Shown here one piece after another: positions 1-64,000 of a DNA stretch of 64,000 bases. The notes beneath the pieces are model-generated. The model was not told where the DNA came from and made no database searches. It saw only the letters and a program-made list of their open reading frames with translations. Position 1 is the first letter of the stretch. Every line of letters begins with the position of its first letter. The stretch comes from Acidobacteriota bacterium (lineage in GTDB: Bacteria; Acidobacteriota; Blastocatellia; Pyrinomonadales; Pyrinomonadaceae): positions 24,975-88,974 of the forward strand of contig QHXI01000050.1 in NCBI GenBank assembly GCA_003222895.1. Direction: 5' to 3'. Both the position numbers and the translations under genes were made by a program.

Positions 1-367
1 TAGCGACGTGAGCATCGATGAAAACTTCTTTCGGAACGCGCGTGCTCGAATCAATTACCGCGGTGGGGTCCCAGTAAGGCTCGAAATCTGCCCGGGGATG
101 AAACACAATCAGCGCGCGAGTGAATGCAAGGTAAGGATCCTTGGCCCGTAGGAGCGCAAGATCCGCGTGCGTTATTTCGACTTCATCGCTGACATAGATC
201 GCCGAAGCGCGAGTCGTCGCGAGCTTGTTCGCATATTTCGGATTGGAAAGAAAGGTGACTTCACCGGTTTGCGCTTCATCAAGTCCGGCCGCGCCGGTGA
301 TTTCAATGTCGCCATCACGTGTTTCGCACAGCGCACCGGTCTGAGTCGCGAGTTCGGAAAGTTTCAT
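1..367 (-). CDS. lpxD: UDP-3-O-acylglucosamine N-acyltransferase LpxD, N-terminal part, truncated by window edge
   Basis: Reverse strand from ATG at 367 reads MKLSELATQTGALCETRDGDIEITGAAGLDEAQTGEVTFLSNPKYANKL... open to base 1; typical LpxD N-terminus. Absent from the supplied ORF track because it runs off the edge. Confidence 0.85.
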   Translation of the reverse strand, partial: MKLSELATQTGALCETRDGDIEITGAAGLDEAQTGEVTFLSNPKYANKLATTRASAIYVSDEVEITHADLALLRAKDPYLAFTRALIVFHPRADFEPYWDPTAVIDSSTRVPKEVFIDAHVA

Positions 368-382
368 CGCGTTGAGTTTACC

Positions 383-2893
383 TCACATCATGCTTACCGG
401 ATCAATTTCCAAAGTTACCGAACGGGAATCGCCCCCGTGCTCTTCAAAAGTTTTCATCGCCTGATCGATGACGGCGCGCATTTGTTTGCGACTGCGTGAT
501 TTCAGAAGCAACTGAATCCGATGCTCGCCGCGCAGACGCGCGAACGGCGCCGGTGCGGGGCCGAGAATGCGACACGAATGATCGCGGTTAGCCTCGTTCA
601 AAACATTCCGAAGTTCCCGCGCCGTGCTGAGCGCGCGGCCCGCGTCCTTGTGACGCACCAGCAATAAAGCGAGCGCCACAAACGGCGGATAACCGTGATT
701 GCGTCGATGCCGAATCTCTTCTTCGTAAAAACCGCGATAGTCCTGCGCCGTCGCATGACGAAGCGCGTAATGGGCGGGATGGTAAGTTTGAATCAGGACT
801 CGGCCCGGCAGATCACCGCGGCCCGCGCGTCCAGCGACCTGGGTAATCAATTGAAAAGTTCGTTCAGCTGCGCGGAAGTCGGGGAGCGCGAGGCCTGCAT
901 CGACAGAAACGACGCCAACCAAAGTAACATTCGGAAAATCGTGTCCCTTCGCCAGCATCTGTGTGCCAACTAACAAATCGATCTCGCCTTTGCCGAAATC
1001 CAGAAGCAGCTTTTCGAATTCATGCCGGCGCGATTTCGTGTCGCGATCGATGCGTCCGATGCGCAGGCGAGGGAAACGCTTGCGCAAGATTTCTTCCACT
1101 TGCTCGGTGCCTTCGCCGACATAATAGATGTACTTGCTGCCGCACGCCGGACATTGCGACGGCGCGCGCTGATGATGATTGCAGTAATGGCAGACAAGGG
1201 TCTGATCGCCGCGATGATAAGTTAGCGTCACATCGCAATTCGGACATTCGATCGATTCGCCGCACGAGCGACAGAGAATGAAACTCGAGTAGCCGCGACG
1301 ATTCAAAAGGATGATTGTCTGCTCACCACGGGCGTGCGTTCCTTCGATTGCTGACAACAGTTCATCAGAAAAAACTGCGGGCTTTTTTCGACGCGCGAAA
1401 ACTTCGCGCATGTCGATTGTGTCAGCGCGCGCGAGGGAACGATTCGCGATTCGATCGGGTAGCTGAATGTACTTGTACTTTCCCGTCTGGGCGTTGTGAA
1501 AAGACTCCAGCGAAGGCGTCGCCGAACCCAAAACGACTACAGCCGATTCTTTCTGGGCCCGCACAATCGCGGTGTCGCGAGCGTGATAGAAAGGCGATTC
1601 CTCCTGTCGATATGACGCATCCTGTTCTTCGTCGACGATAATCATGGCCAGATCTTTCACCGGCGCGAACACGGCTGAACGTGTGCCGAGCACAACGCGC
1701 GCTTCACCCGAACGCAGGCGTGACCACTCATCAAACCGTTCGCCTTTCGAAAGCGATGAATGAAAGATCGCGATCTGATCGCCGAAATGAGCCCGCAAAC
1801 GACGGGAAAGAATCGGTGTTAAGGAGATCTCAGGCACCAGCATCATCGCGCCTCGATTCATCTCGAGCGCCGCATGCATTGCGCGAATGTAAATTTCAGT
1901 CTTGCCGCTGCCCGTCACCCCGTGCAGCAGAATCGGCGCGAACGCGCGCGCATTCAATGGTTGTTCGACCGCGCGCAACGCGTCTGCCTGCGCGGGCGTC
2001 AGTTTGAAATTTTCAGTCTCGGGAAACTCGGCGCGCGCCAGTGGATCGCGGCGAATGTCTTCCTCGAATTCTTCGACGATACCGTTCTTGATCAAAGTGC
2101 TAATGACGGACTCGCTGATCTCGGCTCGTTTCGTTAGTTCGCTGACTGGCATTGCGTTTTTATTTGCACGGAGAGTCTCAATCGCGCGTTCCTGGGCTTT
2201 CGTTTTTCGAATTGACGTCGTGTCCGACGAAGCGATTAAGCGGACGGTCCTGCGCTTCTTAGCCTGGGTCGGCGTCTTTCGACTTCGATACGAGCGCTGA
2301 ACCAAACCTTCGTCTTCAAGTTCACGCAACCATTTCGGAAAGCTTTTTGATCCCATTCGCAGACAAAAAGCACTGAGTTCGAACTCGCCCTCTTCACCGA
2401 GGAGAAGCAACCCGCGAGTTTTGACGCTCGCCGGCCCGCCCGCGATAGCAGGCGGTTCTGACTTGTTGCTGGTCGCCTTCAGTAGTTCGCGCCCTTCTTC
2501 CGTGACAGACACAGTTTGCTCGACCGTCGCGTTGATCCCCGCCGGCAGCGCCGCGCGCATCACTTCTCCCCACGGTGCGGCATAGTAATCCGAAACCCAG
2601 CGGGTGATTTCCAGGATCTCGGAAGTCAGCGGCGGATCAAGATCGAGTAACTCTTGAACCTCCTTGATTTCAGCTTCGATGAGGCTGGTGCCTTCGCGTA
2701 GACGAGGAAGGAGCGCAACGATGTAGCCAGTCGTCGGTTTCCGTCCGAGATGGACCATTACTCGCGAGCCAACCCGCGCGGAGCGCATTGAAGCGGGCAG
2801 CCGATACGTGAACAGTTTTCTCAGATGGACGGGAACTGCGACCTGGGCGAATTGCGGAATAGCTCGATCGGAAGATTGCGCGGCGACGGTCAT
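383..2893 (-). CDS. priA: Primosomal protein N' (replication restart helicase PriA)
   Basis: 836 aa; GVTGSGKTEIY, DEEQDASYRQ, Cys-rich CRSCGESIECPNCDVTLTYH...CHYCNHHQRAPSQCPACGS zinc motifs. Confidence 0.96.
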   Translation of the reverse strand: MTVAAQSSDRAIPQFAQVAVPVHLRKLFTYRLPASMRSARVGSRVMVHLGRKPTTGYIVALLPRLREGTSLIEAEIKEVQELLDLDPPLTSEILEITRWVSDYYAAPWGEVMRAALPAGINATVEQTVSVTEEGRELLKATSNKSEPPAIAGGPASVKTRGLLLLGEEGEFELSAFCLRMGSKSFPKWLRELEDEGLVQRSYRSRKTPTQAKKRRTVRLIASSDTTSIRKTKAQERAIETLRANKNAMPVSELTKRAEISESVISTLIKNGIVEEFEEDIRRDPLARAEFPETENFKLTPAQADALRAVEQPLNARAFAPILLHGVTGSGKTEIYIRAMHAALEMNRGAMMLVPEISLTPILSRRLRAHFGDQIAIFHSSLSKGERFDEWSRLRSGEARVVLGTRSAVFAPVKDLAMIIVDEEQDASYRQEESPFYHARDTAIVRAQKESAVVVLGSATPSLESFHNAQTGKYKYIQLPDRIANRSLARADTIDMREVFARRKKPAVFSDELLSAIEGTHARGEQTIILLNRRGYSSFILCRSCGESIECPNCDVTLTYHRGDQTLVCHYCNHHQRAPSQCPACGSKYIYYVGEGTEQVEEILRKRFPRLRIGRIDRDTKSRRHEFEKLLLDFGKGEIDLLVGTQMLAKGHDFPNVTLVGVVSVDAGLALPDFRAAERTFQLITQVAGRAGRGDLPGRVLIQTYHPAHYALRHATAQDYRGFYEEEIRHRRNHGYPPFVALALLLVRHKDAGRALSTARELRNVLNEANRDHSCRILGPAPAPFARLRGEHRIQLLLKSRSRKQMRAVIDQAMKTFEEHGGDSRSVTLEIDPVSMM

Positions 2894-2953
2894 GGAAGTC
2901 AGGCTCGCGTCAGCCTAGCGCGAATGGGACGGTGATTGAAAGCGCGGATGGTA

Positions 2954-3829
2954 CTACGATTTGGATTTCGCGGGAGTGCTCTCGAGATATTCGATAACTT
3001 TCTTCAAATCTTCCCAGGTCTCGCGTTTCTTAGATGGATCGCGCAGAAGATACGCGGGGTGAAATGTCGGCATGACTTTGATGCCGCGAAAATCCCGAAA
3101 CTGGCCACGCACGCGGCTGATGCCTTCGCGTACTTCCAGGAGATTTCTTAAAGCCGTGTTGCCCATCACCACGATCACTTCTGGCTTGATCGCGGCGATC
3201 TCGCGAAACAGAAATGGACGACAGATGGCAGCTTCTTCGAGAGTTGGCTGGCGATTGCCGGGCGGGCGACACCGATTGACGTTGCCGATAATTACGTCCT
3301 CGCGTTTCATTCCCATCGCTTCGATCATTTTTGTCAGCAACTGGCCGGCGCGACCGACGAACGGTTTGCCCTGGGCGTCTTCATCAGCGCCGGGCGCCTC
3401 GCCGATGAACATCAAGCGCGCGTTTCGATTTCCGTGAGTGTTCACGACCTGAGTGCGGCCTTCGCACAAACCACAGCGAGTGCAATCGCCGATGTCGCGC
3501 CAAATGTCTTCGAGAGCCTCTCGCGCCTGAGCGACGGAAGGCTGCGGCGCCGCCAATTTGAAGAGATCTTTTGATGGCCCGGTCGATTTAGAAACGTAGG
3601 GCTTAGGGGATTGAACGGCGCGCGCGGAGAACATAAATTCCTCGCGAGCGGGTGGAACGCTTGGACGCCGGGGTGCGTCGTCTTTGACTGGCATCGTGAC
3701 TGCTTCCGGCGAGGGAGCGGCCTTGTCTAACGCAATTGATTCAGCCCCGAGTTCACCAAAAAACCTCGCCTGCTCGCGAGCCTGGCCGAGCAGACTCAGC
3801 AGTGCGGCGTTGTGGGGATTATCGGCCAT
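2954..3829 (-). CDS. Uracil-DNA glycosylase, family 4 Fe-S type
   Basis: CTRCGLCEGRTQVV, GEAPGADEDAQGKPFVGRAGQLL, HPAYLLR motifs. Confidence 0.93.
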   Translation of the reverse strand: MADNPHNAALLSLLGQAREQARFFGELGAESIALDKAAPSPEAVTMPVKDDAPRRPSVPPAREEFMFSARAVQSPKPYVSKSTGPSKDLFKLAAPQPSVAQAREALEDIWRDIGDCTRCGLCEGRTQVVNTHGNRNARLMFIGEAPGADEDAQGKPFVGRAGQLLTKMIEAMGMKREDVIIGNVNRCRPPGNRQPTLEEAAICRPFLFREIAAIKPEVIVVMGNTALRNLLEVREGISRVRGQFRDFRGIKVMPTFHPAYLLRDPSKKRETWEDLKKVIEYLESTPAKSKS

Positions 3830-3842
3830 AAATCTTTTCTGG

Positions 3843-5117
3843 TTACGCGGTTTTCGCGGTCGCGCTTCGATGACGTAACTTCACGATCTCATCAAGAATT
3901 CGATGGGCAATTTCCAGCTTAGACATTGCCGGCAATTCAATCGGTTGCAATCCGTCGCGCACCAGGATTGTTACCGCGTTATTCGGCGAATCAAAACCGA
4001 TGTCGTTACGCGAGACATCGTTCGCGACAATCACATCAAGTTTTTTCGAGGTCAACTTTGCAGTCGCGTTGGATAGAATGTCGTTCGTTTCGGCGGCGAA
4101 GCCTATCAGTAGTTGATCTTTTCGTTTCTGGTGTGCGACGTCGCCGAGAATGTCCGATGTGCGCTCCAATTCTAAGGTGAGAGTTGGATTTGACTTCTTA
4201 ATCTTGGCTGGCTCCGTTTTCTTCGGCCGATAGTCAGCAACCGCCGCGGCCGCAATTAATATCGTCGCTTCTTCAATTTGTCCAAGGACGGCGCTCCGCA
4301 TATCTTCGGCAGATGTCACTTTGATTAACTCGATATCCGTAGGCGGATCTGCGGTTGTGGTTCCCGCAACGACGATGACGTTTGCGCCTCGCTTACCCGC
4401 AGCTTCGGCCAGGGCAAATCCCATCTGTCCGGACGAACGATTTGAGATAAAGCGAACCGGATCGATCGGTTCGCGAGTAGCTCCGGCAGTGATCAAGATG
4501 CGCTCGCCCTGCAAATCGACTCTTGAGCCGGTAGACGGCAAATCGGCTGCCGCGGGTGATTGCGTCGTCTCAAGGATCGCGAGGGCTCTGGCCACGATCC
4601 GATCAGGCTCGCTCAATCGGCCTGGGCCAATTGTCCCGCAAGCCATCTCTCCGGCGTCCGGCTCGAGAATATGAACGCCATCGCTTCTGAGCTTTTCAAG
4701 GTTTCGCCGCGTGGCCGGGTGTTGCCACATCGTCGTATTCATGGCTGGGGCAACCAGAACTGGAGCAGTGCAAGCGAGATATGTCGAAGTCAAAAAGTCA
4801 TCCGCGACGCCGTTCGCTAACTTCGCGAGCGTGTTTGCGGTTGCCGGAGCGATAACAAAGAGATCGATCGTTTGAGAAAAAGTTATGTGCGCGATTGGAT
4901 CGGGATTGTGCGGTGCGTAGTCGTCAACGATCACGTATGAACCCGACAGTGCACGAAACGTTAGAGGTTGAATGAACTCGCAAGCGTGGCGCGTCATGGC
5001 CACGCGAACATCGCACCCAGCTCGCTGCAAGCCGCGTAATACTTCAATGGCTTTGTATGCGGCGATCCCGCCGGTTACTCCAATCGCGACCCGTCTTTTG
5101 GAAACTTGTTCGTCCAC
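3843..5117 (-). CDS. coaBC: Bifunctional phosphopantothenoylcysteine decarboxylase / phosphopantothenate-cysteine ligase
   Basis: GVTGGIAAYKAIEVLRGL, PAMNTTMWQHPATRRN, GATREPIDPVRFISNRSSGQMG. Confidence 0.96.
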   Translation of the reverse strand: MDEQVSKRRVAIGVTGGIAAYKAIEVLRGLQRAGCDVRVAMTRHACEFIQPLTFRALSGSYVIVDDYAPHNPDPIAHITFSQTIDLFVIAPATANTLAKLANGVADDFLTSTYLACTAPVLVAPAMNTTMWQHPATRRNLEKLRSDGVHILEPDAGEMACGTIGPGRLSEPDRIVARALAILETTQSPAAADLPSTGSRVDLQGERILITAGATREPIDPVRFISNRSSGQMGFALAEAAGKRGANVIVVAGTTTADPPTDIELIKVTSAEDMRSAVLGQIEEATILIAAAAVADYRPKKTEPAKIKKSNPTLTLELERTSDILGDVAHQKRKDQLLIGFAAETNDILSNATAKLTSKKLDVIVANDVSRNDIGFDSPNNAVTILVRDGLQPIELPAMSKLEIAHRILDEIVKLRHRSATAKTA

Positions 5118-5286
5118 GTTTATTTGAAATTGAAATGTAACATCGCTGAATTACATGTGCAATGAAACGCAATTCTGCAGCGCTATAATCCCCGGCAACA
5201 ATTTGATGGCAATAATGATTCGCGGTTGAGCCGTTAGGTAAGGTATTTTATTCCGGCGGATCAACGGTTCGGACACAATTTCAAAC

Positions 5287-5871
5287 ATGACCGAGGGTAC
5301 CTTCATGTATAGCCTATCTCGTTCGATGCATTTGCTACTTTCGCTCTCGATAATTGTGGTGTGCGCCGGTGCGACGATCGCGCAAAGGGGCAATACTTCA
5401 AGCGATTCTGAGTTTGGTCCGGTGGTGACGGCTTACCTCGGCTACCTCAATAATGAGCAAGAGGTCGTTGACGATCGCGCGAGCAGAAGAGAGATCACCT
5501 CGGTCTATTACCGACGAAACTCAAATCGGATTCACGCCCTCAGGCAGATGGCTGTGCGCTTGGTCAGGCAAACCGGAAACGATTACGTACCCGAGTTGGA
5601 AGCAGTAACTTCGGATGAGTTGGGAACTATTTTTGAGCGTCCGCCGAGGCCTGTGAATCTTCGGCAGAACGAGGTGGTAGCGAATAAGTTTAGGTTCCTT
5701 GGCCAGATTCACTCAGGCGATGTCTTTTATCTTTTCGCGCGACTCGATCCATACGAACAAGCGGACTTAATGAACCGGGGAGGCGGGCCTGCTGCTTCAT
5801 CTGAAACCAATGCCAAAGGTCAGCGTATCGGCCAATCAACCACCAGAGCCAGGCGGGTGGTTCCTCAATAG
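5287..5871 (+). CDS. Hypothetical secreted protein
   Basis: Signal-peptide-like N-terminus (MYSLSRSMHLLLSLSIIVVCAGATIAQ); no family recognised. Confidence 0.6.
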   Translation: MTEGTFMYSLSRSMHLLLSLSIIVVCAGATIAQRGNTSSDSEFGPVVTAYLGYLNNEQEVVDDRASRREITSVYYRRNSNRIHALRQMAVRLVRQTGNDYVPELEAVTSDELGTIFERPPRPVNLRQNEVVANKFRFLGQIHSGDVFYLFARLDPYEQADLMNRGGGPAASSETNAKGQRIGQSTTRARRVVPQ

Positions 5872-5935
5872 TAACCTGAACGCACGTGCGTCAAGCGGAG
5901 GACAATCCGCAAGTACCGTTCAAAAACACAAAATC

Positions 5936-5990
5936 TTGACAGGGTTTGGGGAAAAAATGTCTTTACAGGGTTCGAGCGGCATGCTATCTT
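5936..5990 (+). promoter_or_regulatory. Predicted sigma70-like promoter (TTTACA-17-TATCTT) with tandem T(T/G)ACAGGGTT repeats
   Basis: TTTACA 5962-5967, 17-nt spacer, TATCTT 5985-5990; direct repeat CTTGACAGGGTT / CTTTACAGGGTT 26 bp apart; upstream of the FecR-like gene. Confidence 0.45.
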
Positions 5991-6234
5991 GCGGCGCAAA
6001 GCTAGTAAATAAAGTGGCTTAGGTCTTTTAGATCAAGGGGTTTATTGTTGACATTAGGGTCGTGGTTCGTGTAAAAAGACAAAGAGTAGGCCTTCTTTAC
6101 CGGCCCGGCATGCTTTCTTTTTTGCGTCTCGCGTGAGCGAGATTTCGAGTTAGGGCGGAAACATCCGTCAGTTGCGATGAGAGCGAGTCTTTTCGCAATG
6201 GTCTTCCACAAACTTGTTTACTGTACGGGAGGAA

Positions 6235-6951
6235 ATGATGATTAGCAGAACTTGGAGCCGTAAGTCTATTGCATTCTGTGTCGCGGTTGCCATTCTTAGC
6301 GTTTATTCCATGGTGGCGCTGGCAACGCCAGGACAGAAAGCGTCAGGCGAGCTTTCGGTCTCCGGTCAAGTTACCGTGAATGGTCAGGCCGCGATCTCAG
6401 GCGCAACCGTTTTTTCTGACAGCGTAATCGCTACGGCAGCTGGCAGCAGTGCAACGGTGAGTCTTGGAAAACTGGGTCGAGTTGAGTTGTTCCCGAATTC
6501 GACAGTGAAGCTGAGCTTCGGAGATGGCAATATCTCTGGAGCACTGGACGCGGGTCGTGTTCAGGTTTCGACGCTAGCCGGTGTTTCAGCGATCGTGACC
6601 GCAAAGGATGGCGCGGCTGTCGCTGATGCGAGCCAGGCGTCGAGCTTTATGGTAGACGTGGAATGCGGCAATATGATCGTTGCTTCGCAGGCAGGTCTAG
6701 TTGAGTTGCGAGCTGCAGGAAAGACCAAAGCAGTCGCAGCCGGCACTTCTGAATCAGCCGGCACGCCTCAACCTGGAACTCGCTGCACGAGACTGACCAA
6801 GCCGGATAACTTTGGACACCTTAGTGGTGGAGCGCTTGCAGCTCTGTTGTTGGCCGCCGGCGGCGCAGTGGCAGCAGCGATTATTGCAGCTACCCATAAC
6901 AACGATCTGAACTTCGGCGGTTCAATCACCGTCGTAAGTCCGACCAAGTAA
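6235..6951 (+). CDS. FecR-like domain secreted/anchored protein
   Basis: Signal peptide, FecR-like region (GSSATVSLGKLGRVELFPNSTVKLSFGDGNISGALDAGRVQV), C-terminal hydrophobic Ala-rich segment; start moved from TTG 6214 to ATG 6235 after GGGAGGAA. Confidence 0.6.
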   Translation: MMISRTWSRKSIAFCVAVAILSVYSMVALATPGQKASGELSVSGQVTVNGQAAISGATVFSDSVIATAAGSSATVSLGKLGRVELFPNSTVKLSFGDGNISGALDAGRVQVSTLAGVSAIVTAKDGAAVADASQASSFMVDVECGNMIVASQAGLVELRAAGKTKAVAAGTSESAGTPQPGTRCTRLTKPDNFGHLSGGALAALLLAAGGAVAAAIIAATHNNDLNFGGSITVVSPTK

Positions 6952-7008
6952 GGTTGAGTCCGACCAGGGCTCGTGACGCGCATTTCGCGCGCCATTTGAT
7001 CATAATTT

Positions 7009-7046
7009 GCGGGTCACGCGTACCCAGCGCGTGACCCGTAAATTTT
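7009..7046 (+). terminator. Rho-independent terminator-like hairpin
   Basis: CGGGTCACGCG-taccccag-like loop-CGCGTGACCCG followed by TAAATTTT, downstream of the FecR-like gene. Confidence 0.7.
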
Positions 7047-7078
7047 GTCCATAACATTTCTCGGGTAGGAAATTCTGA

Positions 7079-8380
7079 ATGCACATAGCCGTCATTGGCT
7101 CAGGCTACGTTGGCCTCGTTACCGGCGCCTGCTTTGCTGAATTCGGTGTTGATGTTACTTGCGTGGATGTCGACGCTGAGAAGATCGCGCGACTTACGAA
7201 AGGCGAAAGCCCGATCTACGAACCTGGTCTCGACTCCCTCATCAAGAAGAACCTGCAGGCGGGACGTCTCAGATTCACAACTGACATCGAACTCGCGACC
7301 AAGCAATCGCTCGTGATCTTCCTGGCCGTCGGAACGCCGCCTTGTCCTGATGGCTCAGCGGATCTGAGCTTTATCGAAACCGCTGCGCGAGACATAGCGC
7401 GGCACATGGATTCTTACAAGGTCATCGCGACTAAATCGACGGTACCGGTTGGCACGGGTAGGCGGCTTGCCGGCCTCATCAAGCAGAATCAAAAACAGGC
7501 GGTCGGATTCAGCGTCGTATCGAATCCCGAATTCCTCCGCGAAGGAGCAGCGTTAGGTGATTTCATGCGCCCGGATCGCGTCGTGATCGGCGGGGCCGAT
7601 CCGGAAGCGATAGCGATTATGCGCGATCTATATCGACCGCTCTATTTGATTGAAACTCCGTTTGTGATTACTTCCTTGGAAGGTGCAGAGTTGATCAAAT
7701 ACGCGGCTAACGCATTTCTGGCGACGAAGATTTCGTTTATTAACGAAGTAGCTAACCTTTGCGAAAAGGTCGGTTGCGATGTTCACGAGGTGGCCCGCGC
7801 CATTGGTATGGATCGACGCATTGGACCAAAGTTTCTTCATGCTGGCCCCGGATTCGGGGGCTCATGTTTTCCGAAAGATATAGCCGCGCTAGCGACCATC
7901 GGTCGACAATACGATACACCGACGAGAATCGTTGAAGCTGTAATTGAGGTGAATCAACGGCAGCGACTCTCAATGATCGACAAGATCGAGCAGCTCGCAT
8001 GCGACGGTCTTTCTGGTAAACGTGTCGCTGTCCTTGGGCTGGCTTTCAAACCAGAGACTGACGACATGCGTGATGCGCCATCAGTCGAAATCATCCGCGG
8101 CTTAATAGTTCGTGGTGCAACCGTGATCGCTTACGATCCTGTTGCCCGGACTGAGGCGGGGAAGTTATTGCCCACAATCGAGTTTGCTGGTGACGAGTAC
8201 GAAGCAGCGACGGGAGCGGATATTCTAGTGATCGTTACAGAGTGGAATCAGTTCAGGGCTCTCAACATGGAACGGATTAGAACCCTGATGAGGATGCCGC
8301 GCCTCGCAGATCTGCGAAATATTTATGATCCCGCCGACATGCGGGACCTGGGATTCCAATACGTGGGAGTAGGACGCTAA
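7079..8380 (+). CDS. ugd: UDP-glucose/GDP-mannose 6-dehydrogenase family
   Basis: MHIAVIGSGYVGLVTGACFAEFG, GPGFGGSCFPKDIAAL motifs. Confidence 0.95.
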   Translation: MHIAVIGSGYVGLVTGACFAEFGVDVTCVDVDAEKIARLTKGESPIYEPGLDSLIKKNLQAGRLRFTTDIELATKQSLVIFLAVGTPPCPDGSADLSFIETAARDIARHMDSYKVIATKSTVPVGTGRRLAGLIKQNQKQAVGFSVVSNPEFLREGAALGDFMRPDRVVIGGADPEAIAIMRDLYRPLYLIETPFVITSLEGAELIKYAANAFLATKISFINEVANLCEKVGCDVHEVARAIGMDRRIGPKFLHAGPGFGGSCFPKDIAALATIGRQYDTPTRIVEAVIEVNQRQRLSMIDKIEQLACDGLSGKRVAVLGLAFKPETDDMRDAPSVEIIRGLIVRGATVIAYDPVARTEAGKLLPTIEFAGDEYEAATGADILVIVTEWNQFRALNMERIRTLMRMPRLADLRNIYDPADMRDLGFQYVGVGR

Positions 8381-8383
8381 CTT

Positions 8384-9358
8384 ATGGCGTTGTCGGGAAT
8401 CGTGGTAGTCACGGGCGGTGCCGGTTTTATAGGATCACACATCGTAGCCGAATTGCTTCAGCGCGGCGCGCGGGTCCGAGTCATTGACGACCTCTCGACC
8501 GGTTATGCTGAAAACCTGGCTGAGATAGGCGGCGAGATCGATCTTATTAAGATCAGCATCACTGATTCGAAAGCTCTAAGCCGCGCTCTGGAAAACGTTG
8601 AGTTGGTTTTCCATGAGGCCGCCATTCCCTCAGTTCCGCGATCAGTTAATGATCCGGCAGAAACTCACGAAGCAAGCGTCAACGGAACATTCTCGTTATT
8701 GTTAGCTGCGCGCGATCGAAAGGTGCGGCGCCTCGTCTATGCGGCGTCGAGTTCGGCTTATGGCGATCAGCCCGAATCGCCGAAGCGAGAAAGCATGCGT
8801 CCCGATCCGCTTTCGCCTTATGCCGTCGCTAAGTTAGTTGGCGAGTATTACTGTCGGGTCTTCGACAGGACGTATGGGTTGGAGACGGTGTCACTTCGTT
8901 ATTTCAATGTGTTCGGTCCGAGGCAAGATCCCGGCTCGCATTACTCCGGGGTAATCTCTAGATTTCTTTTAGCGTTGAATCGCGGAGAGAGCCCGGTGAT
9001 CTATGGAGACGGTGGACAGTCGCGAGACTTTACCTACGTTTCGAATGTGGTCGATGCGAATCTGCGGGCAGCCGAGTCGCGCCAAGCCGTAGGAAAGGTT
9101 ATCAATATAGCGAATGGCGAGAGCGTAACGCTTAATGAATTGTTGGCGGCACTGCAAAAGCTGACCGGACGCACGGCCCTTCAGGCCCGGTACGAACCTC
9201 CACGCGTCGGCGATATCCGTGACAGCTTAGCCGATCTCACGCTGGCTAAATCACTTTTGGGATACACGCCGATGGTTGGTCTCGAGGAAGGACTTCGAAA
9301 GACAATCGATTGGTGGAAGACGAGTCGGTTTGCCGAATCGACTACTACGTCTTCTTAA
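8384..9358 (+). CDS. NAD-dependent sugar epimerase (UDP-glucose/UDP-GlcNAc 4-epimerase family)
   Basis: VTGGAGFIGSHIV, SSSAYGD, YAVAKLVGEYY, YFNVFGPRQDPGS motifs. Confidence 0.92.
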   Translation: MALSGIVVVTGGAGFIGSHIVAELLQRGARVRVIDDLSTGYAENLAEIGGEIDLIKISITDSKALSRALENVELVFHEAAIPSVPRSVNDPAETHEASVNGTFSLLLAARDRKVRRLVYAASSSAYGDQPESPKRESMRPDPLSPYAVAKLVGEYYCRVFDRTYGLETVSLRYFNVFGPRQDPGSHYSGVISRFLLALNRGESPVIYGDGGQSRDFTYVSNVVDANLRAAESRQAVGKVINIANGESVTLNELLAALQKLTGRTALQARYEPPRVGDIRDSLADLTLAKSLLGYTPMVGLEEGLRKTIDWWKTSRFAESTTTSS

Positions 9359-9370
9359 TTCTTTCTTGAA

Positions 9371-10600
9371 TTAATGACCTTGCGATAACTTCCCGATCAA
9401 AGTAAACATTGGCAAGTACATCGCAATGACGATCGATCCGATCGTTACTCCCAGAAATCCGATCAGCGCAGGCTCAATCAGCGTCAGCAAATTAGCAATC
9501 GCTGCATCGACTTCCTGCTCATAGAAGTCAGCGATCTTGCCAAGCATCGCGTCGAGCGCTCCGGTTTGTTCGCCGATGCCGACCATCTGCGAAACCATGT
9601 GCGGAAAAATTTCCGCGGCGCGCAATGGCTCAACAAAACTCTTACCTTGCTCGACGGCGGTTCGCACACTGATGATCGCGGCTTCAATCACGACGTTTCC
9701 GGCGGTCCGCGCGGTGATATCGAGCGACTGCAGAATCGGCACACCCGACGATAGTAAGGTTGAGAGCGTTCGCGAGAAACGCGCAATCGCGATCTTCAGA
9801 AAGATCGGTCCGAGGATTGGGACCTTTAGGAGGATAGTGTCGATCCGCTTACGGCCATTTGGTGTCTTGTAATAGAAGCTAGTACCGACAGCCGCGCCGA
9901 TAATCACAACCAGCATAACGAGGCCGCCCCAGCCGGCAAGAAAATTACTGAAGCCAACAACAATTCGCGTCGGAAGCGGCAGCGGTTCACCTGGCCCAAG
10001 CAGCCCCATAAAGATTGTTTGAAACTGCGGAATAACGACAATCATGATCACCGCGACAGCGACGATGGCCAGAAAAATCACCGCGGCCGGGTAAATCATA
10101 GCTGAGACTACGTCACGCTTCAGCTTCACGATCTTCTCGATAAAGGTCGAAAGTCGCTGCAGGATCAAGTCAAGGATACCGCCCGTCTCACCGGCCTCAA
10201 CCATGTTGGCATACAGTTGATCGAAGACTTTCGGATGTCGGCTCATGGCCGCGGCCAACGTCGATCCCTCTTCCACATCCTGGCGCACTTGCGCGAGAAC
10301 CTGCTGGAAATATTTATTCGGCTGTTGCTGAGCCAGGATATCGAGACACTGGACCAGCGGCAAGCCGGCGTCGATCATGACAGAGAACTGGCGCGTGAAG
10401 ATCGCAAGCTCCTTTGATTTGACTTTCTTCCTTCCGGATAGTTTCGGAATTCCGATCTCGCGGCCCTTTTCTTTTACCGACGTGAGCGTGACTTGTTCGC
10501 GACGCAGAATCTGTCGCAGCGCCTCGCGATTGTCGGCGACGCGCTCGCCAGTCACGACTTCGTTCATGCGGTTGCGGCCCTTGAAAACATAGGTTGGCAT
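9371..10600 (-). CDS. pilC: Type IV pilus inner-membrane platform protein PilC
   Basis: T2SF-domain protein; FTRQFSVMIDAGLPLVQCLDIL, MVEAGETGGILD motifs. Confidence 0.95.
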   Translation of the reverse strand: MPTYVFKGRNRMNEVVTGERVADNREALRQILRREQVTLTSVKEKGREIGIPKLSGRKKVKSKELAIFTRQFSVMIDAGLPLVQCLDILAQQQPNKYFQQVLAQVRQDVEEGSTLAAAMSRHPKVFDQLYANMVEAGETGGILDLILQRLSTFIEKIVKLKRDVVSAMIYPAAVIFLAIVAVAVIMIVVIPQFQTIFMGLLGPGEPLPLPTRIVVGFSNFLAGWGGLVMLVVIIGAAVGTSFYYKTPNGRKRIDTILLKVPILGPIFLKIAIARFSRTLSTLLSSGVPILQSLDITARTAGNVVIEAAIISVRTAVEQGKSFVEPLRAAEIFPHMVSQMVGIGEQTGALDAMLGKIADFYEQEVDAAIANLLTLIEPALIGFLGVTIGSIVIAMYLPMFTLIGKLSQGH

Positions 10601-10633
10601 CTTTCAGTGCTCCGTTCTTGCTCTGATGTTTCG

Positions 10634-11818
10634 TTACCTGTTTCGATTGAGTAGCCGGCCGGATGGGTTATAGGTTGGCGGCATCTGCGCGCGACCTGAA
10701 GAACGACCTGAAGAACCATTGCTGTTAATACCGGCGCCGCGGTCGATCAGATCGCGAAGCTCATTTACATTGGACGATCGTTGCAGCGCTGTCTCTCTTG
10801 AAATGACTCTCTTGTGGAAAAGCGTAGCTAGCGACTGATTAAACGTCTGCATCCCGTGAATATCCTGGCCGGTCTGCATCATTGAATAGATCTGGTGGAC
10901 CTTGTCTTCGCGGATCAGATTGCGAATCGCTGAATTAGGAATGAGGATCTCCATCGCCATCGCGCGTCCGTGGCCGTCGGCTTTTGGCAAGAGACTTTGG
11001 CAAAGAATTCCCTCGAGCGTTAAGGACAACTGCGCACGCACCTGAGCTTGCTGCATCGAAGGAAACACATCAATGATGCGATTGATCGTGGACACGGCTG
11101 AATTGGTGTGCAGCGTTGCAAACGTGAGGTGACCGGTTTCCGCAATTCGCAAGGCCGACTCGATCGTTTCCAGATCGCGCATTTCGCCGACCAGCACTAC
11201 ATCCGGGTCCTGGCGCAGCGCCGTACGCAACGCTTGTGCAAACCCGTGCGTGTCGGCATTTACTTCGCGTTGGTTGACGATGCAGCTCTTGTGATTGTGA
11301 AGGAACTCGATCGGATCTTCGATCGTCAGGATGTGTTCGTGACGTTCCTTGTTGATCTTGTCGATGACCGCGGCGAGCGTTGTCGACTTGCCGGACCCGG
11401 TTGGCCCAGTGACCAGTACCAATCCTCTCGGTTTCTTACAAAGCTCGACAAGTACTGACGGGAGCCCCAACTCTTCGAACGTCTTGATCTCGTAAGGAAT
11501 CGCGCGAAACACCGCGCCAACTGCACCGCGTTGGTTGAAAACATTAGCGCGAAAACGCGACAGCCCTTTGACACCAAAGCTGAAATCCAGCTCGAGGTTC
11601 TCTTCAAAGCGATGTTTCTGCGCGTCGGTGAGAACCGAATACGCGAGTTGCTTAGTTTCGCCGGATGTCAGTGGTCGGTAACCGTCAAGCGGCCGGATTT
11701 CACCGTGCACGCGCACCAGCGGCGGGGTGCCGGTCGTAATGTGAAGGTCGGAACCGCCGACTTCTGCAAGCCTGTGAAGAAGTTCTGAGAGAGAAACTTG
11801 TGGTTGAGTTTCCAACAT
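10634..11818 (-). CDS. pilT: Twitching motility ATPase PilT
   Basis: GSDLHITTGTPPLVRVHGEI, TGPTGSGKSTTLAA, EDPIEFLH, GEMRDLETIESALRIAETGHLTFATLHTNSA; start moved to MLETQPQ. Confidence 0.96.
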   Translation of the reverse strand: MLETQPQVSLSELLHRLAEVGGSDLHITTGTPPLVRVHGEIRPLDGYRPLTSGETKQLAYSVLTDAQKHRFEENLELDFSFGVKGLSRFRANVFNQRGAVGAVFRAIPYEIKTFEELGLPSVLVELCKKPRGLVLVTGPTGSGKSTTLAAVIDKINKERHEHILTIEDPIEFLHNHKSCIVNQREVNADTHGFAQALRTALRQDPDVVLVGEMRDLETIESALRIAETGHLTFATLHTNSAVSTINRIIDVFPSMQQAQVRAQLSLTLEGILCQSLLPKADGHGRAMAMEILIPNSAIRNLIREDKVHQIYSMMQTGQDIHGMQTFNQSLATLFHKRVISRETALQRSSNVNELRDLIDRGAGINSNGSSGRSSGRAQMPPTYNPSGRLLNRNR

Positions 11819-11840
11819 TGTTAGTGTCCTTGGAGTGGAT

Positions 11841-12629
11841 TTAACGCCTCGGTTCCATCGGTCGGAATGTTGAGAGGAATTGCTCGGCGTCAACAGCAAT
11901 TTTCTGATAAGCAACATTGGACGAACGGGTCACCAGGGAGTAGACGCGTCCGTTGATCTCTGTGAAATAATAATTCCAAACTTGTTCGGGTCTGCCGTCA
12001 CTCGTCGCGGGAGTCTGCGCGATGACTTCGAATACGCGATGACCGCCGATGTCTCGTTGGCGATCGTTCACAACCCAGCCACCGGCTGTGATCATTCGGT
12101 CGATCACAGTGTGACGAAGGTCAGTGAACATCACTCCGCCTAACATTTTTCGTTGTTCGCTGGGCATCGGCTGCACGTTATTCACCGGCGCGACCGCCAC
12201 AACGGCCAGGCTCGCCTGGGCCTCAGATGCGCCATCCGGCGGAGTTATGCGAAAACTCGAACCCGCCTTCCCAGTTGAAGTGGTGGACCAGTTGGTCGGG
12301 AGCGGCATGGCGAAGTTTCCGTCTCTGACAACATTTTCCGGCAGGGCCAATGCTGACGTCATGGTAACGTGATTGTCCGCCGACCGTGGTGGCGTCGATG
12401 GCACGATACCTTTATTAGCGGCTTGTAACGCACGTCGTCGCGCAATCAATGCCTGACGGCGGCGAAGCACGGCGCGATGTCGGCGCCACCATACTCTTGA
12501 GTGATGATGGAAGCGGTGGGAACGCGCAGACAATTGCGATCGCAAATTGTGCGCGGTTGAGGTTGCGAAGGGCAGTAGGACAGCTACGGTAACCAACAAA
12601 CAAACTGATAGAGCTATTCGACGTAACAT
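11841..12629 (-). CDS. Hypothetical exported protein within the pil operon
   Basis: Signal-like N-terminus (MLRRIALSVCLLVTVAVLLPFATSTA); lies between pilB and pilT on the same strand. Confidence 0.6.
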   Translation of the reverse strand: MLRRIALSVCLLVTVAVLLPFATSTAHNLRSQLSARSHRFHHHSRVWWRRHRAVLRRRQALIARRRALQAANKGIVPSTPPRSADNHVTMTSALALPENVVRDGNFAMPLPTNWSTTSTGKAGSSFRITPPDGASEAQASLAVVAVAPVNNVQPMPSEQRKMLGGVMFTDLRHTVIDRMITAGGWVVNDRQRDIGGHRVFEVIAQTPATSDGRPEQVWNYYFTEINGRVYSLVTRSSNVAYQKIAVDAEQFLSTFRPMEPRR

Positions 12630-12643
12630 AGTTTCACCCCTTT

Positions 12644-14431
12644 TCACGCCACCGTTTCGCGTAACACTTCTTCAATGGTGGTAACTCCGGCTCGTACCTT
12701 CTGCAGACCCGATTCACGTAAAGTGATCATACCGTCCTCGATCGATTTCTTTCTCAGCTCGAGCGACGACGCGCCGATCAGAATCAGCTCGCGAACCTCA
12801 TCTGTCACTTCCATAACTTCGTAAAGACCGATGCGGCCTTTGTAGCCCGTGTCGTTGCAACTTGGGCAACCTTTGCCTTTGAAGGTCTTAATCTTGCTTG
12901 CTTCTTCGGGAGAAAAGCCGATCTCGACCAATGCTTCGACCGGCGTGGGATGTTCTTTCTTGCAGTCTTTGCAGATGCGTCGGATCAGTCGCTGAGCCTG
13001 TATCAGGTTCACGCTCGTGGCGACGAGGAATGGTTCGATGCCCATGTTCATGAGACGTGAGATGGTTGAAGGGGCATCGTTCGTGTGAAGTGTCGAGAGG
13101 ACCAAGTGGCCTGTTAGAGCGGCCTTGATCGCGATCTCGGCGGTTTCGAAGTCGCGGATTTCGCCGACGAGAACGATGTTCGGGTCTTGGCGGAGGAATG
13201 AACGCAGCGCGGCGGCGAAGTTCAGACCGATCTGTTCCTTCATCTGCACTTGATTGATTCCGGGCAGATTGAACTCGACCGGATCTTCGGCCGTCATAAT
13301 GTTGGTATCGACCGTATTCAGCGATTGTAGTGCCGAATACAGAGTGTTGGTTTTACCGCTGCCGGTTGGACCAGTGACGAGCACCATGCCGTACGGCTTG
13401 GAGATATTACGCTGAAACTTGACGAGCGATTCCGACTCAAAACCGAGATTCGTCATGTCGAGCATCAGCTTTTCTTTGTCCAGCAGACGAAGCACGACCT
13501 TCTCGCCAAACAGCGTCGGCAACGTCGAAACACGAAAGTCGAGTTCCCGCGATCGCGAATCAACTTTGACGCGAATCTTGATGCGGCCATCTTGCGGCAG
13601 ACGTTTCTCAGAGATGTCCAACTTCGACATGATCTTGATGCGCGAGATTAGGGCGTCGCGCATCTTGAGTGGCGGATGCATCACGTCGTAGAGCACGCCA
13701 TCGATGCGGAAACGAATGCGAAGTTCCTTTTCGTAAGGCTCGACGTGAATATCTGACGCTCCGCGGCGAAGCGCGTCAACCAGAAGGACGTTGACCAGTC
13801 GAACGACCGGCGCGTCTTCGCTCATTCGGGTGAGGCTGGAGAGATCTATTTCTTCGTTGTCCTCGAAGACCTCGACTTCACTGTTGAGAGATTCGTGATC
13901 GAAATCGAGGCTGTCGAGAGAAACGAGGTCGGCTTGTGAGAAGCCGTTTCCGTTTGAGCTTTCGACCGTGAGATCGGGCGCGACGGCCGCGAGCTCAATT
14001 TCACGCGAGGTGCTGTAGTACTTGGCGATCGCGGCTTGAACACTCGCTTCAGCCACGACGACCGGCTCTACATTCAGGCCGGTCATGAACTTGATATCGT
14101 CCATCGCGAACACGTTCGTCGGATCGACCATGGCTAGGGTGAGGGTGGCGCCGACACGTGATAATGGTAGGACGGAATATTTCTGCGCGACTTCTTGTGG
14201 GATGAGGCGCAGCACCGAATCGTCGATATTGAAAAGTTCGAGATTGACTGAAGGAATACCGTACTGCCGTGAGAGGACCGCAGTGATCGTGTCATCTGAA
14301 ACCAGCCCGAGCTTGACGAGGTTGTATCCCAAGCGCCCGCCATGCTCTCGCTGATAATCGAGCGCCTGACGGAGATGCTGAGGGCTGATCAGATTCTCGC
14401 GGACGAGAATTTCGCCGAGTTTTGCTGACAT
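12644..14431 (-). CDS. pilB: Type IV pilus assembly ATPase PilB
   Basis: MshEN N-terminal domain, VTGPTGSGKTNTLYSALQ, EDPVEFNLPGINQVQ, CKDC/CPSCNDTGYKGR zinc motif. Confidence 0.96.
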   Translation of the reverse strand: MSAKLGEILVRENLISPQHLRQALDYQREHGGRLGYNLVKLGLVSDDTITAVLSRQYGIPSVNLELFNIDDSVLRLIPQEVAQKYSVLPLSRVGATLTLAMVDPTNVFAMDDIKFMTGLNVEPVVVAEASVQAAIAKYYSTSREIELAAVAPDLTVESSNGNGFSQADLVSLDSLDFDHESLNSEVEVFEDNEEIDLSSLTRMSEDAPVVRLVNVLLVDALRRGASDIHVEPYEKELRIRFRIDGVLYDVMHPPLKMRDALISRIKIMSKLDISEKRLPQDGRIKIRVKVDSRSRELDFRVSTLPTLFGEKVVLRLLDKEKLMLDMTNLGFESESLVKFQRNISKPYGMVLVTGPTGSGKTNTLYSALQSLNTVDTNIMTAEDPVEFNLPGINQVQMKEQIGLNFAAALRSFLRQDPNIVLVGEIRDFETAEIAIKAALTGHLVLSTLHTNDAPSTISRLMNMGIEPFLVATSVNLIQAQRLIRRICKDCKKEHPTPVEALVEIGFSPEEASKIKTFKGKGCPSCNDTGYKGRIGLYEVMEVTDEVRELILIGASSLELRKKSIEDGMITLRESGLQKVRAGVTTIEEVLRETVA

Positions 14432-14626
14432 TCGAGCCTTGTCTTTTGAAATTCAATTAGAGGGAATAGATTCCCTCGGTAGGACGACTTGTCTGGCCAA
14501 AAGGTACGTTGGGACAAAGGCACAACGGCGGCCAACACCGTTGCAACCTGATATTAGCTTTCGGGCGTGGATTCTGTCAATGAAAGTTTTTTTAGAGAAT
14601 TCGAAGGGCGTTCTGTGGGAAAACGG

Positions 14627-14671
14627 TGGACAAATTGTTCGCAGGTATTCGATAATATTCGCATACCTTCG
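14627..14671 (+). promoter_or_regulatory. lexA promoter with four 10-bp-phased TTCG direct repeats (candidate LexA operator)
   Basis: TTCG at 14638, 14648, 14658, 14668; possible -35 TGGACA 14627-14632, 18-nt spacer, -10 GATAAT 14651-14656. Confidence 0.6.
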
Positions 14672-14691
14672 TCGACTTGAGGAGATTAGAC

Positions 14692-15300
14692 ATGCCCATA
14701 ACTGCCAGACAAAGACGAGTGTTAGATTACATCAAGCATTATTTTGAAGCCCATCAGGAAGCGCCGACGATCGCCGAAATTGGAAAAGAATTCGGCATGA
14801 GTTCGTCGGCCAGCGCGCACAACTTGGTCTCGGTTCTCGAGAAGGAAGGGTTTATTAGGCGCATTCCAAACGTCAGTCGGGGAATTGAATTGATTGAAGA
14901 AGGACCGGCTGAAGAGAAGTATGAAATTCCTTTGCTCGGTGTCGTTGCCGCAGGTGCGCCGATCGAGGCGATTTTGAATTACGAGACGGTTTACATTCCA
15001 CGCGACATGATGCGCGACGGGCGAATGTTTGCGTTGCGCGTGAGCGGCGATTCAATGATTGATGAACAGATTCGTGATAACGATTTGATCATTTTGCAGT
15101 CACAGCAAACCGCCGAGAACGGCAAAACGGTGGTTGCCTTGATTGATGGAAGCGATGCGACGGTGAAGCGTTTTTATGGAAATCGAAATCATGTGCGCCT
15201 GGAGCCCGCAAATCCGAATTATGAACCAATCATCGTTCGTCCGCCGCAGCGAGTTCAGATTCAGGGCGTTATTGTCGGAGTCATTCGCCAATACAAATGA
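14692..15300 (+). CDS. lexA: LexA repressor
   Basis: MPITARQRRVLDYIKHYFEAHQEAPTIAEIGKEFGMSS HTH, AAG cleavage site (GVVAAGAPIEA), GDSM catalytic Ser, VALIDG Lys region; ATG 14692 preferred over TTG 14677 (GAGGAG SD). Confidence 0.95.
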   Translation: MPITARQRRVLDYIKHYFEAHQEAPTIAEIGKEFGMSSSASAHNLVSVLEKEGFIRRIPNVSRGIELIEEGPAEEKYEIPLLGVVAAGAPIEAILNYETVYIPRDMMRDGRMFALRVSGDSMIDEQIRDNDLIILQSQQTAENGKTVVALIDGSDATVKRFYGNRNHVRLEPANPNYEPIIVRPPQRVQIQGVIVGVIRQYK

Positions 15301-15303
15301 ATT

Positions 15304-15352
15304 GTGATTTCAAATTTGTGATCTGAGATCTGAAATCCTAATTCGTAGATCA
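15304..15352. repeat. Heptad-repeat element H1 (single arm, about 7 units)
   Basis: GTGATTT CAAATTT GTGATCT GAGATCT GAAATCC TAATTCG TAGATCA, immediately after the lexA stop. Confidence 0.6.
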
Positions 15353-15359
15353 CTAGCAG

Positions 15360-16001
15360 CTAGCTCTTTGAAAGAACGCGGGCAACCCTTTTCAGGTCAT
15401 TGATGAAGTGACGTTTCTCAGCGAGCCGGGTTTCATCATCCGGCGCGCGCAAAATTGAAGATGGATGAACAGTGGCCATGATGTAAGGCGCCAACGTCGA
15501 TTCGATGAATTGTCCCCGCTGCTTTGTGACTTTGAACTGGGGACCAAGCAAAGCCTGCGCTGCGGTCGCGCCAAGACAAACAATGACTTGTGGCTTCACT
15601 AAACTGATTTCTGCTTCGAGCCATGGGCGACAAGCATTAATCTCGCGCGCGTTAGGTTTTTTGTGAATGCGGCGTTTGCCGCGCGGTTCCCATTTGAAAT
15701 GTTTGACTACATTAGTCACGTAAGTTTGTGCGCGATCGATGCCTGCTTCCTGCAAAGCTTCATCAAGTAATCGGCCCGCTGGTCCAACGAAAGGATGGCC
15801 GGTGAGATCTTCTTCATTACCAGGTTGTTCGCCGACGAACACGACCTCAGCGTGGCGCGCGCCTTCGCCGAAAACCGTTTGCGTGCCGCGTTCCCAAAGA
15901 TCGCAAGCTTTGCAGTCCGCGGCCGCATCGCGAAAAGCTTTCAGACTTTTGCGCTCAGGGAAGAATTCTTCGGCTGAGCTTTCCGATTTATCTTTGCTCA
16001 T
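15360..16001 (-). CDS. udgX: UdgX-type uracil-DNA glycosylase (covalent uracil-DNA binding family)
   Basis: CKACDLW, GEQPGNEEDLTGHPFVGPAGRLL, FKWEPRGKRRIHKKPNAREIN (KRRIH motif), HPSSILR. Confidence 0.9.
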   Translation of the reverse strand: MSKDKSESSAEEFFPERKSLKAFRDAAADCKACDLWERGTQTVFGEGARHAEVVFVGEQPGNEEDLTGHPFVGPAGRLLDEALQEAGIDRAQTYVTNVVKHFKWEPRGKRRIHKKPNAREINACRPWLEAEISLVKPQVIVCLGATAAQALLGPQFKVTKQRGQFIESTLAPYIMATVHPSSILRAPDDETRLAEKRHFINDLKRVARVLSKS

Positions 16002-16026
16002 TAAGTTCGAATTTGCTGTTTAGATC

Positions 16027-16821
16027 ATGAATGCTGCAGTTACCAAAAAGCAGATCGAGTCAACCCTCACAGATCGTTTTGGCGACGTGTTCGAACGATT
16101 CGAACGATTGCCGCCTAAGACTCTATCCACGGGTATTGGTGAAATTGATAACGCCTTGCACGGATTTCCTCGCGGCGCGATAACGGAAATCCATGGAACT
16201 GCTTCATCCGGCCGCACGAGCCTCTTGCTTTCAGCGTTGGCTGCCGCAACTTCACAAGAAGAGATTTGCGCACTCGTCGATTGCAGCGACACGTTTGATC
16301 TTTCATCGGCGGCAAAGGCCGAGGTCGATTTCGATCGACTGCTTTGGATTCGTTGCGGCCATAATCTCGAACGTGCTTTCAAAGCTGTCGATCTAATCTT
16401 GCATGCCGGCGGATTTGGATTAGTCGCTCTGAATCTTTGCGACGTGCCGGCAAAAACCGTTCGACGGGTCATCTCCACGTGGTGGTTTCGTTTTCGCCGC
16501 GCGCTCGAAAACACTCCAAATGCGTTGATAGTCCTCACGCCCATAGCCGCCGTCCATTCGTGTGCGGCGCTTGTCTTAGAAGTTAAAAGCGAAGCTTCAG
16601 TGTGGTCCAATAGCTTGTCGTTATTATCTGAAAATCGTTACAGCAGCTTCACGGCGCAACCGGAGCACGGCGGCCATCTTTCGCTGGTGCAAACCTCCCT
16701 TCCAACATTCTCATCAAATAAGGACTCGCATTTTCTGCAAGCGATGAACATCCGCGTCAACCGCGAGCGACCGGTTGAATGGCAGACGCGCGAAATAAAA
16801 TTTAAGGCTCACTTCCACTGA
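16027..16821 (+). CDS. imuA: ImuA-like RecA-related protein of the mutasome cassette
   Basis: LSTGIGEIDNALHGFPRGAITEIHGTASSGRTSLLLSALAAAT; degenerate Walker A (Arg replaces Lys); upstream of imuB-dnaE2. Confidence 0.8.
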   Translation: MNAAVTKKQIESTLTDRFGDVFERFERLPPKTLSTGIGEIDNALHGFPRGAITEIHGTASSGRTSLLLSALAAATSQEEICALVDCSDTFDLSSAAKAEVDFDRLLWIRCGHNLERAFKAVDLILHAGGFGLVALNLCDVPAKTVRRVISTWWFRFRRALENTPNALIVLTPIAAVHSCAALVLEVKSEASVWSNSLSLLSENRYSSFTAQPEHGGHLSLVQTSLPTFSSNKDSHFLQAMNIRVNRERPVEWQTREIKFKAHFH

Positions 16822-16825
16822 CGCC

Positions 16826-16860
16826 TTGTCATATTCGCCAATATTCGCTAATATTCACCT
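16826..16860 (+). promoter_or_regulatory. imuB promoter with three 10-bp-phased TTCG/TTCA repeats (candidate LexA operator)
   Basis: TATTCGCCAA|TATTCGCTAA|TATTCACCTC; -35 TTGTCA 16826-16831, 17-nt spacer, -10 TAATAT 16849-16854. Confidence 0.6.
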
Positions 16861-16901
16861 CGCCCGATCCTAATTAAAATCCGACGAACAGGGAAGCGGT
16901 T

Positions 16902-18404
16902 ATGTTTGCCTGCATTTATGACCGAATTGTCTCTAAAACAGCTGCTACGGATTCTGAGAACGAAACTGGATTTTCGCCGCTTGTCGATCTGGCATTTACG
17001 TTTTCTCCGCTGGTTGAGCAAACCAAGGCGGACACGGTTGTGTTCGATGTTACTGGACAAGATTTGCTGTTTGGGACACACCCGAATGTTCTCGCCAATG
17101 AGTTGAATGCCCAGAACGATTCAGTGCGCAATGTCGCGGATGAAATTGCGCGTCGCGCGGCGAAACTAAATCTGAAAATTAATATCGCGATTGCGGCGAA
17201 TCCCGACGCAGCGATTCACGCCGCGCGGTGCTGTAAAGGCACGACGATTATCGACGGCGATGACGTACTGTTACATCTTGCTCCTTTGTCGATTAGAAAG
17301 TTGGATTACTCACTGGCGCGAGTTGAAGCTGACCGCGCGGAAGAAATTCAAGCGACATTCGCGCTGTGGGGTGTGTGCACGTTTGGCGATCTGGCCCGGC
17401 TACCTTTGGCCGGCGTGGCAGAACGATTGGGCCAGGATGGGGTGCGATTGCAAAAGCTTGCGCAAGGGAAGACTGATCGCCAAATACATTTGGTGCGGCC
17501 GCCAATCGGCTTTGAGCAATCGCTCGAATTAGAAGATCCGATCAGTGAACTCGAGCCGTTCTCGTTCATTCTGTCGCGTCTACTAAATCAGCTTTGCGCA
17601 AATTTGCATGAGTACGCGCTGGCCACGAATGAGTTGCGGCTGCGACTGGTCACAGAGCGATGTTTAGAGTACCGACTTCAGTCGGGTATTTCTGCTGCCA
17701 ATGAAAAAGACCCAACTGAAGTTGGTGTTCTAAACACCTGTGACCTTCACGAGCGCACAATCACTTTGCCGGTGCCGATGCGCGATCCAAAAACGCTCCT
17801 GCGTTTGCTCTTATTCGATATTGAGGCGCAACCGCCGTCTGCGCCGATCATAAAAGTCTCGATTAGCGCCCAGCCGGTGAAGCCGCGCGCGTCGCAAACC
17901 GGATTATTTATTCCGCTGGCGCCTGAGCCGGAGAAATTGGAAATCACCTTGGCGCGATTGGCGAAGTTGGTTGGCGGTGAAAATGTCGGCTCGCCGGAAA
18001 GTCTAGACGCGCACCGGCCTGATTCGTTTCGAATGAAGCGATTTAGGCTGGCGACTCAGCGAAAGAAATCACGGTCCAATCTGCAATCCGTAATTCGAAA
18101 TCCGCAATCCGTCATGGGCTTCAGAATGTTTCGACCAGCGTGGCGAGTTGATGTCGAAACTATCCAAGGGAAACCGACGCGGATTAGCGCCCGAGGACAA
18201 GCATCCACCAGGATTCGCGGACAGGTTGTTTGCGCCGCCGGGCCCTGGCGCGGGTCGGGCGACTGGTGGAGATCTGATGTGTGGGCGAGAGATGAATGGG
18301 ACGTAGCGCTGGTTGATCCTAACGCACGAGAAAGCAAAGTCATCTGTCGCATTTATCGCGATTTGACGAATGAGCAATGGTTCGTCGAAGGCATTTATGA
18401 CTGA
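16902..18404 (+). CDS. imuB: ImuB, Y-family polymerase-like protein
   Basis: MFACIY start, VVFDVTGQDLLFG, C-terminal FRPAWRVDVE; located imuA-imuB-dnaE2. Contains two repeat-derived segments. Confidence 0.9.
   Translation: MFACIYDRIVSKTAATDSENETGFSPLVDLAFTFSPLVEQTKADTVVFDVTGQDLLFGTHPNVLANELNAQNDSVRNVADEIARRAAKLNLKINIAIAANPDAAIHAARCCKGTTIIDGDDVLLHLAPLSIRKLDYSLARVEADRAEEIQATFALWGVCTFGDLARLPLAGVAERLGQDGVRLQKLAQGKTDRQIHLVRPPIGFEQSLELEDPISELEPFSFILSRLLNQLCANLHEYALATNELRLRLVTERCLEYRLQSGISAANEKDPTEVGVLNTCDLHERTITLPVPMRDPKTLLRLLLFDIEAQPPSAPIIKVSISAQPVKPRASQTGLFIPLAPEPEKLEITLARLAKLVGGENVGSPESLDAHRPDSFRMKRFRLATQRKKSRSNLQSVIRNPQSVMGFRMFRPAWRVDVETIQGKPTRISARGQASTRIRGQVVCAAGPWRGSGDWWRSDVWARDEWDVALVDPNARESKVICRIYRDLTNEQWFVEGIYD
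17661..17736. repeat. In-frame palindromic element inside imuB (TGTTTAG...CTAAACA ends)
   Basis: TGTTTAGAGTACCGACTTCAGTCGGGT ... ACCCAACTGAAGTTGGTGTTCTAAACA, about 27-bp imperfect inverted repeat. Confidence 0.8.
18077..18118. repeat. Heptad-repeat element H2 inside imuB
   Basis: CAATCTG CAATCCG TAATTCG AAATCCG CAATCCG TCATGGG; encodes SNLQSVIRNPQSVM. Confidence 0.75.
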
Positions 18405-18517
18405 AAGTCAGTAGTTAGTAGTCAGTAGTTAGTTGAAAAGGAAATGCACACTGGTATCAAAAATGAATCAAAACAAGAAGCGCAACTGCTTACTGCTCAT
18501 CGCTCACTGCCCACTTA
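18405..18517. repeat. Heptad hairpin element H3 spanning the imuB-dnaE2 junction
   Basis: Arm 1 AAGTCAG TAGTTAG TAGTCAG TAGTTAG; arm 2 CAACTGC TTACTGC TCATCGC TCACTGC CCACTTA. Confidence 0.8.
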
Positions 18518-21500
18518 TATAGAACTCCATGCGCGATCAGCATTCAGTTTTCTTCGCGGCGCAGCGACGCCGGAAGAATTAATCGCTGTGTGCTCCGAAT
18601 TAAAGATGCCGGCGATGGCATTGCTTGATACTGATGGAATTTATGGCGCGGCGCGATTTCATCTGGCGGGCAAGAAGCTGAAGATCAAAGCGCACATTGG
18701 AGCGGAGATAACAGTTTCGAGTTTCAAGTTTCAAGTTTCAAGTTCGCAGCAGAGGAATGGCCATCGGAATTCAAAACTCAAAATTCACAATTCACAATCC
18801 GTATTCACCCTTCCGCTCCTCGTTCGTAATCGCGCGGGTTATCAAAACCTTTGCCGGCTGATCACCTTGATGAAGCTGCGCGTGCCGAAACATGCAAAGC
18901 CGGGCGAGTGTGCAGTGACTTTCGATGAGTTGGCGAAGTACGCGGATGGGTTGGTTTGCTTGACTGGTGCAGATGATGGGCCGTTGTTCACAAATTGTTT
19001 AGGCGCGAGCGTTGCTAGTTCAAAAGGCGGGCAGCGCCCGCCGCTAAACTTTGGCGAAGCACAACAAACAGCTGAGAGGCTTGTCGACATTTTCGGCAGA
19101 GAGAACGTCTATGCTGAGCTGCAACGTCACTTCAATCGTAATGAAGAAGTACGCAATCACGCGGTGATCGACATGGCGCGGCGCTTGAAACTTTCGTTGT
19201 TGGCGACGAATGGAGTTTATTATGCCGCGCGCGCTCAGCGGCAAGTTGCCGACGTGTTCACCTGCATTCGCAATCATGTACGCCTGGAAACCGCCGGACG
19301 ATTGCTGTCGATTAATTCAGAGCGGTTCGTGAAATCGCCGAAAGAGATGGCCGAATTGTTTGCTGATCTGCCGGAAGCGATCGCGAACACGGTCGAACTG
19401 TCTTCACGTCTGGATTTCACGCTGAAGGATCTCGGTTACGAATTTCCGAAGTATCCAGTGCCGCCGGGCGAGACGATGACTTCGTTTTTGCGCGCGCGAA
19501 CTTATGAAGGCGCGCGTTTGCGTTACGGCGGCAACGACGAATACGCGCGTGCAGAAAAACAGATCGAGCATGAATTGAAATTGATCGAGAAGTTGAAACT
19601 CGAAGGTTATTTTCTGATCGTTTGGGACATCGTCGAGTTTTGTAAGCGACAAGGAATTTTGATTCAAGGGCGTGGATCGGCGGCGAACAGCGCCGTCTGC
19701 TATTCGCTTGGAATTACCGCGGTCGATCCGGTGGGGATGGAACTTTTGTTCGAACGTTTTCTTTCCGAAGAACGTGGCGAATGGCCGGACATCGATCTCG
19801 ATCTACCCAGCGGCGATCAGCGCGAGCGCGCTATTCAATATGTTTACGAGCGCTACGGAAAACTCGGTGCGGCAATGACGGCGAACGTGATCACTTATCG
19901 CGGTCGATCGGCTGCGCGTGAAGTCGGCAAGGTGCTTGGGTTTGATGAAGAGACGCTCGGGTGTTTATCAGGCTTTGTGCATACATGGGAATGGAAAGAT
20001 CCGAAAGACACGACAGAACGTCAGTTCAAAGAAGCCGGTTTGGACTTGCGCGATCGACGCATCAAGAAATTTTTCCAGCTTTATCGCGCCGTGCAGGATC
20101 TGCCGCGTCACCTGGGCCAACATTCCGGCGGCATGGTGATTTGTCAGGGACAGCTTGATTCGGTGGTGCCGCTCGAGCCGGCGGCGATGCCGGGCCGCGT
20201 CGTCGTGCAATGGGACAAAGAAGATTGCGCCGATCTCGGAATCATCAAGGTCGATCTGCTCGGACTTGGCATGATGGCGGTGCTCGAAGAAACGATTCAA
20301 ATCATTCGCGACGATTACACGGAAGAAGTTGATCTTGCGCATCTCCCGCAAGACGACCCCGCCGTTTATTCCGCGCTGCAACAAGCCGACACGATTGGCA
20401 TGTTTCAGATTGAGAGCCGCGCACAGATGTCTTGTCTTCCGCGGCTGCGTCCAGAAAGCTTTTACGACATCGTGGTGCAGGTGGCGATCATCCGGCCTGG
20501 TCCAATCGTCGGCAACATGGTCAATCCTTATTTAGAGCGACGACTGGGGCGCGCACCGGTGAAGTACGCGCATCCGGATCTGGAGCCGGTGCTAAAGCGG
20601 ACGCTTGGCGTGCCTCTGTTTCAGGAACAACTTTTAAAGATGGCGATGATCTGCGCGAACTTCACCGGCGGGGAAGCCGAAGAGTTGCGCCGCGCGATGG
20701 GCTTCAAACGATCAGAGCAACGAATGAAAGACATTGAAAGAAAACTACGGCGCGGAATGACAGAGAAGGGAATCACGGACCGAGTACAGGATGAGATCGT
20801 GGATCAGATTGCATCGTTCGCGCTTTATGGTTTTCCCGAATCGCACGCGGCCAGCTTTGCCTTGATTGCTTACGCCAGCGCGTATCTCAAATGCCATTAC
20901 CTGGCGGCATTCACAGCGGCGACGCTCAACAATCAACCGATGGGGTTCTATCAGCCATTTACGATCATTAAAGATGCGCAGCGCCATGGATTGAAAGTTC
21001 TTCCGGTTGATGTGACGCGATCGAATTGGGAATGTGCTCTGGAAGACGGGAGTCAGGAGTCAGGAGTCAGGAGTAAGGAAGGCAGAGATCAAAGATCAGA
21101 GGTCAGAGGTCAGGAAAGCAGGGGGCAGGAGCCAGGAGCCAGGAGTTGGGGAAACACATCTGCCTCCCGACTCTCAGCTCCCGATCCCGCGCTTCGCTTG
21201 GGCTTGCTCTGTGTCAAAGGCTTGCGTGAAGAAGCGGGCCGCGCGATTGTGCGCGCGCGATCTGAGCAACCGTTTTCCAATCTCGATGATCTGCACCGGC
21301 GCGTGCCGGAGTTGAGAAAAGATGAATTGCGAAAGTTGGCGGCAGTCGGGGCTTTGAATTTTATAGAGCAGGGGGTAGGGGATAGGGGGAAGGGTGTAGA
21401 AAGAAAAACTGACTTTGCATCCGACGCTAGTGCTGTCGAATTGAATCATCACACTAGTATCTCCCAACTCCCTAACATTCATCGTCGCGATGCGCTCTGG

Positions 21501-21995
21501 CAAGTCGAACGCGTTTCGCGCGAGCCGGGGCCGTTGTATGAAACTCTCGAAGAGACTGGCGGCTCGCCGCTTCAGTCGATGAGTGTGAATGAAAGATTGA
21601 ATGCGGACTTACGCGGCACCGGCATTACGATTGGCCGCCATCCGATGGCGCATCAACGGGCGTGGCTCAATACGATGAACGTAACGCGCGCAGGTGAATT
21701 AAAAAACATGCGAAATGGAATGTGGGTGAAAGTCGCAGGTTGGGTAATCGTGCGACAACGGCCCGGGACGGCTAAAGGGTTTGTATTTTTGAGCCTCGAA
21801 GACGAAACGGGAATCGCGAACATAATCGTGACACCGCAACTTTTCGAAACCAATCGACAGCCACTCGTCAATTCCCCATTTCTGCTGATCGAAGGAGTCT
21901 TACAACATCAGGACAACGTCGTTTCAGTGAAAGCGAGACGCATCGAGCCGCTACAGATGAAAGTCGAAAGCGTCGGATCGCATGACTTTCATTAA
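18444..21995 (+). CDS. dnaE2: Error-prone DNA polymerase III alpha subunit DnaE2
   Basis: YIELHARSAFSFLRGA PHP motif, IQGRGSAANSAVCYSLGIT, PDIDLDLPSGDQRERAI, GLPRHLGQHSGGMVI-like region; 1183 aa with several repeat-derived insertions; true start uncertain. Confidence 0.93.
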   Translation: MHTGIKNESKQEAQLLTAHRSLPTYIELHARSAFSFLRGAATPEELIAVCSELKMPAMALLDTDGIYGAARFHLAGKKLKIKAHIGAEITVSSFKFQVSSSQQRNGHRNSKLKIHNSQSVFTLPLLVRNRAGYQNLCRLITLMKLRVPKHAKPGECAVTFDELAKYADGLVCLTGADDGPLFTNCLGASVASSKGGQRPPLNFGEAQQTAERLVDIFGRENVYAELQRHFNRNEEVRNHAVIDMARRLKLSLLATNGVYYAARAQRQVADVFTCIRNHVRLETAGRLLSINSERFVKSPKEMAELFADLPEAIANTVELSSRLDFTLKDLGYEFPKYPVPPGETMTSFLRARTYEGARLRYGGNDEYARAEKQIEHELKLIEKLKLEGYFLIVWDIVEFCKRQGILIQGRGSAANSAVCYSLGITAVDPVGMELLFERFLSEERGEWPDIDLDLPSGDQRERAIQYVYERYGKLGAAMTANVITYRGRSAAREVGKVLGFDEETLGCLSGFVHTWEWKDPKDTTERQFKEAGLDLRDRRIKKFFQLYRAVQDLPRHLGQHSGGMVICQGQLDSVVPLEPAAMPGRVVVQWDKEDCADLGIIKVDLLGLGMMAVLEETIQIIRDDYTEEVDLAHLPQDDPAVYSALQQADTIGMFQIESRAQMSCLPRLRPESFYDIVVQVAIIRPGPIVGNMVNPYLERRLGRAPVKYAHPDLEPVLKRTLGVPLFQEQLLKMAMICANFTGGEAEELRRAMGFKRSEQRMKDIERKLRRGMTEKGITDRVQDEIVDQIASFALYGFPESHAASFALIAYASAYLKCHYLAAFTAATLNNQPMGFYQPFTIIKDAQRHGLKVLPVDVTRSNWECALEDGSQESGVRSKEGRDQRSEVRGQESRGQEPGARSWGNTSASRLSAPDPALRLGLLCVKGLREEAGRAIVRARSEQPFSNLDDLHRRVPELRKDELRKLAAVGALNFIEQGVGDRGKGVERKTDFASDASAVELNHHTSISQLPNIHRRDALWQVERVSREPGPLYETLEETGGSPLQSMSVNERLNADLRGTGITIGRHPMAHQRAWLNTMNVTRAGELKNMRNGMWVKVAGWVIVRQRPGTAKGFVFLSLEDETGIANIIVTPQLFETNRQPLVNSPFLLIEGVLQHQDNVVSVKARRIEPLQMKVESVGSHDFH
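18713..18803. repeat. Heptad hairpin element H4 inside dnaE2
   Basis: Arm 1 AGTTTCG AGTTTCA AGTTTCA AGTTTCA AGTTCGC; arm 2 AATTCAA AACTCAA AATTCAC AATTCAC AATCCGT; boundaries approximate. Confidence 0.8.
18996..19050. repeat. In-frame palindromic element inside dnaE2 (TGTTTAG...CTAAAC ends)
   Basis: TGTTTAGGCGCGAGCG...GGCGGGCAGCGCCCGCCGCTAAACT; encodes CLGASVASSKGGQRPPLN. Confidence 0.65.
21048..21188. repeat. Heptad hairpin element H5 inside dnaE2 (longest)
   Basis: GGAGTCA x3, GGAGTAA, ... AGAGGTC x2 ... CAGGAGC x2, CAGGAGT; arm 2 TGCCTCC CGACTCT CAGCTCC CGATCCC. Confidence 0.85.
21368..21478. repeat. Heptad hairpin element H6 inside dnaE2
   Basis: Arm 1 GCAGGGG GTAGGGG ATAGGGG GAAGGGT GTAGAAA; arm 2 ATCTCCC AACTCCC TAACATT. 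Confidence 0.65.
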
Positions 21996-22037
21996 CGGAA
22001 GCCGGCGGGCAGTAGCTCGCCTCTAAACGAACAAAAA

Positions 22038-22056
22038 GGCGGGCCGAGGCCCGCCA
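22038..22056. terminator. Hairpin between convergent dnaE2 and TPR gene
   Basis: GGCGGGCCGAGGCCCGCC perfect stem in the convergent intergenic region. Confidence 0.6.
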
Positions 22057-22081
22057 TCTCAACAATCCGATTATGAATAAA

Positions 22082-23380
22082 TTACGGACGCTTACGTGTC
22101 GGCGGCTTAGCTGGGGTCTTTACAGGAACGACGTTCTCTGTGTTCTTCATTTCAGCCAGAATCGCCTTGGCGTCATTCTTGAACTTATGGTCATCCGGGG
22201 CCTTGTCGACGAAGTGCTGGAAATAATTAGCCGCTTCCTGATACTTGGCTTTGTCACCGGTACTGTATAGCGCGAGTCCGGCGCCCAGGTTCGCGTCGGG
22301 ATTGTCAGGGTTCGCGGCCAGAATTTTCTGGTATTCGGCGAACGCTTTGTCGCCGGCGCCGGCATCAAGCAGCATCTGCGCTAGATCAAGCTGGGCCTTT
22401 GATTTCTTGGCCGGATCTGTTTCCGCCGCAATGTATTCCTGGAAAGCAGTTGCACCGGCATCGGCCTGCGTCGGATCAACCTTGCTCACGTACAGACGCA
22501 TCGCTTCGGCTCTGGCCGACAGCGCGAAATACTTGTTAGTCGTCTGCTGTTTCTGCTCGTTTGGATCAGTCGGTGTTGCTTGCTTCTTGACCATTTCAAC
22601 CGCCTGATTTGCACTATCGGCCGCGGCTTTGAAATCAGCCTTCGCCGCGTCGACTCCCGACGCCTTTGCGGCATCGTCCTTTGACTGAATTGCCGCGTTG
22701 TATTTGTCGACCGCGCGCGCGCGTAATGCAGCGGATTTATTTGTGAGTAGAGAAGAAATACCCGGGTGTTGAGGATCGACCGTCAAGCCTGAGTCATATT
22801 GCTTGATTGCCTCGTCATAGTTCTTAGCCATCAACGCGGCGTTGCCGTTCTTGAAAGCGTCAGCGACTACCTGATTAGAGTTCTCGATCTTCTTATTCTC
22901 GGTCTCGATCTCCACGTTCTTCTTCGCCATCTCGGCGGCTTTCGCTTTGTCGGCTGCACTATCGCCGCCGGCCTTTGCTGGCCCGCCGCTGTTGGCCGCG
23001 GCAATAGCCTCGTCGCGCGTCAGTTTCCGCCCATTACCGGGACCGACAGTGAGATCTATGGGAACATCACGACCAGCCTTCACGCCGCCCTGAGCCATTG
23101 GCCCGGCGCCGGGCGCGCTAACGGCGACGACGTATGTGCCGACGTACGGTAGACCGGCAAAGATCCACTCGCCCTTCTTATCGGACTTGGTGTGAAAATC
23201 ACCCCCTACATCGGTTCGATATACATCGATGATTGCATTGGCGACCGGCGTAGCATTTCCATCAGCACCCATTAACTTCACACTGCCGCGAAGCTGACCC
23301 GTCTGAGCTGACGCGACCGACGCGCTAAAAAGCAAAACTGCCAGGGCGAGTATTGAGACGATCAAATAATGACGACGCAT
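22082..23380 (-). CDS. Carboxypeptidase-regulatory-like/TPR repeat protein, exported
   Basis: MRRHYLIVSILALAVLLFSASVASAQ signal; TPR-like repeats (NGNAALMAKNYDEAIKQYDSGLTVDPQHP). Confidence 0.75.
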   Translation of the reverse strand: MRRHYLIVSILALAVLLFSASVASAQTGQLRGSVKLMGADGNATPVANAIIDVYRTDVGGDFHTKSDKKGEWIFAGLPYVGTYVVAVSAPGAGPMAQGGVKAGRDVPIDLTVGPGNGRKLTRDEAIAAANSGGPAKAGGDSAADKAKAAEMAKKNVEIETENKKIENSNQVVADAFKNGNAALMAKNYDEAIKQYDSGLTVDPQHPGISSLLTNKSAALRARAVDKYNAAIQSKDDAAKASGVDAAKADFKAAADSANQAVEMVKKQATPTDPNEQKQQTTNKYFALSARAEAMRLYVSKVDPTQADAGATAFQEYIAAETDPAKKSKAQLDLAQMLLDAGAGDKAFAEYQKILAANPDNPDANLGAGLALYSTGDKAKYQEAANYFQHFVDKAPDDHKFKNDAKAILAEMKNTENVVPVKTPAKPPTRKRP

Positions 23381-23489
23381 TGTATTCCTCCAAAAGTGTG
23401 GCTCAGTCGGGCCCGCAATAAGATGCGATGCGCTAACAGTAAGTTGTAGCTTTGAACCGGCTTTAAGGTAATCACCGCGCCGACCAGTG

Positions 23490-24239
23490 TCAAGCATACG
23501 GAATCGGGTCTTTCATGCCGGCTTCAGCAAAGGCGCGCAAACGCAGCGCGCACGAATCGCACCGGCCGCAAGCGCGCTCTTCCGCTTGATAGCATGACCA
23601 GGTTAAGTGTAAAGGCGCACCCAATTCAACGCCTCGTTTTACTATTTCTGATTTACGCAGAGATATGACGGGCGTCACAATTTCGATTCGGGTTTCGGGT
23701 TTCGTGCCAGTGTCAATGGTGCGCTGAAAAGCTGCGTAAAACTCAGGCCGGCAATCTGGATAGCCGGAGGAATCTTCCGCGACGGCGCCGATGTAAATCC
23801 GCTGCGCGCCAATCACCTCGGCCCAGCTAGCGGCGATCGAAAGCAGATGTGAATTGCGAAAAGGAACGTAACTGGTTGGGATTCCGCGCGAATTCAGGTT
23901 GGCTTCCGCGACTTCGATTGTTTGATCGGTTAACGATGAGCCGCCGATTTGTTTAAGGTATTCAATCGAAGCAACCAACTGTCTGGCGACGCCGTAGTGG
24001 TCAGCCAGGTCTTCGAACGCACGCCGCTCACGGGCTTCGGTTCGTTGTGCATACGAGATATGAAGGAACGCGAGTTCTTCGTTCTCTTCCTTCGCGATCG
24101 CCGCGGTGACGCAGGAGTCCATGCCGCCGGAAACCAGGCAGACGGCTAACGATGAACGATGAAGTCGGAACGATGAATTCCGTTCAACTTCAGGTTCTTC
24201 GATGGCGGCTTCGTTACTCCCACCCATTTTTCCACTCAC
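23490..24239 (-). CDS. queC: 7-cyano-7-deazaguanine synthase
   Basis: AVCLVSGGMDSCVTAAIA PP-loop, CGRCDSCALRLRAF zinc motif; N-terminal leader encoded by a heptad element. Confidence 0.94.
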   Translation of the reverse strand: MSGKMGGSNEAAIEEPEVERNSSFRLHRSSLAVCLVSGGMDSCVTAAIAKEENEELAFLHISYAQRTEARERRAFEDLADHYGVARQLVASIEYLKQIGGSSLTDQTIEVAEANLNSRGIPTSYVPFRNSHLLSIAASWAEVIGAQRIYIGAVAEDSSGYPDCRPEFYAAFQRTIDTGTKPETRIEIVTPVISLRKSEIVKRGVELGAPLHLTWSCYQAEERACGRCDSCALRLRAFAEAGMKDPIPYA

Positions 24240-24287
24240 TCCCGCAGGCGCCGTTCATAGTTCATCATTCTGCATTCATAGTTGTCT
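24148..24287. repeat. Heptad hairpin element H7 at the queC 5' end / queE 3' end
   Basis: Arm 1 AACGATG AACGATG AAGTCGG AACGATG AATTCCG; arm 2 GTTCATA GTTCATC ATTCTGC ATTCATA GTTGTCT (GATGAAC shared on complementary strands). Confidence 0.8.
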
Positions 24288-24932
24288 TTACACGCCGTGC
24301 ACGTCCGGGCCCCAGATATATTTATGAAGCTGCAGTTGCATGCGAACGTTGAGGCCGCTTGCCGTGATCCAGTTCGCCAGCTCTTGCAATTCGATCAAGC
24401 CCCACGCCGGGGAAATCAAAATCGCCTTGGTGCTATGTTCCAGGTCGTATTCCGCAATCGTCTTTCTCGCGAATTCCCAATCACCGCGATCGGCCACGAC
24501 GAACTTAACTTCATCGTGATCGGGCCGCAGCCGCTCGAGATTGCTTAAATCATTTCGTTCCGCTTCACCCGACGCCGGACACTTAATATCGAGGATGATC
24601 TTCGCGCGCGGATCGATTTCAGCGGTTGATACATAGCCTCCAGTTTCGATCAGCACTTCGTATCCTTCATCGCACAAGTACCGGATCAAATCGAACGCCT
24701 CGTGTTGGGCCAACGGCTCGCCCCCGGTGACTTGGACCAGCCTGCAATCAAACCTCCGCACGCGATCCATAATCGCCTCGATCGTGAAATGCTCGCCGCC
24801 GGTGAAGGTGTATTCACTGTCGCACCACGTGCAGCGCATCGGGCAACCCGTCAATCTAATGAACGAGCACGGCCGCCCGGCATGCGTCGATTCTCCCTGA
24901 ATCGAATGAAAAATTTCGGTAACGCGCAGCAC
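24288..24932 (-). CDS. queE: 7-carboxy-7-deazaguanine synthase, radical SAM
   Basis: FHSIQGESTHAGRPCSFIRLTGCPMRCTWCDSEYTF. Confidence 0.95.
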   Translation of the reverse strand: MLRVTEIFHSIQGESTHAGRPCSFIRLTGCPMRCTWCDSEYTFTGGEHFTIEAIMDRVRRFDCRLVQVTGGEPLAQHEAFDLIRYLCDEGYEVLIETGGYVSTAEIDPRAKIILDIKCPASGEAERNDLSNLERLRPDHDEVKFVVADRGDWEFARKTIAEYDLEHSTKAILISPAWGLIELQELANWITASGLNVRMQLQLHKYIWGPDVHGV

Positions 24933-25097
24933 GACACGATTTTAGATAGTACGGTTGCGATTGTCGATTGACGGAAAAATCGGCTTTTTCTCAGGCAGGT
25001 GAGCATCCGGCCGATCGTCGCTTCTCATCAAACTCTGCGGTTTCATTTGCTAATCGACGCGCGGAGATCGTGATAGCATAGCGACGCATAAACTGAG

Positions 25098-26060
25098 TTG
25101 AGCCTGACCCCGAAACAAATCGATGAGTTGATGATCGCCGGCGGGCAGCGAGTGCTCGCTCGCGCTGGGGATGCGCGGTCACTGAATCATGAAGCGCTGT
25201 GGAAGCGTCTTCGCGCCGCAACCGGGAAGTACGTTCTGAAAGACGATCCGTCGGCCGATTCCAATACCATAGATAAGTTTCTCGATCGCCTGCACGCCGA
25301 TGATTTGTGTCTGGTGATCGCCTGTGAGCGTGGCGATCAAGCGGCGTGGAGCGACCTGTTCGAAGCCTATGGTGCGACCGTTCGATCGGCGGCGCGCTCG
25401 GCCAGCTCGAACGAAGCGATGGCCGATGATCTGGCGCAATCGATCTGGGCCGAGTTGCACGGGCTGAAGGTGCGCGAAGATGGGCTGCCGGCAGGCAAGC
25501 TCGCCTACTATTCCGGGGCTGGTTCGTTGGGCGGCTGGTTGCGCGCGGTGGTGGCGCAGCTCGCAATCGATCAGCATCGCCGCCAGGCGAAGCTGGTTCA
25601 GACTGAAGAAGATTCAGACCTCGACCGGTTGGCGCAGACGGATGCTGAACCCGATGGTGCACGCGCGTTTCAATCTGCGGCCAGTCCGGAAGATTTGCTG
25701 GCGAGTGACATTGCGTCGGCCGATGTTGAGAAGGCTTTGGCGCGGGCGCTTGCCGAGCTCGAAAATGAAGATCGTCTGCTGATGAAGTTGTATTACTTCG
25801 ACGGCATGCGTCTGCGCGAAGCGGGGGCTGTTCTCGGCGTTCATGAAGCAACTGCGAGCCGGCGTTTGACGCGAATTCATGGCGAAGTTCGGCAACACGT
25901 GGAAACGATTTTGATGAAGGAGCATGGTTGGACAAAGGCCGAAGCCGCGCGTTCATTGTCAGAAGTGGCGACGCAATTGCAGACAGAGATTGAACCGATG
26001 TTGCACGGGAGAAGTGACACTGCATTGCAGAGTTCACCCGCGAGCGCTGAACTGACCTGA
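25098..26060 (+). CDS. RNA polymerase sigma factor, sigma-70/ECF-like
   Basis: Region 2-like LFEAYGATVRSAARSASSNEAMADDLAQSIWAELHG, region 4-like LLMKLYYFDGMRLREAGAVLGVHEATASRRLTRIH. Confidence 0.85.
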   Translation: MSLTPKQIDELMIAGGQRVLARAGDARSLNHEALWKRLRAATGKYVLKDDPSADSNTIDKFLDRLHADDLCLVIACERGDQAAWSDLFEAYGATVRSAARSASSNEAMADDLAQSIWAELHGLKVREDGLPAGKLAYYSGAGSLGGWLRAVVAQLAIDQHRRQAKLVQTEEDSDLDRLAQTDAEPDGARAFQSAASPEDLLASDIASADVEKALARALAELENEDRLLMKLYYFDGMRLREAGAVLGVHEATASRRLTRIHGEVRQHVETILMKEHGWTKAEAARSLSEVATQLQTEIEPMLHGRSDTALQSSPASAELT

Positions 26061-26148
26061 CCACGAATAGTTTGCAAGTTATTTGAGCGTCGCGCGTTCC
26101 TTCAACGAGGGCAAAGCCAGGGAAACTGCTGAGGATAATCGAGAGTCA

Positions 26149-26691
26149 ATGAAACTATTGTCAGCCAACATTGCGCTGGGGCTTATCTTTATCGTTTCTT
26201 GCTCGTCCCAGAGACAGAAAGTTACGTCGGAGATTAACCTCGCAGTGAAGGATCAGGACCTAAATCAGGTCTCAGAAATTGCTTTGCAACGAGTCTATTC
26301 GGGTTGCGAGGGATGTCCCGATCACCGCTTGACGCTGAGTCGGGAGAAAGCAGATGAGTTCAGCGACGCCAAGGTTACCTACACCGAGTTACATACAAGT
26401 AAGCGTCGGGAGGGCAAGTTGTCCCCCTATTATTACAACACACTTTTGAAAGTGCTTGAATTGCAAAAATACTTCGAAATGAATAGCGAATACGCCATGG
26501 GTTGGGAGGACGCGCTTCAGACACGGTTGAGTGTCAAAATCGGAGACAAGGGGAAGACAATTGAGACGAGGAACGAAGGGGAAGCACCGATTGAACTACG
26601 GACTATTTATATGGCGATCGACGGGGCGGCCTTACATGTTGTCTGGGCGGACGGTAAGTCTTCTAACGTAACCGGCTTGGCTGGGTATTGA
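26149..26691 (+). CDS. Putative lipoprotein
   Basis: MKLLSANIALGLIFIVSCSSQRQK lipobox; between sigma factor and anti-sigma gene. Confidence 0.55.
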   Translation: MKLLSANIALGLIFIVSCSSQRQKVTSEINLAVKDQDLNQVSEIALQRVYSGCEGCPDHRLTLSREKADEFSDAKVTYTELHTSKRREGKLSPYYYNTLLKVLELQKYFEMNSEYAMGWEDALQTRLSVKIGDKGKTIETRNEGEAPIELRTIYMAIDGAALHVVWADGKSSNVTGLAGY

Positions 26692-26693
26692 AG

Positions 26694-27911
26694 ATGACTC
26701 CAAATGATTCACAAATGGACGTGCTTATGCGCCGCTTTGGTAGTGGTGCACAGGGCGAATCATTGGGCGATCACCTTGACCCGGACGAGATGAACACGTT
26801 TGCCGAAGGCGCGCTGCCGCCTGCGGCTCGTTCGCGTTACGTGTCACATCTGGCGGATTGCGATCAGTGCCGCCGGCAAGTCGCGCAACTCTCTATCACC
26901 GCCGGCGCAGTCGTGCGAAGTGAACAGTCCGCTGCTGCGAGACCAGAATCGCGATCGGTCTGGCAAATGCTGATCGGAATTTTCGCGCTTCCGGTTTTGC
27001 GTTACGTCGCATTCGCGGCCGTCGTCTTGGGTGTTGCGGGTGTTGCTTATCTCGCGTTGCGCCCGCGTAGCGAACAAAAGTTGGTGGCGAGCAGCGAGCC
27101 CCTTGAACAGCATCCGGCGAGTGCCCTCAAAGCTCCGGCTATCGATAATAATGGAAATACGCAAACGAATGCCGCGCAGAGCAGCTCGTCACCGACTGTG
27201 GCGGCGACTCCTTCTACTCAAAATCCGAAACGGGAGGACTTGCGAGTCGCGGAGAACATCGTGCCTCCGGTCGCCGCGAAACAAGCTCCGTTGCCGAGCA
27301 TATCCACCGAGAGCAAAGCCGGCGAATCGCAGGCTTATAAAGCATTGCCGTCGTATGCGCCGCCTCCGCCGGGCGAGTCGCAAGCTACCACTCAAGAGCA
27401 GCGGAGTGCTGCCGGCGGTGCCTCATATTCTCAGAAAAAAGCTGAAACTGCGGGGAAGGTTGATTCCGCTGATCGCGAACGAGACTTAGCCAAGGACGCA
27501 GTTCGAGCTGATGAGCCTTTGCGGCCTACTTATTCTGGTCAACCAACTTCGGTGACACGCAAAGCCACCGACGAAAAACAGAAAGGCGGCCCAAGCAGGA
27601 ACGTGGATAACCTGGCTAATCGCACTCAAAACGAGGTCCGCAATGAACCGGCAAAGGCGCGGACAGGCGGCGACAAGCAGAGTTCCGACGATGAATCATC
27701 CGAAACGCGATCGGTTGGCGGTCACAAGTTTCGCCGTCAGGGCCGTGGATGGATCGATCAAAAGTTCAAATCATCGATGGCGATGAAAAACATTTCGCGA
27801 GGCTCAGATGAATTCAAGGAGCTTGATTCTCGCTTGCAGTCTATCGCTCAACAACTTAGCGGCCAGGTCATCGTCGTGTGGAAGGGCCAGGCTTACCTCA
27901 TAAGTAAATAG
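26694..27911 (+). CDS. Anti-sigma factor-like protein with zinc-finger N-terminus and one TM segment
   Basis: AARSRYVSHLADCDQCRRQVAQL (HxxxCxxC) followed by TM VLRYVAFAAVVLGVAGVAYLAL. Confidence 0.75.
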   Translation: MTPNDSQMDVLMRRFGSGAQGESLGDHLDPDEMNTFAEGALPPAARSRYVSHLADCDQCRRQVAQLSITAGAVVRSEQSAAARPESRSVWQMLIGIFALPVLRYVAFAAVVLGVAGVAYLALRPRSEQKLVASSEPLEQHPASALKAPAIDNNGNTQTNAAQSSSSPTVAATPSTQNPKREDLRVAENIVPPVAAKQAPLPSISTESKAGESQAYKALPSYAPPPPGESQATTQEQRSAAGGASYSQKKAETAGKVDSADRERDLAKDAVRADEPLRPTYSGQPTSVTRKATDEKQKGGPSRNVDNLANRTQNEVRNEPAKARTGGDKQSSDDESSETRSVGGHKFRRQGRGWIDQKFKSSMAMKNISRGSDEFKELDSRLQSIAQQLSGQVIVVWKGQAYLISK

Positions 27912-28023
27912 TAAATAGTAAATCGCAAATCGTAAATAGACTTGAACCAAGGCGCCGGTTGATTCGTATCGATTTGGAGAGAAGCGTCTTTTCTATTTTC
28001 GATTAACGATTTACTATTCACGA
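27902..28023. repeat. Heptad hairpin element H8
   Basis: Arm 1 AAGTAAA TAGTAAA TAGTAAA TCGCAAA TCGTAAA; arm 2 TTTTCTA TTTTCGA TTAACGA TTTACTA TTCACGA; upstream gene's TAG lies in arm 1, next ATG 3 bp after arm 2. Confidence 0.88.
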
Positions 28024-28025
28024 GT

Positions 28026-28514
28026 ATGTTCTGTTCATCCTGCGGCACCGAAAGTACCGGCCTCAATTACTGCAATCGTTGCGGCGCAAATCTCGCTGTG
28101 CCCGTTGCTCCAGTCGAACTGGCGCCGATTAGTTTGACGAAGCCGATCCTGATTTTCGGATTGGTGATCCTGTTCTTAACGCTTGGCGGTTTTGCGGGAA
28201 TAATCTCGGGCACAATCGAAATGGTCCAGAACGGAGCCGGAGGCGTGTCCCCGGCCATACCGATCTTCGGCATGCCCACTCTTCTCACCATAGACATTCT
28301 TCTGATTCGTCAGCTGTCCAAATTAATTAGCGCGGCCCTTTCGCCCGAACGGAGACAAATGCCAGCGCCGCAGCCGCAGTTCTATCCAGACCCGCGATTG
28401 GCGCGCCCCAGCACGGCACGGCTCGAACCGGCGCCCAGCGTCACCGAAAACACGACCCGCTTCTTTGATCCCGTCTATCGCGATCCTCGCGAGCGTGAAG
28501 ATATCAAGCGCTGA
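28026..28514 (+). CDS. Zinc-ribbon membrane protein
   Basis: MFCSSCGTESTGLNYCNRCGANL zinc ribbon followed by hydrophobic segments. Confidence 0.75.
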   Translation: MFCSSCGTESTGLNYCNRCGANLAVPVAPVELAPISLTKPILIFGLVILFLTLGGFAGIISGTIEMVQNGAGGVSPAIPIFGMPTLLTIDILLIRQLSKLISAALSPERRQMPAPQPQFYPDPRLARPSTARLEPAPSVTENTTRFFDPVYRDPREREDIKR

Positions 28515-28610
28515 AACGACCTGCGTTCCCGCTGCTTTGTTGCCCTCAAAAGTATGAGTTGGTAGAGTTCCGTGTGTTCGCAGACCCGGGAAACTCGAGG
28601 TGCATCCGGC

Positions 28611-30095
28611 ATGAACTCGTTCCGCTCGTATTTTGTAATTCTTCTCGGCCTCTGCTTATCGTGCAGCGTGGTAATTCAAGCTCTCGGGCAATCGCAGACT
28701 GGTCCATCGCCGCAAAACACTTCGACAGCATCCAAACGAAACTCGTCTTCGAAGAAAGCAACGGCGCAACGGCAGCGCGGCAATGCCGAAATTTCGAAAA
28801 TTGTTTCGGAAATCAATCCGCGCAGTATCGAAGCTACGATTCGAAAATTAGTCAGCTTCGGCACGCGCAATACGCTCTCAGATCAAAATGATCCAAATCG
28901 TGGAATTGGCGCAGCGCGCGATTGGCTCTACGGGGAATTTCAGAAGATCGCGGCGCAGTCCGGCGGACGCATGACCGTCGAAAAGCAAACGTTCGAGCAG
29001 CCGAAGGCTGCGCGCGTTCCGCAGCCGACGATGCTGACGAACATCGTCGCGACACTGAAAGGAACGCAGGCTGAATCCGTGAATCGAGTTTACGTTGTAA
29101 GCGGTCATTACGATTCAATGTGCGGCAGTCCGACCGATGCGAAATGCGATGCGCCCGGCGCTAATGACGACGCATCGGGCACGGCCGCGGTGCTCGAGAT
29201 GGCGCGCGCGATAGCGTCGCACAAATTCGACGCGACAATCATCTTCATGACCGTGCCGGGAGAAGAGCAAGGTCTGCTGGGCGCGACGCACTTCGCGGAA
29301 GAGGCAAAGAAGAGCAACATGGACATCCAGGGGATGTTCACCAACGACATCATCGGCAGCTCGCTCGGCGGCAACGGCGTTCACGATCCGCATACAGTCC
29401 GAATCTTCTCAGAGGGGGTGCCGTCGAATGAAACTCAGCAGGAAGCAACGACGCGTCGCAGCGTCGGCGGCGAGAACGATTCGCAATCGCGACAACTCGC
29501 TCGCTTCATCAAAGAGATTGGCGAACGCTACGTGCCCTGGATGAAAGTCTGGATGATCTATCGTCGCGATCGATACGGTCGCGGCGGCGATCATCAACCG
29601 TTTCTCGAACGCGGCTACGCGGCGGTGCGCTTCACTGAGCCGAACGAGAATTATCAACATCAACATCAGAACGTGCGCCTTGAAAACGGAATTCAATACG
29701 GAGACCTGCCACAGTTCGATGACTTCAAATACATCGCCAACGTTGCGCGTGTGAACGCCGCATCTCTCGCAGTTTTGGCTTTGGCCCCTGCCCGACCAAA
29801 GAACGTGACGTTTCCGACGAGTCTTTCCAACGACACGCCGATCAACTGGGACGCCAACAAAGAACCTGACTTTGCCGGCTATGAAATCGTCTGGCGCGAT
29901 ACGACCGAAGCGACGTGGACGCATTCGCGCGCGGTTGGCAACGTCCAGAGCTACACGATGAAGGGGATGTCGAAAGATAATTATTTCTTCGGCGTGCGCG
30001 CGGTCGATAAGAAGGGGAATCGCAGCCCGGTGACTTATCCGAAGCCGCAACCGCGACGTACCGGTACGGGCGCAACGCCAGCGACGTCGCCCTAA
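28611..30095 (+). CDS. M28-family metallopeptidase with C-terminal fibronectin-III-like domain
   Basis: VVSGHYDSM, GANDDASGTAAVLEMAR, VPGEEQGLLGATHFAE; FnIII-like tail. Confidence 0.88.
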   Translation: MNSFRSYFVILLGLCLSCSVVIQALGQSQTGPSPQNTSTASKRNSSSKKATAQRQRGNAEISKIVSEINPRSIEATIRKLVSFGTRNTLSDQNDPNRGIGAARDWLYGEFQKIAAQSGGRMTVEKQTFEQPKAARVPQPTMLTNIVATLKGTQAESVNRVYVVSGHYDSMCGSPTDAKCDAPGANDDASGTAAVLEMARAIASHKFDATIIFMTVPGEEQGLLGATHFAEEAKKSNMDIQGMFTNDIIGSSLGGNGVHDPHTVRIFSEGVPSNETQQEATTRRSVGGENDSQSRQLARFIKEIGERYVPWMKVWMIYRRDRYGRGGDHQPFLERGYAAVRFTEPNENYQHQHQNVRLENGIQYGDLPQFDDFKYIANVARVNAASLAVLALAPARPKNVTFPTSLSNDTPINWDANKEPDFAGYEIVWRDTTEATWTHSRAVGNVQSYTMKGMSKDNYFFGVRAVDKKGNRSPVTYPKPQPRRTGTGATPATSP

Positions 30096-30213
30096 CGATG
30101 TTTGCGTCGCGTCGTGCTGAGCGAAGATTTACTCAACCAAGCACCGCGAGGCTGCGTCTAAAAGAAGGTTGCAAAACGAGAATCTGGACGAGAATAAAGG
30201 TGAAGGCATCGCC

Positions 30214-32310
30214 ATGAATATTTCAAGAATTCAATCCGAATCGTCGACTTCGCGCCAAACGGGCGCGTTTCTGTTGGTTGCGACGCTGCTGATCAGCACT
30301 TTTGCCGCGTCTGTCGGAGCGCAGAGTATGCAGGCGCCGGCGAACAAGCCGGCGGCCAAACTCAATGAGGATCAGCGCATCCTGCACGCGCTGAATCGGC
30401 TCGGGTTTGGCTCGCGGCCGGGCGATGTCGAGCGCGTGAAGGCGATGGGCGTCGATAAGTATATCGAGCTGCAACTCAATCCGGAGAAGATCGAAGACTC
30501 AGCGAGCGAGGCAAAGCTACAAAATCTCGAGACGCTGCGTATGTCGACGGCTGAGCTTTATGAGAAGTATCCGCAGCCGGGACAGCTTCTCAGGCAACTT
30601 CAAAAACGCGATGCGTTGCCGGCGGATCTTGCCGCCGCCCGCGACAATCGGGTAAAGGGTGGTGCGAACGCTGCGAATCCAAATCAGGCCAAGACCGGCG
30701 AAGCCATGCCCACAGAAATGCAACCAGCGAATCCAAACAATCCAAATCCGAATGCCGCGAACGATGCGAACCCGATGAACAATCCGCAGTATCGCCAGGC
30801 GGTGATGGAATACTTCAAAGAGAACAATCTGCGGCCGGCGCAATTTCTCACCGGCGAGCTGCAAATGTCACGCATCCTGCGCGCAGTTTATAGCGAGCGA
30901 CAGTTGCAGGAGGTGATGGTTGATTTTTGGACCAACCACTTCAATGTCTTTGCGGCCAAGGGCGCCGATCGCTGGCTGTTGCCTTCGTACGATCGCGACA
31001 CGATCCGTCCGCACACGCTCGGCAAGTTTTACGATCTTCTGCTCGCTGATGCTCAGAGTCCGGCGATGCTTTTCTATCTCGATAATTTTCAAAGCGTCAG
31101 TCCGAACTCGCAGTTGCCACAGCAACGACCGGATGCGCGTCGCGGGCCGCTGGCAAATCTCCGAATGAGCAACAACCCTCAAGATCAGCGCCCGCAACAG
31201 CAGCAACAGCGTCGCGGCATCAATGAAAATTACGCGCGCGAATTGATGGAGTTGCACACGCTGGGTGTTGATGGCGGCTACACGCAGAAAGATGTGCAGG
31301 AAGTTGCTCGCTGCTTCACTGGGTGGACGATTATCGCTCCGCGTGGAGCCGGCGCCGCGGCGCAAGCTGTGATGAATGGGCCGATGGGCGATATGCTGCG
31401 CAAGCAAGCCGGAACTTTTATTTTCCGTCCGGGCGTTCACGACAACGGTGAAAAGATCGTGCTCGGTCACAAGATTCCAGCCGGCGGCGGCATCAAGGAT
31501 GGGTATATGGTTCTGGATATTCTGGCCCATCACCCTGCGACCGCGAAGTTCATCGCGACGAAACTTGTGCGACGATTCGTCTCAGACGATCCACCGCCGG
31601 CGCTCGTCGATCGCGTCGCGCAAACTTACATGAAGACCGAGGGCGACATTCGCGAGATGCTGCGCACGGTATTCTATTCGCCGGAATTCAATTCACTGGA
31701 TGCGTATCGCGCAAAGGTGAAACGGCCGTTCGAATTGGCAGTCAGCGCGGTGCGGACGCTCGGCGCGGACACCAATGGCGGCCCGCAGCTTCATCAATGG
31801 ATTGCGCGCATGGGCCAGCCGCTCTATGGCTTCCAAACGCCGAACGGTTATTCGGATGTGGCCGAGAATTGGGTGAATACGGGCGCGTTGCTCGAACGTA
31901 TGAACTTTGCGCTGGCGCTTGTGAGTAATCGAATCCCAGGCACGCGCGTCGATCTTTCGAAGTTACTGGGCGAATCGAAAATGGGGGCATCGATAGACAA
32001 AGAAAAATTGCTCGATCGATTCGTAACCCTGATCGTCGGCGGCGAGATTTCAGCGAAGACGCGCGCGACGTTGCTGAAAGAATTGAGCGATCAAATAACG
32101 CTTCCGCCGATGCCGCCGGCCCAAACAACATCCAACGGAGCGCCCGCGAATCCATTTGAAGTCGCGTTCCAGCGAGGCAATTTGAATCCGGGCGGTGGTC
32201 CGCAACAGCAACAACAGCAGCTCGCGCGGATGAGTCCGGCTGCGATCGATAATCCGGTGGTGAAGCTCGCAGGATTGATTCTTGGATCGCCGGAGTTTCA
32301 GAGGCAGTAA
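30214..32310 (+). CDS. DUF1800 domain-containing protein
   Basis: ILHALNRLGFGSRPGDVERV, DFWTNHFNVFA, ENYARELMELHTLGVDGGYTQKDVQEVARCFTGW. Confidence 0.92.
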   Translation: MNISRIQSESSTSRQTGAFLLVATLLISTFAASVGAQSMQAPANKPAAKLNEDQRILHALNRLGFGSRPGDVERVKAMGVDKYIELQLNPEKIEDSASEAKLQNLETLRMSTAELYEKYPQPGQLLRQLQKRDALPADLAAARDNRVKGGANAANPNQAKTGEAMPTEMQPANPNNPNPNAANDANPMNNPQYRQAVMEYFKENNLRPAQFLTGELQMSRILRAVYSERQLQEVMVDFWTNHFNVFAAKGADRWLLPSYDRDTIRPHTLGKFYDLLLADAQSPAMLFYLDNFQSVSPNSQLPQQRPDARRGPLANLRMSNNPQDQRPQQQQQRRGINENYARELMELHTLGVDGGYTQKDVQEVARCFTGWTIIAPRGAGAAAQAVMNGPMGDMLRKQAGTFIFRPGVHDNGEKIVLGHKIPAGGGIKDGYMVLDILAHHPATAKFIATKLVRRFVSDDPPPALVDRVAQTYMKTEGDIREMLRTVFYSPEFNSLDAYRAKVKRPFELAVSAVRTLGADTNGGPQLHQWIARMGQPLYGFQTPNGYSDVAENWVNTGALLERMNFALALVSNRIPGTRVDLSKLLGESKMGASIDKEKLLDRFVTLIVGGEISAKTRATLLKELSDQITLPPMPPAQTTSNGAPANPFEVAFQRGNLNPGGGPQQQQQQLARMSPAAIDNPVVKLAGLILGSPEFQRQ

Positions 32311-32385
32311 ATCGGTTTCGAGTCTCGGGTTTCGAGTTTCACGTTAGAACAAACTCGCAATTCGAAACTACAAACTCGAAACTGC
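32309..32385. repeat. Heptad hairpin element H9 between DUF1800 and DUF1501 genes
   Basis: Arm 1 TTTCGAG TCTCGGG TTTCGAG TTTCACG; arm 2 AAACTCG CAATTCG AAACTAC AAACTCG AAACTGC. Confidence 0.85.
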
Positions 32386-32397
32386 GAGGTAACGAGC

Positions 32398-33660
32398 ATG
32401 AATAGAAGATATTTCATCAAATCGGGCAGCATCGCGTTGGCTTCATTCGGAGTCATGGCTTCGGCGCCCTCGTTTTTAAAGCGCACGCTGGCCTCAACGT
32501 TCGACATTGCAAACGGCGGGCGACGCAAAACGCTGATCGCGATCTTTCAGCGCGGTGCAGTCGATGGATTGAACGTCGTCGTGCCTTTTGGCGAACACAA
32601 CTATTTCGACCTGCGCCCGAGCATCGCGATTCCAAAGCCCAACGGCGGCGCCGAGGCGGCGATCAATCTCGATGGTTACTTTGGTTTGCATCCATCGCTC
32701 GCTGCATTCAAGCCGTTATGGGATTCGAAGCGGCTGGCTATCGTTCATGCGTCTGGTTCGCCAGACAACACGCGTTCGCATTTCGATGCGCAGGACTACA
32801 TGGAGTCGGGAACGCCGGGTGTAAAATCAACGGCGGACGGCTGGCTGAATCGTTATCTTCAATCGAAGGCCGATCCGCAGAAGTCTCTGTTCCGTGCCGT
32901 GTCGATGACACAGAACATGCCGCGCGCGATGCAGGGCAAAGCGTCGACTCTCGCGATTTCGAATCTCGCGGACTTCAACATTCGTGCGGGTCAGAGTTCG
33001 GCAACCGTACAGGGCGGGTTCGAAGCGATGTACGACCAGACCGTCAACGACGCGTTGCGCGGCACCGGCAAAGAAACTTTCGCAGCGATCAATTATTTGA
33101 AGCAGGTCAATCCCGGGCAGTACAAACCTGAGAACGGCGCGACTTATCCGCAGACTCCATTCGGCAATGCTCTGCGACAGACGGCGCAGTTGATCAAAGC
33201 CGGCGTGGGATTGGAAGTCGCGTTCGCAGACATCGGCGGTTGGGACACTCACGTTAACGAAGGCAATCAGCAGGGACAACTAAGCAATCTGCTGCGACAA
33301 TTCAGCAATGCGATCGCGGCGCTCCACACCGACCTCGGTCAGCGTATGGATGACGTGGTGATCCTGACGATGTCTGAGTTCGGACGCACGGTGAAAGAGA
33401 ATGGCAATCGCGGCACCGATCACGGACACGCAAATGCAATGTTCATCGTCGGCAACAGCGTGCGTGGCGGCAAGGTCTACGGCGATTGGCCGGGGCTGAA
33501 GAACGAACAGTTGTACGAAGGCCGAGATTTAGCGCTGACGACTGATTTTCGCGATGTGTTTGGCGAGATTGCTAAGAAGCATCTCGGGGCGACGAACATG
33601 AACTCGGTATTCCCGGGGTATGCCGGCAATGAGTCAAAGTTCCGCGGCGTGCTTGGATAA
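32398..33660 (+). CDS. DUF1501 domain-containing (sulfatase-like) secreted protein
   Basis: IFQRGAVDGLNVVVPFGE, FADIGGWDTHVNEGNQQGQL, MSEFGRTVKENGNRGTDHGHANAMFI. Confidence 0.92.
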   Translation: MNRRYFIKSGSIALASFGVMASAPSFLKRTLASTFDIANGGRRKTLIAIFQRGAVDGLNVVVPFGEHNYFDLRPSIAIPKPNGGAEAAINLDGYFGLHPSLAAFKPLWDSKRLAIVHASGSPDNTRSHFDAQDYMESGTPGVKSTADGWLNRYLQSKADPQKSLFRAVSMTQNMPRAMQGKASTLAISNLADFNIRAGQSSATVQGGFEAMYDQTVNDALRGTGKETFAAINYLKQVNPGQYKPENGATYPQTPFGNALRQTAQLIKAGVGLEVAFADIGGWDTHVNEGNQQGQLSNLLRQFSNAIAALHTDLGQRMDDVVILTMSEFGRTVKENGNRGTDHGHANAMFIVGNSVRGGKVYGDWPGLKNEQLYEGRDLALTTDFRDVFGEIAKKHLGATNMNSVFPGYAGNESKFRGVLG

Positions 33661-33773
33661 GAAAGAAAACTTAACCGCCGATAAATGCGGATTGACGCGG
33701 ATGCAGCAGACAAACTGCGGTGTCCGCGTTTTCTTTTGCGCGATGTTGCTCTTTCATTTATGCTGCGTTATCG

Positions 33774-34559
33774 ATGCCCACTGGTTTCAGTTCGACAATC
33801 CTTCGCTTCGACACAATCGACTCAACTAATTTGGAAGCGATACGTCAGGCGAGAGTAGGTGCGCCTGAAGGCCTCTGCGTCATTGCGCGCGAACAGTCGG
33901 TGGGGCGCGGAAGACTTGATCGCACCTGGCATTCGCCGAAGGATGCAGGCTTATATTTCAGCATCGTGCTGCGGCCGAAGCTGCCAATGAATCTTTGGCC
34001 GCTGCTACCGTTGGTGTCTGCCCTCGCGGTCTCTGATGCACTGATGAAATCGTGCGGCTTGCGCGCGGATATCAAATGGCCCAATGACATCCTCGCCAAC
34101 GAGCGCAAGCTGTGCGGGATACTTGCCGAGACGCTAGAAACAGCGAGTGGCGCCGCAGCAATCATCGGAATCGGCATCAACTTAACGAAAGCGGCAGTGC
34201 CCGAGGCATTGCGATCTAACGCCACTTCGCTGGAAGAAATGATGGGCCATCAAATTGACGGCGAAAGAATCTTGACTGAACTTCTGGAAACGATCGCAGA
34301 ACGCTATCAAGTATTGCAGAGCGAAGGCGGCGCCGAGCACACGATCCGCGAGTGGTGCGGGAATTCCAGTTATGCCTTTGATCGAGTAGTTCGTGTTTCA
34401 AGCGATCATGATTCTTTTGAAGGTCGTACGCGCGGCCTGCAAGGCGATGGAGCGCTGCGAGTTGAAACCGGCGACGGCAAGCTCAGGGTCGTTCGCGCCG
34501 GCGACGTTACGGCTGTCCGCGCGACTACCAATTCAGCAAGTTCGGAATCCAATCTTTAG
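33774..34559 (+). CDS. birA: Biotin-[acetyl-CoA-carboxylase] ligase
   Basis: DTIDSTNLEAIR, REQSVGRGRLDRTWHSPK, DIKWPNDILANERKLCGILAE. Confidence 0.94.
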   Translation: MPTGFSSTILRFDTIDSTNLEAIRQARVGAPEGLCVIAREQSVGRGRLDRTWHSPKDAGLYFSIVLRPKLPMNLWPLLPLVSALAVSDALMKSCGLRADIKWPNDILANERKLCGILAETLETASGAAAIIGIGINLTKAAVPEALRSNATSLEEMMGHQIDGERILTELLETIAERYQVLQSEGGAEHTIREWCGNSSYAFDRVVRVSSDHDSFEGRTRGLQGDGALRVETGDGKLRVVRAGDVTAVRATTNSASSESNL

Positions 34560-34615
34560 AATTAGCGTAGATAGGCACAAGCTAAAGCTTGAAGTCTGAG
34601 TTATTATTCAAATTC

Positions 34616-35410
34616 ATGCTCCTGGTAATCGACATCGGCAATACGAACACTTCGCTCGGAGTGTTTGACGGCGAGAAACTTGTCGCGCATTGGCGTCTGA
34701 CGACAGCGCGCTCGCGCACGGTTGATGAATGGGGAGTGCACGCCCGCAATCTGTTTTCGCTGGCCGGACTCGACGTCACGTCAATTGATGCGATTGCGAT
34801 CGCGTCGGTAGTTCCGCCGCTGAATTTCACGCTCAGGCGAATGGCAGAACTTTATTTTCACCTGACACCGCTCTTCATCGATCATACAGTCGACACCGGC
34901 GTGGCAATCCTTTACGAGCCGGCTTCGGACGTTGGCGCTGATCGAATTGTCGACGCGGTTGCAGCAATCAAGAAATACGGCGCGCCGTGCATCGTCGTCG
35001 ACTTCGGCACGGCAACCACCTTCGATGCGATCAATTCACAGGGCGAGTATCTCGGCGGCGTAATTACGCCGGGCATTACAATTTCATCCGATGCTTTGTT
35101 TGAGCGCGCCGCGAAATTGCCGCGTGTCGAAATCAAGAATCCGCAGAAGGTGATCGGATCGGCCACGGTAGAGGCGATGCAGTCCGGGCTGTATCACGGC
35201 TACATTGGATTAGTTGATGGAATTTTGCGCAAGATGATCCACGAACTTGGCGGTTCGCCAAAGATAATTGCGACCGGCGGCCTCGCGCCCTTGATTGCAA
35301 AAGGCTCTGAGTTCATTGAAACGGTTGACGAAGAGCTGACGCTTGAAGGGATGCGACTCGTGTATGAACGAAGCAGTAACAGAAACTTCGTAGGAGCGAG
35401 ATCTTCATAG
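34616..35410 (+). CDS. coaX: Type III pantothenate kinase
   Basis: MLLVIDIGNTNTSLGVFDG, GADRIVDAVAA, VDFGTATTFDAI; C-terminus overlaps a dispersed repeat. Confidence 0.95.
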   Translation: MLLVIDIGNTNTSLGVFDGEKLVAHWRLTTARSRTVDEWGVHARNLFSLAGLDVTSIDAIAIASVVPPLNFTLRRMAELYFHLTPLFIDHTVDTGVAILYEPASDVGADRIVDAVAAIKKYGAPCIVVDFGTATTFDAINSQGEYLGGVITPGITISSDALFERAAKLPRVEIKNPQKVIGSATVEAMQSGLYHGYIGLVDGILRKMIHELGGSPKIIATGGLAPLIAKGSEFIETVDEELTLEGMRLVYERSSNRNFVGARSS

Positions 35411-35532
35411 TTTCCGACGCGATTTTGTTGTCGAAGCTCCGTAGGAGCGGCATGTTTGATGTCGCTCCGACGGAGCTTTGAAGTTGATCGACACGATCGC
35501 GTGCCATAAATATGCTGCTCCTACGGAGCTAA
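35384..35532. repeat. Cluster of GAAGCTCCGTAGGAGCG palindromic repeats
   Basis: Copies at 35384-35410, 35433-35454, inverted 35459-35478 and 35513-35530; central copies form a hairpin. Confidence 0.85.
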
Positions 35533-36248
35533 ATGACTTGAACTACTTCTCTTATTTCTCTGAACTCGAAGACACTTTCATTCGCCGCCGCGGCAAACAC
35601 TTGATGCTTAGTCCGATCGATTGGGCAATGATCGAGAGTTGGAAAGAACGTGGAGTGCCGCTGCACGTCGCGGTGCGCGGGATTGAACATGCTTTTGATT
35701 CGTATGAAGCGAAGAAACAGAAGCGCACGGTCAAGACGCTTTTGTATTGCCAGGAAGAAGTCGAGGCTCAATACGCTGAATGGTTAGAGTCGCGCGTGGG
35801 TAGCCATGACGATCAGAGGGATTCCCTTGATGATTCAAAGTCACCATTTCCACGCGCCACCGTCAGCGCCCACCTTGAACGATCGCTGGAAGAACTTACC
35901 AAACTCGCAAGTCAACGAGAGCCAGCGCAGGATGAATTGAGCGAAGCGTTGATGCGAGCTGCTGAACTGTTGACTGAGATCGCTGACGACTACCGATCAT
36001 CAGCGCAACCTGACACGCGCAAACTCGAGGAATCGCTTACCGGGGTCGAGCGCATGCTCGATGATGCGATGCGAATCGCGATTGACGCCGAGACACTGAA
36101 GTCAATTGATACTGAAGTCGATTCACAGATCAAGCCATACAAGCGTCACATGGACAAAGTCGCGTTTGCGCAGACGCGTGAAAATCTTTTCCGGAAGCGT
36201 TTACGCGAATACTTCGGAGTGCCGCGCTTGAGCTTGTTTTTTCTGTAA
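35478..36248 (+). CDS. Hypothetical protein
   Basis: 256-aa ORF on the same strand as its neighbours; start uncertain (first residues derive from the repeat cluster). Confidence 0.6.
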   Translation: MKLIDTIACHKYAAPTELNDLNYFSYFSELEDTFIRRRGKHLMLSPIDWAMIESWKERGVPLHVAVRGIEHAFDSYEAKKQKRTVKTLLYCQEEVEAQYAEWLESRVGSHDDQRDSLDDSKSPFPRATVSAHLERSLEELTKLASQREPAQDELSEALMRAAELLTEIADDYRSSAQPDTRKLEESLTGVERMLDDAMRIAIDAETLKSIDTEVDSQIKPYKRHMDKVAFAQTRENLFRKRLREYFGVPRLSLFFL

Positions 36249-36249
36249 A

Positions 36250-36321
36250 GTGTCAGAAGCCCGACCGTGAGGGGGCAACTTGGCCCAACTGGCCCCTACC
36301 TGACGGTCGGGCTTCTGACAC
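36250..36321. repeat. GTGTCAGAAGCCCG hairpin element, copy 1
   Basis: GTGTCAGAAGCCCGACCGT...ACGGTCGGGCTTCTGACAC, 19-bp perfect inverted repeat filling the gap before rlmD. Confidence 0.9.
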
Positions 36322-36327
36322 AAAGGT

Positions 36328-37497
36328 ATGGAAGTAACTATCGAACGCATCCTGCCCGGCGGACTTGGACTCGCGCACGCTGATGGCCGAACCATGATGG
36401 TGGCGCTCGCCGCCCCGGGCGATCGTCTGCGCGTTCGAATCGATCGCGTGAAGGGAAGTGTGGCCTTCGCTTCAATCGAAGAGATCCTCGAACCATCACC
36501 GGAACGCGTCCAGCCGCCGTGCCCTTACTTTGGCCGATGCGGTGGCTGCGATTTTCAGCAGTTGAATTATCAGACACAACTCGCCGCCAAAATCGAGATC
36601 ATCAAAGACTGTCTGCATCGAATCGCTCGCATCGATAAGGTTCCGGATTTTGAAATCATCGGCGCGCCGAACCAGTGGCATTATCGCGCGCGAGCGCAGT
36701 GGCAATACGATGCTGAGCAAAAGCGGCTCGGGTATTTCGAGAGTGCTTCGCGCCGAGTTTGTGACGTAGCCGAATGCGGCGTACTCGTGCCGGAGTTGCA
36801 AGCGACACTTGAGAACTTGCGCGCCCAGATGGTCGATGAGGCCCTGTCGCACGATGCTCGCTACTTTCGCGCGATTGCTGGTGATGACGGCGTCTCGGTC
36901 ATGCCAAGCGTTAGAAGCACGAACGCGCGCCAGGGCAAAGTAGATGAAATTCGTCGCTTGATTGGCGACGACGCTTACACGCTGACTGCCGAACATTTCT
37001 TTCAAACCAACGCCGATCTTCTTCCTCGATTGATTGATGCGGCGATCGGCGACGCGAGCGGAGAGAGAGCAATAGAACTCTACTCTGGTGTCGGTCTGTT
37101 CACCTTGCCGCTCGCGCGTCGGTTCAGTTACGTGATCGCAGTCGAAGACGATCGAGACGCTGCGAAGCAAGCTCGTAAGAATCTCGCTAATGCAGGATTG
37201 ACGAACGCTGAGATCGCTCATACTGATGTTGGTGATTGGCTTGGTTCAACCGGTGCACTCCAGCAAGCTGATTTTCTTTTGCTCGATCCGCCCCGCGCCG
37301 GGGCTGAATCGCGAGTGATTGCAGGAATTGTGCAACTTAAGCCAAAACAAATCTGCTATGTATCTTGCGATCCGGCAACGCTCGCGCGTGATTTAAGGAA
37401 GTTAATCGCTGGCGGATTTTCTCTTGACTCCGTCGTCGCCTTTGATATGTTTCCGCAGACTCATCACGTGGAAACCGTGGTTCATCTCAGCGGTTAA
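36328..37497 (+). CDS. rlmD: 23S rRNA (uracil-C5)-methyltransferase, RlmD/RumA family
   Basis: PCPYFGRCGGCDFQQLNYQTQL, ELYSGVGLFTLPLA, LLDPPRAGA, YVSCDPATLARDL. Confidence 0.93.
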   Translation: MEVTIERILPGGLGLAHADGRTMMVALAAPGDRLRVRIDRVKGSVAFASIEEILEPSPERVQPPCPYFGRCGGCDFQQLNYQTQLAAKIEIIKDCLHRIARIDKVPDFEIIGAPNQWHYRARAQWQYDAEQKRLGYFESASRRVCDVAECGVLVPELQATLENLRAQMVDEALSHDARYFRAIAGDDGVSVMPSVRSTNARQGKVDEIRRLIGDDAYTLTAEHFFQTNADLLPRLIDAAIGDASGERAIELYSGVGLFTLPLARRFSYVIAVEDDRDAAKQARKNLANAGLTNAEIAHTDVGDWLGSTGALQQADFLLLDPPRAGAESRVIAGIVQLKPKQICYVSCDPATLARDLRKLIAGGFSLDSVVAFDMFPQTHHVETVVHLSG

Positions 37498-37505
37498 CGA
37501 ATCGA

Positions 37506-40235
37506 ATGACCGAACTCCCACGAGCGCGCCTCACCCAGACACCACTTCTAGTTCTCGCTCTCTCCCTCGCCGCGGGAATCTTCGTCGGACATTACCAGCC
37601 ATCATCAAGATCGATTCTGATCGGCACCGCGTCCATTGCGGTGATCGTCATGTTGATTTCTATTTGGACGGTTCGTCGCGGAAAGTTTCGCAGAGCTTCA
37701 GTTCTGATCGTCGTCGGCTTTCTCGCGGCCGGAGTTGCTCTTTCGCAAATTGAAAATGAACCGCCCGATCCTAATCGCATCAAGCGAATGTTCGACGACG
37801 AACTGATCGCGGCGAATGAACCGGCCGAACTGATCGCAGTCGTCCAGGGCCAGCCGGAATCCGCGCCCGACGGTTTCTATCTGAACGTGAGAGCAGAATC
37901 CGTTCGATCGAGATTAGGCGACCGTGCTGTCACGGGCACAGTGTTGTTATTCGCGATTGAGGGTGACGCGCAAGCTCACAACAGATACGAAGCGCTCGAA
38001 CTTCGTCACGGCGCACGTATTCGCGTGCTGACCGTGTTGAGTCGCGATGACGATTATCGGAATCCGGGGGTGCTGCCGTTCACTGAATATCTTGATCGGA
38101 AGGATTTCGACGCGACAGGCATTATCAAGAGTCCGCTGTTGGTCGAGCGGCTTGATGACGCTGTCGTATTTCTGCCGCTTGCCTGGCTGTATGAATGGCG
38201 TGAAGGCTTAGAGAAGCATTTCGATGAGCAATTCTCGCGCGAGACTGCAGGAGTTTTGGATGCGGTGCTCCTCGGCAATCGATACAAAGTTTCGCGCGAG
38301 GTCGCAGATCGATTTCGAGCCGGTGGAACGTTTCATGTCTTAGTAATTGCGGGTTTGCACATAAGCTTCATCGCCGGCGTGATCTTTCTGTTGATGAGAC
38401 GTCTGACACGCAATCGAATAATGCAATTCATTTGCGCGATTTCGTTTCTGTTTGCGTATTCAATCGCTGTCGGTGCGCAGACGCCGGTGATGCGAGCCGC
38501 ATTAGTGTTCAGCCTGGGAATATTCGCGCCGATCGTTTGGCGACGCGCCAACTCACTTAACGTGATTGCCGGTGCAGCTCTGGCACTGCTAGTTTGGAGT
38601 CCAAACGATCTGTTCGATCCGTCGTTTCAACTCACGTTTCTTTCGGTGATTTCAATTGTCGCGATCGCCGTCCCAATCATGACGCGGATGCAAGAAGTTG
38701 GATCGTGGCGACCGACGCACGAAACCCCTTATCCGCCGAAGTGTGCGCGCTGGTTCCGCATCTCATCCGAAGCTTTGTTCTGGGGTGAACTTGCCTGGAA
38801 AACTGATATGGCTGCATCGAACATTCGCTATCGTCTGTTCAAGACGCGCGCCGCGGCCGCGCTCGAACGCTGGCGCTTGCAGAGATTTCTTCGATTTGCG
38901 ACGGCCGCAATTGTTGTTTCAGCAAGCGTGCAAGTCGGCATGCTGCCCGTGCTCATCATTTACTTTCATCGAGTCTCGTTCGCATCGTTGCTGTTGAATA
39001 TTTTTGTCGGCGCGGCGATGGCTGTCGTCGCCTTCATCGCCTTGGCCGCGATTACCGTTGCGCAAATCAGCTCGTCGGCCGCGATACCCTTCATTTGGTT
39101 AGCCGAAAAGATCGAATCGCTGATGGTTCACGCTGTCGATCCTTTCAATCGCTTGGGGGTTGCGGCGATTCGCTTGCCACATTATCGTGGCTGGGCCGCG
39201 GCGATCTACGTTCTCTATTTTTTCGCGCTCGGTTCTCTTTGCTTCGCATTGGCCCGATGGAATCCGTTGCGACTGGACATGATCGCAGGCAGGCGAAGGA
39301 GTCTTAGTCCGGCGCACACCAGAATTGCGGCTATCGCTTTCGGACTGCTGCTATCGATAATTCTCTTACACCCTTTCACGGCGGCCCGCGCCGATGGCGA
39401 GCTTCATGTCGATTTTCTCGATGTTGGGCAAGGCGACTGCGCTGTGGTGACTATGCCTGACGGCGCGACGCTGATGATCGACGGTGGCGGCCGGCCGAAT
39501 ATCGATTGGAACAAATCAGATAGCGACGAAAGCGAATTAACCTTCGAGCGCGACACGCGCAGTATCGGTGAAGGCGTCGTGTCTGAGTATCTCTGGTCGC
39601 GTGGTCTGGATCGTGTCGATTACATTCTGCCGACGCATGCTGATGCCGATCACATCGACGGCTTAAATGACGTGGCTCGAAATTTCAAAGTGCGCGGTGC
39701 CATCGTCGCGCGCACGCCTCCGGATGATTATGAGTATGTGCGATTCGCCAAGACGATGAAAGATACAGGCGTGCCGATTGAGAAAGTCGGAGCGGGTGAC
39801 GTGCTTCATTTCGGCAACGTGATAATTGATGTGGTGTGGCCGCTGGCTTCTGCCGATCCGACCTCGCCCTATCGCAACAACGATGGATTGGTCCTGCGCC
39901 TTCGCTATGGTGACAAGACGTTTATCTTTATGGCTGACGTTGAAAAAGAAACCGAAGCAGCGTTGCTAAAACAGTCCGCGGAATTACAGGCGGACGTAGT
40001 GAAGGTGGCGCATCATGGCAGTCGAACGTCCTCAATCGAACCATTCGTTTCGGCGACGCATTCTTCGCTTGCGATCATTTCCGTCGGGCGCACGTCGATC
40101 TTTGGCCATCCCAATAAGGAAGTGGTTGAACGTTGGCGGGCTAGTGGAGCGACGGTAATGACGACCGGCGAGAGCGGAACAATTAGTGTGATTACCGACG
40201 GAAAGGCATTGGCGATAAGTGCGTTTGTTAGGTAA
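37506..40235 (+). CDS. comEC: ComEC/Rec2 DNA internalisation protein
   Basis: Multi-TM competence domain (FHVLVIAGLHISFIAGV) and C-terminal metallo-beta-lactamase domain (HVDFLDVGQGDCAVV, THADADHIDGL). Confidence 0.93.
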   Translation: MTELPRARLTQTPLLVLALSLAAGIFVGHYQPSSRSILIGTASIAVIVMLISIWTVRRGKFRRASVLIVVGFLAAGVALSQIENEPPDPNRIKRMFDDELIAANEPAELIAVVQGQPESAPDGFYLNVRAESVRSRLGDRAVTGTVLLFAIEGDAQAHNRYEALELRHGARIRVLTVLSRDDDYRNPGVLPFTEYLDRKDFDATGIIKSPLLVERLDDAVVFLPLAWLYEWREGLEKHFDEQFSRETAGVLDAVLLGNRYKVSREVADRFRAGGTFHVLVIAGLHISFIAGVIFLLMRRLTRNRIMQFICAISFLFAYSIAVGAQTPVMRAALVFSLGIFAPIVWRRANSLNVIAGAALALLVWSPNDLFDPSFQLTFLSVISIVAIAVPIMTRMQEVGSWRPTHETPYPPKCARWFRISSEALFWGELAWKTDMAASNIRYRLFKTRAAAALERWRLQRFLRFATAAIVVSASVQVGMLPVLIIYFHRVSFASLLLNIFVGAAMAVVAFIALAAITVAQISSSAAIPFIWLAEKIESLMVHAVDPFNRLGVAAIRLPHYRGWAAAIYVLYFFALGSLCFALARWNPLRLDMIAGRRRSLSPAHTRIAAIAFGLLLSIILLHPFTAARADGELHVDFLDVGQGDCAVVTMPDGATLMIDGGGRPNIDWNKSDSDESELTFERDTRSIGEGVVSEYLWSRGLDRVDYILPTHADADHIDGLNDVARNFKVRGAIVARTPPDDYEYVRFAKTMKDTGVPIEKVGAGDVLHFGNVIIDVVWPLASADPTSPYRNNDGLVLRLRYGDKTFIFMADVEKETEAALLKQSAELQADVVKVAHHGSRTSSIEPFVSATHSSLAIISVGRTSIFGHPNKEVVERWRASGATVMTTGESGTISVITDGKALAISAFVR

Positions 40236-40346
40236 CACGACTTCCGCAGATCACTCACCACAAAAAACAGAGCGGCGCGGAATTCAGCTTGAGTAATTTC
40301 GGGTTTGCCAATACAATCACTGACCAAAACCGCCCTCGGAGTAACC

Positions 40347-41312
40347 GTGGTTCGCCAAAACTTAACACTGTTTCGTGAGCAAATCTTCCAAGATTCGCCA
40401 TTTGATGACTCTTCGGCCTTTCAAGATGATGTCCATGACCAAATACTCCTCAGCCCGCTCGAACGCGAAGTTGTTGACTCTCCTGAATTCCAACGCCTTT
40501 TTAGGCTAGGACAGCTCGGCTTCGTTGACCTTGTTTACCACACCGCCAATCATACGCGGGGCGCACATTGTATTGGAACGTGCGGAGTATCAAAACGGCT
40601 CATCGATGGGTTGAATCGCAACAATGCAAAATTTGCGAGTCTCCGACGAGAACGTCGGGGTGACAAAACTGAAATACTAGAAATTAGCAAAGTAGAGCGT
40701 GTGCTCATAAGCCTGGGCGCTCTCCTTCATGATTTATCGCACGGCCCTTTCTCACACGACATAGAGAAAAAGACCCACAGATATGTCTCTGCTAGCAAGT
40801 GGATCAAAGTTGAATCGCATTACGGTCCCTTCGAAAAGCACGACAACTACCATACGAATCCGGCACTCTACGTATTCTTGATGGATACGCGCGTATCTGT
40901 TTTGGCTCGGATTCTCAGATGCTATTCACGCGACTTTTACCAACTACTCGCTGATGAAGCACATCGCTATTCTCATCTAAGTCCGTTTTTTGCATTGACG
41001 CAAAAGTGGAAAACTGCGGACCAGGAGATCTTGCCATCGCTCTTATTCCATTTGCTTGTTTTTGAGAAAACCGAAGAAGCCGCTCGGCATGAAATCCTGG
41101 TGCGAACCTCGTTTGAATCTGAGAGCGTCGTCGCTTGGGGCTTGGGCCCCCAAGACTTGCGATCTGAGCTTCACCAGGCTTGGTATCAACCTTTTCGCCA
41201 TGACATTATCGGCAATACGTTGAGTGCGGATCTTGTGGATTATCTCCTTCGCGACCTACAGCGGCTCGGGAAGAGTCGTAACCCCGATTGGAAGATACGG
41301 CTCTTGACCTAA
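40347..41312 (+). CDS. HD-domain phosphohydrolase, SAMHD1/dGTPase-like, N-terminal part
   Basis: HTRGAHCIGTCGVS, LLHDLSHGPFSHDIE, NTLSADLVDYLLRDL; reading frame closes at 41312 while the downstream frame continues the family. Confidence 0.8.
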   Translation: MVRQNLTLFREQIFQDSPFDDSSAFQDDVHDQILLSPLEREVVDSPEFQRLFRLGQLGFVDLVYHTANHTRGAHCIGTCGVSKRLIDGLNRNNAKFASLRRERRGDKTEILEISKVERVLISLGALLHDLSHGPFSHDIEKKTHRYVSASKWIKVESHYGPFEKHDNYHTNPALYVFLMDTRVSVLARILRCYSRDFYQLLADEAHRYSHLSPFFALTQKWKTADQEILPSLLFHLLVFEKTEEAARHEILVRTSFESESVVAWGLGPQDLRSELHQAWYQPFRHDIIGNTLSADLVDYLLRDLQRLGKSRNPDWKIRLLT

Positions 41313-42778
41313 ACGACTACAAAAGAGGAACTGTAAGGGCAGAAAGAATAAACGACATCTTTAGATTATTAGATCTGCGACACGAAATTCACGAAAAAGC
41401 TGTCTACCATCGAATCGTTCAATCCGCGATCGCAATGATGTCCCGTGCTGCGCTGATGTTGGAAGATGAGAAACCGCCGATACGATCGCTTTACGGATTA
41501 GACGGTAGGTCACCCGCTCTAGCTGGCGATGATCATTTCATGACATTAATGACTAACGCCGCGGCAAAAGACTGTGATGGAGGAGACGAAGTTTCTCCGC
41601 TTCGGACAATCCCATGGAAACTGGCCGAGCGCAGAATGTACCGTCCACTAATGCTGATCTCGGGCGATCGCGTGCCGAAATTGTTAAGCGGAGTCTGTAA
41701 TATGCAGGAGAGTCTCGCTCCGACTTTGCGAGAACTCGCTGCAGTTGTTGATTCCACATATTACTCTTCATTCTTCCTATTTCTGTCGTGGTGCATAGAA
41801 TCACTTCTTCAACACTCGATTGATGGTGACAGCGGTTTAGATTCCTACATCGGTGAGGTTGTTGAGAACGAGGAGCTTCTTACTAGGAGCGCTTTAGTAA
41901 TCCCAAAGCGGGTAATCTTCTGGACGACTCCCTATAAGCAATTGTATAAAGATCCTGCCTTGCTCGTAAGGGTAGCAGACCAACTTGTAACTCTAGAGAA
42001 TCTGCCAAACAACGAATCAATCAGTGAGCCGTTGCAGGATCGTGTAAAAGCCGGAATACTCGATGCTGAGACGAAAAACGAGGGACTCTGGAAGCTATAT
42101 GTATTTCTTAGTGACGGCTTGTTCTATACCGGCCCACTATCCAAGCTGTTATCCGAGCATCCGTGCAATATCGTGCCCGATGAACACCTCAACTGTTTAA
42201 GATCTGCGCAGAACATCGTCATTCGCGGGCTCAGAACCGTTTGGGAAGATTGGGAAGCGAATCGTCGGACCGGACTCGATTTATCAAAACCAGCTTCGCC
42301 CGATCACTTTCGTCAGCTTCTGACAGTGTTTCGTAGTGAAAGAGTGAAATACGAAGCCTACAATTCAACGTTGCTTGATGAAGTGTCTGAGGTGGCCGTC
42401 GGCGAGTACCTTCACGGCGAAGATCTCGAGAAATGTCGCGACATTCGTTACAAGTACGATGTTTCGATGAGTTTTCAAGAAGCCGTCAACAACATCGAAC
42501 TCCCGGTTGACAAGCGTGAATTGGTTCTTGGAATCGCCGATTTGTTGCAAGTATCTGACAAGCAACTGGCTACGCAAGAGACACAGGAGTTTCTGGTTAA
42601 GCTGGCTCGTAGAATTGAAACCGATAAAGAATTCGAAGCAGCAATCTCGCGCGATATCGGCAGAGCTGAAAAAGAAGCGGCGCGCGGTCGTTTGCCCATT
42701 CATCCCGAACGGCTTCGAGCCGTGTATTTGGGAAAGTTGACCCCGGCTTCCCTTCTGCGTGAAAAGACAAATGTCTGA
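41288..42778 (+). CDS. C-terminal part of the SAMHD1-like HD protein (frameshifted or overlapping ORF)
   Basis: Starts TTG inside ORF1; DTALDLNDYKRGTVRAERINDIFRLLDLRHEIHEKAVYHRIVQSAIAMM resembles the SAMHD1-like helical region expected after ORF1. Confidence 0.65.
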   Translation: MEDTALDLNDYKRGTVRAERINDIFRLLDLRHEIHEKAVYHRIVQSAIAMMSRAALMLEDEKPPIRSLYGLDGRSPALAGDDHFMTLMTNAAAKDCDGGDEVSPLRTIPWKLAERRMYRPLMLISGDRVPKLLSGVCNMQESLAPTLRELAAVVDSTYYSSFFLFLSWCIESLLQHSIDGDSGLDSYIGEVVENEELLTRSALVIPKRVIFWTTPYKQLYKDPALLVRVADQLVTLENLPNNESISEPLQDRVKAGILDAETKNEGLWKLYVFLSDGLFYTGPLSKLLSEHPCNIVPDEHLNCLRSAQNIVIRGLRTVWEDWEANRRTGLDLSKPASPDHFRQLLTVFRSERVKYEAYNSTLLDEVSEVAVGEYLHGEDLEKCRDIRYKYDVSMSFQEAVNNIELPVDKRELVLGIADLLQVSDKQLATQETQEFLVKLARRIETDKEFEAAISRDIGRAEKEAARGRLPIHPERLRAVYLGKLTPASLLREKTNV

Positions 42779-43823
42779 CTTAACAGCGCGTTTGGTATAT
42801 CGCAGGTACCTGTCCCTATTGGGGGCCAAAACGAAGGATTCCTTTGAAAACGACATTGTATCTCGCTTGACCTATGCCCTTCGTGAAAAGACCGAGCACA
42901 CTCTCCCGGTTAAGCTTTCCCGCGTAAGCGAACAATTCCTAATAGACCCTGTGCCGACAACGGCCGTTGGGCCCAGTGGAGGCACGATCACCTTTAACTG
43001 TAACCGCAAAAGATTTGTGATCACCCTCTACGGACTAAATGCGGACCAATATGATGACATTGGACCCAAGAGTAAACTCCGATTCAACTATGCACATGAA
43101 GTTGCCCATAGGTTTTTCTTCATAGAACAAAATGAAGGATGGGTTCGAGCGATCCACGAAGCAATCACTCGGCTAGATGGTCCTCAAAGAATAAACGCGC
43201 TCACGACTTTGACCCACCATGAAGAGATGATTTGCAACAACGTTGCTCGGAGAGTGCTAATACCTGACGACGTTCTACTTAATACCATCGCACCAGGCCT
43301 AATGATCGAACTGGGCGCAAATAGAAAGCAGTTTTTTGACGCTCTGAGCAAATTTGCTGATATGCTCGTCGTTTCCCGAGAGTGTCTCTTGCTCCGCCTA
43401 AAAAACGCGATAGTTAAGGGTACGATCATGGCACCCACTCACCGTGTGCTATTCCTCGTCGAACCCTCCACTTCCTGTGATAAAGCCCGACGGATGAAAG
43501 GAGAGCTACATCTGCGAGTACCTTTATTTCCCACTACTCTCTTTAGCCAGGCGCTCAGACCCGTTTTCCCAGGTATGAATTTTTCAGAGTTCGGTCGCCC
43601 AGCGGATGAAATCGTCAGAGATCTCATGTTCAGCACGAGCCCGTCGGGAGCGGTAAAACTACCGATGCATTTCGCCTTTAAAGGGTCTGCGGATGGCAGC
43701 GGATTAACAATGAACTTCCGGGGTTGGTGGCACAAACTACCGAGCGCCAGAAATAAACATGCAAAACTGGTCTTTTGGGGGTTGCTGCAAAATCCTGCGA
43801 CGGCTGTTGCGGGTTTACGATAA
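42771..43823 (+). CDS. ImmA/IrrE-family metallopeptidase-like protein
   Basis: LRFNYAHEVAHRFFF (HExxH) and HEEMICNNVARRVLIPDD; start overlaps the preceding stop (ATGTCTGA). Confidence 0.75.
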   Translation: MSDLTARLVYRRYLSLLGAKTKDSFENDIVSRLTYALREKTEHTLPVKLSRVSEQFLIDPVPTTAVGPSGGTITFNCNRKRFVITLYGLNADQYDDIGPKSKLRFNYAHEVAHRFFFIEQNEGWVRAIHEAITRLDGPQRINALTTLTHHEEMICNNVARRVLIPDDVLLNTIAPGLMIELGANRKQFFDALSKFADMLVVSRECLLLRLKNAIVKGTIMAPTHRVLFLVEPSTSCDKARRMKGELHLRVPLFPTTLFSQALRPVFPGMNFSEFGRPADEIVRDLMFSTSPSGAVKLPMHFAFKGSADGSGLTMNFRGWWHKLPSARNKHAKLVFWGLLQNPATAVAGLR

Positions 43824-43855
43824 CGTTCTTGGGCCCCGACAAAGCCTACCCAACG

Positions 43856-44422
43856 TCAGATAAAGTCAGGTTCCGCCGGCGTGTAGAGATCAACTGTAGC
43901 GCTGCCTAGCCGGTAAGTCTTCAGTACTCCGAGCGGTGGCGCGTAGATGTGAATCGTAACTAGATCGCGGCCGCTAACATCGGGATTGCCGAGCTGGTGA
44001 ATGTCGGGAATTTCCGATCCGGTCAATCCTGCATCGCGCAATTCGCGATGCGATTGATAATTCAAACCCGTTTCCGCGTCGTATTCGAAAGTCGTCTCCC
44101 AAAGAATTCCTTCGTGCACGAACACTGCGCCGTGCGAACCGTTGTGATCGTGAATTGGTGTGCGCTGGCCCGGCTTCCAGCACAACACCAGCATCTCGAC
44201 AAACTCGTTCTTCATCACGCGGTGCCGCGAATAGTTGCCGGCTTTGAAACCGAGATACGGCAGAACTTCATCTGCGCCAATTGTGGTGCGTTCGATCAGC
44301 TCGTAAACCTCGACCAGCGAAGGAACTGAAGTGAGATGTTTCAATCGATCCGCGAGATCGCTGAATGAAAGGCTCGCGCCGTGGTATGTCGAGTTTTCCG
44401 TGTCCTGAAGTTGAGCTGCCAC
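43856..44422 (-). CDS. Cysteine dioxygenase family protein
   Basis: VLCWKPGQRTPIHDHNGSHGAVFVHEGILWE cupin motif. Confidence 0.88.
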   Translation of the reverse strand: MAAQLQDTENSTYHGASLSFSDLADRLKHLTSVPSLVEVYELIERTTIGADEVLPYLGFKAGNYSRHRVMKNEFVEMLVLCWKPGQRTPIHDHNGSHGAVFVHEGILWETTFEYDAETGLNYQSHRELRDAGLTGSEIPDIHQLGNPDVSGRDLVTIHIYAPPLGVLKTYRLGSATVDLYTPAEPDFI

Positions 44423-44501
44423 TCGATCTCCTCACGTGCAAGAGTCTTATAAGCTGCGAACGATCATGAGTCAAGACGCAAAGTCGTGATGACGCACGCA
44501 A

Positions 44502-45836
44502 TTAATCTGTTTCAGAAATCAACAGGCGAATATCGCGTACGTTGGTTCCAGTCGCTCCAGTTGCAATTACGTCGCCGAGAGCAATAAAAAAAGAATACGA
44601 ATCGCTGCGTCGAAGAAAATCTTCGGCGTCGAGTTCAATCTTCCTTGCTCGCTCGAACGTCGTGCTATCGGCGATCGCGCCCGCGGCCGGACTGTTCCCG
44701 TCGATGCCATCAGTTCCCGCACAAAGCGCGGCGACGTTGAATGAAGCGAAGTGCTCTGATTGCGCGAGCCGCAGAGCGGTCTCGAGGTTTCTGCCGCCGA
44801 TGCCTTCGCCGCGAACCGGACAGGCGAACTCACCGCCGGAAATAAGACAGATAGTTTTGCCACTGCCGCGACGTTTTGCGCGCAACTGTTCTAGTCGACT
44901 TAGCAACTGGTCGCAGCCGCCAACGATTGGCTGATCGGAGATGTCGAAGGCGATCTCAGTAATGAAACCGCGTTGTCTCGCAGCTTCAGCGGCGGCGTTC
45001 AGCGCCACTTCATTGTCGAGCAAAACGAAATACGGACCGACTTGGGTTGAATGCTCCGCAGCAGCATCGGCTTCAGATTCAATGACTCGGACGATTGATT
45101 TCGGCAATTGACCGCGGAGTTCGTACCTGTCGATCACGTCGCGAGCGTTTGGTGCGTCCGCCGGCGGTGCAACGGTTGGCCCCGAAGCGACGATCCACTC
45201 CTGGCCTTTCGGAACATCGGAAACAATCAGCGTAACCTGATCGCAGCTCGGCGCGCGCGCCGCCAATCGTCCGCCTTTCACGGCAGAAAACGCGCGGCGG
45301 ACGGAATTGATTTCCGCAATCGATGCGCCGCAATTCACCAAAACTTTGTTCGCCGCGCCTAAGTCAGCGAGCGAGATGTTATTGTTAATCGGACATTCGA
45401 TCATCGCCGAACCGCCGCCGGAGATGAGAAAAATAACTACGGCGCGTTCTTCATTCGCACGATCTAACAAATCGAATGCGGTGCTCGCCGCGGCGAGGCT
45501 GTGATCGTTGGGCTCCGGATGTCCGGCTTCAAATCGTTGCCAGCGCGACGACAATTTGACTTGAGATAATGCCGCGGAACTGCTGGTGATAATCCCTGAA
45601 GTAAACGTTTGGCCCATGACATCGTCGATTGCCGCGGCCATTCTCGCGGCTGCTTTTCCAATAGCGATTGAGTAAACCTTACGACTGCTGATCTCGCGGG
45701 TGATATCGCCAATGCTGAGATGCGAGCCTTCGACATGAATCGCATGCCGCACGGCGTCGCCGGTATCAACAGCGCGGAGAGTTTCTTCAAAGATTTCGCG
45801 TGCGGCCAGCCGAAGCTGCATTAGTTCCTGCATCAC
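44502..45836 (-). CDS. Glycerate 2-kinase (DUF4147/MOFRL)
   Basis: SIAIGKAAARMAAA, AGHPEPNDHSLAAA, LISGGGSAM, GGRNLETALRLAQ, GTDGIDGNSPAAGAIAD. Confidence 0.93.
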   Translation of the reverse strand: MMQELMQLRLAAREIFEETLRAVDTGDAVRHAIHVEGSHLSIGDITREISSRKVYSIAIGKAAARMAAAIDDVMGQTFTSGIITSSSAALSQVKLSSRWQRFEAGHPEPNDHSLAAASTAFDLLDRANEERAVVIFLISGGGSAMIECPINNNISLADLGAANKVLVNCGASIAEINSVRRAFSAVKGGRLAARAPSCDQVTLIVSDVPKGQEWIVASGPTVAPPADAPNARDVIDRYELRGQLPKSIVRVIESEADAAAEHSTQVGPYFVLLDNEVALNAAAEAARQRGFITEIAFDISDQPIVGGCDQLLSRLEQLRAKRRGSGKTICLISGGEFACPVRGEGIGGRNLETALRLAQSEHFASFNVAALCAGTDGIDGNSPAAGAIADSTTFERARKIELDAEDFLRRSDSYSFFIALGDVIATGATGTNVRDIRLLISETD

Positions 45837-46189
45837 TCCACCGTAATGAGTTCTCGCAATGCTTGAAAGCGCTTGTCGCTGATGCCGCGGAGGATGGTCA
45901 GGTGCTCAGGTTTGCGGAACGGTCCGTACTTTTCGCGATGCTCGATGATTCTTTGAGCGAACCCTTTACCAATTCCTGGGAGCGTTTCCAATTCGTTCGC
46001 CGCAGCAGTGTTGATGTTAATTCGCCGAGGCCGTTGTGGTGTTAATGAAGCGGCCGATGCTTGCGATTCATTCGGGTGTGATACGTTGCGCGATCGTTTG
46101 GCGCAAGCTGCCGTAGATACAAGAGTCGCTAGCAATAGCACAAACAGGATTGGCCGAGAATTGAGAGAGCGTAAGGAAGATTTCTCCAT
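45833..46189 (-). CDS. comEA: ComEA-like helix-hairpin-helix protein
   Basis: ININTAAANELETLPGIGKGFAQRIIEHREKYGPF. Confidence 0.85.
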   Translation of the reverse strand: MEKSSLRSLNSRPILFVLLLATLVSTAACAKRSRNVSHPNESQASAASLTPQRPRRININTAAANELETLPGIGKGFAQRIIEHREKYGPFRKPEHLTILRGISDKRFQALRELITVE

Positions 46190-46213
46190 TCGAGTAGTTG
46201 CGATGGTTATTGG

Positions 46214-46321
46214 TCGAAGCTCCGTAGGAGCAGAATCTTTATAGTTTGAGCGGCTTGTTAAATCAAGAGCTTCGTAGGAGCGACATAAGACTTCGAGGAG
46301 ATGTCGCTCCTACGGAGCTCA
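46214..46321. repeat. GAAGCTCCGTAGGAGCG palindromic repeats, second cluster
   Basis: GAAGCTCCGTAGGAGC at 46214; GAGCTTCGTAGGAGCGACAT...ATGTCGCTCCTACGGAGCTC hairpin at 46266-46321. Confidence 0.88.
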
Positions 46322-46517
46322 TAATCAGATCGTAGAACGTGGGACTATAAATATTTCGTCCCTAACGGGACTCAAATGTCGTTTCAGAGTGCATTCTGCT
46401 GGAAGTGTTGCAGCGTAAGAAAGTTGTAACATCGAAAACTGCAATGTCCACAGACTTTTTCACAGAAGTTGTGGAAGAAAAGCTTCAGAGCGTCAAAAGA
46501 GCAGAAGGGATGACGCG

Positions 46518-49004
46518 CTACGCCTCAACTCCCCGCTCGTCCCAATCGCCAATTAACTCGAACGCTTTTTGCAGCACTGGTCGTGGCCGGGCGCCGTCGG
46601 CCTTGCCGATCAGGCCTTCGCGTTCCATTTGATCAAGCAAAGCTGCGGCGCGGCCGTAACCGATGCGCAGACGGCGTTGCAGCACCGAGGTCGAGGCGCG
46701 CTTCATGTCAACACAGATGCGCAGCGCATCTTCGAATAATTCGTCACGCTCGCCATCCAAGTCTTCCAGACCCATCGCTTCTTCGTCGGATTGCGTGATC
46801 GTTTCATCGTAATCCGGCTCCCATTGCTTTTTGACGTGGCTGACGATCTTATTGATTTCAGTCTCGTCGACGTACGCGCCGTGCACGCGCAGCAGTCGCG
46901 AAGAACCCGGCGGCAGAAACAGCATGTCGCCGCGCCCGAGCAGGTGTTCGGCGCCGTTCGTGTCGAGAATCGTGCGCGAATCGACTTTGGAAGAAACACG
47001 ATAAGACATCCGGGAAGGGAAGTTCGCCTTGATCAATCCGGTAATCACGTCGACCGAAGGCCGCTGGGTCGCGAGCACGAGGTGAATGCCGACGGCGCGC
47101 GCCATTTGCGCGAGACGTGTGATCGAATCTTCTACTTCATTGCCGGACGTCATCATCAAGTCGGCGAGTTCGTCGATGATGATTAGGATAAAGGGCATGC
47201 GCGTCCAGGGCTCGCCGTTTTCGTCAAAATCCTTGACGGTGTTGCGCCGTTCGCGTTCCGCGTTGTAGCCGTCGATGTTACGAACGCCCCAACCGGCCAG
47301 CTCTTTGTAACGCCGTTCCATTTCGCCGACGGCCCAGCGCAGGGCACGGGCGGCAGGTTTTGGATCGACGATTATTGGCGTCGCGAGATGCGGAATATCT
47401 TCATACAAGCCGAGCTCGAGCCGCTTCGGATCGATTAGGATCAGCTTTACTTCATCAGGCCGGGCGCGATAAAGAATCGAAACCAACAGCGAATTAACGC
47501 CGACTGATTTTCCTGACCCGGTCGTACCCGCGATTAACAAGTGCGGCATCTTCGCCAGGTCGCTGACATAGTTCAGGCCGTCAATCGTCTTGCCTACCGC
47601 GATGGTGAGCTTCGAAGTCGATTCTTTGAAGGCGCGCGATTCGATTACTTCGCGCAGGAAAATTGTTTCGCGCCGCGGGTTGGGAACTTCGATGCCGACG
47701 TGCGGTTTGCCCGGCATGCGGTCGATGCGGATCGATTCAGCTTTCAAAGCGAGACAGAGATCGTCGACCAGGCCGGTGACGCGCGAATACTTCACACCCG
47801 GATCAGGTTTGAACTCATAAGTCGTGACGACTGGGCCAGGGCAGATAAATTTTATTTGTCCGGTGACGTTGAACTCGCGACATTTCTCGGCGAGCTTCGT
47901 CGCCATGCCGAGCAATTCATCGTCGGCCTGCTCGCTGCGCATCTGCGGCTCGTTCAAAAGCTCGACCGAAGGCAATTGATAATCTGATGCGGAAGTCTTG
48001 GCCGAGACTCTTCTTTGGCCATCAAACGGAAGTGAACCGGCGGCAGGCGTTTCGGTTTTTCGCTTGACCGAAGCTTCGCGCACCATCTCTTCGACCATGG
48101 CCGATTCGGCAGCCTCAGTCGAAGCGCGTCCGCGCGTTCCCCATCCGCCTTTCTTGATGGGTGCAGTCGCAACGCCCGCGGCCGCAGACATCGTCTTCGG
48201 CGCACTTGTCTGCGCTGCGAAGGACGCGAAAGCTTCAGCTATTTCCGGGTCATTCGTTCGAATTTGAGTGCCGGCGTCTCCATCTTTGATCGTCGCGGAG
48301 GTCCCCATCATTGCGATTGCGACCGCGCTTTCGCCCTTCGCTTGACGCTTCAACTCGATTTTTTGCTGGCGACGTTCGCGACGAGTTTGACGCCACGCGC
48401 GAAATCTTTCGGGAACGAGTCGGAGGATGGCAAACCTCTCGCTGATCATTTTAGATAGCTTCGCGTAGAAACCTGCGAAAGAAAATTTCGTGGCGAGTAA
48501 AACACCGGTGGCGGCGATAGCGGTCAGCAAGATCGTCGCGCCGATTGTGTTGAGGCCAGAGACGAGCAGGCGTGCGATGATTGCGCCCGCCAAGCCGCCG
48601 GCATTGTAGCTGGCGTCAAAGAACGGTTTGAAATTCGCGAGCGAAAGCAAAGCGGCGGATGAAAGAACAAGAATAACCAATCCCGCGATGCGCGAAACCG
48701 GAGCATTGATGCGACGCGAACGGAAGCGACGCCAAGCCGCCGCCAACAAGAGGAAGGGAAGCAGATACGCAGCCAGACCAATCGATTGAAAGAGGGCCGC
48801 GGCCACGTTAGCGCCGACAGCACCGATCCAATTGTGCGCGCCCGTTTCTCCCGCGGCGTTCCACGACGGATCATTTGGATTGTAAGAAGCGAGACACAGC
48901 CCGAGCAGCAACGCGGTCGCGATCAAACCGATCGCGACAATTTCGTTTACGCGGGTGTTTCGCGGAGTTGGTTCGACTTCAATATCGGAGGATATGGCTG
49001 CCAT
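46518..49004 (-). CDS. ftsK: DNA translocase FtsK/SpoIIIE
   Basis: 4-TM N-terminus; LLIAGTTGSGKSVGVNSLLVSILYRARPDEVKLILIDPKRLEL; C-terminal gamma winged helix. Confidence 0.96.
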   Translation of the reverse strand: MAAISSDIEVEPTPRNTRVNEIVAIGLIATALLLGLCLASYNPNDPSWNAAGETGAHNWIGAVGANVAAALFQSIGLAAYLLPFLLLAAAWRRFRSRRINAPVSRIAGLVILVLSSAALLSLANFKPFFDASYNAGGLAGAIIARLLVSGLNTIGATILLTAIAATGVLLATKFSFAGFYAKLSKMISERFAILRLVPERFRAWRQTRRERRQQKIELKRQAKGESAVAIAMMGTSATIKDGDAGTQIRTNDPEIAEAFASFAAQTSAPKTMSAAAGVATAPIKKGGWGTRGRASTEAAESAMVEEMVREASVKRKTETPAAGSLPFDGQRRVSAKTSASDYQLPSVELLNEPQMRSEQADDELLGMATKLAEKCREFNVTGQIKFICPGPVVTTYEFKPDPGVKYSRVTGLVDDLCLALKAESIRIDRMPGKPHVGIEVPNPRRETIFLREVIESRAFKESTSKLTIAVGKTIDGLNYVSDLAKMPHLLIAGTTGSGKSVGVNSLLVSILYRARPDEVKLILIDPKRLELGLYEDIPHLATPIIVDPKPAARALRWAVGEMERRYKELAGWGVRNIDGYNAERERRNTVKDFDENGEPWTRMPFILIIIDELADLMMTSGNEVEDSITRLAQMARAVGIHLVLATQRPSVDVITGLIKANFPSRMSYRVSSKVDSRTILDTNGAEHLLGRGDMLFLPPGSSRLLRVHGAYVDETEINKIVSHVKKQWEPDYDETITQSDEEAMGLEDLDGERDELFEDALRICVDMKRASTSVLQRRLRIGYGRAAALLDQMEREGLIGKADGARPRPVLQKAFELIGDWDERGVEA

Positions 49005-49010
49005 AGAATT

Positions 49011-49045
49011 AACAGTAGGCAGGAGGCAGTCGGCAGTAGGCGGGA
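49011..49045. repeat. Heptad-repeat element H10 between ftsK and prfB
   Basis: AACAGTA GGCAGGA GGCAGTC GGCAGTA GGCGGGA; second arm not clear. Confidence 0.6.
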
Positions 49046-49096
49046 AAAACTGCGCCTATGTCTGAACTGTCTTGCTGCGCTTACTCATCGTTACTT

Positions 49097-50189
49097 TTAA
49101 TCTGCGCGACGCGAAAGCAAGTATTCCTTGATGAAATCATCGATGTCGCCGTCGAGCACTGAATCGACATCGCCGCGTTCGAGTTTTGTGCGCGCGTCTT
49201 TCACCAGGCGATAAGGCGCAAGCACGTAATTGCGAATCTGCGATCCGAAACTGATGTCCTGCTTGTTTGCTTCCAGTTCTTTTGTTTCGGCGCGGCGCTT
49301 TTCAAGTTCAAGCTCATAAAGCCGCGAACGCAGAACCTGCATCGCGACCGCCTTGTTCTGATGCTGCGAGCGCTGATTCTGGCATTGAACCACGATGCCG
49401 GTTGGCAAGTGCGTGATGCGCACCGCCGAATCGGTCGTGTTGATGTGCTGGCCGCCCGCTCCGGTCGCTCGATATGTATCCACGCGCAGATCCTTGTCGT
49501 TGATGTCGACTTCGACTTCTTCATCGATTTCGGGATAGACGAAGAGCGAAGCAAAGGACGTATGCCGCCGCGCGTTTTGATCGAACGGCGAAATGCGCAC
49601 GAGCCGATGCACGCCGGCTTCTGCCGCGAGCAGGCCATATGCGTATTCACCTTCGACTTTGAACGTCACGCTCTTGATTCCTGCTTCTTCGGCGGGTTGA
49701 TAATCGATAATCTCGGTTTTGAACCCGCGTCGTTCACACCATTTCAGATACATCCGCAGAAGCATCTCAGCCCAGTCCTGCGATTCAGTTCCGCCCGCGC
49801 CGGGATGGATCGTGCAGATTGCATTGCGCGCGTCGTTCTCACCCGCGAGCAGTGTTTCCGTTTCGGCCGCGACGAGTTCGTGCTCGAGCCGATTGAGCAG
49901 CTCGCGCAGCTCATTCAGCGAACCTTCGTCTTCTTCCGCAAATTCAAAGAGCACGCCAGCATCGGAAATCTCTGCCTCGAATTTTTCCTGCCGCTCGATG
50001 CTGTGTTGCAAACGACTCCGTTGTTGTAAGAGCTTCTGCGCCGCTTCCTGATCGGACCAGAAGTCTGGCGCGGAAGCCTGCGCCTCGATCGCCTCTAACT
50101 CGGCGCGTTTGGACGGGACATCAAAGAAACCTCCCGAGCTGTTCTACGCGCTTCTTTAGGTCGTCATAGGTGTTTCTTAGATCCTGCAT
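49097..50189 (-). CDS. prfB: Peptide chain release factor 2 with programmed +1 frameshift
   Basis: ATG at 50189: MQDLRNTYDDLKKRVEQLGRFL then in-frame TGA (50123-50121); CTC GGG AGG TTT CTT TGA slippery/SD-like context; +1 frame continues DVPSKRAELEAIEAQASAPDFWSDQEAAQKLLQQRSRLQHSIERQEKF into the 304-aa ORF containing GAGGQHIN. Confidence 0.95.
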
Positions 50190-50215
50190 GGAAATAGTTG
50201 CAATCATTACTATTC

Positions 50216-50288
50216 GTGTCAGAAGCCCGCGCGTTAGCAAGGGGCTGCTCTCGCAACATGCCCTCCCTTATGGTCGCGCTTCTGACAC
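50216..50288. repeat. GTGTCAGAAGC hairpin element, copy 2, overlapping the lnt 3' end
   Basis: GTGTCAGAAGCCCGCGCGTTAGCAAGGGG...CCCTCCCTTATGGTCGCGCTTCTGACAC. Confidence 0.88.
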
Positions 50289-51893
50289 TCTCCTTCTCAT
50301 AAAACTCGCCGAAATAAATCCCAGGCTCATCAATGCGCAGCCATAGACAAAGACATCGCCGTGCCGCGAATAGAACGTGCTGCTGTTGCCGCTCTGCGTA
50401 ATCGTCCAAGTGCGAACTGCTTCTTGAAATCCATCGGTTCGATCCAACACTGTTCCGTTCGCGCGGATGTAGGCCGTGATGCCGGTGTTCGTCACGCGAA
50501 TCAAATCCCGATCGTTTTCGACTGCACGAAAGATCGCATTCGCCAAATGCTGTCTCATTACCGGAGTCGGCCCGAGATAACCATCGTTCGAAATATTTAT
50601 CAGCACATCGGCGCCTTCGTTGGTAAAGCTGCGCGCAATGCCAGGATGCGCGGCCTCGACACAAATAAAAACCCCGACGCGAAGCGCGCCGAGGGGCATC
50701 AGCGTATACGAACTGCCGGGCTTAAATTCGCCGACGAGGCTGCGCACCGAACTCGCGCCCGGTAGCCATCGGGGCAGCGGCACGTACTCGCCAAACGGCA
50801 TCAGGCGGATTTTATCATAACGCGCGATGATTTCACCCTGTTCATTTACTATGACCGCGGAATTTTGATCGCCGCCACCCGCAGCCGGCTCGAGCGAATT
50901 GAGCAGTACCGAGGCTTGATTCGTCCGTGCGAACCTCCCGACGACTTCTCTCAAGTGAGGATCGCGCGAATAGGAAAAGTTCATAGGTGACTCAGGCCAA
51001 ATCACGAGGCGAGGTAGCGAACTAGGATACGGTAGCGTTTCATGCTCGGTGAATTGATCTATTGCGCTCCTACTAAGGGACAGATGGCGTTCAAGTAGAT
51101 GGCTCATCTGCTTCAAATCGCCTTCGAGATCCATTGGGACGTTCGGTTGAATGGCGGTCACCATCGGTGCCGATGTACTTTGAGACGTGATCCTTCCAGC
51201 TTGTTGAAAGCTTGGCGTTCCAATTATCAACAAGGCGATGAAGAGGATTGCGAGAATTGACAACGGCGCGGAAGTTCGCGGTCGAAGTAGCACTGATGCG
51301 ACTGCGGCGTTTACCGCCAGAAGTAGGAAACCAACCGCATATACTCCGCCCCATGCTGCCGATTGAATGAACAACGGGTAGAAGGCCTGCGAGTAACCCA
51401 GCGCGTTCCAGAGTTGTCCAGTGATGGCGTAACGCAGCCACTCAAATGAAACCCAAATCAAGGGCGCTATGACCACGGCCCAGCTTCCAAATTGATTGAT
51501 GACACGTGCGGTCAGACCGCACGCGGCAGCAGGGAAGAGCGCTACGAAAATGACCGGCAGCAGAAATAGCGGATAGGCGATCCAGGCGCTGATGTGCGCG
51601 TAGTGGATCATCGGATACGTTAACCACCAGCACGTTCCATAAAAAAAGATCGTTCCCCACAGCCAGCCTGCGACGAAGGCGCGACGTGAAGTTGTCGCGC
51701 GCGCCACCACAAAGAGGAGTGGAACTAATCCGATCCAGGCGAGAAACCAGAGATCGAAATTAGGGAACGAAAGGACCGTTAGCAGCGCCGATCCGATGAC
51801 GAGAGAAGTTTCCGGAAGCGACGGAATGCTTGTGCGGATGAATTTCCAGATTCGGTTTTGTTCTCTCACGCGCGCCGCCGCAACTTGGTCCAT
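50268..51893 (-). CDS. lnt: Apolipoprotein N-acyltransferase
   Basis: FLAWIGLVPLLFV, WPESPMNFSYSRD, GVFICVEAAHPGIARSFTNEGADVLINISNDGYLG. Confidence 0.94.
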   Translation of the reverse strand: MDQVAAARVREQNRIWKFIRTSIPSLPETSLVIGSALLTVLSFPNFDLWFLAWIGLVPLLFVVARATTSRRAFVAGWLWGTIFFYGTCWWLTYPMIHYAHISAWIAYPLFLLPVIFVALFPAAACGLTARVINQFGSWAVVIAPLIWVSFEWLRYAITGQLWNALGYSQAFYPLFIQSAAWGGVYAVGFLLLAVNAAVASVLLRPRTSAPLSILAILFIALLIIGTPSFQQAGRITSQSTSAPMVTAIQPNVPMDLEGDLKQMSHLLERHLSLSRSAIDQFTEHETLPYPSSLPRLVIWPESPMNFSYSRDPHLREVVGRFARTNQASVLLNSLEPAAGGGDQNSAVIVNEQGEIIARYDKIRLMPFGEYVPLPRWLPGASSVRSLVGEFKPGSSYTLMPLGALRVGVFICVEAAHPGIARSFTNEGADVLINISNDGYLGPTPVMRQHLANAIFRAVENDRDLIRVTNTGITAYIRANGTVLDRTDGFQEAVRTWTITQSGNSSTFYSRHGDVFVYGCALMSLGFISASFMRRRVSEARP

Positions 51894-52222
51894 GCGACGA
51901 GTTTACCGCATAGACGCGCGGAGGTAGGCATCGCGCGCCCAAATTTGGAAGAGAACTCCAGCTTGCCTTCCGTGCGCGAAAAAAATTTCCCGAAAGGACA
52001 TCGATGAGTCGCTGAGAGACTGATTTAAGCGGTCAAGTTACAAATTGCGGCACGTCAGACTGACAAAATTCGTCGTTTTGACAGAGTGAAGGAAAAAGGA
52101 ATGACTTCAGGCTCTCAAGCCAACCGGATTCCGGGGAATTAAAGGAAAAGAGGCACGCCAGCGCGACTATTCGATTCCAGAACGAAATTACACGGTGAAA
52201 AAAGGCTCGTTTAAACGCGGGA

Positions 52223-52248
52223 GAACCCGGTCATTTCTGACCGGGTTC
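52223..52248. repeat. Perfect hairpin GAACCCGGTCA-TTTC-TGACCGGGTTC
   Basis: 11-bp perfect stem, 4-nt loop in the large lnt/TPR intergenic region. Confidence 0.8.
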
Positions 52249-52423
52249 CAAGTTCGGGGGGATTTATCTGAAGGATCGCTCGGCGGGCGGCTGGCGCAGC
52301 GGCTTGCAGCGCTCAGAGAAGTGATGGCGGCGGGGGCACGTTTGTTTGCGTGCTTGCCATCTTCCCCTTCAGCACTTGCCGTGCCACGAGTTCGAGAAAA
52401 GGCCGATGAGCCGCGAGCCGCGA

Positions 52424-52578
52424 AGGGCAAAGTGCAAAGAGCAAAGTGCAAAGAGCCAGTCGAGAAGTCAGGAGCAAGAGCAGCGCCGTATTCGAAATCG
52501 CGCGCCGCTTCAAAAACGAAAAGAGCCACGCGCGAATCGTTCCACGCCCGGCTCCTTGCTCTTTGCCCTTTGCTCTTA
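52424..52578. repeat. Heptad hairpin element H11, 3' of the TPR gene
   Basis: Arm 1 AGGGCAA AGTGCAA AGAGCAA AGTGCAA AGAGCCA; arm 2 GCTCCTT GCTCTTT GCCCTTT GCTCTTA; ends 2 bp from the TPR gene stop codon. Confidence 0.85.
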
Positions 52579-52580
52579 CG

Positions 52581-54377
52581 CTACTGGGGCCTGCCCATCG
52601 TTACTTGTCTCTGCAAAGCCATGGCTTCCGGATTGTCGGGATTGATGCCGATTGCGCTCGCTGCGTACTTACGAGCTTCGCCGAGGTCACCCTTCTCTAA
52701 GAAGATCCGACCTAATAGAATGTGCGCATCGATCAATCTTGAATCCCAAAAAATCGCAGTCTTCAAGGCTGCGATTGCCGCTTCCTGATCGCCGCGACGT
52801 TGATTGATACGCCCGCTAATCAGAAATGCTTCCGCTGTTGTAGGTTCAATGTTCAGCAGCTTGCGAATCTCCAGCAGCGCTTCGTCGTCGCGACCTTGCT
52901 GATAAAGATCGCGAATCTTCGTCAACGATTCCTGCACACTGTTAGCGTTGGCTTCGTCGATCCGCTTGCGCCGGTCAATGTCAGTAATGTCAACCTGATT
53001 CAGCACGTCGCGCGAGCGCAGATTCAAATTGGCCACTGAATGTAGTTTCTCCCACTCGGTTTCCCATTTCGCATAACTCTGCAAATTCATTCGCGCCAGG
53101 TTGTCCGCGGCAGTTGCGGCCTGAACGTGGTTCGCGCGCTCCTGCGCCTTGGCCAGAAGGAAGTATGCGGAACCGTCTTTAGGATCCCCCGCGATCACCT
53201 TTTCCAGTTTCGCGGCTGCCTCGGCATATTTTTCGTTTAAGAACAGCGCATAGCCATAGTTGAATAAAACGGTCGTATCATCCGGAGAGGAATCTACGGC
53301 CCGCGACAGCAAGGTAATTGCCTGGTTCAAAAGGCGCGAACGCTCCTCGGGCTTTTTCTCGTTGCGTGCAGCTTCGACGGATACCGCCGCGGCATTGTTG
53401 TAAACGGCCACGAGCGGCATCACTTTCTCGTCGGCTATCGGGACAAGCCGTTCCAGCGCATGCAGAATGTCACCTGTCTTCCAGTAGGCGACGCCGGCGT
53501 AAAATTGCGCCTCGTTATAGTGAGGCTCTTTCTTTTGCAGCATCGCGAAATATTCGATCGCCTCTTTCCACTGCGACTGGTTGAAATAGAATCGACCGAG
53601 TTCAAAAGCAGCTTCAGAATAAACCGCACCGCCATTGTCTTTCTCGTAAAGCTTCATGGCGTTCTTGCAGTAAATCACTCGGGTGGGATCGTGTTCAGGG
53701 GTCAGCTGGCATTTTTGGAATGCCTCAAAGGCCACGGGGGGAACTTTCGTGGCTTCCTGAATTAGATTGTTGCGCGAGAACGAGAGCGCCTTGTCGCGTT
53801 GATAAAGAATTCGATAAGCAAGATCGCCATTGAGCCTTTGAAGGTTCGCAACCTCGTCGCCAAAATCGTAAATGCGCGGCGCCCATCCGTTGTCGAACAT
53901 CTCGCCGGCCATGCGACCTTCATTGACGCGAATCACGCGCGCCTCGCCGACGATCGTCGCTAATGGCTTATCGACTGGCGGCTTTGATTTATCGTCGGGC
54001 GCGGGTGGCGGCGGAACGACGACATTGTAAGTTCCAATGACGACCATCGACGCTTTCAACTCGCGGGCAATCTTGATGGCGGTGGCCCTCGAAGGAATAA
54101 CAGTGAGTGGTAGACGCAAACGCTGATAGGCGACTGCGCGTTCATCGCTCGACACCACGATCAGACCTGGCTTGTCCAAAAGCGATGAAAGTTGATCCGC
54201 GAAGCTCTCGCCGATCCAGTTGTATTCTGGATGGTCAGAAGTATTTTCGAACGGCAGCACGAGCACGATTTCGGCTGCAGAGGTGCCCTGGGCTCTGATA
54301 TTTTGCGGCGCAAAGAGCGGCAGAAAAATTACAGCGGCAATCGCCAGAAAAGCGAATACTTTCTTTTGGATCATCAA
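52581..54377 (-). CDS. TPR-repeat exported protein
   Basis: Signal-like N-terminus; multiple TPR-like repeats (GRFYFNQSQWKEAIEYFAMLQKKEPHYNEAQFYAGVAYW). Confidence 0.82.
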   Translation of the reverse strand: MMIQKKVFAFLAIAAVIFLPLFAPQNIRAQGTSAAEIVLVLPFENTSDHPEYNWIGESFADQLSSLLDKPGLIVVSSDERAVAYQRLRLPLTVIPSRATAIKIARELKASMVVIGTYNVVVPPPPAPDDKSKPPVDKPLATIVGEARVIRVNEGRMAGEMFDNGWAPRIYDFGDEVANLQRLNGDLAYRILYQRDKALSFSRNNLIQEATKVPPVAFEAFQKCQLTPEHDPTRVIYCKNAMKLYEKDNGGAVYSEAAFELGRFYFNQSQWKEAIEYFAMLQKKEPHYNEAQFYAGVAYWKTGDILHALERLVPIADEKVMPLVAVYNNAAAVSVEAARNEKKPEERSRLLNQAITLLSRAVDSSPDDTTVLFNYGYALFLNEKYAEAAAKLEKVIAGDPKDGSAYFLLAKAQERANHVQAATAADNLARMNLQSYAKWETEWEKLHSVANLNLRSRDVLNQVDITDIDRRKRIDEANANSVQESLTKIRDLYQQGRDDEALLEIRKLLNIEPTTAEAFLISGRINQRRGDQEAAIAALKTAIFWDSRLIDAHILLGRIFLEKGDLGEARKYAASAIGINPDNPEAMALQRQVTMGRPQ

Positions 54378-54476
54378 CAGAGCCCTTTACTTCATTAGTA
54401 AATCGAGTCAGAAATGTTCGATGCGACTATGATAACAGCGGTTGGTCGGGAGGGGTAGCCGCATTACTCTAGTCTA

Positions 54477-55061
54477 TCAGGGGGTGGCTTGAGTAATAAC
54501 CAGTTGATTATCGACGCTTGAGACGCCTTTCAGAGATCGAATCAATCGCTCCGCGCGCTGTTTTAGTTCGAATGATCGAACCGAGCCGACTATAGTCACC
54601 TTGCCGTTCTCGACCAGTGTGCTGAGATCGACACCTGACAACGCCGGATCTGCATTCAAAGCTTTGTCGATGTTTGCTTGAACTGTCGCATCGTCAAGCG
54701 GAGTTGTGGTCGTTGTTTCGCCACCGCCGAGTGCGGGTGATGATTCAGGCGTCGGTTTGGTTGGCGGCGTCGGCGAAACACTTGGTGAAACTTTTGGCGA
54801 CGGACTGAAACTCGGTCCCGCCGGCACGACTTGTTGGGGCACGACACTGGTATTCATCGGGTCGAACGAGCGGCTGGTAATAGAGAGCGCGAGAAAGGTT
54901 GCCAGTGCGGCGGCGACGATGACACTGACTGCTACCCAAAGCTCTGCATAGCTTCGGCGGGCGGATGTCCGCGTCGAATATTGACGACCGCCGGCTGCAA
55001 CTACGATTCGGCTTCTGCTGCGTTGTCGGGGATCTCGGTTACTCATGGTGACAAAGGCCAT
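54477..55061 (-). CDS. BON-domain protein with one TM segment
   Basis: DATVQANIDKALNADPALSGVDLSTLVENGKVTIVGSVRSFELKQRAERLIRSLKGVSSVDNQLVI. Confidence 0.82.
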   Translation of the reverse strand: MAFVTMSNRDPRQRSRSRIVVAAGGRQYSTRTSARRSYAELWVAVSVIVAAALATFLALSITSRSFDPMNTSVVPQQVVPAGPSFSPSPKVSPSVSPTPPTKPTPESSPALGGGETTTTTPLDDATVQANIDKALNADPALSGVDLSTLVENGKVTIVGSVRSFELKQRAERLIRSLKGVSSVDNQLVITQATP

Positions 55062-55210
55062 CGATTATATGCGATGGCAGTGGCTTATCATTAGCGGCGA
55101 GGATCCATCGAACACATTTTAAGCAAACGCCGCAAGGTTACGCGGTGTCTGCGTTCTAATGATGGCGGCGCTGGTGCGTCCGCCGAGTTGGAATAGTTTT
55201 GAGGCCTGAA

Positions 55211-56656
55211 ATGTTACGTATCGCAAAATTAATTTTCGCAATCACGCTTGGCTGCCTGATGACAGGACCAATATTCGCACAAACCTCGGAGCAAACCACG
55301 ACATCGCGCGATCGCCAATCGGTCAACATCACAGTTTACAATTCGAATCTTGGGCTTATCCGCGAGACGCGGCGCCTGACACTTCCAGATGGGCGAATTG
55401 CGTTGAGATTTGCCGACGTTACCGCGCAGATTCGACCTGAAACGGTGCACTTGGCGTCGCTAACTGCGCCATCGGCGCTGCGAATTCTCGAGCAGAATTA
55501 TCAATACGATTTGCTGAATCCGGCGAAGCTTCTAGACAAGTTTGTTGGGCGCGAGATCACGCTCGTGCTGCGTCGTTATCAAAATAATACCGAGAGTTTC
55601 GAGCCGGTCCAGGCGACCCTGCTTTCAAACAACGGCGGACAGGTCTGGCGCATCAACGGCCAGATCGTGATCAACCCGACGAATATTGCCGAGATGCGTT
55701 TCCCGGATCTGCCGAAGAATCTCGTGGCGACGCCGACGCTGGTTTGGGATGTCGAGAATCACGAAACGGCGGCGCAGAACATCGAGGCTAGTTACCTGAC
55801 CGCCGGCATGAATTGGCGATCGGATTACGTTCTGCTCGTCAACGCTGACGACACGAAAGGCGACTTGCAGGGTTGGGTGACACTGACGAACGCGAGCGGC
55901 GCAACGTTCGAAGATGCGCGCCTGCAATTGGTCGCCGGTGACGTTAATAGAGTCTCGCAGGAACGAAACTTCGCTCTGGCTGGAGCGATGATGCGTGACA
56001 AAGCTGTCGACGAGGCACAATTTCAGGAGCAGGGCTTCTTCGAATATCACCTGTACACGCTGCAGCGTCCGACGACGATTCGCGACAACGAAACGAAGCA
56101 GGTGTCGTTGCTCGAAGCGGCCGGCTTCGATGTGAAGAAAGAGTTCGTGCTCAACGGACAGCGTTATTACTACACGAATTACAACAATCCGGGTCAGGCG
56201 ATCAAAGAAAAGGTTGGCGTCTTCATTCAGTTTCGTAACGCGCAGACGAACAAACTCGGCATGCCTCTGCCTGCTGGAACGATTCGTCTCTACAAGAAAG
56301 ACGACAAGGGCAACCAGCAATTCATCGGCGAGGATCGCATCGATCACACTCCGAAGGATGAAGACGTGCGGGTGAAAGTTGGCGATGCGTTTGACATCGT
56401 GGCCGAACGCAAGCAGATGGACTACAAAGTCATCGCGTCAGGTCATGTTTACGAGTACGCGTACGAAATCAAGATTCGCAATCACAAAGATACGCCAGTC
56501 ACGATCGTAGTGAACGAACCTATCGGTGGTGATTGGGAAATGATTTCGTCGACTTTCGAGGCGAAAAAGACCGCTGCGTTCGCCGCGCAATTCAACGTGC
56601 CGATCGCCAAAGATGCTGAGGCTACGCTGAGTTATCGGGTGCGAGTGAGGTACTAA
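55211..56656 (+). CDS. DUF4139-like exported protein
   Basis: [24 protein letters not shown]...[33 protein letters not shown]. Confidence 0.82.
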
Positions 56657-56664
56657 CGCAGGAC

Positions 56665-56873
56665 GCGGCTCTGCCGCCTGATGTGCGGAAGGGCTTGCCC
56701 TTCCGAGCAAGTAGACTCTAGTTTTCTGCCGCCGACTAGAGGCTGCGCCTCGAATCGGCGGCGATCATTTACACAGATAGCTCGTCGGTAAGGCGAAGCC
56801 TTACCGCACATCAGGCGGCAAAGCCGCATTGCGACAACGATCCCTTACTGGCGCAAGTTGCTAACTTGCGCCA
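56665..56873. repeat. Composite cruciform element: 24-bp inverted repeat enclosing three hairpins, plus an adjacent hairpin
   Basis: GCGGCTCTGCCGCCTGATGTGCGG (56665-56688) vs inverted 56804-56827 (1 mismatch); inner hairpins around 56689-56704, 56728-56762, 56786-56804; GGCGCAAGTTGCTAACTTGCGCC near 56850-56873. Confidence 0.88.
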
Positions 56874-56894
56874 CATTTTGTTATACCGCGGCGC

Positions 56895-57803
56895 ATGAAA
56901 ATAATTCTGCGGCTTACGCTTTTGATTGCCGGACTGGCTCTTATTGCTCCCGCAATCATCGCTCAACCCAACGCCCTCGACATTCGCATTCGCAACGAAG
57001 TCGCGCCATTCAAAGGCAAAGTCTTTATCTTCGCAAAGAACCTCGACACGGGCGCGGCCTACACTTTCAATGGCGACGAGCGCGTACGCACCGCCAGCAC
57101 AATTAAGATTGCCGTGATGATTGAGGTCTTCGCCCGCGTCGCCGAAGGTAAAGCGAAGTGGACGGATGAACTTGTGCTGACAAAAGCGGCGCGCTTTAGC
57201 GGTTCGGGAATTCTGCCTGAACTAGGCGACGGATTGCGCCTGACGTTGCAGGATTGCGTTCGCCTGATGATGACCCTCAGCGATAACACCGCGACGAATA
57301 TGGTTCTGGATTATTTGAGTAGTAACAGCACGCCTGGGACCGATTCGGTGAATGATCGAATGAACTTGCTGGGCTTCAAAGCAACGAGGATCATGCGTCG
57401 CGTCGGCAGTGGCGGCGAGAGCAAAGCAGGCAAAGAGCCTGAGAACAAAAAATTCGGACTCGGCTCAACTACGCCTCACGAGATGGTTCAGATCCTTGAG
57501 AAGCTGGATCGCGGCGAAGTTGTCACTCAGGAAGCTTCGAAACAGATGATCGATCTAATGAAGCGCGAGCAGTCACGCTATGCCATCGGCCGCACCACGC
57601 CAGAGATTCCTATGGCCAGCAAGTACGGCGCGCTCGATGCGCTGCGAAGTTGTGTCGCAGTGCTTTACACGAAGCAGGGAAGGATCGCGATCGCGATCAC
57701 GGTCGACGAAATGCCAGCAGTGAATTGGTCGGTGGACAATCCGGCGTATCTTTTAATGTCGCGTTTGTCGTTAATTCTCGCTGACGGTCTTCGATCACCG
57801 TAG
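56895..57803 (+). CDS. Class A beta-lactamase-like serine hydrolase
   Basis: TASTIKIAVMIEV (SxxK), LSDNTATNMVLD (SDN). Confidence 0.88.
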   Translation: MKIILRLTLLIAGLALIAPAIIAQPNALDIRIRNEVAPFKGKVFIFAKNLDTGAAYTFNGDERVRTASTIKIAVMIEVFARVAEGKAKWTDELVLTKAARFSGSGILPELGDGLRLTLQDCVRLMMTLSDNTATNMVLDYLSSNSTPGTDSVNDRMNLLGFKATRIMRRVGSGGESKAGKEPENKKFGLGSTTPHEMVQILEKLDRGEVVTQEASKQMIDLMKREQSRYAIGRTTPEIPMASKYGALDALRSCVAVLYTKQGRIAIAITVDEMPAVNWSVDNPAYLLMSRLSLILADGLRSP

Positions 57804-58136
57804 CGTACCTCTCATGAAATAGTCGATCCAAAATTCTGTATCCGTTTCGACGGTTTTTCGGATGAGTCAACGCGAGTGACCTTAGCGGACTGGGAAAATC
57901 CGTGAGTTTTCTTACTGCCCGATTCACTAATTAGTTGGAACAATATATGCATCGTTGAAAAGTGAACGTGCACGCTTGTTGGTCTGATCGGATCAATGTC
58001 CAGCCGCTGTTCTCTAAGAAAACCTGGTCATATGGATGTGGAGTTGTCCGCATCTGCGGACGAGCACACCCGTCGCCCGATGATTATCAACAGACTCACA
58101 CCTAACAGAAACTTCAAATCTAACTTGGAGGATACA

Positions 58137-61100
58137 ATGACGAATCGCAGCATTCTCAGCAGATTTATTCCACTCGCTTTCAGTCTTTTGCTGCTCACCC
58201 TGGTGTCCGTAGCCGCTTTTGGGCAGGGGAGCACATCGACAATCAACGGGACGGTAGTCGATCCCCAGGGCAATGTGGTTCCCGGGGCGACCGCGACGTT
58301 GAGCAATGCCGCAAAGAATTTCACCCGCAGTCAGACAACGACCGACGGCGGTCGCTTCAGTTTCCCTCTGATCCCGCCGGGTGAATATCAATTGATTGTC
58401 GAAGGGAAAGGATTCAAAAAGGCCGTCCTGAGGGAAGTAAACGCTTTGATTAATAAGGCTACGGAACTGCAAGTGTCGCTCGAGGTTGGTAACGTGAGCG
58501 AAACAGTAACGATCTCGACCGGCGGAGGCGAGGTATTAATCAATACCCAGGATGCCACGATTGGAAATAACTTCGTCAATCAGCAAATCACGCAATTGCC
58601 GCTCGAAGCGCGCAATCCGATTTCGTTGCTGACGTTGCAGCCGGGCGTGACTCGCGCCGGCAATGTGACTGGCGCACGAGCCGATCAGTCGAATATCACG
58701 CTCGATGGCGTCGATATCAACGAGGCGCAAACCAACGACATCAACGCGCCGGTGCTCAGATTGAACGCGGAAGCAGTTGAAGAATTTCGCGTTGTCGTTT
58801 CAAATCCGAATGCGAACCAGGGACGATCGTCAGGCGCGCAGATCTCGCTGATCACGAAGAGCGGATCTAACGAATGGCACGGTTCGTTGTTTGAGTTCCA
58901 TCGAAATACAATTTTTACCGCCAACAATTTCTTCAATAATCGCAGTGGCGTTGCGCGACCCACCTTGTTGCGCAACACGTTTGGCGGCGCCTTCGGTGGT
59001 CGCATCATCAAAGATCGCGCGTTCTTCTTTTACAGTTATGAAGGACGTCGCGACGCCAGCCAGGCTTCGGTAACGCCGCGAACTGTGCCACTGCCAAGTC
59101 TTGGCCTGGGCACGGTCAAGTTTCTTGGTTGCGGACCCGCGGTGCCGGCGGCACAATGCGGCGCGCCGGGCGGCACGGCGCCCACGACACAGACTCTTAC
59201 CGCGGCGCAATTGGGCGCCCTGTTTCCAACGGTCGGCCTGAACCCCGCGGCGCTCGCGGTGCTGGCAGGTGCGGCGAGCAAATATCCGGCTAACTCGCCG
59301 GGCGGCGATGGCTTCAACACCGGTGCTTTTCTTTTCAATGCGCCGACGAAGGTCAATCTTAATTCGCATCAGCTGCGACTTGATTTCAATCTAAACCGTT
59401 CAGGCACGCAGCAGTTGATGTTCCGCGGTTCGTACCAATACGACAAGCAGCCGGTAAGTTTCGCGAACCCGCAACAGTTTCCCGATACACCGATACGGAA
59501 TCAGTGGTATCACCCAACGGGTCTAGTAATAGGCCATACATGGACCATCAGTCCGACCAAGACGAATAACTTCCGCTATGGCTTGACGCGTTTGGCGGTG
59601 AGTAATTTGGGAGATACAGGTGGCAACGACATCTTCTTCCGGTTCGTTTACATTCCGACGACTGAATCCTACACGGTCAACCGCGTGAATCCGGTTCATA
59701 ACTTTGTCGACGACTTTTCAATGATTAAGAGCAATCACACGCTTCAGTTCGGCGCCAACGTAAGAAGTGTGAGCAACCTGCGCACGGATTTTGGGGCGGC
59801 ATTCGATCAGGCTTTGACGAATCCGTTGTTCTATCAATCGTCGGGCAACGTTTTGCTTACACCGGTTACCGGAGCGGGTTACACCATCAAAGGCAATCAA
59901 GACGATTTGAAGGCGGCCCTAGCGGCGATCATCGGTCGATTTTCACAGTATACGGCCAGATTTAATTTCGGGCTCGACGGCAATCCGCAATCGCCGGGTT
60001 CACCGACGGTGAGAAACTTTGCCACTAAGTCCTTCGACGTTTACGGACAGGACGTTTGGAAGGCGAGATATAACCTGACCCTGACATACGGCTTGCGCTA
60101 TGCATTAAGCCAACCCGTCTATGAGAAGCAAGGGTTCATGACAACGCCGAGTATTGGTCTGGGAGAGTATCTGCGGCGACGCCTGGTCAGCGCCGCGGAA
60201 GGCGTTAACTACACGGAGCCCATCATCGTCAACAAGTCCGATCACTTGTACAACTGGGATCGAAACGACTTTCAGCCGCGAGTAGCAGTCGCCTGGTCAC
60301 CTAACTTTGGCGATGGATTCCTCAGCAAGTTCTTTGGAAAGAACACTCGCAGCGAACAGCGCAGCGTCTTGCGCGGCGGGTTCGCGATCACGAATGATTA
60401 TTTCGGCGAGCAGTTGGCGGTGACTTTCAATGCGCAAAATACTTTGGGCTATGCATCGTCGCAAACGATTAGCGCCAACACGTATAACGTGACGACCAAG
60501 CCAGCACCTTTGTTCACAGGTCTTGGTCAAACCGTCCGCACGCTCGCCGGAATTACGATTCCTGGCGCCATCACTTTCCCGCAGCAGAAGGGCGCGAGCT
60601 TAACTCGCATCGAAAGTTCACTCGACACGCACCAGGTTTCGCCGATCAACTACAGTTGGAACTTCTCTTTCCAGCGCACCCTGCCGAAGGGAATGGTACT
60701 TGAAGCCGGTTACGTGGGACGACTTGCTCGTAATCTCCTTGCCGGGCGCGATGCGGTGCAAACGAACCTGAACTTCACCGATCCGAAGTCGGGCCAGAAC
60801 TGGGAGCAAGCCGCAACTCTTCTAGAGATTGCCAGGGCGGGTAACCGTTCGGTTGGAAGCATCGGGCCCATTCCGTTCTTTGAGAATCTTTGGGCCGCGG
60901 GAAGCTTGTGCGGAGGTCTAGGCACATGTGCCGGTCTGACGAATACTCAGGCGGTTTATCTTGATGCTTTGAACTTCAATGGCAATGACTGGACCTCGAC
61001 GCAACTAGATCTGGAATTCGCAGGCGGTCCGCGGCATTTCTATCAGGGACAGTACGGAGCGCTCGCGGTGTATAGCACGATCGCATCCTCGGATTATCAC

Positions 61101-61868
61101 GGCGCGACCTTCACGTTGCGTCAGCGATTCAAAGAAACACTGTCTTACGATATCAATTACACTTTCTCGAAATCTTTGGATGATGTTTCCGGACTGCAAA
61201 CGGACGCGCCATTCACCCCGTTCATCCTGAACGCAGAGAATATCCATCAGGCTAAGGCCTACTCGGACTTTGATGTGCGCCACGTAATCAACGCCAACGC
61301 GATTTGGCAATTGCCGTTTGGCAAAGGCCGGTCCTTCCTGAACAGCGGCGGCGTTGCGAATGCGATCCTCGGCGGTTGGCAACTGACGGGAATCTTCCGT
61401 TGGAACTCAGGGTTGCCGGTTGAAGCGCCGTTGGATTTCGGCGGCTGGCCCACTAATTGGAACCGCCGCAATTACACAACGCGCAGCAAGCCCGTGACGG
61501 AAAGTCCGACTCGCGGGAGCGCCGCAAACCCCGCGAATCTCTTTTCAGATCCAACCGCGGCCTATCAGAGCTTCCGCAGTGGTCAACCGGGAGAACGCGG
61601 AGACCGCAACATCTTCCGTTATCCCGGTTACATCGATCTCGACATGGGTCTCGCGAAGTCATTCACGATGCCATGGAACGAGACTCATAAGCTGCAAATT
61701 CGTTGGGAAGTCTTCAACGTGACGAATACCCAGCGTCTGACTTCGGTTGATGGTTTCGTGCAGGGACTCGATCCGCAAAATTCCCCGGCGCCTCCGAGCT
61801 TCGGAAATTTCACCCGGATTCAAGGCGATGCACGAGTGATGCAAGTCGGTTTTCGATACACGTTCTAA
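58137..61868 (+). CDS. TonB-dependent receptor with N-terminal carboxypeptidase-regulatory-like domain
   Basis: STSTINGTVVDPQGNVVPGATATLSNAAKNFTRSQTTTDGGRFSF; outer-membrane-type C-terminus MQVGFRYTF. Confidence 0.92.
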   Translation: MTNRSILSRFIPLAFSLLLLTLVSVAAFGQGSTSTINGTVVDPQGNVVPGATATLSNAAKNFTRSQTTTDGGRFSFPLIPPGEYQLIVEGKGFKKAVLREVNALINKATELQVSLEVGNVSETVTISTGGGEVLINTQDATIGNNFVNQQITQLPLEARNPISLLTLQPGVTRAGNVTGARADQSNITLDGVDINEAQTNDINAPVLRLNAEAVEEFRVVVSNPNANQGRSSGAQISLITKSGSNEWHGSLFEFHRNTIFTANNFFNNRSGVARPTLLRNTFGGAFGGRIIKDRAFFFYSYEGRRDASQASVTPRTVPLPSLGLGTVKFLGCGPAVPAAQCGAPGGTAPTTQTLTAAQLGALFPTVGLNPAALAVLAGAASKYPANSPGGDGFNTGAFLFNAPTKVNLNSHQLRLDFNLNRSGTQQLMFRGSYQYDKQPVSFANPQQFPDTPIRNQWYHPTGLVIGHTWTISPTKTNNFRYGLTRLAVSNLGDTGGNDIFFRFVYIPTTESYTVNRVNPVHNFVDDFSMIKSNHTLQFGANVRSVSNLRTDFGAAFDQALTNPLFYQSSGNVLLTPVTGAGYTIKGNQDDLKAALAAIIGRFSQYTARFNFGLDGNPQSPGSPTVRNFATKSFDVYGQDVWKARYNLTLTYGLRYALSQPVYEKQGFMTTPSIGLGEYLRRRLVSAAEGVNYTEPIIVNKSDHLYNWDRNDFQPRVAVAWSPNFGDGFLSKFFGKNTRSEQRSVLRGGFAITNDYFGEQLAVTFNAQNTLGYASSQTISANTYNVTTKPAPLFTGLGQTVRTLAGITIPGAITFPQQKGASLTRIESSLDTHQVSPINYSWNFSFQRTLPKGMVLEAGYVGRLARNLLAGRDAVQTNLNFTDPKSGQNWEQAATLLEIARAGNRSVGSIGPIPFFENLWAAGSLCGGLGTCAGLTNTQAVYLDALNFNGNDWTSTQLDLEFAGGPRHFYQGQYGALAVYSTIASSDYHGATFTLRQRFKETLSYDINYTFSKSLDDVSGLQTDAPFTPFILNAENIHQAKAYSDFDVRHVINANAIWQLPFGKGRSFLNSGGVANAILGGWQLTGIFRWNSGLPVEAPLDFGGWPTNWNRRNYTTRSKPVTESPTRGSAANPANLFSDPTAAYQSFRSGQPGERGDRNIFRYPGYIDLDMGLAKSFTMPWNETHKLQIRWEVFNVTNTQRLTSVDGFVQGLDPQNSPAPPSFGNFTRIQGDARVMQVGFRYTF

Positions 61869-61951
61869 CTTTCGACGCTTTTCGATTGCAACGGTGGGCT
61901 GCCTGGCTTACGCTTGGCAGCCTGCTTTTTTCACCCGCGGAGATTAATGCA

Positions 61952-62944
61952 ATGAGAAACAGAAATCGTTCGGCGATGGCGCTGCTACTTCTCGCGATGT
62001 TACTCGTGATGCCTGCCTCGGCTTTTACGCAAACGCGCGGCAGCATGACGCTTTATGGCGACGTGAAGCTTCACCAGGATCAGCCAGGCGACAACTCGAT
62101 CGGAAGTTTGACCATTGTGCTTTACGCGCAAGGCGGCGCCACGATCATCGGACGCACTACCGTACCAGTCGGCGGCCGTTATCGTTTCAACAATATTCCG
62201 TCGGCCGAATACGAGCTGGCAGTCGAAGCTGATATGACCGAGATCGCGCGCCTTCACGTATCAGTCTCCGGCCGCCCCGGCTCGGACTATCAACAAGATA
62301 TCGAGTTAGCCATGAAGTCCCCTGGTTCGAATTCAAGTGCAAAACCAGGCACCGTTTCCGCAAACGATTTATATAAACGCAGCGCCGCGAATCAATCGCT
62401 TTTCGACAAATCTCAACGCGCAATCGACGACAAGAAATACGACGATGCCGTGGCATCGCTAACTCAGATCGTCAACGGTGACAACGCGGACTTCCAGGCT
62501 TGGACCGAACTCGGTACCGCCTATTTGTTGCTGAATAAGAAAGGCGATGCTGAGAAGTCTTATCAAAAAGCGCTGGAGGTTCGCCCAACGTTTGGGCTTG
62601 CTTTGTTGAATCTTGGTCGTCTCAGAGTCGGAGAGAAGAAATTCGAAGAAGCGGTCGCGCCGTTAACAACTCTGCTTGAGATAAACCCGGCATCGGCCGA
62701 TGGAAATTTGTTTCTGGGCGAGGCTTACCTGCAAATCAAGAAGGGATCGAAAGCGGTTGGGTATTTGAACGAGGCGGCCAGGCTGGGACGGCCCGAAGCC
62801 CATTTGCGATTAGCCGCGTTGTATGACGCCGTCGGAATGAAAGACAAGGCCGCGATCGAATATGAACAATTTCTCGAAAAGAAACCCGATTACCCGGACA
62901 AGAAGAAGCTGCAAAAGTACATCAGCGATAACAAGAAGCCCTGA
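61952..62944 (+). CDS. TPR-repeat exported protein
   Basis: Signal peptide MRNRNRSAMALLLLAMLLVMPASAF; TPR repeats (AWTELGTAYLLLNKKGDAEKSYQKALEVRP). Confidence 0.85.
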   Translation: MRNRNRSAMALLLLAMLLVMPASAFTQTRGSMTLYGDVKLHQDQPGDNSIGSLTIVLYAQGGATIIGRTTVPVGGRYRFNNIPSAEYELAVEADMTEIARLHVSVSGRPGSDYQQDIELAMKSPGSNSSAKPGTVSANDLYKRSAANQSLFDKSQRAIDDKKYDDAVASLTQIVNGDNADFQAWTELGTAYLLLNKKGDAEKSYQKALEVRPTFGLALLNLGRLRVGEKKFEEAVAPLTTLLEINPASADGNLFLGEAYLQIKKGSKAVGYLNEAARLGRPEAHLRLAALYDAVGMKDKAAIEYEQFLEKKPDYPDKKKLQKYISDNKKP

Positions 62945-63053
62945 GTCGCTGCTTCATTTCACTTTCTGAATTTGAAGGGAACCTTGAGTCACGCAGATTC
63001 GTTCAGCAAGCAAAGGCGCTCGGGCGCATTCGTTAGGAATCCTGGAGAACAAA

Positions 63054-63941
63054 ATGAGACGCGTACTGATTGTGGCGGTTTTGATTGTGGCGGCTGCGGC
63101 GGTGGGGTTGTGGCGTTCGCATGGCAGCGTTCGTAACGGTCTGAATCGAATTGTGAACGGAGCGGGTGACAACTCTCAGGGTGTCACCGGCGACGAGACG
63201 CGAAAGACATTCGATCTCAAACCGGGCGCGCGCATCGACATCCAGGGCATCAACGGCCGCGTCGACATTCAAACTTCGGATACCAAGACCGCGGAAGTTT
63301 TTGTGCGTCGAACCGCCGACAGTCCGACTTCTCTTCATCGCCGAGAAATCATCATCGAACAGACCAGCGACGGCATTCTCGTGCGCAGCAAACAAAGCCA
63401 TGTGGGTTTGTGGGAACATCTGTTCGGAAAAGATCCGAAAGAGGAAGTAACGATCAAAGCGCCGCGGCAGATCGCGCTTTCGCTGCGCGGTGTTAATGGC
63501 CGAATCAACGCTACGGACATCGATGGATCGGTTGAAGTCAGAGGCGTCAACGGCCGCGTGGAGTTAGGTCAGGTGACTGAGTCGGCGGAAATCAGTGGCG
63601 TCAACGGAGACATTTCCGTGGGACTGAATAAGCTCGGCGGCCGCGGCGTGCGGGTCAGCGGCGTCAATGGCGGGATCGAATTCAAGCTGGCGAATAGCTT
63701 GAACGCGGATCTCACTGCGCGAGGAATGAATGGCAGTGTGCGCTCGGAAATTCCTGAAGTGACTGTCGACAAAGATCAGTTTGGCGGTCATTACTCCGCG
63801 CGGATCGGCAACGGCGGCGCGCCGATCGATCTCAGCGGCGTTAACGGAAACGTGCGATTGACGCGGGCCGGGACAGTCGCCGACGCGACAGAAACGAGGC
63901 AAACCTCGAAGACTGAGAACCGGGACGCGAAGACGCGCTAG
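63054..63941 (+). CDS. DUF4097-like adhesin/beta-solenoid protein
   Basis: Repeated GxNGxI/V units (GVNGRINATDIDGSVEVRGVNGRVELGQVTESAEISGVNGDISV). Confidence 0.82.
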   Translation: MRRVLIVAVLIVAAAAVGLWRSHGSVRNGLNRIVNGAGDNSQGVTGDETRKTFDLKPGARIDIQGINGRVDIQTSDTKTAEVFVRRTADSPTSLHRREIIIEQTSDGILVRSKQSHVGLWEHLFGKDPKEEVTIKAPRQIALSLRGVNGRINATDIDGSVEVRGVNGRVELGQVTESAEISGVNGDISVGLNKLGGRGVRVSGVNGGIEFKLANSLNADLTARGMNGSVRSEIPEVTVDKDQFGGHYSARIGNGGAPIDLSGVNGNVRLTRAGTVADATETRQTSKTENRDAKTR

Positions 63942-63978
63942 GCTCTCTTCAAAATTCAGAAATGCAGAACCTCGGTCA

Positions 63979-64000
63979 CTCTGTTTTGAGTGATCGAGGT
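63979..64000 (+). terminator. Terminator-like hairpin at window end
   Basis: CCTCGGTCACTC-tgtttt-GAGTGATCGAGG; downstream T-run would lie outside the window. Confidence 0.45.

Follow-up and report, generated by a model that had tools for sequence, protein, structure and literature searches.

Tandem TTCG repeats as a candidate LexA operator at lexA2 and imuB in the Pyrinomonadaceae (Acidobacteriota)

The LexA box of Acidobacterium capsulatum, a member of the same phylum as the genome studied here, is reportedly GTTC-N7-GTTC. A box of this form is described for the alphaproteobacteria (Caulobacter and others), where LexA recognizes a direct repeat (PMC9578287, PMC3323433), and an independent LexA direct repeat, TTACACATATTTTWTACATA, is supported by EMSA in the Balneolaeota, where the regulon includes recA (PMC7739468). 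A second lexA is tied to an imu cassette in the lexA2-imuA-imuB-imuC operon of Pseudomonas putida, where it mediates damage induction (PMC5261740), and a lexA travels with the mutagenesis genes in the lexA-imuY-imuB-C-dnaE2 cassette of Deinococcus; the LexA of D. radiodurans does not control recA (PMC8072749). The literature search found no paper joining LexA, SOS and Blastocatellia.

The stretch of DNA analyzed here (64 kb, hereafter the window) belongs to a genome, G000, whose 4.77-Mb assembly is 96% complete and consists of 167 contigs; its placement in the Pyrinomonadaceae follows from named members of that family. It carries a lexA gene, lexA2, followed by a glycosylase-like gene on the opposite strand and then by imuA, imuB and dnaE2 on the strand of lexA2 (Table 1). 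The LexA2 protein matches TIGR00498 with 192 bits, above the curated cut-off of 110.95, and its AAG cleavage site (A87-G88) and S121/K159 dyad are invariant in the LexA2 alignment. With only 40 bp between the end of imuB and its own start, dnaE2 is likely to be on the same transcript as imuB. The intervening gene, which we take to be a uracil-DNA glycosylase of the family 4/5 type by sequence recognition only, is either a bystander or a member of the cassette.

Table 1. Features of the lexA2-imuA-imuB-dnaE2 locus, in window coordinates.
Feature	Position	Strand	Basis or detail
Putative lexA2 promoter	14627..14656	+	-35 TGGACA 14627-14632, 18 bp, -10 GATAAT 14651-14656; from sequence
lexA2 operator (candidate)	14636..14671	+	Four head-to-tail TTCG half-sites at 14638, 14648, 14658, 14668; period 10
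lexA2, LexA repressor, 202 aa, wHTH + S24 peptidase	14692..15300	+	TIGR00498, PF01726, PF00717
Probable uracil-DNA glycosylase (family 4/5 type)	15360..16001	-	ORF; convergent to lexA2, divergent to imuA
imuA (RecA/SulA-like ATPase domain)	16027..16821	+	PF00154 54 bits; NF033429 ImuA 48 bits, below its cut-off
Putative imuB-dnaE2 promoter	16826..16854	+	-35 TTGTCA 16826-16831, 17 bp, -10 TAATAT 16849-16854; from sequence
imuB operator (candidate)	16832..16857	+	TTCG 16834, TTCG 16844, TTCA 16854; period 10
imuB (Y-family polymerase homologue)	16902..18404	+	Weak Pol IV model matches; gene order imuA-imuB-dnaE2; orthologues in genus
dnaE2 (error-prone C-family polymerase)	18444..21995	+	NF004225 1201 bits, cut-off 939

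An earlier sequence-only reading of this DNA had placed four TTCG words at an exact 10-bp period upstream of lexA, overlapping a -35/-10 pair, and both the positions and the promoter hexamers are as it gave them. Nowhere else in the 64-kb window, on either strand, do three or more TTCG follow one another at period 10. In the 150 bp upstream of the gene, a run of four at this period arose in 0 of 20,000 dinucleotide shuffles and a run of three arose 4 times in 20,000; when any 4-mer at any period from 8 to 13 was counted, four copies appeared in 0 of 3,000, and the array therefore remains exceptional even without fixing the word and the period. The imuB array sits in the gap that separates imuA from imuB, and the promoter hexamers that it was said to overlap are likewise present, but the three repeats listed there need restating: three TATTC words do recur at period 10, but their starts are 16832, 16842 and 16852, each two bases ahead of the position given, and the third site reads TTCA. 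When the 150 bp ahead of imuB were shuffled in the same way, three TATTC at this period turned up in 0 of 20,000 trials. Counting any 4-mer at any period from 8 to 13, however, gave at least three copies in 48 of 3,000 shuffles, and the imuB array on its own is thus only moderately unusual without the lexA array as a prior.

The arrays were compared across relatives in the Pyrinomonadaceae genera g1, g9 and g29. A TTCG-N6-TTCG pair (distance 10) overlaps the promoter elements in 21/21 of the lexA2 promoters sampled and in 14 of the 15 imuB promoters; the imuB promoter of G068 is without the array. An alignment anchored on the repeat gave the consensus TTCGnnAATnTTCG at both lexA2 and imuB, with flanks averaging 0.42–0.43 bits per column and spacers 1.43 and 1.19, the 2.0 bits at TTCG itself following from the anchoring. 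The phylogenetic footprinting that had been suggested as a check thus favors the arrays, as the pair has been kept whilst the flanks have diverged, and at the level of sequence they are confirmed as a strong footprint and a real operator family. The third and fourth TTCG copies follow at a step of 10, or of 11 in g9, g29 and G045.

Promoter-like elements accompany the arrays in relatives: at the lexA2 promoters nGACA or TTGACG is common at -35 and TAAT at -10, and most imuB promoters have TTGACA or TTGACG at -35 and TAATnT at -10, the array mostly following directly after TTGACA. The TAAT part of the conserved spacer is probably the -10 itself, a coincidence that would suit a reading in which the repeats have no operator function and are ordinary promoter sequence, with an A/T-rich -10 and phased T tracts, or what is left of a dispersed repeat. 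Some relatives are indeed rich in a dispersed family, TTCGTGTnnnTTCGTGTGATTTCG, whose TTCG words recur every 10 bp, and triple-TTCG matches number 147 in G079 and 110 in G082, most of those listed being of this type. The TTCG steps of the arrays, however, lie outside the -35 and -10 and are kept while the flanks diverge, and the same array stands at two separate promoters per genome in three genera. G000 has only four triple-TTCG matches in total, of which two are the lexA array, and the spacers differ (TTCGnnAATnTTCG versus TTCGTGTnnn), making it highly unlikely that the arrays are promoter sequence or repeat remnants.

The arrangement differs somewhat between genera. In g9, lexA2 and imuA are divergent and the intergenic operator is common to both, and in g1 imuA has no recognized array of its own. 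Between lexA2 and imuA in g9 and g29 (L107-L116), the direct repeat has an inverted one, TTTTCG-N8-CGAAAA, beside it, which may serve the divergent imuA promoter. Since this inverted repeat lies within the lexA2 promoter of g9, a palindromic mode of binding could be usable there. A palindromic reading of the common element was rejected, as no conserved CGAA partner is found at lexA of g1 or at imuB.

The genome encodes two LexAs, LexA2 and LexA1 (contig C134:24722-25330), which are 39% identical, LexA1 being a full LexA present in many Pyrinomonadaceae. The lexA named in the earlier reading is therefore a second, cassette-linked paralogue, adjoining imuA-imuB-dnaE2 in the genus of G000 and in g9. 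Among the 29 genera sampled, LexA2-type proteins (at least 54% identity) and strong ImuB matches both occur in g1, g9 and g29, and they coincide in 20 genomes, with one unmatched on each side. The presence of LexA1, and of a second LexA likewise in relatives, raises the possibility that LexA1, which could in principle bind the array, or an unrelated damage regulator co-controls lexA2 and imuB. This is unlikely, given that the 4-kb LexA1 locus of G000 contains no TTCG-N6-TTCG or TTCG-N7-TTCG pair, that the recA core promoters of relatives do not either, and that the core differs from genus to genus along with the cassette-linked LexA. Inspection by eye of LexA1 upstream regions revealed no clear repeat.

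To gauge the extent of the regulon, 12 genomes were scanned for TTCGnnAATnTTCG and 17 for triple TTCG arrays of period 10. G000 contains three exact copies of TATTCGN4TATTCG: one at lexA, one at imuB and one inside a coding frame. In G000 and in its complete sister G002, lexA2 and imuB are the only promoter-located triple arrays, the other fetched matches being mostly within coding frames, and searches for additional targets, exact or allowing one mismatch, returned almost only coding matches. Leads with TTCGATAATGTTCG in G030, G045 and G002 were discarded because they are inside coding frames. A match in G000 (C122:13540, TATTCGATAATAATCG) was set aside because no clear repair gene comes after it among the frames listed. 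The dispersed repeat TTCGTGTnnnTTCGTGTGATTTCG occurs in G079, G082, G030, G053 and G076 and is nearly absent from G000; a different dispersed element, about GCCATnnGGCGGAGnnTAGCATTTTCGsTAATTTTCGCCAATC...TGTGCCATTTATGGCACAA, containing TTCGnTAATTTTCG, was seen at L258, L262, L264 and L266.

The motif had also been expected upstream of recA and uvrA as part of an SOS-wide LexA operator, and LexA often regulates both genes in other phyla (PMC3323433). In 13 relatives no recA core promoter contains it, the nearest thing being a stray pair of TTCG that stands, in one relative, 275 bp ahead of the RecA domain match. Upstream of uvrA, in six genomes, there are likewise no two TTCG spaced by 10 or 11. 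For recA the comparison covers relatives, the gene being missing from the G000 assembly. Together with genome scans that returned no further promoter arrays, although weak two-site operators could be missed by such scans, this makes a general SOS box covering recA, uvrA and other repair genes very unlikely. The original proposal therefore survives in part: the sequence-only reading would have abandoned the operator if the motif were both missing from recA and other SOS genes and not conserved, and it is missing from recA and uvrA yet strongly conserved at lexA2 and imuB. As the arrays are restricted to these two promoters, they suggest the operator of a LexA dedicated to the cassette as opposed to a general SOS box, in keeping with a small regulon limited to the cassette. 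In several organisms LexA regulates no unit other than the imu cassette (PMC3323433).

No full recA match was found in the assemblies of G000, G053 and G065 (fragments or ImuA only), which is probably an assembly gap. The recA promoters of the 13 relatives share a different conserved block, about TTGCAnGnnTGAAACACTGTTCCATTC, and in their recA loci (L119-L131) the conserved promoter block has a near-palindrome, TGAAACACTGTTCCA, that overlaps a likely -35 some 100–150 bp ahead of the RecA domain match. This is possibly a recA-specific damage operator of the Pyrinomonadaceae. As a LexA1 box it was rejected, since an exact copy is found only at recA in the genomes listed and no regulon emerged.

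Taken as operators, the TTCG arrays very probably belong to the adjacent LexA2, which would repress lexA2 and imuB-dnaE2 until released by damage-triggered self-cleavage. This reading builds on features observed directly, namely the arrays, their conservation, promoter position and restriction to two promoters, the co-occurrence with LexA2, and the intact cleavage motifs. From these we infer that LexA2 binds with its winged-helix domains reading head-to-tail TTCG half-sites one helical turn (10 bp) apart, a spacing that would place all half-sites on one face of the DNA, across the -35/-10 spacer and the -10. When a symmetric dimer binds direct repeats, one DNA-binding domain is turned relative to the other, as for alphaproteobacterial LexA. 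By this geometry and stoichiometry a LexA2 dimer would occupy two neighboring half-sites, and three to four in a row would allow overlapping registers or cooperative binding. Bound LexA2 would exclude RNA polymerase and so repress lexA2 and imuB-dnaE2, and induction would follow when DNA damage leads to RecA-stimulated self-cleavage of LexA2 at A87-G88, releasing error-prone synthesis.

More distant LexAs show that the core and spacing vary. The cassette-linked LexAs of genera g16, g17 and g13 are 39–47% identical to LexA2, and their own lexA promoters have tandem repeats of TTCC at period 10 (g16), TRTCC at period 11 (g17) and TTCC at 12/10 (g13). Their imuB genes have no comparable array, which is consistent with one transcript. 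In the recognition helix, the residue at LexA2 position 43 is His in all owners of TTCG shown and Tyr in the TTCC and TRTCC owners; because the latter form one clade, this counts as one correlated change with the core and not as proof. The LexA tree, made by a quick method, supports the LexA2 subgroups and not their deeper placement. A tentative extension, which we consider possible but doubtful, is that LexA2, instead of binding as one dimer on two half-sites, assembles cooperatively head to tail over three to four TTCG sites along a single face of the DNA, with the core drifting within the family (TTCG, TTCC, TRTCC) together with His43/Tyr whilst the one-turn geometry is kept. If true, this would represent an oligomeric mode of LexA operator.

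Outside the family, TTCG-N7-TTCG precedes lexA in 16/16 Gemmatimonadota (from the L154-L204 set, Gemmatimonadota and others), often as two pairs 15 bp apart, in 5/10 of a Myxococcota/deltaproteobacterial set and in 2/3 Krumholzibacteriia, and in a Vicinamibacteria-like acidobacterial set TTCGC-N6-TTTGC is upstream of lexA in 11/12. TTCG-N7-TTCG is thus the apparent direct-repeat LexA box of Gemmatimonadota, of which no description was found in the literature searched, and judging by sequence these repeats upstream of lexA keep to the direct-repeat logic of the alphaproteobacterial box, TTCG being their core.

The lexA2 array resembles the alphaproteobacterial box in being a LexA direct repeat with half-sites about one helical turn apart and a close core, and the head-to-tail logic proposed from sequence is seen in 21/21 lexA2 promoters. 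It differs in its period of 10 and not 11 (the core pair is 10 bp in every lexA2 promoter, the outer step 11 in 14 promoters), its three to four tandem half-sites, its TTCG core (the preceding base varying among A, G, C and T in place of a fixed GTTC), its conserved spacer TAAT, and its cassette-dedicated second LexA. Of the "different period and core" claimed previously, the 10-bp period stands, but the core is less foreign than supposed: because TTCG-N7-TTCG precedes the related lexA genes of Gemmatimonadota (period 11) and some Myxococcota, the novelty lies mainly in the 10-bp period and the tandem three- to four-site array. The Balneolaeota repeat is likewise direct, with a core unrelated to TTCG (PMC7739468). 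As to gene organization, lexA2 is co-transcribed with the cassette in P. putida (PMC5261740), whereas in the acidobacterium lexA2 and imuB are each served by a putative promoter and an array of their own; the Deinococcus cassette, of different gene order and organism, is likened by gene content (PMC8072749).

With the arrays, a large group of soil Acidobacteriota gains a candidate LexA operator, the literature search having returned no account of an SOS response in that group, and they point to mutagenesis genes that a LexA of their own would keep apart from recA. The series of related LexAs with 10- or 11-bp direct repeats and changed cores may help in studying how half-sites laid head to tail are recognized by a symmetric repressor, and how repressor and operator evolve together. 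Against the described systems, the direct-repeat LexA operator is known, and what is new is the 10-bp period, the TTCG core and the three to four tandem half-sites.

Follow-up and report, generated by a model that had tools for sequence, protein, structure and literature searches.

In the window (the whole 64,000-nucleotide stretch of acidobacterial DNA analyzed here), dnaE2 serves as a permissive landing site for small repeats and does not encode a new kind of enzyme. Comparison with orthologues revealed four in-frame inserts (S1 to S4) and a 24-residue N-terminal extension in the encoded DnaE2. The inserts are most likely dispersed, probably selfish repeats that have survived where the reading frame and the fold were spared, in a conditionally used polymerase; DnaE2 was non-essential in all the genetic studies cited in PMC3919608.

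The dnaE2 frame is unbroken and its product scored 1201 bits in a profile search with NF004225 (cut-off, 939 bits). Together with the imuA-like and imuB reading frames directly upstream, it forms an imuA-imuB-dnaE2 cassette. The catalytic aspartates D449, D451, and D604 (motifs PDIDLD and KVDLLGL) are unchanged across a 52-sequence alignment and lie distant in sequence from the inserts. A structure predicted by AlphaFold from 52 sequences (mean pLDDT 80, pTM 0.81) has the overall fold of Pol III alpha and matches structures 7pu7, 4iqj, and 2hnh. The product is conserved and probably functional, an error-prone polymerase of the ImuA-ImuB-DnaE2 type. Since the Y-family polymerase domain PF00817 had no match in the 96%-complete window genome (G000), the ImuB-DnaE2 cassette may be the sole translesion route of that kind in this genome. 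The window ImuB lacks a segment of about 60 residues after MFACIY, which is present in 21 of 47 aligned sequences.

The first-pass annotation had described repeat insertions in a dnaE2 frame that stays open for 1183 codons, and this was confirmed by the reading frame, the lag-7 signal, and the orthologue comparison. When the window was scanned for self-similarity, the lag-7 signal was far above chance: 98 segments reached at least 25 of 35 matches at lag 7 and 12 did so at the harmonic lag of 14, but no segment did so at any other lag in the range 3 to 13 or in Markov-3 simulations. S1, S3, and S4 are degenerate 7-bp (heptad) arrays, but S2 is not a heptad element: it is a separate 53-bp GTTTAG...CTAAAC palindrome, a REP-like inverted doublet that belongs to a different class of element. 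The idea that one mobile heptad element had been copied to several dnaE2 sites was rejected, since the array units fall into different families and S2 is of another class. Compared with orthologues that have no insert, S1 is 31 residues long instead of 5, S3 is 49 instead of 3 to 8, S4 is 41 instead of 6 to 8, and the span between the anchors of S2 is 40 instead of 27. The features are collected in Table 1.

Table 1. Genes, inserts, and repeat arrays of the imuA-imuB-dnaE2 region (window coordinates).
Feature	Coordinates	Strand	Description or basis
imuA-like gene (RecA-related)	16027..16821	+	Pfam RecA PF00154, 3e-14; NCBIfam ImuA_translesion, 1.2e-12, under its cut-off
imuB (Y-family-like protein)	16902..18404	+	weak Pol IV model matches; homologous ORFs upstream of orthologous dnaE2
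REP-like inverted doublet GTTTAG...CTAAAC, in frame inside imuB	17662..17735	+	hairpin fold; orthologue alignment
Degenerate heptad array inside imuB, unit AATCCGC	18074..18115	+	lag-7 scan; unit family
H3 heptad array AGTCAGT/AGTTAGT, between imuB stop and dnaE2 ATG	18406..18433	+	TRF period 14 x 2.0, 100% matches
dnaE2, error-prone DNA polymerase, 1183 aa	18444..21995	+	NF004225; PHP, Pol3 alpha, finger, HHH_6, OB domains
Degenerate heptad run coding part of the N-terminal extension	18485..18515	+	sequence; orthologue N-termini
S1	18717..18809	+	residues 92-122; left array AGTTTCA, right array AAAATTC; PHP-domain beta-hairpin loop
S2	18997..19049	+	residues ~185-202; 53-bp REP-like doublet; loop between helices 180-185 and 203-217
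S3	21045..21191	+	residues 868-916; three heptad arrays and a weaker reverse-complement 3' arm; loop between strands 865-867 and 916-918
S4	21360..21482	+	residues 973-1013; G-rich heptad array, degenerate C-rich 3' arm; linker between helices 959-967 and 1014-1025

Folding of the 53-bp S2 element gave -25.8 kcal/mol, and that of the 74-bp imuB doublet, which forms one long hairpin, gave -36.0 kcal/mol. The S2 doublet is carried at the identical position by the congener L002, and the imuB doublet is common to L005 and L002. As a set, the window's own four inserts show weak secondary structure (z of 0.2, -0.9, 0.9, and -2.0), and the hairpin is clearer in the homologous S4 of L006 than in the window S4; the orthologue inserts taken together are more structured than the core (Mann-Whitney p 3.5e-10). 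At the 5' end, the annotated ATG had been placed within H3, but this array ends shortly before the start codon at 18444. Because 18444 is the sole in-frame ATG, GTG, or TTG that can be read before the conserved core, the N-terminal extension is probably translated. The heptad run that codes part of it is common to L006 and missing in L005.

It had been proposed that removal of the inserts would bring the protein near the length of a typical DnaE2. This was borne out: without the inserts and the N-terminal extension the protein has about 1048 residues, similar to insert-free orthologues, and when length was counted from the YxELH motif, the median was 1034 residues for insert-free and 1103 for insert-bearing orthologues, against 1159 for the window. 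The accompanying prediction that the inserts occupy surface loops agrees with the AlphaFold model, in which the segments with pLDDT below 50 (residues 1-7, 17-19, 102-114, 187-196, 873-910, and 980-1009) coincide with the inserts and the N-terminus; each insert is predicted to lie between defined strands or helices, leaving the catalytic region clear.

The DnaE2 core is under strong purifying selection, with a dN/dS of about 0.07 (0.063-0.074 against five congeners), while the few alignable insert codons gave a rough dN/dS of 0.34-0.58. Because of this difference, selection for an intact product is well supported. The first-pass annotation had argued from the repeated keeping of the frame to either such selection or special rules of insertion. 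The first of these stands on the core dN/dS, but insertion rules are not needed, since the loss of out-of-frame or stop-bearing insertions suffices. The frame-keeping of every net insertion is true by the definition of an open reading frame.

To compare orthologues, which were taken from whole genomes, we built a FastTree phylogeny of 93 DnaE2 sequences, nearly all acidobacterial, and counted changes without direction. The minimum number of presence/absence changes was 9 for S1, 4 for S2, 20 for S3, and 10 for S4. The four sites are empty in some lineages and occupied in others, and other sites are seldom used. In congeners and in other families, the same sites hold nonhomologous inserts, while they are short in insert-free orthologues. 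For example, among the congeners S3 holds a short AAGTTGACAACTT palindrome in L006 and L009, a longer element after the heptads in L005 and L007, and heptads alone in L002. Recent events are visible in close pairs of orthologues that differ by one insert; in one such pair, S3 is 40 residues long in L086 and 3 in L096. The inserts were also examined as conserved extra domains, and this was rejected: orthologues have the insert positions in common but not the sequences, and no insert falls in the catalytic core.

Repeat character was far more frequent in inserts than in the core. Heptad periodicity was found in 44 of 111 inserts versus 7 of 480 core segments, and palindromic structure (z of at least 3) in 46 of 111 versus 22 of 480, while 42 of the 111 inserts were neither at the thresholds used. 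A few S1 inserts in other lineages, of 23 residues in Acidobacteriaceae, do not vary in length and are not repeat-like, and for this reason some inserts may have turned into ordinary structure. Arrays as a general trait of C-family polymerases in the clade were rejected, as neither 14 DnaE1 orthologues nor the DnaE1 of the window genome had any, compared with 45 in 17 Blastocatellia DnaE2s.

An assembly error or a decaying pseudogene could in principle imitate such a gene, since repeats break assemblies, and the L010 contig stops near its S3. Yet the congeners and dozens of other MAGs independently show unbroken frames whose inserts sit at matching positions, and a dN/dS far below 1 speaks against a pseudogene, making this explanation extremely improbable.

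To see how the repeats are distributed beyond dnaE2, we surveyed 2.03 Mb of the window genome, sampled in stretches, with simple longest-ORF gene calls. The survey revealed 132 arrays at lag 7, compared with 16 at lag 6 and 24 at lag 8. Although called ORFs cover 90% of the DNA, 92 of these arrays fall between genes and 23 at gene edges, with 17 in ORFs. Five of the 17 in-ORF arrays belong to imuB and dnaE2, a share that is biased because the window was picked for its odd dnaE2. Some short host ORFs are probably spurious products of the longest-ORF calls; the credible hosts besides imuB-dnaE2 are an AIRS-family kinase (ThiL-like), a phosphomethylpyrimidine kinase (ThiD-like), hydantoinase B, an AddA-like UvrD/PD-(D/E)XK protein, a molybdopterin oxidoreductase, and one protein of unknown family. 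An excess of open frames in the in-gene arrays (p 0.006) was set aside, since an array within a gene necessarily has one open frame or more.

The units of the dnaE2 arrays are mostly members of genome-wide families that recur at scattered loci. Twenty-seven arrays lie within one mismatch of AAACTTG, while for random units the maximum averaged 8.6 and never exceeded 17. In addition, arrays occur in adjacent pairs (49 observed versus 4.3 expected), and the partners match as reverse complements and not as direct repeats, with a median score of 19 versus 6 for random pairs. Two heptad elements with reverse-complement arrays elsewhere in the window, at 27891-28025 (AGTAAAT...ATTTACT) and 52404-52579 (AGAGCAAAGTGCAA...TTTGCTCTTTGC), are part of this genome-wide inverted pairing. 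No transposase was tied to the heptads.

These data bear on whether the heptads moved into dnaE2 or arose there. We regard as possible, though doubtful, that they are not mobile and that the arrays are generated locally, through slippage and hairpin-templated (quasipalindrome) synthesis, in loops where changes in length are tolerated. The two arms of an element are reverse complements while the units differ between elements, congeners with the same S1 array differ in the number of its units, and the idea that heptamers may favor polymerase slippage is recorded in PMC4692102, all of which fit growth in place. Against it, the AAACTTG-like and other unit families are found again at scattered loci, near relatives differ in having or lacking whole arrays, and slippage alone leaves the REP-like doublets unexplained. 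The arm-to-arm match favors a templated step; the dispersed unit families favor movement. This alternative concerns only the origin of the arrays and is compatible with their being neutral passengers.

From the same pairing, we put forward, as a tentative proposal, that paired heptad arrays, in which a short spacer separates a 7-bp array from its reverse complement, may constitute a distinct class of small dispersed elements that keep the period and the hairpin while the unit differs from element to element. Such an architecture would imply that one arm is copied from the other, with the DnaE2 loops as recurrent sites of landing or growth.

For the REP-like doublets, the evidence is folding and not pattern count. 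Enrichment of GTTTAG...CTAAAC by count was rejected, with 14 occurrences of the raw pattern versus 28 of the reversed control. Twelve of the 15 folded GTTTAG matches in the 2.03 Mb, some of which overlap, are intergenic. A VWA-domain protein at L171:13122-16325 (C79:33119-36325) carries an in-frame 64-bp GTTTAG/CTAAAC doublet that codes GGLPPSSSGSQAGGSPPLN. Among the 8 Y1_Tnp loci in the sampled genome, 7 of them above the cut-off, we found no transposase gene clearly flanked by a GTTTAG doublet, and a lone GTTTAG hairpin occurred only near L144. At that locus (L144:1200-2220) the Y1_Tnp gene stands amid repeated AAGCCTGCGGAGCAGGCG-type palindromes, a REP-like family distinct from the GTTTAG doublets.

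The kind of gene that harbors these repeats raises the question of whether the inserts are functional modules, that is, disordered charged linkers that tune the contacts of DnaE2 with ImuB, the clamp, or DNA and are selected at set places. S1, S3, and S4 have been refilled many times, DnaE2, ImuB, and the AddA-like protein make up 3 of the roughly 8 credible heptad-array hosts in the 2.03 Mb, and REP-tagged genes are often DNA synthesis or repair genes (Di Nocera et al., PMC3733652), for which mutator evolution has been voiced in the same paper. However, the insert sequences are unrelated between species, their lengths are diverse (3-134 residues at S3 among orthologues), their dN/dS is far above that of the core, and many orthologues have no inserts, and we therefore consider selected modules unlikely. 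By analogy with the host bias described in PMC3733652, it is possible that the loops alter mutagenesis.

Most probably, heptad-armed elements and REP-like palindromic doublets have inserted into dnaE2 at four tolerant places: the PHP-domain hairpin loop, a second N-terminal loop, the beta-hairpin loop beside the (HhH)2 domain, and the linker leading to the OB fold. Selection would purge insertions that break the frame, add a stop, or strike the folded core, and the survivors would remain as disordered, presumably neutral loops that expand, contract, or give way to others, in a polymerase that is probably still produced and active.

The gene is a natural experiment of unusual clarity on the entry of small repeats into protein-coding genes. 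With dozens of insertion states at the same DnaE2 loops, frame selection, loop tolerance, and repeat turnover can be read directly, and these states map the insertion-tolerant positions of the protein. Since the host polymerase is mutagenic, an effect of the loops on mutation rate is testable. The paired heptads raise the separate question of the source of matching 7-bp arms with element-specific units.

The general phenomenon is already known, from in-frame RPEs in Rickettsia and from intragenic REPs in many bacteria, dnaE2 included. In the open-licence literature, we did not find phylum-wide reuse of DnaE2 loops by unrelated repeats, an abundance of heptad arrays in these loops, or inverted heptad pairing in Acidobacteriota, which is weak evidence of absence. 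The closest parallel is the GTAG/CGTC REPs (Di Nocera et al. 2013, PMC3733652). These short palindromes, in many cases doublets, lie in frame in genes; their hosts include repair genes, dnaE2 among them, and loops or linkers were suggested as tolerant sites. In contrast to those REPs, most dnaE2 inserts here are heptad arrays, and the loops are reused phylum-wide by many types of element, while in that study REPs at the same site were found for recB only and at different sites in other genes of that category. The RPEs of Rickettsia (PMC10969869) are likewise selfish palindromes in frame in genes whose products are probably still functional, but they are about 150 bp long and encode conserved peptides, while inserts at the same site here are unrelated between congeners and so do not qualify as RPEs. 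S2 and the imuB doublet resemble REPINs, the REP doublets associated with RAYT transposases (PMC3116915), as inverted doublets that fold to hairpins, with roughly a dozen similar, mostly extragenic copies in the sampled genome, but their tag is GTTTAG/CTAAAC and not GTAG (or CGTC). The heptads resemble the heptameric tandem repeats of Nostoc, Xanthomonas, and Beggiatoaceae (PMC4692102, PMC4679880), tandem 7-bp units that are mostly intergenic and scattered over the genome; those studies center on one or a few units, while here there are many unit families, commonly in inverted pairs and some of them coding. What is less familiar in the present case is that heptads come in pairs and that the same DnaE2 loops are reused across the phylum.
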